A stretch of 45,267 bases of DNA from an uncultured Bacteroidales bacterium (lineage in GTDB: Bacteria > Bacteroidota > Bacteroidia > Bacteroidales > FEN-979): assembly GCA_903915465.1 (NCBI GenBank), contig CAIWTA010000091.1, positions 1 through 45,267 on the forward strand. The letters run 5' to 3'. The notes beneath the pieces were generated by a model that ran no database searches, had not been told where the DNA came from, and saw only the letters and a program-made list of their open reading frames with translations. Positions 1-45,267 of the stretch are shown piece by piece. Position 1 is the stretch's first letter, and each line of letters opens with the position of its first letter. A program made the translations under genes and the position numbers.

Positions 1-2
1 CG

Positions 3-175
3 GTATGAAAGCATTGGTTACTTATTCGCGTAAGCGGCATGAGAAAAGCATGGGGCAAAAGCTTGCTGCAGAGATTGTTGCTGCATTTAAAGAAGAAGGT
101 GCAGCGTATAAAAGAAAAGAGGATACACACAGAATGGCAGAAGCAAACAAAGCATTCTCTCATTTCAGGTTTTAG
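3..175 (+). CDS. rpsG: 30S ribosomal protein S7, C-terminal part (truncated by window start)
   Basis: Open frame from the window edge reads [57 protein letters not shown]7 C-terminus directly upstream of fusA. Confidence 0.95.
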
Positions 176-235
176 TAATAATACTGACTTGGTTCATAAC
201 ACTTAAGAAAAGAAGATAGCGATTTAGTACAGACA

Positions 236-2344
236 ATGTCAGAGAAGTTAACAAATATCAGGAACATTGGCATTATGGCTCATATCGATGCTGGGAAAAC
301 CACTACGACTGAGCGTATTCTGTATTATACCGGGATCAATTACAAAATTGGTGAAGTTCATGATGGTACAGCTACTATGGACTGGATGGTTCAGGAACAG
401 GAGCGTGGAATCACAATTACTTCTGCTGCCACTACTGTTTATTGGGATTATCTGAAAGAAAAGTTCCGGATTAATATCATCGACACTCCCGGACATGTAG
501 ATTTTACAGTCGAGGTTGAGCGTTCACTCAGGATTCTCGATGGCGCTGTTGCACTTTTTTGTGCAGTTGGCGGTGTCGAACCTCAAAGTGAAACGGTTTG
601 GAAACAAGCCAATAAATATCATGTGCCCCGTATCTGTTTCATCAATAAAATGGATCGCACCGGGGCTGATTTTTTTAATGTCCTAAACCAAATTAAAGAA
701 AGACTGGGAGCCAACCCCATTCCTATTCAGATTCCGATTGGCTCTGAGGAAGAATTTACGGGGGTTGTAGATCTGGTTTCCAAGAAAGCCTTCATTTGGG
801 AAGACGAATCTCTTGGGAAAAATTATCATGAGATCGCAATACCTGATGATCTTCTGGAGTTGGTTGATATTTACCGGGCAAAATTAATTGAGGGTGCGGC
901 GGAAGAGAGCGATCAATTGCTCACAAAATATATTCAGGATCCTTCTTCCATCAGCGAAGATGAAATTAATGCAGCGATACGAAAAGCGACTATCGAGAAC
1001 AAGATAACACCTGTTATCTGTGGCGCAGCGTTTAAAAATAAAGGAATTCAACTGCTTATTGATTCAGTTATTAAATACCTTCCTTCACCACTTGAAATTC
1101 TTGCTGTAAAAGGAGTAAATCCATATACCAACAAGGAAGAATCACGTAACCCGGATCCTGACGCACCTTTTACTGCAATTGCCTTTAAGATCGCGACTGA
1201 TCCGTTTATGGGCAGAATAGCATTTTTCCGGGTTTATTCCGGAGCTCTTGATGCCGGGACAACAGTCTTGAACACTAATACTGATAAGAAAGAGCGTATC
1301 ATGCGACTTTTTCTGATGCACGCTAACAAACAAAATCCAATCAAGCGGATCGAAGCCGGTGAAATCGGTGCTGCAGTTGGATTAAAAGATATTCATACCG
1401 GTGATACACTCTGTGATGCTAAACATCCAATCATCTTGGAAATTATGGCATTTCCGGAGCCTGTTATTAATATGGCAATTGAGCCTAAGACACAGGATGA
1501 TTTGGATAAATTAATGGTGGCACTTAGGAAGTTATCTGAAGAAGACCCGACCTTTAAAGTAAAGGTTGATGATGAAACAGGACAAACAGTTATTAGCGGT
1601 ATGGGTGAACTTCACCTCGAAATCATTGCCGACCGTTTACGCAGGGAATTTAATATTGATTGTAGCCGTGGGAATCCACAAGTTGCATACAAAGAAGCAA
1701 TTACTAATAAGGTTCTTCACCATGAGGTGTATAAAAAACAAACCGGTGGAAAAGGTAAGTTTGCTGACCTAGTTATAGAAGTTTCTCCCGCAGATAAAGG
1801 AATTAAAGGTCTTCAATTTATTAATGAAATAAAAGGAGGAAACATTCCAAAGGAATTTATACCTGCGATAGAAAAGGGATTAAAATCCGGGTTACAGAAT
1901 GGCCCGATCATTGGCTATCCTATTGAAAGCATTAAGGTTAGGTTGATTGATGGATCATTTCATAGTGTTGATTCTGATGCTTTGGCTTTTCAGATTGCAG
2001 CCGGGATTGCTTTGAAAGAAGCTTGTAAGAAAGCGAAAGCTGTTTTATTGGAACCAATTATGCGATTTGAAATTGTAACCCCAAGCCAATATTTGGGAGA
2101 TGTTACAGGTGATCTTAATAAAAGAAGAGGACAGGTGGAAGAAGTTCAATCCAGAATGTTGGATCAGGTAATCCTGGGAAAGGTTCCTTTGTCTGAAATG
2201 TTTGGATACGTCACAACTTTACGCAGCGTAACTTCAGGAAGAGCAACTTGTATGCTTGAGTTCTCTCTTTACGGAGCGGCCCCGCAGGAAATTATGAATG
2301 AAGTTTTATTAAAGATGAGGGGATATGTTCCCTTATATCAATAA
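236..2344 (+). CDS. fusA: Elongation factor G
   Basis: [20 protein letters not shown]-loop, [13 protein letters not shown]; 702 aa. Confidence 0.98.
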
Positions 2345-2394
2345 TCATAAGCGATGACAGCCAGAAACTTGTTTCAACAATAAATATAAAAGAA

Positions 2395-2700
2395 GTGAGT
2401 CAGAGAATTAGAATAAAACTAAAGTCGTACGATTACAGCCTGGTTGATAAGTCAGCCGAGAAAATCGTAAAAACGGTGAAAGCAACAGGAGCTGTTGTTA
2501 GTGGTCCGATTCCATTACCCACGGACAAAAAGATTTTCACTGTCCTGAGGTCCACTTTTGTGAACAAAAAATCAAGGGAGCAATTCCAGCTTTGTTCTTA
2601 TAAACGGTTAATGGATATATATAGCACCACATCGAAAACTATCGATGCCCTGATGAAGCTTGAGCTTCCAAGTGGTGTTGAGGTAGAAATTAAGGTTTGA
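2395..2700 (+). CDS. rpsJ: 30S ribosomal protein S10 (GTG start)
   Basis: [41 protein letters not shown]; start of S10 operon. Confidence 0.98.
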
Positions 2701-2734
2701 TCGTAACTTTTATTGAACTGAAAAACAGATAGAG

Positions 2735-3364
2735 ATGTCAGGATTAATTGGAAAAAAAATTGGGATGACCAGCATTTACGATGCCAATGGGAAAAATGTT
2801 CCCTGCACGTTAATAGAAGCGGGTCCTTGTGTTGTAACTCAGGTGAGGTCTGTGGAGAAAGATGGGTATGATGCTATTCAACTTGCTTTTGAGGATAAGA
2901 AGGAAAAACATACTTCAAAAGCGATGAAAGGTCACTTTGCCAAAGCAGGGATTACTCCCAAGAAAGTGGTTTCTGAGTTCACCCGTTTTGAAGTTGGTCA
3001 CCAGAAACAATTTGGAGATATATTGAAGGTGGATATATTTGTTGAAGGAGAATTCATAGATGTGGTTGGTAAGTCAAAAGGAAAAGGCTTTCAGGGTGTT
3101 GTAAAACGTCACCATTTTCATGGAGTTGGCGCAGCAACACATGGACAGCATAACCGTTTGAGAGCTCCCGGTTCAGTTGGCGCTTCTTCCTGGCCTTCAA
3201 GAGTATTTCCGGGACTGCGGATGGCAGGCAGAATGGGAGGAAACAAAGTGAAAGTGATCAATCTTCAGGTATTGAAGATTATCGTTGATAAAAATTTAAT
3301 CCTGGTCAAAGGTGCTGTTCCGGGACATAATGGTTCATATGTAATTATTGAAAGATGGAATTAG
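2735..3364 (+). CDS. rplC: 50S ribosomal protein L3
   Basis: [29 protein letters not shown]; operon position. Confidence 0.98.
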
Positions 3365-3984
3365 AAGTATATAACATCAAAGGAGCTAAGACAGATAGAA
3401 AGGTCACGCTTGACGATACTATATTTGGTATTGAACCAAATGATCACGCGATTTATCTGGATGTAAAGCAGCATATGGCAAACAAACGCCAGGGAACGCA
3501 TGATTCATTAGAAAAATCAACGGTTTCTGGGAGTACTAAAAAACTTAAAAAGCAAAAAGGAACTGGCGGAGCACGTGCCGGCAGCATCAAGAATCCATTG
3601 TACAGGGGTGGTGCAAGAGTTTTTGGTCCTCATCCAAGAGATTACAACTTTAAACTGAATAAGAAGTTGAAGAAGCTTGCTCGCAAGTCTGCTTTTAGTT
3701 ATAAGTTAAAAGACAACGGCATCCTGGTTATGGAGGATTTTTCATTGGAAATTCCGAAAACCAAGGATTTCATTGAAATTTTGAAAAATTTCAAACTTAC
3801 AGGACAAAAAGCTTTATTGGTGATGTCAAATACAGATGTTAATGTTTTATTATCCGCAAGGAATTTGAAGAAGGTGAAAATCATTCGTGCATCCGACCTG
3901 AACACATATGAGATACTGGATGCGAAAATCATGTTAATTACTGAAAGTTCAGTGAAGGAAATTGAAAAAATCCATCAAAACTAA
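3355..3984 (+). CDS. rplD: 50S ribosomal protein L4
   Basis: [32 protein letters not shown]; overlaps rplC by 10 nt. Confidence 0.98.
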
Positions 3985-4017
3985 TTCTGCGATTTACAAC
4001 TCCAACAATTATTAGCG

Positions 4018-4311
4018 ATGAGTAGTATTATTATCAAGCCGATTATTACCGAAAAAATGACCCACATGGGCGAGAAGCTCAACCGTTACGGGTTTAGGGT
4101 AGATAAAAAGGCAAATAAATTACAGATTAAACGAGCAATTATGGATTTATATGGTGTTGACGTTGTTGAGATCAATACCATGGTAGTGACAGGTAAAAGT
4201 AAGACCCGTTATTCCAAAACAGGTTTTATTGCCGGAAGATCCAGCTCTTATAAAAAAGCCATCATCACATTGGCACAAGGTGAAACTATTGATTTTTACA
4301 GCAATATTTAA
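4018..4311 (+). CDS. rplW: 50S ribosomal protein L23
   Basis: IIIKPIITEKMT; operon position. Confidence 0.96.
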   Translation: MSSIIIKPIITEKMTHMGEKLNRYGFRVDKKANKLQIKRAIMDLYGVDVVEINTMVVTGKSKTRYSKTGFIAGRSSSYKKAIITLAQGETIDFYSNI

Positions 4312-4315
4312 TTAA

Positions 4316-5140
4316 ATGGCGCTTAAGAAGTATAACCCAACAACCCCTGGTCAACGCTTTAAGCTGATCAGTTCGTTTGATGAAATAACAAGCGACAAGC
4401 CGGAAAAGAGCCTGATGCTCCCTAAACGCAGGACGGGTGGAAGAAACAACGAAGGAAAAATGACCATGCGTTACATGGGCGGTGGTCATAAACAGATGTA
4501 CAGAATCATCGACTTCAAGAGAGACAAAGAGGAAATTTCGGCAGTTGTGAAGACGATCGAGTATGATCCTAACAGAACTGCCAGAATAGCTCTTGTTGTT
4601 TATGCTGACGGTGAGAAGCGATATATCATTGCACCTCACGGTTTGAAAGTCGGGCAGGCCATCATTTCAGGGAAAGGTGTTGCACCAGAAATCGGGAATA
4701 CGCTTTATCTAAGTGAAATACCTTTTGGCACTGTTATTCATAATGTAGAGCTGAGGCCCGGGCAAGGTGCAAAAATGGTCAGAAGTGGCGGTACTTACGC
4801 ACAATTGATGTCGAGAGATGGTAAATTTGCTATTCTTAAGATGCCATCGGGAGAAACCCGTATGATTCTTCAAGCCTGCAAAGCAACGATCGGGATGGTT
4901 TCAAACACTGACCATAACCTGGAGTCTTCAGGGAAAGCAGGAAGAAGCCGTTGGTTAGGAAGAAGACCTCGTACGCGTGGTGTTGTAATGAACCCGGTTG
5001 ACCATCCGATGGGCGGAGGTGAAGGAAGAGCTACAGGCGGGCATCCCAGATCACGGAAAGGAATTCCTGCAAAGGGCTACAAGACACGTTCGAAGAAAAA
5101 GAGCAGCAACAAGTACATCGTCGAAAAAAGAAAGAAATAA
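4316..5140 (+). CDS. rplB: 50S ribosomal protein L2
   Basis: [47 protein letters not shown]. Confidence 0.99.
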
Positions 5141-5158
5141 TATTAATAATCTCTTGAT

Positions 5159-5437
5159 ATGAGTCGTTCTCTTAAGAAAGGTCCTTTCATTAATTATAAA
5201 TTAGAAAAGAAAGTCATCGAGGCTTCTGAAACTAAAAAGAAGACCGTAATCAAAACCTGGTCAAGGGGCTCCATGATATCTCCGGATTTTGTTGGGCAGA
5301 CCATTGCTGTATACAATGGGAATAAGTTTATCCCGGTATATGTAACTGAAAATATGGTGGGTCATAAACTTGGAGAATTTGCTCCAACTCGTATTTTCAG
5401 AGGACATGCAGGAAATAAAGATAAAGGTAAGAAATAA
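5159..5437 (+). CDS. rpsS: 30S ribosomal protein S19
   Basis: [33 protein letters not shown]. Confidence 0.98.
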
Positions 5438-5455
5438 GAATAATCTCACGACATT

Positions 5456-5896
5456 ATGGGCGTTAAAATTCATAACAGAGCCGAAAAGCGTAAAGAGGAA
5501 AAAAAGAACCTTTACTTTGCGAGGCTGAACAGCTGTCCTACTTCTCCACGAAAAATGAGATTGATAGCTGATATGATCCGAGGCAAAAAGGTAGAACTTG
5601 CTTTACATCTGCTGAAAAATTCACCGCAAGCTTCAAGTGAAAGGTTGCATAAACTGCTTTTATCTGCAATAGCTAACTGGCAAGCTAAGAATGAAGGGGT
5701 TCGTTTGGAAGAAAGCGACCTTTACATTTCAGAAATTTTTGTGGACAGTGGAAGGATGTTAAAACGGATTCATACTGCACCGCAAGGGCGTGCACATCGT
5801 ATCCGGAAACGTTCCAACCATGTAACTTTGTACGTAGATAGCCGAAATCCTACTACGAAAGAATTAGAAGAAGCAATTACAGAAACAAAAGCATAA
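5456..5896 (+). CDS. rplV: 50S ribosomal protein L22
   Basis: CPTSPRKMRLIADMIRGKKVELAL; APQGRAHRIRKRSNH. Confidence 0.97.
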   Translation: MGVKIHNRAEKRKEEKKNLYFARLNSCPTSPRKMRLIADMIRGKKVELALHLLKNSPQASSERLHKLLLSAIANWQAKNEGVRLEESDLYISEIFVDSGRMLKRIHTAPQGRAHRIRKRSNHVTLYVDSRNPTTKELEEAITETKA

Positions 5897-5926
5897 CGAA
5901 CACTTGAATAATTAAAAGAGATTTTA

Positions 5927-6694
5927 ATGGGACAAAAGACAAATCCAATTGCGAACAGGTTAGGGATAATCCGTGGGTGGGATTCAAACTGGTACGGAGG
6001 AAAAAACTTTGCCTCCAAACTGATAGAAGATGACCAGATAAGGAAATATCTCAATGCTCGTCTTTCTAAAGCGGGAATTTCTAAGATTGTTATTGAAAGA
6101 ACATTGAAATTAGTTACTGTGACTATTCATACAGCCAGGCCAGGGATAATCATTGGCAAAGGTGGCACGGAGGTTGATAAGTTGAAGGAGGAGTTGAAGA
6201 AGGTTACTAAGAAGGAGATCCAGATTAACATTTCTGAGATCAAGCGCCCGGAGATGGACTCAGTAATTGTTGCGAATACAGTAGCCAGCCAGATCGAGGG
6301 AAGAATTTCTTACCGCAGGGCGATCAAAACTTCGATTGCTTCCGCCATTCGTATGGGTGCTGAAGGAATTAAGATTTTGATTTCCGGCCGTGTTGGAGGT
6401 GCTGAAATGGCACGTCGTGAGCAGCATAAGGAAGGAAGAATCCCTTTACACACATTCCGTGCTGATATTGATTATGCAACTGCCGAAGCTCATACTACTT
6501 ATGGAAGAATTGGAATTAAAGTCTGGATTTGTAAAGGTGAAATATATGGTAGGCCAGATCTTATGCCAGCAGCACCAGTTGGCATGAAGATTAAACCCGG
6601 TGGAGGGCCTCATTCGAAAGGTGAAAGGGGAGAACGCGGTGATCGAGGCGATCGCAATGATCGTGGAAGGAATAAACCCAGGGGCAGAAAGTAA
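5927..6694 (+). CDS. rpsC: 30S ribosomal protein S3
   Basis: [47 protein letters not shown]; repetitive Gly/Arg/Asp tail. Confidence 0.98.
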
Positions 6695-6725
6695 ACGAAA
6701 TCCAAAATATTTTAAATAAATTATA

Positions 6726-7154
6726 ATGTTACAACCTAAAAAGACCAAATACAGGAAGCAGCAGAAAGGGAAGATGAAAGGTAATGCCCAGCGGGGGCAT
6801 ACACTTGCCTTCGGTTCTTTCGGTATAAAAACGTTGGATGAGGCCTGGATGACAGGTCGTCAAATTGAATCTGCCCGACAGGCAATCACCCGTTATATGA
6901 AACGTGAAGGGCAACTCTGGATTCGTATTTTCCCCGACAAACCAGTCACAAAAAAACCAGCGGAAGTCCGTATGGGAAAAGGGAAAGGTGCTCCAGAATA
7001 TTTTGTTGCGAGAGTTAATCCTGGTAGAATTCTTTTTGAAATTGAAGGAGTTTCTTTAGCTATTGCAAAGGAAGCTTTGCGGTTGGGTGCCCAGAAACTC
7101 CCGGTGATGACCAAGATCGTTATTCGCAACGATTTTGAAGAGGTAACGGTATAA
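6726..7154 (+). CDS. rplP: 50S ribosomal protein L16
   Basis: [53 protein letters not shown]. Confidence 0.98.
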
Positions 7155-7199
7155 GGCTACATCAGGTTCAAAATCATACTTAACGCTTTTTTAAAAAAA

Positions 7200-7418
7200 A
7201 TGGAACAAAAAGTAATCAGAGAGCTAACAACCGGTGAAATCATCGAACGTTTAGACGAAGAAAAAAAGCAGCTGACAAAGCTGAAGCTGAACCATGCTGT
7301 ATCTCCATTAGAGAATCCTAATAAAATTAAGGTTTACAGGAAAACAATTGCACGGCTTGAAACCGAGATGAGAAGAAGAATTCTTGAAGGAGAACAGAAA
7401 AACAAGGGCAACAAATAA
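7200..7418 (+). CDS. rpmC: 50S ribosomal protein L29
   Basis: 72 aa; position between L16 and S17; L29-like helical sequence with NPNKIKVYRKTIARLETEM. Confidence 0.93.
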   Translation: MEQKVIRELTTGEIIERLDEEKKQLTKLKLNHAVSPLENPNKIKVYRKTIARLETEMRRRILEGEQKNKGNK

Positions 7419-7430
7419 CTTATAGCAGAA

Positions 7431-7688
7431 ATGGAAAACAGAAACCTGAGAAAGGAAAAAGTTGGTCTCGTGGTCAGTAATAAGATGGAGAAATCCATTG
7501 TGGTAGAGATCGAACGAAAAGTTAAACATCCGAAATACGGAAAGTTTGTAAAAAAAAGTTCCCGGTTCGTTGCACATGATGAAAATAATGAATGCAGCGA
7601 AGGCGATAAGGTGAAAATAGCCGAAACCCGCCCACTGAGTAAAAATAAATGTTGGAGACTTGTCGAAGTAATAGAAAAAGTAAAATAG
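7431..7688 (+). CDS. rpsQ: 30S ribosomal protein S17
   Basis: [34 protein letters not shown]. Confidence 0.97.
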
Positions 7689-7690
7689 CC

Positions 7691-8059
7691 ATGGTACAGC
7701 AAGAATCAAGACTAACGGTTGCAGATAACAGTGGAGCAAAGGAAGTCCTTTGCATCCGGGTTCTTGGAGGAACCGGGAAACGTTATGCATCCATCGGTGA
7801 TAAGATCGTTGTTACAGTCAAAAACGCCTTGCCTTCAGGGAACATTAAGAAAGGTACTGTTTCAAGAGCAGTTGTTGTCAGGACAAAAAAAGAGATCCGC
7901 AGAAGTGATGGATCCTACATTCGTTTTGATGACAATGCAGTTGTGTTGCTTAATGCTGCCGGTGAAATGATAGGAACCCGTATTTTCGGACCAGTAGCAA
8001 GGGAGTTACGGGAGAAACAGTTTATGAAAATTATTTCTTTGGCACCTGAAGTGCTTTAA
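7691..8059 (+). CDS. rplN: 50S ribosomal protein L14 (start refined from the 7649 ORF)
   Basis: [27 protein letters not shown] begins at ATG 7691; [25 protein letters not shown]. Confidence 0.98.
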
Positions 8060-8075
8060 GTATATCTAACCAACT

Positions 8076-8399
8076 ATGCAAACGAAATTACATATTAAAA
8101 AGGGTGACACGGTAATGATTATTGCCGGGGATTCCAAGGGGCAACAAGGGAAAATCCTGAAAGTGCATATTGAAAAAAGTAAGGCCATAGTAGAAGGTAT
8201 CAATTTGGTTTCTAAACATACGAAACCAAACGCCAAAAGCCCTCAGGGTGGAATTTTGAAAAAAGAGGCTCCGGTACATATTTCTAACCTTATGGTTATT
8301 GATTCTTCCGGGAAACCAACCCGAACCGGCAGAAAGATCGACCCAAAGAAAAATAAGTTGGTACGTTATTCTAAAAAAACAGGGGAGGTAATTAAATAA
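8076..8399 (+). CDS. rplX: 50S ribosomal protein L24
   Basis: [25 protein letters not shown]. Confidence 0.97.
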
Positions 8400-8950
8400 T
8401 GGCTTACACACCAAGATTGAAAGAAAAGTATTCGAAAGAAATTCTTCCGGCATTGATGGCTCAGTTTAGCTATACAAGCCCGATGCAGGCACCAAGAATC
8501 CTTAAGATATGTGTTAACCAAGGATTGGGTATCGCCATCACTGATAAAAAATTCATCGATAATGGTATCAGCGAGATGACAATGATTACGGGGCAGAAAG
8601 CTGTTGCAACCAAGTCGAAGAAAGACATTTCCAATTTCAAACTTCGTAAGGGAATGCCCATTGGTGTTCGTGTAACTTTACGAGGAAATAAAATGTATGA
8701 ATTCCTTGATCGGCTTATCTCAGTGTCAATTCCTCGTGTCCGAGATTTCAGGGGCATTGGTGATAAAGGATTTGATGGACGTGGGAATTATACACTCGGT
8801 ATTTCTGAGCAGATTATATTCCCGGAAATAGAGATCGATAAAGTCGTCAAGATGAATGGATTGGACATAACATTTGTCACATCTGCTAACTCTGACCGTG
8901 AAGCCCAATCATTACTTAAAGAATTCGGATTACCTTTTAAAACTAAATAA
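8399..8950 (+). CDS. rplE: 50S ribosomal protein L5
   Basis: [46 protein letters not shown]. Confidence 0.98.
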
Positions 8951-8954
8951 CGAT

Positions 8955-9224
8955 ATGGCAAAAGAATCAATCAAAGCCAGAGAGAAGAAAAGAGAAGACC
9001 TGGTTGCAAAATATGCTGATAAAAGAAAGGCACTGAAAGAAGCAGGTGATTTTATTGGTTTACAGAAGTTGCCAAGGAATGCCTCTCCCGTGCGTTTGCA
9101 CAACCGTTGCAAACTTACTGGTCGTCCTAAAGGTTATATGAGGATGTTTGGGGTTTCCCGTATCAATTTCAGAGAGATGGCACTGAAAGGTTTGATTCCT
9201 GGAGTAAGGAAGGCAAGTTGGTAA
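8955..9224 (+). CDS. rpsN: 30S ribosomal protein S14 (start refined; zinc-ligand-free form)
   Basis: [24 protein letters not shown] at ATG 8955; [27 protein letters not shown]. Confidence 0.97.
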
Positions 9225-9261
9225 AAGAAAATAAACACAAACAATAATAGGAAAATAGATC

Positions 9262-9660
9262 ATGGTTACGGATCCCATTGCAGATTATTTAACAAGAATC
9301 AGGAACGCCGTGATGGCTAATCACCGGATTGTTGAAATTCCATCTTCAAATTTGAAGAAGGAGATGACGAAAATTCTCTTTGAAAAAGGATATATCCTGA
9401 ATTTTAAATTCGAAGAAGAGACAAAACCTGGAGTTATCAAAATTGCATTAAAATACCACCCTGTTACAAAGGTATCGGCGATCAGTTCCTTGTCCAGGAT
9501 CAGTAAACCCGGTCTCAGGAAATATGTGAATGCTGAGCATTTACCACGGGTATTGAACGGGCTTGGTATAGCAATCATTTCTACATCTCATGGAATGATG
9601 ACCGATAAGGAAGCCAGACCGAAAAAAATCGGTGGTGAAGTTTTATGTTACATCAGTTAA
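9262..9660 (+). CDS. rpsH: 30S ribosomal protein S8
   Basis: [36 protein letters not shown]. Confidence 0.98.
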
Positions 9661-9679
9661 TTGAAGAGGAGACCAGTAA

Positions 9680-10237
9680 ATGTCAAGAATAGGAAAATTA
9701 CCGATTCCTTTGCCAGATGGAGTGAAAGTTGATATTTCCAAAACTAACCTCGTTATGGTACAAGGTAAACTCGGAAAACTTTTTCAGCAAGTAGACCCGA
9801 AAATTACAATAAAAGTAGAAGACAATAACCTTATTGTCCATAGAAACTCTGAGGCACAGGACGACCGTGCAAAGCATGGTTTATATCGTTCCTTGCTTTT
9901 TAATATGGTGAAGGGTGTAAGTGAAGGTTATACCATCGTTCAGGAATTGATAGGGGTTGGTTATAAAGCAACTGCCAAAGGTCAGCAATTAGAGCTCTCT
10001 CTGGGTTATTCACACAACATTCTCATGGAATTACCCGAAGAGGTTAAGGTTGAAACAACAGCAGAAAGGGGTAAGAATAATACTATTATTTTGAAATCCA
10101 ACGACAAACAATTGATTGGACAGGTAGCTGCAAAAATACGGTCACTTCGCAAACCTGAACCATACAAGGGTAAGGGTATACGTTTTATGGGTGAAGAAAT
10201 CAAGAAGAAAGCAGGGAAATCTGCTTCAAGCCAGTAA
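9680..10237 (+). CDS. rplF: 50S ribosomal protein L6
   Basis: MSRIGKLPIPLPDGV; RKPEPYKGKGIRF. Confidence 0.98.
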   Translation: MSRIGKLPIPLPDGVKVDISKTNLVMVQGKLGKLFQQVDPKITIKVEDNNLIVHRNSEAQDDRAKHGLYRSLLFNMVKGVSEGYTIVQELIGVGYKATAKGQQLELSLGYSHNILMELPEEVKVETTAERGKNNTIILKSNDKQLIGQVAAKIRSLRKPEPYKGKGIRFMGEEIKKKAGKSASSQ

Positions 10238-10268
10238 AATTGGAATTATCAGTTAAAATCGAGGTATA

Positions 10269-10631
10269 ATGGCAATCAAAAATAAAAAAGAATTTAGAAG
10301 ATTCAGGATCAAAAAAAGGGTTCGGAAGGTAGTTCATGGAACTCCTGAAAGGCCTCGAATGAGCGTTTTCAGAAGCAATAAAGCAATTTATGTTCAACTG
10401 ATCGATGATCTTTCAGGAAAAACGCTTGTTGCTGCCTCCACTCAAGCTGAGCAATTTACTTCTCAGAAAATCGCGAAAATTGAGCAAGCCAAACAAGTTG
10501 GTAAAATAATTGCACAAAAAGCAATTGAAGCAGGCATCAACACAGTAGTTTTTGATCGTAATGGTTATTTGTATCATGGCAGGGTTAAATCACTGGCAGA
10601 AGCTGCCAGGGAAGGTGGCCTGAAATTCTAA
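10269..10631 (+). CDS. rplR: 50S ribosomal protein L18
   Basis: [45 protein letters not shown]. Confidence 0.97.
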
Positions 10632-10640
10632 AATATAATT

Positions 10641-11159
10641 ATGTCAAACGTAAACGTAAAAAGAGTAAAATCAAGTGAGATTGAATTCAAGGATCGCCTT
10701 GTAAGCATCCAGAGGGTTACAAAAGTCACTAAAGGAGGAAGAACCTTCAGTTTTTCTGCAATCGTTGTGGTTGGAAATGAAAACGGTGTTGTGGGTTACG
10801 GGCTTGGTAAAGCAAAAGAAGTAACCGCTGCCATTGCAAAAGGCATTGATGATGCAAAGAAAAACCTCATCAAAGTTCCCATTTTAAAAGGGACAATTCC
10901 ACATGATCAGCTAGGGAAATATAGTGGTGCTCTGGTATATATCAAACCTGCTTCTCCCGGAACCGGAGTCATCGCAGGTGGTGCCATGCGTGCTGTCTTG
11001 GAAAGTGTTGGCGTTAAAGATGTACTCGCAAAATCAAAAGGGTCATCCAACCCTCATAGTGTTGTCAAAGCAACTATTAATGCACTGATAAAGATGCGCG
11101 ATCCACATACTATTGCACAACTCAGGGGGGTTGACCTCTCCAAAGTATTTAATGGGTAG
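10641..11159 (+). CDS. rpsE: 30S ribosomal protein S5
   Basis: [37 protein letters not shown]. Confidence 0.98.
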
Positions 11160-11194
11160 GAAAAGATCAAACAATATCAATCCGGAAGAGAAAA

Positions 11195-11374
11195 ATGAAA
11201 AAGATCAAAATAACGCAAATCAGAAGTGGAATTGGAAGACCTTTAAGGCAGAAACGAACCCTTCTTGCATTGGGGATAAGAAAACTTCAACATTCGGTAG
11301 AAAAAGAGGCCACACCTCAGATTCTTGGAATGGTTGTAAAAGTTCAGCATCTTGTGAAAGTTGAGGAGCTGTGA
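11195..11374 (+). CDS. rpmD: 50S ribosomal protein L30 (59 aa, absent from the ORF track)
   Basis: Manual translation MKKIKITQIRSGIGRPLRQKRTLLALGIRKLQHSVEKEATPQILGMVVKVQHLVKVEEL*; position between S5 and L15. Confidence 0.95.
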   Translation: MKKIKITQIRSGIGRPLRQKRTLLALGIRKLQHSVEKEATPQILGMVVKVQHLVKVEEL

Positions 11375-11418
11375 GTATATAGAGTATTAAGGTAATCATT
11401 TGATAAACTTAGCATAAA

Positions 11419-11865
11419 ATGGATTTAAGTAATCTGAAACCGGCTAAAGGTTCAACAAAGTCGTCAAAAAGAATAGGCAGAGGGCAGGGGTCCGGTAAAG
11501 GTGGAACATCAACCAGAGGACATAAAGGTGCTCAGTCCAGGTCAGGCTATTCGAGAAAACCAGGATTTGAAGGAGGCCAGATGCCATTGGTAAGAAGGGT
11601 TCCGAAATTTGGTTTTAAAAATTTTAACCGTGTCGAATACAAAGGGATAAATCTCGATGTTTTACAAGGAATATTCGAAAAACAGAACATTTCAGTGATT
11701 ACCAAAGAGGTGTTGTTGTCGAACGGGTATGTTTCCAAAAGTGATCGAATAAAGATTCTTGGGCGTGGTGAATTGAAAGCCAAATTAGAAATTACTGTTC
11801 ACGCTTTTTCTGCCTCTGCAAAGAAAGCTATTGAAGAAATGGGTGGTATTGCGAACACTATTTAA
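11419..11865 (+). CDS. rplO: 50S ribosomal protein L15
   Basis: KRIGRGQGSGKGGTSTRGHKGAQSRSG; GFEGGQMPLVRRVPKFGF. Confidence 0.98.
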   Translation: MDLSNLKPAKGSTKSSKRIGRGQGSGKGGTSTRGHKGAQSRSGYSRKPGFEGGQMPLVRRVPKFGFKNFNRVEYKGINLDVLQGIFEKQNISVITKEVLLSNGYVSKSDRIKILGRGELKAKLEITVHAFSASAKKAIEEMGGIANTI

Positions 11866-11878
11866 TAAACCGTTCTGA

Positions 11879-13249
11879 ATGAAAAAATTTATCCAAACCC
11901 TGCGAAATATTTATAAGATCGAGGACCTCCGAAAGAGAATCCTTTATACTCTTGGAATCATCCTGATTTACAGGTTTGGTGCCTATGTTGTGTTGCCGGG
12001 CATTGATCCGACCATGCTTGCAAGCCTGCAGAACCAGTCAAAAGGTGGCTTGCTTGGTCTGCTGAACATGTTTTCCGGTGGTGCATTTGCTAATGCATCG
12101 ATCTTTGCGCTTGGGATTATGCCATATATTTCTGCATCTATCGTCGTGCAGCTACTTGGAATGGCTATCCCCTATTTCCAAAAATTACAGAAAGAAGGTG
12201 AGAGCGGTAGAAAAAAGATCAATCAAATTACGCGATATCTGACTGTAATGATTCTGATCTTTCAATCACCTGCATACATTGCGAATCTTGTTTCTCAACT
12301 GCCGGCAGAGGCTGTATATCCATTCAGTCCTGCCTTGTTGCATCATTCTGTATTTTCATTTTTCGGAATTTCTTCTATAATTATCCTTACTGCAGGGTCA
12401 TTGTTTGTTATGTGGTTGGGTGAAAGAATTACAGATAAAGGTATTGGCAATGGTATCTCAATTATCATTATGATTGGAATCATAGCACGGTTACCGTCCG
12501 CATTACTTGGAGAATTTTTTTCCAGATTGGAGCAAAAAGGGGGTGGCCTTGTTGCCTTTGTTGTTGAAGTTGCCTTTCTGGTTTTTGTGATACTGGTGAC
12601 TATCCTTTTAGTCCAGGGTACTCGCAGAATTCCTGTACAATATGCCAAACGGATTGTCGGAAATAAACAATACGGTGGGGTCCGGCAGTACATTCCTTTG
12701 AAAGTAAATGCCGCCGGTGTTATGCCCATTATTTTTGCTCAAGCTATTATGTTTTTACCACTCACATTGGCGGGGTTTTCAAAATCTGAGGCACTTACAG
12801 GGTTCGCAAGGGTTTTTACTGATTTTAACAGCTGGCCCTATAACCTTTCCTTTTTTGTCCTGATCATTCTTTTCACATATTTCTATACTGCTATTACGGT
12901 TAATCCGAACCAGATGGCAGAGGATATGAAGAAGAACGGGGGATTTATTCCAGGGGTCAAACCTGGGAAAAGAACCGCAGAATTTATTGATAATGTGATG
13001 TCAAGAATCGTATTACCTGGATCAATCTTCCTTGGTTTTGTTGCAATTATGCCGGCCTTTGTAAGATTATTTGGGGTTAATACGCAATTTGCTCAATTTT
13101 ATGGCGGAACTTCACTCCTGATTTTAGTCGGAGTTGTTTTGGACACTTTGCAGCAAATAGAAAGTCATTTGCTTATGCGGCATTATGATGGGCTTACAAA
13201 ATCTGGAAGGATTAAAGGTCGTTCCGGTGCAAGCATGACCGGTTCTTAA
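11879..13249 (+). CDS. secY: Preprotein translocase subunit SecY
   Basis: Multi-pass protein; GIMPYISASIVVQLL, ERITDKGIGNGISIIIMIGI, NPNQMAEDMKKNGGFIPGVKPG. Confidence 0.98.
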   Translation: MKKFIQTLRNIYKIEDLRKRILYTLGIILIYRFGAYVVLPGIDPTMLASLQNQSKGGLLGLLNMFSGGAFANASIFALGIMPYISASIVVQLLGMAIPYFQKLQKEGESGRKKINQITRYLTVMILIFQSPAYIANLVSQLPAEAVYPFSPALLHHSVFSFFGISSIIILTAGSLFVMWLGERITDKGIGNGISIIIMIGIIARLPSALLGEFFSRLEQKGGGLVAFVVEVAFLVFVILVTILLVQGTRRIPVQYAKRIVGNKQYGGVRQYIPLKVNAAGVMPIIFAQAIMFLPLTLAGFSKSEALTGFARVFTDFNSWPYNLSFFVLIILFTYFYTAITVNPNQMAEDMKKNGGFIPGVKPGKRTAEFIDNVMSRIVLPGSIFLGFVAIMPAFVRLFGVNTQFAQFYGGTSLLILVGVVLDTLQQIESHLLMRHYDGLTKSGRIKGRSGASMTGS

Positions 13250-13270
13250 GAAATTGCTGACAGGATTTGG

Positions 13271-14050
13271 ATGGAACTGAAAACTGGAGATGAAATTGAA
13301 TTATTGAGGATAAATGCATTAATCGTTAGCAGGACCCTCGCGGAAGTAGCAAAATATATTAAACCTGGGATTAGCACACGAATGCTGGATAAAATTGCAG
13401 AGGATTATCTGAGGTCGGAAGGGGCAATTCCTGGTTTTAAAGGATACAATGGATTTCCAAATGCACTTTGCATTTCTATAAATGAAGAGGTTGTGCATGG
13501 AATTCCAGGTGATAGAGTTCTTAAAAATAGTGATATTGTGTCAGTTGATTGTGGAAGTATCAAACATGGATATTATGGTGATTCTGCATATACTTTCGCC
13601 GTTGGAGAATTGAAGCCTGAAGTGCTGAATCTCTTACAACGAACAAAAGAATCTCTTAATATAGGAATTGAAATGGCAGTAGCCGGGAAAAGAATCGGAG
13701 ACATCAGCTCTGCTATACAGAATTATATTGAAGGTTTTGGTTATAGTATAGTCAGGGAGCTTGTAGGTCATGGGATTGGGACGAAACTGCACGAAAAACC
13801 GGATGTTCCAAATTATGGAAGAAAGGGAACAGGAATCAAACTGCAGGAAGGAATGACACTGTGTATTGAACCAATGATCAATCTTGGCACAAAGAATGTA
13901 ACGCAAAGCAAAGATGGTTGGACCGTTCGTGCAGCAGATGGAGCACCTTCAGCGCATTATGAACTGACAATAGCAGTTACAAAAAATGAGGCTGATGTAC
14001 TTTCAACATTTAAGTATATTGAAGAAGTTCTAGGACCTAATAAAATTTAA
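13271..14050 (+). CDS. map: Methionine aminopeptidase type I
   Basis: [54 protein letters not shown]. Confidence 0.97.
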
Positions 14051-14058
14051 AAGGATTA

Positions 14059-14277
14059 ATGTCAAAGCAAACATCAATTCAGCAAGATGGAACCGTAATT
14101 GAATCATTGGGGAATGCTATGTTTCGTGTGGAACTCGAAAATGGACACGTTATCACGGCCCACATCAGTGGTAAAATGAGGATGCATTACATAAAAATCC
14201 TTCCAGGTGACAGGGTTAAAATTGAAATGTCGCCTTATGATCTTACAAAAGGAAGAATTACATTCAGATATCAATAG
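14059..14277 (+). CDS. infA: Translation initiation factor IF-1
   Basis: [63 protein letters not shown]. Confidence 0.98.
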
Positions 14278-14292
14278 TAAAAAAAAAGTAAA

Positions 14293-14409
14293 ATGAAAGT
14301 TAGAGCATCGATTAAAAAACGGTCAGCTGACTGTAAGATCGTTCGAAGGAAAGGAAAGTTGTATATTATCAACAAGAAAAATCCAAAATTCAAACAAAGA
14401 CAAGGTTAA
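14293..14409 (+). CDS. rpmJ: 50S ribosomal protein L36 (38 aa, below the ORF-track cutoff)
   Basis: Manual translation [38 protein letters not shown] between infA and rpsM. Confidence 0.96.
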
Positions 14410-14436
14410 TATTATTATTATAAATCAGGAATAATT

Positions 14437-14817
14437 ATGGCCAGAATTGCAGGTATTGATTTACCTAAAAATAAAAGGGGCGAAATCGGATTAACCTATA
14501 TCTATGGAATTGGTCGCAGTACAGCCCAAAGTATTTTAAGGAAAGCAGAAATTGATCTGAACAAAAAGGTTCAGGAATGGAATGATGACGAACAGAACAA
14601 GATTCGGACAATCATCAATGATTCCATCAAGGTGGAAGGAGCACTCCGTTCTGAGGTTCAGATGAATATCAAACGCCTTATGGATATTGGTTCATATCGA
14701 GGAATCAGGCATCGTAACGGGCTTCCCGTTCGTGGACAAAGTACCAAAAATAACGCCAGGACGCGTAAAGGAAGAAAGAAGACTGTTGCAAATAAGAAAA
14801 AGGCAACAAAGGGTTAA
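14437..14817 (+). CDS. rpsM: 30S ribosomal protein S13
   Basis: [44 protein letters not shown]. Confidence 0.98.
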
Positions 14818-14870
14818 TCCTGAGATTTATTTTTGGTGGAGTTTTATTTAAGATAGCAGTAAAAACAGAT

Positions 14871-15260
14871 ATGGCAAAGACTGAAAAAAGTTCAAAGAAA
14901 CGTGTTGTAAAAGTAGAAGCGATTGGGAAAGCATATGTCAACGCTTCTTTCAACAACCTTATCGTAACTCTTACCAATAATGCAGGCCAGGTTATTTCAT
15001 GGTCTTCCGCAGGAAAGATTGGTTTTAAAGGTTCCAAGAAAAACACCCCATATGCGGCCCAAATGGCATCACAGGATGCAGCCAAGGTTGCTTATGATCT
15101 TGGATTGAGGAGAGTGAAAGTGTACGTAAAAGGACCGGGTGCAGGACGTGAGTCTTCTATCAGGACGTTACACACAGCTGGGATTGAAGTTATGGAAATC
15201 ACCGATATCACTCCATTACCTCACAACGGTTGCAGGCCTCCAAAGAGAAGAAGAGTTTAA
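14871..15260 (+). CDS. rpsK: 30S ribosomal protein S11
   Basis: [39 protein letters not shown]. Confidence 0.98.
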
Positions 15261-15296
15261 AACAAGATTTTAATCATTTAACGACAGAAGAAACAT

Positions 15297-15902
15297 ATGG
15301 CAAGGTATATTGGTCCTAAGTCAAGAATTGCAAGAAGATTCAAAGAGCCTATTTTTGGTCCTGATAAAAATTTTGAGAAAAAGAATTATCCTCCCGGAAT
15401 GCATGGGCAAACCAAAAGAAGGTCGAAACTCTCGGAATATGGAACCCAGTTAATGGAGAAGCAAAAAGCCAAGTATACATATGGTATCCTTGAAAGACAA
15501 TTCAGGAATACCTTTCTGAAAGCATCCAGTAAAAAAGGAATTACAGGAGAAGTTTTACTTCAGTTGATCGAAGCTCGTCTGGATAATGTTGTTTATCGGT
15601 TAGGTATTGCTCCAACGCGCAGTGCAGCCAGGCAATTGGTAGGCCACAGGCACATTACGGTGAATGGAAAAGTTGTAAACGTTCCTTCCTGCGAATTAAA
15701 ACCGGGAGATATTGTAGCCGTGAGGGAACGCTCAAAATCATTGGAGGTTATCACTGATGCTCTTGCTTCACGCGCCAATGCTTATTCATGGCTTGAATGG
15801 GATGGTCACATGGCAGCAGGGAAATTCATGAATTATCCTGAAAGAGCTGACATTCCGGAAAACATCAAGGAACAGCTTATTGTTGAGTTGTACTCGAAAT
15901 AA
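15297..15902 (+). CDS. rpsD: 30S ribosomal protein S4
   Basis: [46 protein letters not shown]. Confidence 0.98.
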
Positions 15903-15979
15903 TGTTATCAAGCAATATCATTTGAAGCATGTCTGCACTTCTTTACAAATGTTTTTATTAATAATAAAAAAGGCAATTT

Positions 15980-16978
15980 ATGGCAATATTACCTTTCCAG
16001 AAACCCGATAAGGTGATTATGGTTGAAGCCGATGAAAACAAAGGGATCTTTGAGTTTCGTCCGCTGGAACCCGGTTTTGGTATCACTATTGGTAATGCTT
16101 TACGTAGAATATTGCTCTCCTCTCTGGAAGGGTATGCAATAACTTCCGTAAAAATTGAAGGTGTTGATCAGGAATTCTCAACCATTAAAGGTGTAATTGA
16201 AGATGTTACTGAAATTCTCCTAAACCTCAAGCAAATCCGTTTTAAACGGCAGATTGAATCGGAATCGACTGAAAAGGTATCTGTTGTACTTAGTCAGCAG
16301 GATACATTCAGGGCTGGAGATATCAACAAATTCCTGTCTGTTTTCCAGGTGTTGAATCCAGAGATTGTTATCTTTCATATGGAACCGAATGTAAGGATTA
16401 ATATCGAGCTTTCCATTGATAAAGGTAGAGGTTATGTACCTGCTGAAGAAAATAAATCACTTGGATCAACCATGATTTTGGGACGGATTCCCATCGATTC
16501 AATTCATACCCCTATTGCAAATGTCAAGTATTTTGTGGAAAACTATCGTGTTGAACAGAAGACTGACTATGAAAAACTGGTGATTGAACTGGAAACTGAT
16601 GGTTCAATACATCCGAAAAACGCACTAAAGGAGGCTGCAAAGATCCTCATTCACCATTTCATGCTATTTTCTGATGAGAAGATTACACTTGATACCGCAG
16701 AAAAGGCAGTGGCAGAAGAATTTGACGAAACTTCTCTTCATATCCGTCAGCTACTAAAGACAAAATTGGTCGATATGGACCTTTCTGTCAGGGCATTGAA
16801 CTGCCTGAAAGCTGCAGATGTTGAGACACTTGGTGACCTTGTTGCATTTAACAAGAACGATCTTCTGAAATTCCGCAATTTTGGGAAAAAATCACTTACT
16901 GAGTTGGAAGAGCTGGTGAAATCAAAAGGTCTGGAATTTGGGATGAATACTGCAAAATATAAATTAGATAAGGAATAA
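15980..16978 (+). CDS. rpoA: DNA-directed RNA polymerase subunit alpha
   Basis: [31 protein letters not shown]; alpha-CTD helix-hairpin-helix. Confidence 0.98.
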
Positions 16979-16983
16979 TTGAA

Positions 16984-17574
16984 ATGAGACACGGGAAAAA
17001 ATTCAACCATTTAGGAAGAACAAGTTCACACCGGGCAGCTATGTTATCAAATATGGCTTCATCCTTAATTCTTCATAAACGAATTAGTACTACATTGGCT
17101 AAAGCGAGAGCTTTGCGTGTATATGTTGAACCTCTTATCACCAAATCTAAAGATGATTCAACCCATTCCAGGAGATTGGTTTTTAGTTATCTCCAGAATA
17201 AATTAGCAGTTTCTGAATTATTTAGAGAAATTTCTGTAAAAGTGGCAAGTCGCCCAGGTGGATATACACGTATCTTGAAAACCGGGAACCGGCTGGGTGA
17301 TAATGCCGATATGTGCATGATGGAGCTTGTGGATTACAACGAAGCAATGCTTGGATCAAAAGATGAATCGAAAACAAAAGCAAAAGCTACTCGTAGAAAA
17401 CGCACACTTGCAAAGAAAAAAACTACTACTGAGGCAGAGTCTGTTGAATCTCCTGTTGTAAAAGAGCGTAAATCAGAAAAAAAAGCGAAAGAAACTGTCA
17501 ATACAGTTACGGAATCTGAACAGCCATCTGAGCCACCAGATAAGGAACAGGAACCGAAAGAAGAGAAGGAATAA
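16984..17574 (+). CDS. rplQ: 50S ribosomal protein L17 with charged C-terminal extension
   Basis: [34 protein letters not shown]; tail of about 80 aa rich in K/E/T. Confidence 0.97.
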
Positions 17575-17598
17575 ACCTTATAAAGTTGAAATAATAAT

Positions 17599-17636
17599 AA
17601 AGAGGATGAACGCGTAAAAGCAGGTTTGTCCTTTTT
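17599..17636 (+). terminator. Candidate rho-independent terminator of the ribosomal operon
   Basis: aaagaggatgaac (17599-17611) pairs with gtttgtccttttt (17624-17636), 13 bp including 3 G-U pairs, followed by a T-rich run. Confidence 0.45.
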
Positions 17637-17674
17637 TATTGCCAGATAACTACCGTTACCAAATTAAAAAATAG

Positions 17675-18970
<1,296 letters not shown>

Positions 18971-18971
18971 A

Positions 18972-19721
18972 TTATCCGATCTTTTGAATCACCTCAACAA
19001 GCAAATTTGTTACGTGTTTTACATTTTCCTGAAATACCCGGAAAATTTCATCCCAGGTAACAGACTCTTCGTCGATTTTCCAGCAATCATAATCAGTTGA
19101 AAGTGCAATCACTGCATATTTCAGTTGGGCCTCATTTGCAAGAGCTGCTTCAGGAGCGATGCTCATATTGATAATGTCGGCTCCAAGTAGCCTGAACATT
19201 ATTGATTCAGCTCTTGTTGAAAACCGTGGTCCTTCAATTGTTATGATCGTTCCTTTAGGATGGTAATTGACTCCTTTCTCTTTCGCTGTGGAAATAAGTA
19301 TCTCGCGAAGTTCTTTAGAAAAAGGTTCAGCCATAGCCGCATGAATCGGACCAGTTTGCTCAAAACTATCATGGAATGTATTTATACGATGCTTGGTGAA
19401 ATCTATGAACTGATCCGGGATTACTATATCTCCCCGCCTGATCTCCTCTCTGAGGCTGCCGCAGGCTGTTGTTGCCAAAATATATTCGCATCCAAGTTGT
19501 TTCAGTGCGCTGATGTTCGCCCGGTTGTTAACATGCGTCGGAGTGATCGAATGTTCCTGCCCGTGACGTGAGAGGATGTAAAGTTCACCGGAGCCGAATT
19601 CTCCCTTTATGATCGGAGAGCTTGGATCTCCGTATGGTGTTTGTACTTGTATCTCCTGAATGTTCTCAAACAAACTGATTTTTTCAAGTCCTGAACCTCC
19701 GATCAATCCGATCTTTTTCAT
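18972..19721 (-). CDS. S-methyl-5'-thioadenosine phosphorylase / purine nucleoside phosphorylase family
   Basis: GLIGGSGLEK, SRHGQEHSITPTHVNNRANISALKQLG, ATTACGSLRE, IEGPRFSTRAES. Confidence 0.9.
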   Translation of the reverse strand: MKKIGLIGGSGLEKISLFENIQEIQVQTPYGDPSSPIIKGEFGSGELYILSRHGQEHSITPTHVNNRANISALKQLGCEYILATTACGSLREEIRRGDIVIPDQFIDFTKHRINTFHDSFEQTGPIHAAMAEPFSKELREILISTAKEKGVNYHPKGTIITIEGPRFSTRAESIMFRLLGADIINMSIAPEAALANEAQLKYAVIALSTDYDCWKIDEESVTWDEIFRVFQENVKHVTNLLVEVIQKIG

Positions 19722-19804
19722 ATGGAACCAATTTTTGCGAAATTAAGGAGAATAACGATCAGAAGAATGAAAAACGTAACTTCGCCGAATTATAACATAC
19801 AACT

Positions 19805-21865
19805 ATGGATATTCAATATTTAGGAGAGCATTTACTCCCAGGGATACTTGGAAAAATATTTATCTGGTTAAGTGTCTCTGCAGCCTTTTTTTCTACAGTG
19901 TTGTTTTATCTTAATAGCAGGAAAAAGCAAGAAGGGTTGAGGAGCTTCCGTCCTTTTGCCAGGGGCTTTTTTATTCTCCATACAATGTCATTATTAGTCG
20001 TTGCTTTCATCCTTTATTACCTCATCTTTTTCCATTATTTTGAATATGCCTATGTCTGGCAATACTCATCATCAGATCTACCCATCAAATATATCATCTC
20101 TTGTTTCTGGGCAGGGCAGGAGGGAAGTCTTCTTGTTTGGGCCATATTTCAAGCTTTAATCGGAATTGTACTCCTCTTTATAGCCAGGAAATGGGAAAAT
20201 CTTGTATTATCAGTGGTTTCTCTTTCTCAGGTTTTTATTACTTCTATGATGCTTGGAATTCATTTTGGAGCAATAAAAATAGGCGGTAGTCCATTTGAAT
20301 TACTAAGGGAAACTGTCTCAAACCTTAATGGTACCATATTTCAGCAACCTGATTACTTGAAGCTTCTTGGAGATGGGAATGGCCTGAATCCTTTATTGGA
20401 AAATATCTGGATGACTATTCATCCACCTATTTTGTTCCTGGGTTATGCATTGGCACTTGTTCCATTTTCATACGCAATTGCGTCATTGATAAAAAAAGAT
20501 TTTTTTTCGTGGATAAAACCAGTTTTACCATGGACATTATTGTCCTTGACTTTCCTCGGTGCGGGTATCCTTCTTGGAGGCGCTTGGGCTTATGTTTCTT
20601 TAACTTTTGGTGGTTTCTGGTCGTGGGATCCAGTGGAGAACTCTTCTCTCATCCCATGGTTAACTCTGGTTGCCGGTCTTCACTTCCTGTTGATAGCGCG
20701 GAAACAACATCATGGACTTCTCGTTGGCTATATATTTATAGGGTTATCATATGTGCTTGTTCTTTATGCCAGTTTCCTGACCCGCAGCGGAGTTCTTGCA
20801 AATTCATCGGCGCATTCATTCGGAGACAATGGAATGACAGCCCAATTATTGGTTTTTCTACTGGTATTTCTCATTTTAATGATTGTACTGATAGTTATCA
20901 ATGTTCGGAAATTTTATGAGAAAAAGGAGGAGCTTCTTCTTTCCAGAGAATTCTTTATGTTTGTCGGGGCTATCGTGATTGTCCTTGCTGCCTTCCAGAT
21001 ATTGTTCACTACTTCAATTCCTGTTTTCAATAGTCTTTTTGGGACGAACATTGCACCACCAGCTGACAGGGTAGGATTTTATAACAAATGGCAGTTGCCA
21101 TACGTACTTTTGGTTTCCGGATTTATTGCTTTTTCTCAGTTCTTACATTTTAATGTCAATTCCACCAGAAAGTTTTTACGCAAAATATCTATCCCTGTTA
21201 TTCTTTCTATCCTGTTTGTTATTCCTTTTGTTTTTACAGGAATTATTAAACAGGTAAATTATATCGTGATGGTTTTCTTTGTCTTGTTTGCCATCATATC
21301 ATCACTCTATAACCTGATATTTATCACTTCCAAACCACGGAATTTCGCAGCTATTCTGACACATATTGGATTTACACTGTTTTTACTTGGAGCGGTCATA
21401 ACTTTCTCGAATTCAAAGACTATTTCCACGAATACTTCTCCTTTTGATCTGGGAGATGCAAAGAGCAATAACGAAAACCTGATGATGGTGAAAGGCGATA
21501 CGTTGTATATGGGTGGATTCTTTGTGGTTTACACCAATAAGGTGAAGAAAGGTAATCTGACAGAATACCAAGTCGATTTCCTGAAACGTAAGAATGGAAA
21601 ATATATCAAAGAATTCACCCTATTTCCTTCGGTGAACAGACATCCCCGAATGGGCAACGTCTATAATCCTGACACCAAACATTTCCTGTCGGCAGATTTT
21701 TATACTTATATTTCTTTTGTTGGGGTTGACACGGATTATATCGTAATCAAAGCAATTATGAACCCATGGATCAATGTCCTGTGGATAGGAGCTGTGCTGA
21801 TCATTACAGGATCATCCTTTGCATTCTATCGCAGGGTACGGAAACGAAAAATTAATAATACCTGA
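19805..21865 (+). CDS. CcmF/CcsA-like cytochrome c haem lyase
   Basis: Multi-pass; WAGQEGSLLVWA, HPPILFLGYA, WGxxW-type motif FGGFWSWDPVENSSLIPWL. Confidence 0.9.
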   Translation: MDIQYLGEHLLPGILGKIFIWLSVSAAFFSTVLFYLNSRKKQEGLRSFRPFARGFFILHTMSLLVVAFILYYLIFFHYFEYAYVWQYSSSDLPIKYIISCFWAGQEGSLLVWAIFQALIGIVLLFIARKWENLVLSVVSLSQVFITSMMLGIHFGAIKIGGSPFELLRETVSNLNGTIFQQPDYLKLLGDGNGLNPLLENIWMTIHPPILFLGYALALVPFSYAIASLIKKDFFSWIKPVLPWTLLSLTFLGAGILLGGAWAYVSLTFGGFWSWDPVENSSLIPWLTLVAGLHFLLIARKQHHGLLVGYIFIGLSYVLVLYASFLTRSGVLANSSAHSFGDNGMTAQLLVFLLVFLILMIVLIVINVRKFYEKKEELLLSREFFMFVGAIVIVLAAFQILFTTSIPVFNSLFGTNIAPPADRVGFYNKWQLPYVLLVSGFIAFSQFLHFNVNSTRKFLRKISIPVILSILFVIPFVFTGIIKQVNYIVMVFFVLFAIISSLYNLIFITSKPRNFAAILTHIGFTLFLLGAVITFSNSKTISTNTSPFDLGDAKSNNENLMMVKGDTLYMGGFFVVYTNKVKKGNLTEYQVDFLKRKNGKYIKEFTLFPSVNRHPRMGNVYNPDTKHFLSADFYTYISFVGVDTDYIVIKAIMNPWINVLWIGAVLIITGSSFAFYRRVRKRKINNT

Positions 21866-22514
21866 CGTCTTTGACGTTACCATACTTATCGTAATAGATC
21901 CATTTCCCGGATTTTTGTCCGCGTAAGAAATTTCCTTCCAGTTCTTTTTGTCCGGACCGTTGGTATTTAATTACTGCACCAGTATAAGGAGTTCCATTCA
22001 GATATTTTACAGGTCCTCCTTTCAATCTCTCCCATACAACCACATCCTGTTTCTTTTCCACTTTCTTGGTAGTTGCAACGTGAGGAGGAGCAGCAGGAGC
22101 TGAGACGTTCTCGGTTACTGGTTTCGTTTTTAAAGTATCCTTTGTCTCGGTAACAGTTCCTTGGTTTGTAAGCAATTTACCATACTTGTACATTTCTAAA
22201 ACATCTTGCGCCCCATTCTCCTTGTAAGAGGTCCAAGTTCCATCTTTAAACCCTTCTTTATAACTTCCCTCTGCTTTCTTCTGACCTGAAGGATAATAGT
22301 AAACCCATGGTCCTTCCCTTAACCCGTTTTCGATTTTCCCTTCAAACTCAACTTTACCATTAACATAAGATGCAACATCACCACTGAATGGTTTATCTTT
22401 ATTAACAAGGTAAAACAGGCCATTACGATCCTGGAGCTGACTGAAATTAACCTTTTCTGAGGAACATGCATTCAGAATCAGTAAAATACCTGCACAAAAT
22501 AAAATCTTTTTCAT
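21852..22514 (-). CDS. Lipoprotein with MORN/YwqK-like repeats
   Basis: Lipobox LILNACSS; GPWVYYYPSGQKKAEGSYKEGFKDGTWTSYKENG and KSGKWIYYDKYGNV repeats. Confidence 0.75.
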   Translation of the reverse strand: MKKILFCAGILLILNACSSEKVNFSQLQDRNGLFYLVNKDKPFSGDVASYVNGKVEFEGKIENGLREGPWVYYYPSGQKKAEGSYKEGFKDGTWTSYKENGAQDVLEMYKYGKLLTNQGTVTETKDTLKTKPVTENVSAPAAPPHVATTKKVEKKQDVVVWERLKGGPVKYLNGTPYTGAVIKYQRSGQKELEGNFLRGQKSGKWIYYDKYGNVKDVRYY

Positions 22515-22733
22515 AATACCTGATTTATTTGTGAATCTTAAATTTTAAGAATGTAGGGAATAAAATTGTTAAGTCATACAATGTAACAAAAGCGATTTCA
22601 TGCTGTGATTTGAGATACAAACCTACATGAATTTTTTTCAATTTACAAAAATCGATGCAAATAAACATATTGTTTCGTGTGATTGAAATTGGCTTCATAC
22701 ATACAGTTTTCAGAGAAGTAAAAGTACTCTTCG

Positions 22734-23381
22734 TCAGTCATATGCTTTGTCCTCAAGTAACGGAACAAAGCGAAAAGTACCATGTTCCTTTTTAATGTAT
22801 TCATGCCCGGAAGTCTTTACTACTGTGGTCATAATTTGGACATTTCCTCCTCCGACAGGTACTACAAGGATACCTCCTGGTTTTAATTGTTCAAGAAGGG
22901 CTTCTGGAATGACCGGGGCGCCGGCGGTAACAAGAATCCTGTCAAACGGAGCATACGCAGGAATCCCTTTATAACCATCACCATAAAACAATTTGATATT
23001 ATATCCGAGTGTTGGTAAGAACTTAAGCGTTTTATCAAAAAGCATTTTTTGTCTTTCGATACTGAAGACTTTAGCCCCAATCTCAGCTAATACACAGGCC
23101 TGATAACCAGACCCAGTACCTATTTCCAGTACCTTAGTACCTTTTGTTACTTGCAACAATTCAGTTTGGAATGCTACCGTATAAGGCTGAGAGATTGTCT
23201 GTCCCGCCCCTATTGGGAAAGCATTGTCTTCATATGCAAATTTCAAAAATGAAGAGTCGAAAAAAAAATGCCTGGGAACTTTCTCAATCGCATTCAACAC
23301 ATTAATATCATGAATCCCTTTTTCTCGGATGATCTGAACGAGCTTTTGCCTCATTCCTTTATGTTTATATGTGTCGATCAT
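22734..23381 (-). CDS. pcm: Protein-L-isoaspartate O-methyltransferase
   Basis: AFPIGAGQTISQPYTVAFQTELL; VLEIGTGSGYQACVLAEIG SAM motif. Confidence 0.95.
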   Translation of the reverse strand: MIDTYKHKGMRQKLVQIIREKGIHDINVLNAIEKVPRHFFFDSSFLKFAYEDNAFPIGAGQTISQPYTVAFQTELLQVTKGTKVLEIGTGSGYQACVLAEIGAKVFSIERQKMLFDKTLKFLPTLGYNIKLFYGDGYKGIPAYAPFDRILVTAGAPVIPEALLEQLKPGGILVVPVGGGNVQIMTTVVKTSGHEYIKKEHGTFRFVPLLEDKAYD

Positions 23382-23615
23382 AAGAGTAAAACTGGGTAAG
23401 CTGATAAATTAAGAGACTGTTTAAAATTTACGACTACAGAATGAATGAGAATGAATGAGAATGAAACCTTAAAATAGACTCTAAATGTGTGATTCAATTT
23501 TTTTACGAAAATAGTAATTTCAATTGCTCTAACTATTACTTTTGCAAAAAGATTTATAAAAACGGAATTAGCAACCTTTCCAGGGAAGCCATTTTGTTTA
23601 TTAACTTGTTATCGC

Positions 23616-24602
23616 ATGTTGAAAATAGGAATACTTGGAGCCGGGCATTTGGGTAAAATCCATATAAAATGTATCCAGGAAATTAAGGAATATGACCTGA
23701 TCGGGTTCTTCGATCCAGACAATGAAATCGCAAAAAAAATTGAGGAAGAATTTCATTTAAGCCGTTATAAATCAGTTGACGAACTCATTGATTCGGTTGA
23801 TGTTGTGGATATTGTTACTCCCACAATCTCTCATTTTGAATGTGCTTCTAAATCTTTAAGAAAATTCCGGCACGTTTTCATTGAAAAGCCCATTGTCACT
23901 TCTCTTGACGAAGCAAAGGAGTTGATCAAAATTACAGGTGAAGCCAATGTAAAAGTTCAAGTCGGACATGTCGAAAGATTCAATCCGGCTTTTCTTGCAG
24001 CCGAGAGTTTTTTTCATAAACCCATGTTTATCGAAGCTCATCGTCTTGCTCAGTTCAATCCAAGGGGAACAGATGTTCCTGTCATTCTTGACTTGATGAT
24101 TCATGATATTGATATCGTTCTTAGTATTGTTAAGAGCAGTATTCGGAAAATAAGTGCAAGTGGTGTTGCGGTTGTGAGTGATACCCCGGATATTGCAAAT
24201 GCACGAATTGAATTTGACAACGGTTGCGTGGCGAATCTTACAGCAAGCCGGATATCATTGAAAAACATGAGAAAAACCAGGATTTTTCAAAAGGATACAT
24301 ACATTTCCATCGATTTTTTGAAAAAGGAGCTCGAGGTTGTCAGGATCAAGGATGTAGAAAAGGGCGCGCCTTCAGGTATGGGTTTTGTGATTGACATGGG
24401 CCCGGGAAAAGGATTCAAACAGATCCTACTGGATAAACCGGAAATAAAGTCTTCCAATGCAATTAAGACGGAATTGGAAAGTTTCTATTCTGCTATCATA
24501 AATAATACTGTGCCATCTGTTACTATTAACGATGGTTACAGTGCACTCGAAGTTGCTTATAAAGTGATAGAACGGATTCAGCAAACAATCGGTGCTTATT
24601 AA
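23616..24602 (+). CDS. Gfo/Idh/MocA family oxidoreductase
   Basis: N-terminal GILGAGHLGKIHIKC Rossmann motif, FIEKPIVTSLDEAKEL. Confidence 0.92.
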   Translation: MLKIGILGAGHLGKIHIKCIQEIKEYDLIGFFDPDNEIAKKIEEEFHLSRYKSVDELIDSVDVVDIVTPTISHFECASKSLRKFRHVFIEKPIVTSLDEAKELIKITGEANVKVQVGHVERFNPAFLAAESFFHKPMFIEAHRLAQFNPRGTDVPVILDLMIHDIDIVLSIVKSSIRKISASGVAVVSDTPDIANARIEFDNGCVANLTASRISLKNMRKTRIFQKDTYISIDFLKKELEVVRIKDVEKGAPSGMGFVIDMGPGKGFKQILLDKPEIKSSNAIKTELESFYSAIINNTVPSVTINDGYSALEVAYKVIERIQQTIGAY

Positions 24603-24710
24603 GTTCTGTTAATAATTGCCTGGGTATTTGTTTATATCTTTGATTCTTTCTTGACAATATTCAAAATTTCAATGCGTTCAATCAGCACGTTCTTACAGTG
24701 TTTTAAATAT

Positions 24711-25604
24711 ATGACTTGTAGACGACCTTTTCGACTTCTTTTATTATCATCTCTTTTTTTTCTGCTTCAGATATTCACTTCGTGTGAGAAATTCTCAGGT
24801 GACCAGGAAATTGCATCATATCTTAAGATAGACTCTATCTCATTTTCCACTGATTATACCGTCCAGGGTTCTGCATCTCATAGCATTACTGATGCATGGG
24901 TTTATGTGGATGGGGAATTAATTGGCACTTTCCCATTACCGGCAAATCTCCCTGTCCTTAAGCAAGGCTCACATGTAGTTAAAATTCTGCCTGGCATTAA
25001 GAAAGATGGTATTGCGGCAACCCGAATCAATTACCCATTTTATAACACAATTGAGAAAACGGTCAATCTAATTCCTGATGGTTCCACTTCAATCGTGGGA
25101 ACATCCACAGTTTACAATTCACAAACAAATTTTATGTGGCAGGAAGATTTTGAAGGAGCAACTATCTCATTGGATACTACCCCAAGGAGCTCTGTTGGGA
25201 TTCGCAAAACGATACCAGGATCTCCGTTGACCTTTGAAAGAGAGCACTCAGGAATTGCTGAGATGGATAGTACCGGTGCATTCTTTGAATGTTTATCGCA
25301 CCAGAGTTTTAATATTCCAAATTCAGAAGTATTTTTGGAAATGGATTTCAACATCAACAATCACTTGACAGTCGGAATAATGGTTTATACTGGCTCGGTG
25401 CGATATCAGGTTCCTATCATAACTCTTTTTGACACTGGGGGGAAATGGAAAAAAATATATATCGACCTCACTACCAGCCTGAATGCATATTTAGGTGCTA
25501 ATAAATTTCAGGTCGTTTTTGGCAACTATAAAGAAGAAACAGTGTCTTATGCACAAATTCTTTTAGACAATATCAAATTACTTTCAATTAAATCTGGTAA
25601 ATAG
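24711..25604 (+). CDS. Hypothetical lipoprotein (start placed at internal ATG giving a signal peptide)
   Basis: MTCRRPFRLLLLSSLFFLLQIFTSCEKF lipobox; no domain recognised by eye; sits between the oxidoreductase and sugar transferase. Confidence 0.7.
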   Translation: MTCRRPFRLLLLSSLFFLLQIFTSCEKFSGDQEIASYLKIDSISFSTDYTVQGSASHSITDAWVYVDGELIGTFPLPANLPVLKQGSHVVKILPGIKKDGIAATRINYPFYNTIEKTVNLIPDGSTSIVGTSTVYNSQTNFMWQEDFEGATISLDTTPRSSVGIRKTIPGSPLTFEREHSGIAEMDSTGAFFECLSHQSFNIPNSEVFLEMDFNINNHLTVGIMVYTGSVRYQVPIITLFDTGGKWKKIYIDLTTSLNAYLGANKFQVVFGNYKEETVSYAQILLDNIKLLSIKSGK

Positions 25605-25621
25605 CGGTAATTTTATTTATC

Positions 25622-27037
25622 ATGAATAAACGATTTCAGGTAATAAAATATATTACAGCAGATGTGATAGCAGCGATGATTGCCTGGTTCCTGTTTTTTA
25701 TTTATAGGAAATACGCTGTCGACCATCTGATTTTCCTGCATTTGGATACTGTTTTTCTTGATGTTAAACTGTACTTGGGAATATTAATTATACCTTTCTT
25801 CTGGTTATTACTTTACGTGCTCATTGGTACCTATCGGAAAATATATAGGAAAGCAAGACTGAAAGAATTTGGTCAAACTGTTCTTATTACGTTTATCGGG
25901 GTTACTATTTTGTTTTTTGCATTGATCCTTGATGATGTGATTATTAACAACCGGACATATATAAAATTCTTTTTCTTATTGCTTTTTCTTCACCTTTTTT
26001 TGACGGCATTATTCAGGTTTATTCTAACATCCAGAACTGCTTTCAGGATTCATCATAAGATTCTTGGATTCAATACTATCATCATTGGCAGCAACGGGAA
26101 TGCCATGTCGATTTACAATGAGATTGAGAACCAGGAGAAATCTTCCGGAAACAAGTTTGTCGGTTTTGTCAATGTTGAGGGATATCCGGACTATAAACTA
26201 AAGCAATACCTTCCACGCTTGGGCGAGGTCAAAGATCTCAACCGGCTGGTAAATGAATTAAACATTGAGGAAGTCATAATCGCTATTGAGCATTCTGAGA
26301 ATCATACAATTGAAAACATTATCACCCAGCTTGAAGATACTGATGTGGTGATCAAAATTATTCCGGTAATGCAGGATATATTAGTTGGTTCAGTGAAAAC
26401 GACTTCCATTTTCCACGCCCCGCTTATTCAGATCTATCCTGATCTGATGCCCGACTGGCAGATGTCATTAAAAAGGATATTAGATATTGGGATCTCGATT
26501 ATATGTCTGATTCTGCTGATGCCATTTATGATTATCACAATGATCGGGATTATTTTGACATCAGAAGGTCCGATTTTTTTCTCGCAGGAAAGGATCGGCA
26601 TCAAAGGGAGATCTTTCATCATGCACAAATTCCGCACAATGTACAAGGATGCGGAAAAGAATGGCCCTATGCTTTCTTCAAAAGATGATCCTCGCATCAC
26701 CAAATTTGGGAAATTCCTGAGAAAGGTAAGGATAGATGAAATTCCTCAATTCTTCACTGTTCTGAAAGGGGATATGAGTCTCGTTGGCCCACGACCTGAA
26801 AGGAAATACTATATCGACATGATCGTTCAGCGGGCGCCACACTACCGGCTATTGCAAAAAGTAAAACCTGGTATTACCTCCTGGGGCCAGGTAAAATATG
26901 GCTATGCTGAGAACGTAGACCAGATGATTGAACGGCTTAAATTCGATATTCTTTACATCGAAAATATGTCGCTTGCAATGGATTTCAAAATTATGATCTA
27001 CACGATTTTAATTATTATCCAGGGAAGAGGAAAATAA
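25622..27037 (+). CDS. Polyprenyl-phosphate sugar-phosphate transferase (exopolysaccharide initiating glycosyltransferase)
   Basis: N-terminal TM segments; SKDDPRITKFGKFLRKVRIDEIPQFFTVLKGDMSLVGPRPE bacterial sugar transferase signature. Confidence 0.93.
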   Translation: MNKRFQVIKYITADVIAAMIAWFLFFIYRKYAVDHLIFLHLDTVFLDVKLYLGILIIPFFWLLLYVLIGTYRKIYRKARLKEFGQTVLITFIGVTILFFALILDDVIINNRTYIKFFFLLLFLHLFLTALFRFILTSRTAFRIHHKILGFNTIIIGSNGNAMSIYNEIENQEKSSGNKFVGFVNVEGYPDYKLKQYLPRLGEVKDLNRLVNELNIEEVIIAIEHSENHTIENIITQLEDTDVVIKIIPVMQDILVGSVKTTSIFHAPLIQIYPDLMPDWQMSLKRILDIGISIICLILLMPFMIITMIGIILTSEGPIFFSQERIGIKGRSFIMHKFRTMYKDAEKNGPMLSSKDDPRITKFGKFLRKVRIDEIPQFFTVLKGDMSLVGPRPERKYYIDMIVQRAPHYRLLQKVKPGITSWGQVKYGYAENVDQMIERLKFDILYIENMSLAMDFKIMIYTILIIIQGRGK

Positions 27038-27120
27038 ACGCTTAATAATCTTTTCCATCGTCTCCTAATCTTTTCTAAGCTTTACCAAAACTGCTTTGTT
27101 ATGGATTTGCGTAAATGAGA

Positions 27121-29217
27121 TTATTTAAGCCATTTATGAAGCCATGCCTTAAAAGTCCTTTGCCAAAGAATCCCGTTTTGGGGTTTCAGCACCCAATGGT
27201 TTTCATCGGGGAAATACAGGAACTCAGCAGGAATCCCGCGTAATACTGCAGCATTGAACGCCTGCATCCCTTGTGTCACAGCAATTCTATAGTCCAGTTC
27301 ACTATGAACAACAAGAATTGGAGTATCCCAGTTCTGAACAAACCGGTGTGGCGAATTTGAAAAGCTCCGTTGTGCAATTTTGTTATTTTTATCCCAGAAT
27401 GGTCCACCCAAGTCCCAATTGACAAACCACATCTCTTCAGTTTCAAGGTACTGGCTCTCCAGATTAAACATTCCATCATGCGCAATGAAAGCTTTGAATC
27501 GTTTATTATGATTACCTGCTAACCAGAATACAGAAAATCCCCCATAACTTGCGCCAATACAACCCAACTTTTCTTTGTCGACAAATGACTCTTTACACAT
27601 GTCATCAATTGCACAGAGGTAATCCTTCATATTCTGTCCACCGTAATCCCCACTGATTTGCTCATTCCATTCTTTTCCGAAACCTGGCAATCCGCGCCGA
27701 TTTGGTGCTACTACGATGTAACCATTGGCAACCATCATCTGGAAGTTCCAACGGTATGACCAAAACTGACTAACAGTGCTTTGCGGACCTCCTTCACAGT
27801 ACAATAAAGTTGGATATTTTTTAGAAGGGTCAAAATGAGGTGGATAGATGATCCATGTGAGCATATCCTTATTATCCGTGGTTTTAATCATCCTTTCTTC
27901 CACTCTTCCCATCGACAATTGGTCCAGCAGATCCTTGTTTGTGAACGTAAGTTGAGTGTCCTTAAAGGTTTTAAGATCAACCGAATAGATTTCAACTGGC
28001 ATCGACATCGACATTCTGGTGGCCACAACTTTATTACCTGCAGGAATTACTCCGGTATAATCATGAATACCTTGGGTAATTTTCAGAATTTTTCCATCAT
28101 CTAAATCGAGACGGTAAATCTCATCAGTCGCGTGCCAGTCACTCGTAAAAACAAGAGACTTACTATCTGCTGTCCACGCAGGATTTTCAATATTCTGATC
28201 AAAATTTTGAGAAAAATCTTTCTTTGTTTTCAATTCAAAATCATAAATAAAAAGACGATTTTTGTCTGATTCATAACCGTTTCGCTCCATACTTTGCCAT
28301 GCAATTTTTTTCCCATCTGGTGAGAAAGTGGGTGACATGTCATATCCCATCATTCCTTCAGTCAGATTGGAAGTTTGTTTACTTGCGAGATCGTACATAT
28401 AAATGTCCGAGTTTGTGGATAGCGCATATTCCTTTCCCGTCTTTTTCCTACAAGTGTAAGCAATTACTTTACTATCCGGGCTCCAGGCAACCTGTTCCAA
28501 GCCACCAAAAGGTTTCAGCGGGCATTCATATGGCTCACCCTTCATGATGTCCAGATCATTTGCAAGTTTCTCACCATCAAAATCGGCTATGAAAATGTGG
28601 CTGTAGGTTTCAACCCATGAATCCCAATGCCTGTACATCAGGTCGGTAATCACTTTTCCTGAAGCAAGCGGCAACCCGTTGTAGAGTTCTTTTTCTGTCT
28701 TTTCTATTGGAATTTCCTTGGAATAAAGGATTTTTTTCCCATCGGGAGAATAGCTGAAACCGGTGATTTCATTTTCAGTCTTACTGATTTGTTTTCGGTC
28801 GGAACCGTCAGTGTTCATCTCCCAGATCTGCATTGATCCGGACTCTGCTGAAAGAAATCCAATTTTTTTCCCATTCGGGTTCCAGAGCGCTGAATACTCA
28901 CTGAATTTTGTTGTTGTAATCCGCTTGAGGTTCTTTCCATCAACTCCGATCACATATAGTTCACGGTTCCCTTTGTTTTGCTGAATATCAAAATAAGTGA
29001 GGCCATAAAGGATGGTATTATTATCCTGTGAAACAACAGGCTCACTGACCCTGCCAAACGACCAGAGAACTTCCGGCGTCATAATATCGCTCGAAAGCTT
29101 TTGATTCTTCTTCTCAATTAATGAGGCGGACGGATTTTCTTGTTTTTTCTCATTTGGGCAACAGCCAAAAGTGATAATAATTAAAGCGAGGATGGCCAGA
29201 GTTAAAATCTTTTTCAT
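27121..29217 (-). CDS. S9-family prolyl oligopeptidase-like peptidase, predicted lipoprotein
   Basis: Lipobox IIITFGCCPN; WD40-like/TolB repeats; GASYGGFSVFW Ser nucleophile motif; C-terminal DENHW. Confidence 0.9.
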   Translation of the reverse strand: MKKILTLAILALIIITFGCCPNEKKQENPSASLIEKKNQKLSSDIMTPEVLWSFGRVSEPVVSQDNNTILYGLTYFDIQQNKGNRELYVIGVDGKNLKRITTTKFSEYSALWNPNGKKIGFLSAESGSMQIWEMNTDGSDRKQISKTENEITGFSYSPDGKKILYSKEIPIEKTEKELYNGLPLASGKVITDLMYRHWDSWVETYSHIFIADFDGEKLANDLDIMKGEPYECPLKPFGGLEQVAWSPDSKVIAYTCRKKTGKEYALSTNSDIYMYDLASKQTSNLTEGMMGYDMSPTFSPDGKKIAWQSMERNGYESDKNRLFIYDFELKTKKDFSQNFDQNIENPAWTADSKSLVFTSDWHATDEIYRLDLDDGKILKITQGIHDYTGVIPAGNKVVATRMSMSMPVEIYSVDLKTFKDTQLTFTNKDLLDQLSMGRVEERMIKTTDNKDMLTWIIYPPHFDPSKKYPTLLYCEGGPQSTVSQFWSYRWNFQMMVANGYIVVAPNRRGLPGFGKEWNEQISGDYGGQNMKDYLCAIDDMCKESFVDKEKLGCIGASYGGFSVFWLAGNHNKRFKAFIAHDGMFNLESQYLETEEMWFVNWDLGGPFWDKNNKIAQRSFSNSPHRFVQNWDTPILVVHSELDYRIAVTQGMQAFNAAVLRGIPAEFLYFPDENHWVLKPQNGILWQRTFKAWLHKWLK

Positions 29218-29311
29218 GATTGTGTCTATTTAATTTTTCAGGAATTCAATTCAAAGTTACTGCTATTGCTTGACAGAAATCTATTGTTCAAGAATGAATT
29301 TGTCCACCCTT

Positions 29312-30130
29312 TCAGTTTTTTATCAGTGAATTAACTGGATTACGTAGGCCTTTAAAATCTTTCAGGTAAGCTTTTACAGTTCCTATCAGAATCTTAGCTT
29401 CGATATAAACAGGAATTTTATTTTCATCATCTGTTACCCAAACCAGCACATCTTCATCCCCTCTGAAGATAGTTCCTTCTACCATCTTAGCGGAAAATTT
29501 TATACAGCGGTATTTGGTGCCATCCTGATTTGTTACTATTTCTTTTCCTAAAGACCGGATATAAATAGGGTAGACGTTATCATCAATAATGACAGAAATC
29601 GGAATTTTTGTTTCAGATTTTAAAGATGAAAAATCAAGGGTTCTTGTATAATATACCGCTGAAAGCATGTCAAATGGGCAAAGATCCATTTTTAAAGTGT
29701 CTTCGCGAACCTGGTCTTTATTCCGTTTTGTGCTGGAGTAGGCTTTAGAATTCAGGTAATCAAAACGCAGTGTGTTAATAAGAGTATACCCACCTTCGTA
29801 GATGTACCTCCTGAATTCGTATGTACTGAATGTTTCAGGATTGATCCAAGAATCATAATAATCGCGGACCTTAAAAAATAAATCATAGGACGAGTAAGTT
29901 ACTCCTGTACTTTTCAAATGCCATGAATCTTTGCCCATGAATTTCTCACGAGAAACTAAAAATGTCACCTTCCCGGCATTCACCCAGATGGGGCCCCAGT
30001 TGTAGGATATTTCGTAAGAGATTGTTTCTCCTTCACCGAATGCATTATTCTTATTGAAACATTGCGCCTTCGTGCTGAAAGTTTCAGAAACACACAGGAG
30101 AAAAAGAAGTAAAATGATTTTTGAATTCAC
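29312..30130 (-). CDS. DUF3108-domain protein
   Basis: GEGETISYEISYNWGPIWVNAGKVTF, LRFDYLNSKAYSS, FDMLSAVYYTRTLDF pattern typical of DUF3108. Confidence 0.75.
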   Translation of the reverse strand: MNSKIILLLFLLCVSETFSTKAQCFNKNNAFGEGETISYEISYNWGPIWVNAGKVTFLVSREKFMGKDSWHLKSTGVTYSSYDLFFKVRDYYDSWINPETFSTYEFRRYIYEGGYTLINTLRFDYLNSKAYSSTKRNKDQVREDTLKMDLCPFDMLSAVYYTRTLDFSSLKSETKIPISVIIDDNVYPIYIRSLGKEIVTNQDGTKYRCIKFSAKMVEGTIFRGDEDVLVWVTDDENKIPVYIEAKILIGTVKAYLKDFKGLRNPVNSLIKN

Positions 30131-30142
30131 AATTAAATGGCG

Positions 30143-31582
30143 CTAGTTTCGAAGTTTTCTTTTAATCCATAAAAAATATACCGGGATGCCAATCAGCACA
30201 ATGGCCAAGCCTCTCCAGGAATAAACTGGTTTATAAGCCAGCAAGATTCCCATTATGAGCAAAGCCGACAGGATATAAATTGCGGGAACTACAGGATATC
30301 CGAACGCTTTATATGGCCTTTCTATTTCTGGATTACGCTTCCGTAGAACAAAAATCCCGAAGATCGTCAAAACATAAAAGATTAGGACAGAAAAGACAAC
30401 ATAATCCAGCAAGTTACTATAAGTGCCTGAAAGACATAAGAGGCTGGCCCAGACACATTGAATGACAAGCCCATTGGCTGGAACTCCTTTCGAATTCAAG
30501 TCTCCAACCCGGCGAAAAAACATCCCATCATGAGACATAGCATAATAAACTCTGGCACCGGCAAGGATCAATCCATTGTTGCATCCGAAGGTAGAAATTA
30601 CAATAAGTCCGGCCATCAGGATCATGGCAGAGTTACCAAAAATCCCTGAAATAGCAGCTGTACCAAGTCGATCATTAAGGGCAAACTGGATGCCTCGCGA
30701 AGCTACATCTGTTCCGACAGGATCTCCCCGGAGCTGCAGCACCGTTAAATAAACGATATTTGCCAACAGATACATTATCGTTACGGTGAAAGTGCCAAGC
30801 GCAAGACTATATGGGATGTTTTTTTTAGGATTGATCACCTCTCCGGCAGTGAAAGTAATATTGTTCCAGGCATCAGAGGAAAATAAGGATCCTACCATGG
30901 CCATTCCAACTGCAGCAATTAGTGCGAATCCAGAAAGCGGAATAGGTTTCCCATTAAAGAGTGTTTGAGTGTCCCATAGAATTTTGCTATTAAGATGGAT
31001 TGCATTTTTATTCATTGCGAATCCAAGGCCGATGATTATAAAAAGTAATAGAAGAAGGACTTTCCCGGAAGTAAAAGCATTTTGCACCTTTTTCCCTGCA
31101 CTGATACCCCGTGAATTGATCCAGGTTAGTATGACAATTGAAAGGATTGCAACAATCTGGACAGGTCCAAACTTTACATATCCAAAATCATACCAGATAA
31201 CAGACTCTGAAATAGCTGGTACCAGCACGCCAAAAAATTTTGCAAAAGCCATCCCTACTGCAGCAATTGTCCCTGTCTGAATGACCATAAACATTGTCCA
31301 GCCGTACAGAAAAGCCATCAACGGGTTATACGCTTCCTTAAGATAAATATATTGTCCTCCGGCTTGCGGAAACATGCCGGCAAGCTCACCATAACTAAGG
31401 GCAGCGAAAAGAGTCATAACACCAGTGATAATCCAAACCATCATTAACCAACCTGGCGAACCGACTTGTCGCGCAATATCAGCACTTACAATAAAGATAC
31501 CGGAACCAATCATTGACCCCACTACAATTGCAGTAGAATCAAATAAAGTCAGGTTTTTTTTAAAAGTAGAGTGGGTAGACAT
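30143..31582 (-). CDS. APC-superfamily amino acid permease
   Basis: 12-TM-like; VVGSMIGSGIFIVSADIARQVGSPGWL; ALSYGELAGMFPQAGGQYIYLKEAY. Confidence 0.92.
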   Translation of the reverse strand: MSTHSTFKKNLTLFDSTAIVVGSMIGSGIFIVSADIARQVGSPGWLMMVWIITGVMTLFAALSYGELAGMFPQAGGQYIYLKEAYNPLMAFLYGWTMFMVIQTGTIAAVGMAFAKFFGVLVPAISESVIWYDFGYVKFGPVQIVAILSIVILTWINSRGISAGKKVQNAFTSGKVLLLLLFIIIGLGFAMNKNAIHLNSKILWDTQTLFNGKPIPLSGFALIAAVGMAMVGSLFSSDAWNNITFTAGEVINPKKNIPYSLALGTFTVTIMYLLANIVYLTVLQLRGDPVGTDVASRGIQFALNDRLGTAAISGIFGNSAMILMAGLIVISTFGCNNGLILAGARVYYAMSHDGMFFRRVGDLNSKGVPANGLVIQCVWASLLCLSGTYSNLLDYVVFSVLIFYVLTIFGIFVLRKRNPEIERPYKAFGYPVVPAIYILSALLIMGILLAYKPVYSWRGLAIVLIGIPVYFLWIKRKLRN

Positions 31583-31731
31583 AAGGTGAATATTTGTCCT
31601 CGTTTATGCTCACTTTTCAAGAAATTATTGAGACGCAAGATAATTTATTTTTTAATAATATCCATTATCGGTAACATGGGAGGGAACCAAAATTTTGGTA
31701 TTATTCTTACCTTTAAAAAAAAAGGATCAGA

Positions 31732-31872
31732 ATGGAGGCATTTGAATTGATGATTCAGTGTGATGAAATGATGGGAGCAAATGCAATCATCGGTGTTCGT
31801 TACGATACTACCAGAGTCATGAGTGGCATCACCGAAGTTGCTTGTGATGGAGCTGCTGTTGTAGGAGAATGA
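31732..31872 (+). pseudogene. YbjQ/UPF0145-like remnant (C-terminal half only)
   Basis: MEAFELMIQCDEMMGANAIIGVRYDTTRVMSGITEVACDGAAVVGE* resembles the YbjQ C-terminus; in-frame stop at 31714 precedes it; the N-terminal half is absent. Confidence 0.55.
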
Positions 31873-31986
31873 TTGGTGGAAGAAAAAGCAGTTTGGTTTT
31901 ATCCCGGACTAAACACAACAAAATATTCCTTGTACACTCATATACAGGATGAATGTACAAGCAATGTGAATAAAATGCTTCAGATT

Positions 31987-32397
31987 CTAATTGTGATAGA
32001 TGAAAGATAACACGCCATCAAAAACCAGATTCTTCAGTACCATATTATTTATTAAAATTTTCCCTTTTAGGATATTCCCATCTTTTGTAAATCTAAAATA
32101 ATTCGGATTAAGATTATTAATCTGAATATTTTGACTTACAACGATTGTATCGTACTGGTCTGAACCTTTAGCTTGAAGTAACAATCTGATGACATCTTCT
32201 CCGGTCGCTGGCTGGAGTCCTCCGCTCAGAGCAATCATCTGGATGGTGCCAGGTAAAACGCCAGGCATTTTAATTTCAAAATCACTCCCGACTCCAAAGG
32301 TTACTGTTTGATGAGGAAGCAAATCCGATTGATTCTTTTTCTGACAGGATATCGTAAAAATTGCCATTAATAGTAATAAGAAGGTCAACTTTTTCAT
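31987..32397 (-). CDS. Small hypothetical lipoprotein
   Basis: MKKLTFLLLLMAIFTISCQKK signal peptide and lipobox; 136 aa. Confidence 0.65.
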   Translation of the reverse strand: MKKLTFLLLLMAIFTISCQKKNQSDLLPHQTVTFGVGSDFEIKMPGVLPGTIQMIALSGGLQPATGEDVIRLLLQAKGSDQYDTIVVSQNIQINNLNPNYFRFTKDGNILKGKILINNMVLKNLVFDGVLSFIYHN

Positions 32398-32598
32398 GAA
32401 ATTGGGCTGTTTATAAAATCATGTGAATTAACATTTTTAAATCGCACACAGAAATAAATATCAAAAAAAATGATAAATTAAAATTTTCTCAATAAGTACG
32501 ACCATTGATTTCAATCTGGCGACTTCAGGAAAATCTGTATTTAAAGTAAATAAGGTGCAGCAACGCGAATACAAATATAGTTTTTTTTTTCTTAGTTT

Positions 32599-32657
32599 TC
32601 GCATATTGCGATGAAAATAAACTCTCAATTTGCTAACATATCGCACAGGTGTGCGAT
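32599..32657. promoter_or_regulatory. Cluster of palindromic operator-like sites
   Basis: TCGCA-TAT-TGCGA (32599-32611) and ATCGCACA-GG-TGTGCGAT (32640-32657) in a 540-nt gap. Confidence 0.4.
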
Positions 32658-32887
32658 TTCGGGTTAGTTTCGTCAGCCTGCGCAAAAATGATGTTAAACC
32701 ACACATTATTAGTTTCTTACTAAATGATCAATAGTTGGAAAGATAACTTTTTCAAAAACCGAGGAAATTGTGGTTGAATAATTTTCAATGCTTCTGGTTA
32801 ACCGGAATAAGCGCAATGGATAACCGGAGTTAAAATTTTATTTATTTTCTGTCCATTTCTTAAATATTCACAACTTACAAATCAAAT

Positions 32888-32918
32888 ATTGATATGAATT
32901 GAATTTCTCGTATTTTTG
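32888..32918 (+). promoter_or_regulatory. Bacteroidetes-type promoter for the DNRLRE/PKD gene
   Basis: ATTG (32888-32891) - N19 - TATTTTTG (32911-32918) versus consensus TTTG-N19-TAnnTTTG; 19 nt before ATG 32938. Confidence 0.5.
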
Positions 32919-32937
32919 ATTACTAAATGTTTCCACT

Positions 32938-34515
32938 ATGAAAAAGCAATATTTGTTGATTGGTTTAATTTTTACTATCGGGCTCTTCTTTTCTTCTTAT
33001 GGACAGAAAGTACTTACGCTTCAACCAGGACCCACAGAAGGTATCGACACTTACATTTGCAGTGTCCTTCCTGATCATGTCGGTTATGCAGATGGTTTCC
33101 TTGTTACCGCCTGGACACTTGATGGTCAACCCTATGTGGGAATGAATGTTTTCAAGTTCGATCTTTCACAGATTCCGCATGACGCAATTATCCTTGAAGC
33201 TAAACTCAGTCTCTTTTTTGATCCCAATGGATCATGGTTTCAAAACGAGGGAGCTAATTCATCCTTTATTAAAAGGGTCACCTCCAAATGGGATAAAATG
33301 ACTGTATGCTGGGCGAACAAGCCGGCCTCTGCAGAAGCCGGCAAAATCGACCTCCCGGAAACCACTGAGCCCCAACAGGATTTGACTGACATCGACATAA
33401 AAGCCTTTGTTGAAGGGTGGGTTGCCGATGCATCCACTAATTATGGCATGCTGATGGGACTTTACAATCAGGATCCTTATGCATGTCTCGTCCTCTCTTC
33501 AAGTGATGGAACAATTCCTGCACGTCGGCCCAAACTTGTTGTTACCTACTCTGATTGTACACTTCCTGAATCTGGATTTTCTGCTAAAATAGACGGTCTC
33601 ACGGCAATGTTTACTGATCAATCAAGTAATGCGCTAAACTGGAAATGGGATTTCGGCGATGGATCTTCGTCTTTTTTACAGAATCCTGTTCATTCCTATT
33701 TATCACAAGGAAAGTACGAAGTTTGTCTGACTGTTCAGGATAGCTGTGGAAGTAATACCTTTTGCGACTCAATAGAAACAATTTGTAATGCACCTTTAGT
33801 AACATGGTATTATGACACGCATGGAACATTTGTAGATTTTTTTGATACAACAGCAGGCGCCAACGGATGGTTATGGAACTTTGGAGATGAATCTTATGAT
33901 TCTATTCAAAATCCAACCCACGAGTACATATACGAAGGAAGCTATTTGGTCTGTCTTACAGCCTATGGTTCATGCGGCTCTGATACCCATTGCGATACGG
34001 TGCAATCTTACAATACATTGTCAGCACCATTTGGCATCCATTCTGAAGGGCATCTGATTTTCTTTTCTGATCTGACTGAAAATGCCATAAGCTGGTACTG
34101 GAAATTTGGTGATGGATCAACATCAGAACTTCAGAATCCATCTCATTACTTTGAAAAATCGGGACAATATTATGTTTGCCTGAAAGTTACTTTGCCATCC
34201 GGGATAATGTATGGTTGTGATTCTGTACTCGTTCTCCCTGACGGGCTTTCTAAAGGAATCTCAAACAGTATCAATTTCTATCCAAACCCTGTCGAAAATT
34301 TCTTGAAACTGCACAGGAACTGGCTTTCCCCGGATGATGCCGAAGTATCTATTTCAAACCTGCAGGGGATCGTGGTTTATTCATACAGAATCCATTTTTC
34401 ACCCGGAGAGGCAGAATCCTCAATCGATCTGGGTTCTCTGGAATCCGGTTTATATTTTGTCAGGATTATCTCAGGGAGCAACAATAAAATTGCGAAATTT
34501 GTGAAGGCAGAATAA
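32938..34515 (+). CDS. Secreted DNRLRE + three PKD-like domains + T9SS type-A sorting domain
   Basis: Signal peptide; WKWDFGDGSSSFLQNPVHSY, WLWNFGDESYDSIQNPTHEY, WYWKFGDGSTSELQNPSHYF; C-terminal INFYPNPVENFLKL...GLYFVRI. Confidence 0.85.
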   Translation: MKKQYLLIGLIFTIGLFFSSYGQKVLTLQPGPTEGIDTYICSVLPDHVGYADGFLVTAWTLDGQPYVGMNVFKFDLSQIPHDAIILEAKLSLFFDPNGSWFQNEGANSSFIKRVTSKWDKMTVCWANKPASAEAGKIDLPETTEPQQDLTDIDIKAFVEGWVADASTNYGMLMGLYNQDPYACLVLSSSDGTIPARRPKLVVTYSDCTLPESGFSAKIDGLTAMFTDQSSNALNWKWDFGDGSSSFLQNPVHSYLSQGKYEVCLTVQDSCGSNTFCDSIETICNAPLVTWYYDTHGTFVDFFDTTAGANGWLWNFGDESYDSIQNPTHEYIYEGSYLVCLTAYGSCGSDTHCDTVQSYNTLSAPFGIHSEGHLIFFSDLTENAISWYWKFGDGSTSELQNPSHYFEKSGQYYVCLKVTLPSGIMYGCDSVLVLPDGLSKGISNSINFYPNPVENFLKLHRNWLSPDDAEVSISNLQGIVVYSYRIHFSPGEAESSIDLGSLESGLYFVRIISGSNNKIAKFVKAE

Positions 34516-34578
34516 TCCACTTAAGCTGTTGTTCTTGATTATTTGTGGAAGAGTTCAAGCAATCACAATCTTAACCTG

Positions 34579-35919
34579 ATGGAAAATAAATACAAGTATG
34601 TCCTCTCTCTTTTTAATCAAATTTATCACCTGGAGACCACCGCTTATGAATTAAGTTACGGGATAGATGAAAAATCAAAAATTCAGATAAAAAAAGGAAA
34701 AGTTACTTTCTTTGACAAACATGAGGAATATAATATCAGAAATGTTATATGGAAGGAATGGAATTCTGTACAGATTCCATTTTTGTTTGATGAACGACCC
34801 GATACTGAGATTCTCACTTTTTCAAATGGAAGAGTAATAATAAATTTTGATATCATTGCTTCTTCCTTCTTCTTTTTAAGTAGTTGGCAGGAATTAAGTT
34901 ACAATAAAGGAAATGATTTATGCCGGTTCCCGTTTGAAGCGAGTATTCAGTATAAACTTAAAATAATTGATAAACCAATCGTCAACTATTATTTTGAAAT
35001 CTTAAAAGAAGCAATTGAGAGGGCATATTCCATCAAGCTAAAAGTCAGTCTTTGGCAGGATAAGCCATTTGCAGCATTTATCTCGCATGACATTGACACG
35101 TGTCAAAGTGCTTGGATTCAAGGCAGTTTCAGGGCATTACTCAAAGGCGATATACCATCAATACTGAAACTTCTCTGGTTAAAAACAACCGGGAATGATG
35201 CGTGGTTTAATTTTGACCATATTTTGGAAAGTGAAAGGAAGGATCATATTCATTCTACCTTCTTTTTTATGAGCCGCAAGGGGAAATATGGCAAATTCAG
35301 GAACTCTGACTATAACATCAATAACAGAAAATTCCGGAAAGTCTTTGACAGGATTCGTGAGAATGATTCGGAAGTTGGTCTGCATGGAAGCCTCGGAACA
35401 TGCAATGACCTTAACAGGTACCAGGAAGATGTCCGTCAATTGAAATTTAAAATCACAGGCAATCGATTTCATTTTCTTGAGTTTGATACACATAATACGC
35501 TGGAAATACTCGAAAAATCTGGAATAGCATTCGATTCAACGTTAGGGTTTGCAGAACACTATGGCTTTCGTAATGGAATTTGTTTCCCGTTTTTTCTTTA
35601 CGATGTTAAAAATGACAAACAATCTAAAATTCTTGAAATTCCGTTGGTTCTGATGGATGGAACTTTACAGAATACGAAATACATGAATCTTGGCAATGAT
35701 CAGATTGAAACCAGGCTAAATGAGCTAGTTAAAGAGGTGAAAAAATTTAACGGATTAATTACCATTTTGTGGCATAACACGCACTATTCTGAATATAAAT
35801 ACAAAGGATGGGGAAGGATCATGGAGAAAATAATTCGTATCTGTACCGAGAATGATTCTTTATTCTTAAACGGGTCCGAGATTGTTCAAAAATATGGAAA
35901 TATGCTATCAAGTACTTAA
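34579..35919 (+). CDS. Polysaccharide-deacetylase-like protein
   Basis: FAAFISHDIDTCQS, SEVGLHGSLGTCND, LEFDTHNTLEILEKSGIAFDSTLGFAEHYGFRNGICFPF; ATG 34579 preferred over the TTG at 34543. Confidence 0.75.
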   Translation: MENKYKYVLSLFNQIYHLETTAYELSYGIDEKSKIQIKKGKVTFFDKHEEYNIRNVIWKEWNSVQIPFLFDERPDTEILTFSNGRVIINFDIIASSFFFLSSWQELSYNKGNDLCRFPFEASIQYKLKIIDKPIVNYYFEILKEAIERAYSIKLKVSLWQDKPFAAFISHDIDTCQSAWIQGSFRALLKGDIPSILKLLWLKTTGNDAWFNFDHILESERKDHIHSTFFFMSRKGKYGKFRNSDYNINNRKFRKVFDRIRENDSEVGLHGSLGTCNDLNRYQEDVRQLKFKITGNRFHFLEFDTHNTLEILEKSGIAFDSTLGFAEHYGFRNGICFPFFLYDVKNDKQSKILEIPLVLMDGTLQNTKYMNLGNDQIETRLNELVKEVKKFNGLITILWHNTHYSEYKYKGWGRIMEKIIRICTENDSLFLNGSEIVQKYGNMLSST

Positions 35920-36979
35920 TGATCTGAATGACGAAACGATCAATGGGTTTTACAATTCATTTCACAAAAGCAACCGCACATCTGAAGAATTCAAATGGGA
36001 GTTTTGTAACAGCCCAAAAGGAAAATCTATTTATGTCCACGCAATTACCCCCCAGGGCAAGGTTGTAGGTGCTATATCAGTTATTCCTTTAGAAATGATC
36101 AATGGTCTTGGAGAAACGCTGCTGACCGGCAAACCTGAAGATACAATGGTTGATATTTTTGCACGGCTCAAATACCGCAAAACGGATATTTTAAAAGAGA
36201 TGTATGATTTACTTGAACAGGAATGTAAAAAAATCGGAATTGAAGTACTTTGGGGATTCACTTATGAAATTAAACCTTTTTTAAGATTAGGATTTGAAAC
36301 ATCTTTTCATTCCCTTCAGGGAACATTTGTCATTAAACCATTTTCAGCATACAACTATCTTTGCAGTCTGAATAAAAATAACAGACTGAAAGAAAAAATC
36401 AAGATTGCCCTGTTGGTTGCAGTATCGGCGGTATTGAAATACAGGTCATTTTTTATTTTAGGTCAAATCCCGGGAAAAGTTATTTTTGACGATTATGCGG
36501 ACCATGAAGATTTATTATTGAAGCATCTCAATCGTGATCAAACCTGTTTTTGTTTAAATCAGAACAATGAATATCTCAACTGGAGAATAAAAATTAACCC
36601 AAATAAGCTATCCTATCAGGTTGTTACCTTGACCAATAATAAGGGTGAACAGGAAGCGGAAATAATTTATAGTACTCATCAGAATACTGCTTTCATTGAA
36701 CAAATTATTTTTCTTAAAACCCTCAATCCGAAACATGTTTTAAGAATGTTAAAATACGTTGAGAAAAACCTGAAAAAAGAAAATATTTCACTGATTCGTT
36801 TTATGGGATTCAATTCAAGTCTATTAAACAAGAAGGAGATAGTTCTTCTGAAAAAATTTGGATTCGTCTTTATCAATAGAGGAATTCCCGTAGTTTTCAA
36901 AAAAATTGGAAATATACCGATAGATATAACGCCAAATAACATTTTTTTATCCCGGTTATATACCCAGGGAAATGTATGA
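35894..36979 (+). CDS. GNAT-like acyltransferase
   Basis: N-terminal GNAT-like pattern KVVGAISVIPLEM...YRKTDILKEMYDLLEQECKKIGIEVLWGFTYEIKPFLRLGFE; ATG at 35894 overlaps the upstream gene by 26 nt. Confidence 0.6.
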   Translation: MEICYQVLNDLNDETINGFYNSFHKSNRTSEEFKWEFCNSPKGKSIYVHAITPQGKVVGAISVIPLEMINGLGETLLTGKPEDTMVDIFARLKYRKTDILKEMYDLLEQECKKIGIEVLWGFTYEIKPFLRLGFETSFHSLQGTFVIKPFSAYNYLCSLNKNNRLKEKIKIALLVAVSAVLKYRSFFILGQIPGKVIFDDYADHEDLLLKHLNRDQTCFCLNQNNEYLNWRIKINPNKLSYQVVTLTNNKGEQEAEIIYSTHQNTAFIEQIIFLKTLNPKHVLRMLKYVEKNLKKENISLIRFMGFNSSLLNKKEIVLLKKFGFVFINRGIPVVFKKIGNIPIDITPNNIFLSRLYTQGNV

Positions 36980-36990
36980 AAAATCTTTTT

Positions 36991-37055
36991 TTATCGCTGA
37001 GGCGCTGAGACGCAGAGAATAATAGCGACGAAAATCTGCCCTCTGCGTCTTTGCG
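36991..37055. repeat. Intergenic inverted repeat of the dispersed 'GACGCAGAG...CTCTGCGTC' type
   Basis: agacgcagag (37008-37017) and ctctgcgtct (37041-37050) are exact reverse complements, with partial extension by cgc/gcg. Confidence 0.65.
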
Positions 37056-37088
37056 GTTATCATTTACTGAACCAAATACTTTGTTATT

Positions 37089-37394
37089 ATGCTGAATAAA
37101 CAAATTTTAAATTTAGTTATTGAATCTCTTAAGGAAATTGGGGAAGAGGACAAAAAGCCGGAATTGCTGAAGGTGGACAAAACGACGCGCTTGTATGGTC
37201 AGAATGGATGCCTGGATAGTTTAGGCCTGGTTCGGGTGATATCAAATGTCGAAGAAAAAATTTCAGAAATACTAAAAAAGGACATTGTAATTGCCAGTGA
37301 GAAAGCAATGAGCCAGAGAAGTTCCCCTTTTCTTACCATTGAGAGCCTGACAAATTTTATTGTAGAACTTTTGAATTCCGAAGAAAATGCCTGA
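37089..37394 (+). CDS. Acyl carrier protein-like
   Basis: 101 aa, acidic; CLDSLGLVRVISNVEEKI phosphopantetheine-Ser-like motif. Confidence 0.7.
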   Translation: MLNKQILNLVIESLKEIGEEDKKPELLKVDKTTRLYGQNGCLDSLGLVRVISNVEEKISEILKKDIVIASEKAMSQRSSPFLTIESLTNFIVELLNSEENA

Positions 37395-38088
37395 AGTTAT
37401 CATTATCACCGGCTCACGGAAAGGATTGGGCAAAGAATTATGTGTTTACTATTTGGAAAAAAAGAATATTGTAATAGGATGCAGCCGTGGTCCTTCAGCA
37501 ATTGATGATCCCAATTACACACATTACGAATTGGATGTAGCTGATGAAAGACAGGTCGTGAAAATGGTTAAAGAAGTTTCCAGAAAATTTAGTCGTATTG
37601 ATATTCTTATAAACAATGCCGGTATTGCATCGATGAACCATATGTTGCTTACGCCTCTTGAGACCGTCCAAAATATCTTCAATACAAATTATTTTGGAAC
37701 ATTTTTGTTCTGCAGGGAAGTTGCAAAAGTCATGGTCAGGAAAAAATATGGCAGGATAGTAAACTTCACTACTGTTGCGACTCCTTTGCGATTGGAAGGT
37801 GAAATTGCATATGCAAACAGTAAAGCTGCCATTGAAAATTTTACTGAAATTGCTGCCCGGGAACTTGCTGAATTCAATATCACGGTAAATGCCGTTGGAC
37901 CAACTCCGATACCAACCGATTTAATAAAAAATGTTTCCAGGGAAAAAATGGATGCTTTAATTAACCGGCAGGCAATACGGCGGTTTGGTACTTTTGAAGA
38001 CCTGGTAAATGTGATAAACTTCTTTATCGATAAAAAGAGTGATTTCATCACCGGGCAGATCCTTTATCTGGGCGGAGTAAATAAATAA
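37387..38088 (+). CDS. Short-chain dehydrogenase/reductase (FabG-like)
   Basis: ITGSRKGLGKEL, NNAGIAS, YANSKAAIENFT; overlaps the ACP gene by 8 nt. Confidence 0.93.
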   Translation: MPEVIIITGSRKGLGKELCVYYLEKKNIVIGCSRGPSAIDDPNYTHYELDVADERQVVKMVKEVSRKFSRIDILINNAGIASMNHMLLTPLETVQNIFNTNYFGTFLFCREVAKVMVRKKYGRIVNFTTVATPLRLEGEIAYANSKAAIENFTEIAARELAEFNITVNAVGPTPIPTDLIKNVSREKMDALINRQAIRRFGTFEDLVNVINFFIDKKSDFITGQILYLGGVNK

Positions 38089-38135
38089 TGCTTGTTCATC
38101 ACTCCCGATGACTTAGTGGTAACAAAAATATAGCA

Positions 38136-39485
38136 ATGGAGTACATCAATAACTGGTTTTATCAAAAATTCCTCGAAGTCAAAGATAAAATTGCGATCAT
38201 TCATAAGGATCAAAAGTACACGTATGGAGATTTAACAGATAAAATCAATGAATTTAACAAGCTAGTTCAATCGCAAATTCCAAAAGGAGAAGTTGTTGCA
38301 TTGCTTTCAGATTATTCATTTTATTCGATCGCGTTGTTTTTCTCTCTCATCCAAAATAAAAATATTATAGTCCCGGTAATATCAATCACCAAATCCGAAA
38401 TTGAAAACAAAATTGATGTTTCAATTGCAAAGAAAAAGATCGCCATTGTAAACGATCAATTGCAAATCATTGATACCACGCGCAGAAATACCGATCCGCT
38501 GTATGAAAAACTCAGGAAACTGGATCACGCGGGACTTATCTTATTCAGCAGTGGAATTACCGGCGAACCAAAAGCGATGGTCCATGACCTGGACGTACTG
38601 GTTGATTCATACAAAAAAGATGTTGTAAAAGAGATCAATTCAATCATCTTTTTAACCTTTGACCATATCGGAGGAATTGATACACTATTTAGTTTGTTAT
38701 CTATCGGAGGGACCATAACCATCCCTGAAAGCCGCGATCCGGAATCTGTCTGTGCCCTGATAGAAAGGAATAAAGTTGATGTCCTTTCATGTTCCCCTAC
38801 ATTTCTCAACCTCCTGATTCTTTCCGAAGCATTTAAAATGTACAATCTGAGCTCACTCAGGATCATTGGTTTCGGGGCTGAGCGGATGCCGGAGTTTTTA
38901 TATCAAAGGCTTAAAGAAATATTTCCTGCTGTCAGGTTCCAGCAAAAATTTGGGACCAGTGAAACAAATGCAATACGTGTGAAAAACCATCCGGCTGATA
39001 ATCTTTACATGAGGATAGAGGATCCAAATATTCAGTTCAAGATAGTTGATAATGAGCTTTGGTTAAAAAGCAGTACCCAGATATTGGGGTATCTTAACAC
39101 CAATGCTGATAATTTTGAGGAGGGCTGGTTCAAAACCGGCGATATTGTGGATACCTATGAGGACAGGTATTTTAGGATTATCGGGAGGAAAAAGGAAATT
39201 ATCAATGTAGGTGGTGAGAAAGTATTTCCGGGTGAAGTTGAAAATATTATTTTGCAACTAAAATGTATAACTGGATGCACTGTTTACGGCCTTAAAAATA
39301 TTATCACAGGGGAATCGGTTGTTGCAGAGGTGGCTGTAAAACAAGGTTTCGGCGCCACTGAAGTTAAAAACCAGATCAGGGAAATTTGTACACAAAGACT
39401 TGATGCATATAAGAGACCATCCAGGATAAAAATCGTTGAAAGTATTTCTTTCAATGAAAGATTCAAGAAAATCAGAAGGATGTAA
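38136..39485 (+). CDS. AMP-dependent (acyl/aryl) synthetase/ligase
   Basis: LILFSSGITGEPKAMVHD, KFGTSETNAI, GWFKTGDIVDTYEDRYFRIIGRKKEIINVGGEKVFPGEVE, C-terminal KKIRRM. Confidence 0.92.
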   Translation: MEYINNWFYQKFLEVKDKIAIIHKDQKYTYGDLTDKINEFNKLVQSQIPKGEVVALLSDYSFYSIALFFSLIQNKNIIVPVISITKSEIENKIDVSIAKKKIAIVNDQLQIIDTTRRNTDPLYEKLRKLDHAGLILFSSGITGEPKAMVHDLDVLVDSYKKDVVKEINSIIFLTFDHIGGIDTLFSLLSIGGTITIPESRDPESVCALIERNKVDVLSCSPTFLNLLILSEAFKMYNLSSLRIIGFGAERMPEFLYQRLKEIFPAVRFQQKFGTSETNAIRVKNHPADNLYMRIEDPNIQFKIVDNELWLKSSTQILGYLNTNADNFEEGWFKTGDIVDTYEDRYFRIIGRKKEIINVGGEKVFPGEVENIILQLKCITGCTVYGLKNIITGESVVAEVAVKQGFGATEVKNQIREICTQRLDAYKRPSRIKIVESISFNERFKKIRRM

Positions 39486-39631
39486 TATCAACCTGATAGA
39501 ACAGAAATGTGAAAACTTATGCTGTTTTATTCTGTTTCTTATAGATTATTATTGTTTATCAGTGTATTTTTTAGCTATGTAGCGTGGACGAGAGTATACA
39601 ACCTTCAAAATGCCCACTGATAATCAATTAG

Positions 39632-39751
39632 TTAAATTTCAAAAAAGCCCCTTTTTTTGCACTTTTTGGGCGGTTTTGTCGCAGTTTTTGTCGCAAAAGT
39701 GTAATGAATTTTCGTTGTAACATCTCCTTTCCCAGTCTTCGAGTTCAGCAT
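39632..39751 (-). pseudogene. Possible C-terminal remnant of a tyrosine integrase (weak)
   Basis: Minus-strand frame MLNSKTGKGDVTTKIHYTFATKTATKPPKKCKKRGFFEI*, basic tail with TATK repeats, next to a tRNA-3'-end-like string. Confidence 0.2.
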
Positions 39752-40079
39752 TTACACAACGAAATGGTAACGCGATTTACTCTTTTCACATTGCGTATTA
39801 ATAGTCGCAAACTTCACTTTTTTGAAGTAGGAGGGGAATTTAACTTCTGTCTTCCTGATTTTAAGTACAACAGGCCAGAACCCTGTATTACCAGGTCAAT
39901 TGAAAGCAAAAGTAACGTGATTGTAACTTCTTTCCAACAAAAAAGAGAATTATTCTTGATTCATGGTATACCATGCTGTAGTAAGATATTGCCTGGAATA
40001 CTTGAAAGCTCCTTTTGCCTTTTTCAAAAAAAAAAGTGCTAAGTTTGTTGGAGCAATGTACCCTGATAAACCTGGAAAA

Positions 40080-40817
40080 ATGAACTGTATCATTATTGAT
40101 GATGAAATTCATTGTATAAAAACATTATCCGGTCTGCTGAATACAAATTTTCCGGAAGTAAATATTCTGGCAACTTGTCATGAATCGACTAAAGCATATG
40201 ATTTGATTCAGAAATACAAGCCCGATTTCATTTTTCTCGATATAGAAATGCCATTTTTGAATGGATTTGACCTGCTTGCCAGATTTAACCCGTTGTTTTT
40301 TGAAGTGATCTTTACCACAGCATACGATTCCTACGCAATAAAGGCTATAAAGTTTAGCGCATTGGATTACCTGCTAAAGCCGATCGACAAGGAAGACCTT
40401 GCCGCTGCCATGAATAAGCTCAGATCGAAACGGTTCTCAATCACAAAGGCGCAAGTGGACATGGCTTCTGCCTTGCACACCAAACAAATGCCCGGCACCA
40501 TTGCCCTTCCCACTAACGACGGACTGACTTTCGCCTCTGTGGATGATATTATCTATTGCTGCGCAGATGGCAGTTATACCCGTATTTTCATGAAAGATAG
40601 CAGTGAGATCCTGCTTTCGAGGACATTGAGAGATGTTGATGAACTGCTGGGTGATTATAATTTCTTTCGCATACATCATTCCACCCTGATCAACCTTAAC
40701 CAGGTTAAGAAATATCTGCGTGGCGATGGGGGAGAGGTTATAATGAGCAACGGCCAGAACCTCCAGGTTGCCCGCACACGGAAAACGGAATTTCTGAACG
40801 CATTCAAGCGTTTCTGA
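40080..40817 (+). CDS. LytTR-family two-component response regulator
   Basis: MNCIIIDDEIHCIKTLSGLL; receiver PDFIFLDIEMPFLNGFDLL, DYLLKPI; LytTR RIHHSTLINLNQVKKYLRGDGGEVIMSNGQNLQVARTRK; ATG 40080 gives a clean N-terminus. Confidence 0.93.
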   Translation: MNCIIIDDEIHCIKTLSGLLNTNFPEVNILATCHESTKAYDLIQKYKPDFIFLDIEMPFLNGFDLLARFNPLFFEVIFTTAYDSYAIKAIKFSALDYLLKPIDKEDLAAAMNKLRSKRFSITKAQVDMASALHTKQMPGTIALPTNDGLTFASVDDIIYCCADGSYTRIFMKDSSEILLSRTLRDVDELLGDYNFFRIHHSTLINLNQVKKYLRGDGGEVIMSNGQNLQVARTRKTEFLNAFKRF

Positions 40818-40876
40818 GACCAAATTGCAACTCCAATTTGCCATTTTACATTTGACTCTCCCACCATCCAACTGCT

Positions 40877-40918
40877 AAATCCTACCGGTTATCAAATAAT
40901 TCCTACCAGTTATAAATT
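40877..40918. promoter_or_regulatory. Two-copy 21-bp tandem direct repeat, candidate LytTR operator
   Basis: AAATCCTACCGGTTATCAAAT (40877-40897) then AATTCCTACCAGTTATAAATT (40898-40918), 17/21 identical; GTT cores exactly 21 bp apart. Confidence 0.6.
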
Positions 40919-40923
40919 GGCGC

Positions 40924-40954
40924 TTTACTTTCCATCACTCCTAAGCTATTTTTG
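40924..40954 (+). promoter_or_regulatory. Bacteroidetes-type promoter for the 14-repeat gene
   Basis: TTTA (40924-40927) - N19 - TATTTTTG (40947-40954), near-match to TTTG-N19-TAnnTTTG; 47 nt before ATG 41002. Confidence 0.55.
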
Positions 40955-41001
40955 GTTATTCGTAAATCGTAAATCGCCCAATCGTAAATAAATCAATCGC
41001 C

Positions 41002-43155
41002 ATGAAAAAATCACTGTTACTTTCAATCGTCCTGGTCATTACCGGGCTCAGTTCATTTGCCCAATGGGAATGGCAAAATCAAACACCGCAAGGAAATCAG
41101 TTGAATTCGGTTTTTTTTACCGGTGCCAATACCGGGTACGCAGTCGGTATTGACGGAACTATCCTTAAAACCATTAACGGAGGTACAACCTGGACTGCTG
41201 AATCAAGCGGTACAAACTATAGTCTTACATCCGTATTCTTTCCCGATGCGAATACAGGGTATGCAACTGGGATTGATCACCCTTCCGCGAGCATTTGGAA
41301 TGGAATAATCCTTAAAACCATAGATGGTGGATCGACCTGGACAGATGTTTTAGGTGGAGGTTGGTCAGGCTTTAATTCGGTTTATTTTACCGATTCCTTT
41401 ACCGGTTATGCCGTCGGGCGTTATGGAGCAATCTTAAGAACTTCAGATGGCGGGATAACCTGGAATAATCAATCGTCACAGGCTAATAGCTTAACATCCG
41501 TTTACTTTCCCGCAACCGATACAGGCTATGCTGTCGGTGAAGGTGGAACAATCCTAAAAACCATCGATGGAGGCACAAACTGGACTGTTCAATCCAGCGG
41601 AACAACCGGTTTCCTTTATTCAGTTTACTTTACCGATGCCAGTACCGGTTATGCTGTGGGTGGTGATAACAGTATTGGGGGAATTATCCTAAAAACAATC
41701 AATGGAGGTACAACCTGGGTTGCTCAAACAAGTGGGACTCCGATGCCACTGCATTCAGTTTACGTTAATGATGACAATACCGGGTGTGCGGTGGGTGATT
41801 ATGGAACGATCTTAAAAACAATCAATGGAGGCACAACCTGGACGGTTCAACTGAGTGGAACATCCTATTTATTATATTTCGTTTGCTCTGCAAATCCTGG
41901 TAAATTATACGTTGTGGGGGATTATGGAACCATCTTTACAACCATCGATGGGGGATCAACATGGACTGCCTTATCTGGTTGTATCACGACCGATCTTTTA
42001 TCCTCCGTTTTCTTTACTGATGCCAATACCGGTTATGCCGTAGGAGGTGTGGATAATCATTGGGACGAAACAGTTGGTATAATTCTTAAAACCACTAACG
42101 GAGGCAATACCTGGAGCAGTATATGGACCGGACAGACCTACCATTTAAATTCCGTGTTTTTCACGGATGGGAATACAGGTTATGCAGTCGGATATGTATT
42201 TGAATTTTGGAATGGCAAACTTACAAAGGGAGCCATTCTTAAAACAACTGATGGGGGAACAACATGGAACAGTCAATATTCAACTGTTTTGCAGGAATCC
42301 TTTAATTCTGTCTATTTTACGGATTCAAATACCGGCTATATTGCATGCGGAGGAGGTACCATCCTGAAAACAAGCGATGCCGGACAGACCTGGGCAACTC
42401 AATCGAGTGGAACTACTTCTTTATACTCAATTTACTTTCCGGATGTCACGACAGGATATGCTGCAGGTCCCATATGTTTTATCAAAACTACCAATGGGGG
42501 CTCAACCTGGACAGCCCAAACGTTTCCGTGGTATACTGGCACTTCAGTTTTCTTTACAAGTGCCGATACAGGGTATGTGACAGGAGCTAGTCCTTTTGGT
42601 GGTGGAAGTATCTCAAAAACCACTGACGGGGGAACGACCTGGGTTACCATAGAAACCACAAACTACATGTCTTCCGTTTACTTTACTGATATGAACACGG
42701 GGTATGCAGTGGGTGGAATGGGAACAATCTTAAAAACCACCGATGGTGGCACAACCTGGGGCGATTTATCTATTAAAACATATAATAATTTGGCCTCTCT
42801 TTTCTTTCCCGATCCCAACACAGGTTGGATCGTAGGAGCTAATGGCACCATCCTTAACACTACCAATGGAGGAACGACAGGTATAAATGAAGCAAAGCAA
42901 CCCGGTTGTTCAGAAATCTCCCTGAAGATTTATCCCAATCCCGCTTTTGAAAAAATTTCGATCGAATCGTCCGAACTTGGAAATATAATGAATGGGACCG
43001 TCTTTGTTCATGGAATGACTGGCCAGGAATTGATCAATCAAAAGGTACAGGGTCCAGGGGTGGAAATAAATGTCAGTTCACTTCCAGCCGGGATCTATTT
43101 TATCAGATATATGGATAAGGAAAAGACAGAGTCAGGCAAGTTTATCAAGGAATAA
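41002..43155 (+). CDS. Secreted Ycf48/BNR-like beta-propeller protein with T9SS type-A sorting domain
   Basis: Signal peptide; 14 copies of a GTILKTxxGGTTW motif preceded by SVYFTDxNTGYAVG; C-terminal LKIYPNPAFEKISIES...GIYFIRYMDKEKTESGKFIKE. Confidence 0.88.
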   Translation: MKKSLLLSIVLVITGLSSFAQWEWQNQTPQGNQLNSVFFTGANTGYAVGIDGTILKTINGGTTWTAESSGTNYSLTSVFFPDANTGYATGIDHPSASIWNGIILKTIDGGSTWTDVLGGGWSGFNSVYFTDSFTGYAVGRYGAILRTSDGGITWNNQSSQANSLTSVYFPATDTGYAVGEGGTILKTIDGGTNWTVQSSGTTGFLYSVYFTDASTGYAVGGDNSIGGIILKTINGGTTWVAQTSGTPMPLHSVYVNDDNTGCAVGDYGTILKTINGGTTWTVQLSGTSYLLYFVCSANPGKLYVVGDYGTIFTTIDGGSTWTALSGCITTDLLSSVFFTDANTGYAVGGVDNHWDETVGIILKTTNGGNTWSSIWTGQTYHLNSVFFTDGNTGYAVGYVFEFWNGKLTKGAILKTTDGGTTWNSQYSTVLQESFNSVYFTDSNTGYIACGGGTILKTSDAGQTWATQSSGTTSLYSIYFPDVTTGYAAGPICFIKTTNGGSTWTAQTFPWYTGTSVFFTSADTGYVTGASPFGGGSISKTTDGGTTWVTIETTNYMSSVYFTDMNTGYAVGGMGTILKTTDGGTTWGDLSIKTYNNLASLFFPDPNTGWIVGANGTILNTTNGGTTGINEAKQPGCSEISLKIYPNPAFEKISIESSELGNIMNGTVFVHGMTGQELINQKVQGPGVEINVSSLPAGIYFIRYMDKEKTESGKFIKE

Positions 43156-43185
43156 ACATAAAAATCTTTGCATCTTTGTCATACA

Positions 43186-45267
43186 TTGATATCTCACATA
43201 CGACATACCTGGCTAACAATTTTCCTGATCCTTATATTCAGCGTAAAAATATTTGCTCAACTATCCGCGGAGGATAAACTCAGGCAACAAATTGCAAAGG
43301 AGACCAATGACACCATCAAAGTAAAACTGCTGATAAAACTTGCTACAAATTATTCCATCCGTAACAGATATGCTATTCGAGGTGATTCAGAACAATTTGT
43401 ATGTTTAAGAGAAGCCCGTAAACTGTCGAAGAAAACCGATTTCAGGTATGGACTGGTTTGGGGTCAGTATTATGATGCGCTTCGGCTTTATTACAATGGC
43501 AGTTATGATAAATCACTGGCCAGCTATAAAAGCTGCATTGCCGGGTTGGATTCTCTTGGCATTATCCAATCTAAAAACAGTCCTCTCGGCACAATCAATG
43601 TCCTGTTCACTGCAATGGGTAAAGAAACAGAGGAATTCCAGTATTATTCAGCCAGGGCTGCTGACTATAAACGCACCGGACCAAAGGAAAACCTGGCCGA
43701 TTGCTATTTTGGGATTGCCGGACATTACGCCTATCTCGGGGATTACGACAAATCAATTGAATATATCCTGCGCGCCCGGGAATTGTATGAAACTTTTGAT
43801 CCCTTCGGTTATGCCACTGCAACCGGGGTTGTGGGATACTATTATCTTCTCTGGGGAAACCTGGATAAAGCCCAGCCTTATATCGAATCAGGACTTAGGG
43901 AATTTAAGCTGATGCAGGATTCCTCGATAATTTCCTTTATGTACAATGCGCTTGGAGACCTGTCGCTGAGGAGACAAGACTACAAAACTGCACTGCTGAA
44001 TTACAGTTATGTGAAAAATTACTGGAGCGCTATCGACACTGCATATATTTCCCTTGATCTCGTAAGCATTGCTGCAGTCTATTTACAATTGAATGAGCCT
44101 GACAGTGCAAACAATTTTCTCATTCAAGCCCGAAAGATGCAGAAAAATAAAAACCTTACCATGATTTCCTCACATGGTCCCTTGGAAATTGATTACCATT
44201 ACTACCTATATTACAAGGCAACCTACAATCACATTCTGGCATTGAAATGTTTAAAAAATGCGCTGAGAGAGGCTCAAATGATAAAATACATTCCGCTAAT
44301 ACTTAAATACACCAATGAACTTCATTTCTACTTGCTGCAAAAAGGGGATTCACTCCAAGCTCTCCGCTACCTGGTTCAATATCAGGCCTTACAAGATTCC
44401 GTCAATAAAATGAACACCCAGGCCCGGATCGCAAGTTTTGAAATTGAGCAGCAACAGCAGGCGAAAGAGAATGAAATTGAACATTTGCAAGTGCAAAAGA
44501 AAGAACAACAAAACTACTACCTGATTGGTGGGGCGTTTTTGCTGCTGATCGTCATGGCTGTGATCAGCCTCATTCTTTACAGAAGAAAAAGAGACAAAGA
44601 GCAGCTAACTTCAGATTTCAAAAGCCAACTGGCCCAGGCCGAAACCAAAGCCTTGCGGGCGCAAATGAATCCACATTTCATTTTTAATTCCCTCAATTCC
44701 ATCAACAGCTTTGTGATGGATCAAAAGCATGAGATTGCTTCGGATTACCTGATCAAATTCTCAAAACTGATCCGCCTGATTCTGGACAATTCACGCAGTG
44801 AAACCATCTCCATTGAAAAAGAACTTGAAACCTTGAAGTTATATGTATTGCTTGAGGCTGCCCGTTTTGATAATAAATTCAAATGTGTTTATCACATAAG
44901 CGATGATGTAAACCCCAGTTCTGTCATGATACCGCCCATGCTGCTCCAGCCGTTCGTAGAAAACGCAATATGGCACGGGCTGATGCAGAAAGAAGGTGAA
45001 GGAACCATTACCATTGAGATAGCCATGAACAGTGAGCAGATAACAGATGACGGTGAACAGCATTTACGAATCTCAATTTCGGATGACGGCATTGGTCGGG
45101 AAAAAGCAGCAGAACTGAAAAGCAAATCCGCAACTCACACATCGCATGGTTTAAAGGTCACCTCGCAGCGGATCGACATGATGAACAAGCTCAATTCCAC
45201 TTGGGCGAAGTTGAATATTGTTGATTTGAAGGATATGCAGGGTTGCGCGATGGGAACCAGGGTGGAA
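43186..45267 (+). CDS. TPR + TM + LytS-type sensor histidine kinase (3' end truncated by window; start uncertain, possible TTG)
   Basis: Frame stays open to the window end, so it is absent from the ORF track; signal-like WLTIFLILIFSVKIFAQ; TPR-like repeats; LIGGAFLLLIVMAVISLILYRRKR TM; QMNPHFIFNSLNSI phospho-His; LQPFVENAIWHGL; DDGIGR. Confidence 0.88.
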   Translation, partial: MISHIRHTWLTIFLILIFSVKIFAQLSAEDKLRQQIAKETNDTIKVKLLIKLATNYSIRNRYAIRGDSEQFVCLREARKLSKKTDFRYGLVWGQYYDALRLYYNGSYDKSLASYKSCIAGLDSLGIIQSKNSPLGTINVLFTAMGKETEEFQYYSARAADYKRTGPKENLADCYFGIAGHYAYLGDYDKSIEYILRARELYETFDPFGYATATGVVGYYYLLWGNLDKAQPYIESGLREFKLMQDSSIISFMYNALGDLSLRRQDYKTALLNYSYVKNYWSAIDTAYISLDLVSIAAVYLQLNEPDSANNFLIQARKMQKNKNLTMISSHGPLEIDYHYYLYYKATYNHILALKCLKNALREAQMIKYIPLILKYTNELHFYLLQKGDSLQALRYLVQYQALQDSVNKMNTQARIASFEIEQQQQAKENEIEHLQVQKKEQQNYYLIGGAFLLLIVMAVISLILYRRKRDKEQLTSDFKSQLAQAETKALRAQMNPHFIFNSLNSINSFVMDQKHEIASDYLIKFSKLIRLILDNSRSETISIEKELETLKLYVLLEAARFDNKFKCVYHISDDVNPSSVMIPPMLLQPFVENAIWHGLMQKEGEGTITIEIAMNSEQITDDGEQHLRISISDDGIGREKAAELKSKSATHTSHGLKVTSQRIDMMNKLNSTWAKLNIVDLKDMQGCAMGTRVE

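Follow-up and report, generated by a model that had tools for sequence, protein, structure and literature searches.

A conserved tandem 21-bp repeat as the probable operator of a LytTR response regulator ahead of type IX secretion cargo genes in uncultured Bacteroidales

Our analysis supports a model in which a tandem repeat from an uncultured Bacteroidales bacterium (positions 40881-40913 of the window, that is, of the whole 45,267-nucleotide stretch of DNA that was analysed) is very probably the operator for the LytTR response regulator whose gene lies at 40080-40817, and in which the regulator would activate the promoter of a type IX secretion system (T9SS) cargo gene and probably of the kinase gene behind it. 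The original prediction of this arrangement, made from a single resemblance, is upheld, and what it described now appears to belong to a conserved regulon that spans 12 genomes and about 25 sites, all with a 21-bp period. The cognate-operator reading is backed by comparative evidence about as far as sequence can back it. The features on which it draws, all on the plus strand, are the following.

40080-40817, plus strand: LytTR response regulator with receiver and LytTR domains, the presumed binder; orthologues in eight genomes of the family and two others
40864-40879, plus strand: conserved block, consensus CCAACYRYTGCCAAAA, directly upstream of the distal half-site and kept in most of 22 aligned sites
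40877-40897, plus strand: repeat unit 1, AAATCCTACCGGTTATCAAAT, containing the distal half-site
40881-40892, plus strand: distal half-site, CCTACCGGTTAT
40898-40918, plus strand: repeat unit 2, AATTCCTACCAGTTATAAATT, containing the proximal half-site
40902-40913, plus strand: proximal half-site, CCTACCAGTTAT, 21 bp after the distal one
40914-40923, plus strand: conserved 10-nt link, consensus CAATTNCCGC, joining the operator to the -33 box
40924-40927, plus strand: -33 box, TTTA
40947-40954, plus strand: -7 box, TATTTTTG, consensus TAnnTTTG
40960-40988, plus strand: copy of a dispersed intergenic repeat, TCGTAAATCGTAAATCGTCCAATCGTAAA, in the 5' leader and outside the operator
41002-43155, plus strand: YCF48-like repeat protein with a T9SS C-terminal sorting domain (Por_Secre_tail; Pfam PF14870, PF18962), the presumed first target
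43168-45267, plus strand: TPR histidine kinase (LytS-type His_kinase; Pfam PF06580), presumed co-transcribed, running off the contig

The two repeat units are adjacent and identical at 17 of 21 positions, and the first begins 59 nt after the end of the regulator's stop codon. When re-measured, the positions and spacing first described for this pair behind a LytTR gene proved correct. Adjacent 21-mers of such similarity occur nowhere else in the window, and 2000 dinucleotide-shuffled versions of the 184-bp intergene contained no such pair; the paired pattern, at up to three mismatches, matches the window once, against an expectation of zero. Five nucleotides beyond the repeat lies TTTA, and TATTTTTG follows after a further 19 nt, so that the promoter-like element proposed earlier is confirmed in place, but its start shifts from 40961: because TAnnTTTG occupies -12 to -5 (PMC9723704), the predicted start falls at about 40959. 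With that start the half-sites lie at about -78/-67 and -57/-46 and the centre of the pair near -62; the AgrA pair is centred near -60 (PMC4227749). The -7 box is a good example of the sigma-A TAnnTTTG element. The -33 box is weak, reading TTTA in the window and TTGA in part of the other sites in place of the sigma-A TTTG, and a -33 motif is not identifiable in Flavobacterium johnsoniae either (PMC7366714).

The gene calls on either side of the repeat, a LytTR regulator upstream and a secreted-protein gene downstream, agree with the Pfam domains. As is characteristic of LytTR response regulators, the protein combines a receiver domain (PF00072, 65.7 bits) with a LytTR DNA-binding domain (PF04397, 62 bits), both over the cut-off, and matches to it were obtained in 61 of 61 relatives searched. 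A DNA-contact motif of the FhRhHRS type, FFRIHHS or FFRIHNS, is present in all 13 aligned orthologues, and its AgrA counterpart is FFRCHNS (PMC4227749). Since querying the PDB with the sequence of the LytTR domain returned only a weak match (3d6w, E 0.16), the DNA contacts were assessed by way of the motif published for AgrA. Four regulators with N for H at the position of AgrA N201 adjoin operators with altered proximal half-sites; three of the four resemble one clade, and some H-type regulators also adjoin altered sites. The general LytTR consensus is [TA][AC][CA]GTTN[AG][TG]. The half-sites share its GTT core and mostly differ from it at the flanking positions; the claim that the regulator binds here keeps the partial match it began with on this point and draws its support from co-occurrence, from searches in both directions and from the phase lock with the promoter described below. 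Published LytTR operators consist of two 9-11-nt repeats with an 11-13-nt spacer and no common sequence (PMC4847170), and they often lie 10 bp upstream of the -35 region (PMC6193735). All sites described here have the 21-bp period, with 12 nt between 9-nt cores, and 10 nt separate the end of the operator from the -33 box. We found no published operator or regulon for a Bacteroidales LytTR regulator in the literature searched.

Conservation follows these elements closely. In a gap-free alignment of 22 sites from 12 genomes, the distal and proximal half-sites carry 1.49 and 1.33 bit per column and the 9-nt spacer between them 0.83; the link and -33 box (14 columns) carry 1.37, the spacer between the -33 and -7 boxes 0.75, the region around the -7 box 1.12 and the flanks 0.14-0.24. 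Measured from the start of the distal half-site, CTT[TG]A begins at exactly 42 nt and TAnnTTTG at exactly 66 nt, each in 20 of the 22 sites; such a fixed distance would be needed if a regulator on the operator were to contact polymerase. The upstream block CCAACYRYTGCCAAAA was considered as a third half-site and rejected, because it fits poorly in the 21-bp register (no site above 3 bits) and an offset of -17 outscores -21.

This footprint bears on the idea that the repeat merely hitch-hikes: gene duplication or a dispersed element would have carried it along as upstream DNA devoid of regulatory function. The exact 33-bp pair has two matches in the 4.07-Mb genome, each before a gene for a YCF48/T9SS cargo protein, and the two operator copies share about 230 bp, covering the upstream region and gene start, at 88% identity; moreover, the leader holds a dispersed repeat. 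Yet half-sites and promoter boxes stand at 1.1-1.5 bit per column, above the spacers and far above the flanks, and the genes that follow the sites belong to unrelated families. They encode YCF48-repeat T9SS proteins, a C10 peptidase with a Spi inhibitor domain, S8 subtilases, an LRR/receptor-L protein, a beta-lactamase-fold protein, and Fib_succ_major (FISUMP-type) and Peptidase_S74 proteins, and in two genomes (G013, G034) a site also precedes the regulator gene. That unrelated genes share the module suggests that it acts as a regulatory element and is not merely part of a duplicated gene. At up to two mismatches, the dispersed repeat occurs 44 times in the genome and 11-15 times in three relatives, whereas a reversed-pattern control gave none; its copies are often paired in inverted orientation, about 80-110 bp from each other, as in a REP-type element. 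A further candidate, that the operator is part of this TCGTAAATC repeat, was rejected: the repeat is located downstream, past the -7 box, and five operator-bearing genomes (G005, G035, G036, G064 and G065) yielded no copy at up to two mismatches. We therefore regard hitch-hiking as very improbable.

If the repeat is instead the operator of the LytTR regulator, each should lead to the other, and searches were run in both directions. A scoring matrix built from 13 sites found sites beside regulators or kinases that had been located by protein alone, in G064 (score 50.6), G065 (54.0), two contigs of G036 (63.4 and 60.6) and G072 (58.8), all of them outside the training set. Counted sites score 45-78, and the maximum on shuffled sequence was 4.1; loci fetched around non-orthologous LytTR regulators gave no site, with best scores of at most 15 and at most 8 in two scans. 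The G072 operator lies about 55 bp behind the regulator stop, which is the layout of the window. Conversely, the operator-only pattern returned 13 stretches from 85,488 genomes, where about 0.1 would be expected by chance by our own estimate, which assumes uniform base composition. Six came from genomes already known, and three are new sites in two new genomes, beside the window-type kinase family or typical targets; both of these genomes encode the regulator at 69-70% identity. The remaining four (L092, L094, L097 and L099) were set aside; they lack the promoter block and, where tested, a close regulator. Three of them are loose matches or low-complexity sequence of the CCTACCAACTAC type, and L094 holds an array of three repeats, its genome having no close orthologue of the regulator. 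That array, from Bacteroidetes bacterium 4572_117 (L094:462-564), consists of CCTACCAGTTAC three times at an exact 21-bp period, followed by TACATTTG; at about 645-705 of the same stretch, a hairpin with a T run, possibly a small RNA, precedes an RRM-protein reading frame.

Site and regulator also occur together. Orthologues of the regulator, at 68-76% identity, are found in eight other genomes, making nine of the 44 in the family with its own, and the operator lies near the regulator loci in all eight, so that none of the nine regulator-positive genomes lacks the site. When one pattern, with up to three mismatches allowed, was run uniformly over the 44 whole family genomes, it matched in six of the nine with the regulator and in one of the 35 without (Fisher P 8e-5), the sites of G035, G064 and G065, which are regulator-positive, being more divergent; a mixed-method count gives 9 of 9 against 1 of 35 (P 1e-8), a value inflated because the matrix was applied to fetched loci only while whole genomes, including the regulator-negative ones, were searched by pattern, and both P values are optimistic because the genomes are related and the counts not independent. 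It had been reasoned that relatives keeping the regulator and losing the repeats would speak against the prediction, but with the two new genomes the site is present in 11 of 11 regulator-positive genomes. These data also weigh on the suggestion that a transcription factor other than the LytTR regulator at 40080-40817 binds the repeat. One genome (G028) has a site with no close regulator, as that suggestion would allow; the promoter at this site departs from consensus in its -33 box as well as its -7 box, which would suit a relic. In another genome (G032), no kinase or regulator of the window's families lies within 13.5 kb of the site. Nonetheless, the site tracks a single orthologue group in both search directions, its geometry is LytTR-like, and another factor would need the same patchy distribution, which makes a different binder improbable.

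The second exact 33-bp pair sits on contig C60, where the operator is followed by a second YCF48/T9SS gene, a C10 peptidase gene and a second kinase gene. The last 141 bp of the window (45127-45267) are identical to the start of reverse-complemented C60, an overlap within the kinase gene that resembles one of k-mer length. The window, and that gene with it, probably runs on into C60, but because the kinase ends are near-repeats the junction is probable and not proven. Near-repeated kinase ends also break assemblies at the kinase locus. The likely order is regulator, operator, YCF48 copy A, kinase 1, operator, YCF48 copy B, C10 peptidase and kinase 2, the two YCF48/T9SS proteins being 44% identical. 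One relative (G005) has regulator, operator, YCF48 gene, a C10-sized gene and kinase in one piece, an order that fits the one proposed for the window and C60, and its YCF48 protein is 75% identical to copy B. Within a single genome (the window and C60; G013; G034), paralogous kinases share 77-92% identity over the kinase half and 41-55% over the sensor half. The recurring layout combines one or a few regulators with several paralogous sensor kinases, most of them encoded behind a secreted-protein gene of their own, and the pairing of a conserved kinase half with a divergent sensor half would fit several kinases feeding one regulator.

PorX of Porphyromonas gingivalis is not known to be a LytTR regulator. 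The PorXY-SigP system resembles the present one in tying two-component control to type IX secretion in the Bacteroidota, but PorX acts on secretion components via an ECF sigma factor, whereas here the presumed targets are cargo genes behind a sigma-A-type promoter (PMC4800418). AgrA at agr P2/P3 of Staphylococcus aureus is likewise a LytTR response regulator with the FhRhH[RN]S DNA-contact motif (PMC4227749); it differs in that the half-site here is CCTACCRGTTAY, the promoter is of the Bacteroidota type and the targets are cargo-kinase cassettes rather than a peptide quorum-sensing operon. The HdrRM/BrsRM systems share repeats 12 bp apart (taken as 9-bp cores) that lie 10 bp upstream of the -35 region, sequences that vary between systems while the spacing is kept, and a positive-feedback layout (PMC6193735). 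However, they pair a LytTR protein with an inhibitory membrane protein, whereas the window's regulator has a receiver domain and histidine kinases encoded nearby, one of them in a neighbouring gene. YpdA/YpdB of Escherichia coli combines a LytS-type kinase with a LytTR regulator and has two direct repeats before its target promoter (PMC4847170), but with the motif GGCATTTCAT and a single target, in contrast to about 25 sites, 12 genomes and varied exported proteins here.

The sign of regulation is not given by sequence alone, and some LytTR regulators do repress: AgrA is described as doing so at bsaA, from a site immediately downstream of the promoter (PMC4227749). The regulator might thus bind the repeat as a repressor, with a change in phosphorylation state releasing the promoter, but we consider this unlikely. 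Neither the -33 box nor the -7 box is overlapped by the operator, which is placed upstream of both, and its distance from the -33 box is that reported for activated LytTR promoters. In addition, the departure of the -33 box from TTTG (PMC7366714) suits dependence on an activator, so activation is the preferred reading.

In a model of activation, a sensor kinase, such as that encoded at 43168-45267, would phosphorylate the regulator, and two regulator molecules would bind the CCTACCRGTTAY half-sites on the same face of the DNA, as these are 21 bp, or two helical turns, apart. With the operator ending 10 nt upstream of a weak -33 box, the bound regulator could help RNA polymerase to start. Transcription would cover the T9SS-cargo gene and probably also the kinase gene, giving positive feedback through the kinase, and the same operator-promoter before other cargo-kinase cassettes would let one or few regulators serve paralogous kinases. 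Binding, activation over repression, co-transcription and the pairing of kinase with regulator are all steps that we infer. A further extension is tentative: each operator-promoter may drive a T9SS-exported protein together with its own sensor kinase, with the near-constant catalytic halves all feeding one LytTR regulator, the divergent sensor half perhaps reporting the export or a ligand of its partner cargo, and new cargo-kinase cassettes arising by duplication together with the operator.

In summary, the operator and its small regulon are new but of a known kind, and their layout is unusual in that several kinases are involved. For uncultured Bacteroidales they offer a testable site, CCTACCRGTTAY-N9-CCTACCRGTTAY, a rule for its phase with the promoter and a list of candidate targets among exported proteases and surface proteins, and the layout suggests that several kinases may share one regulator.
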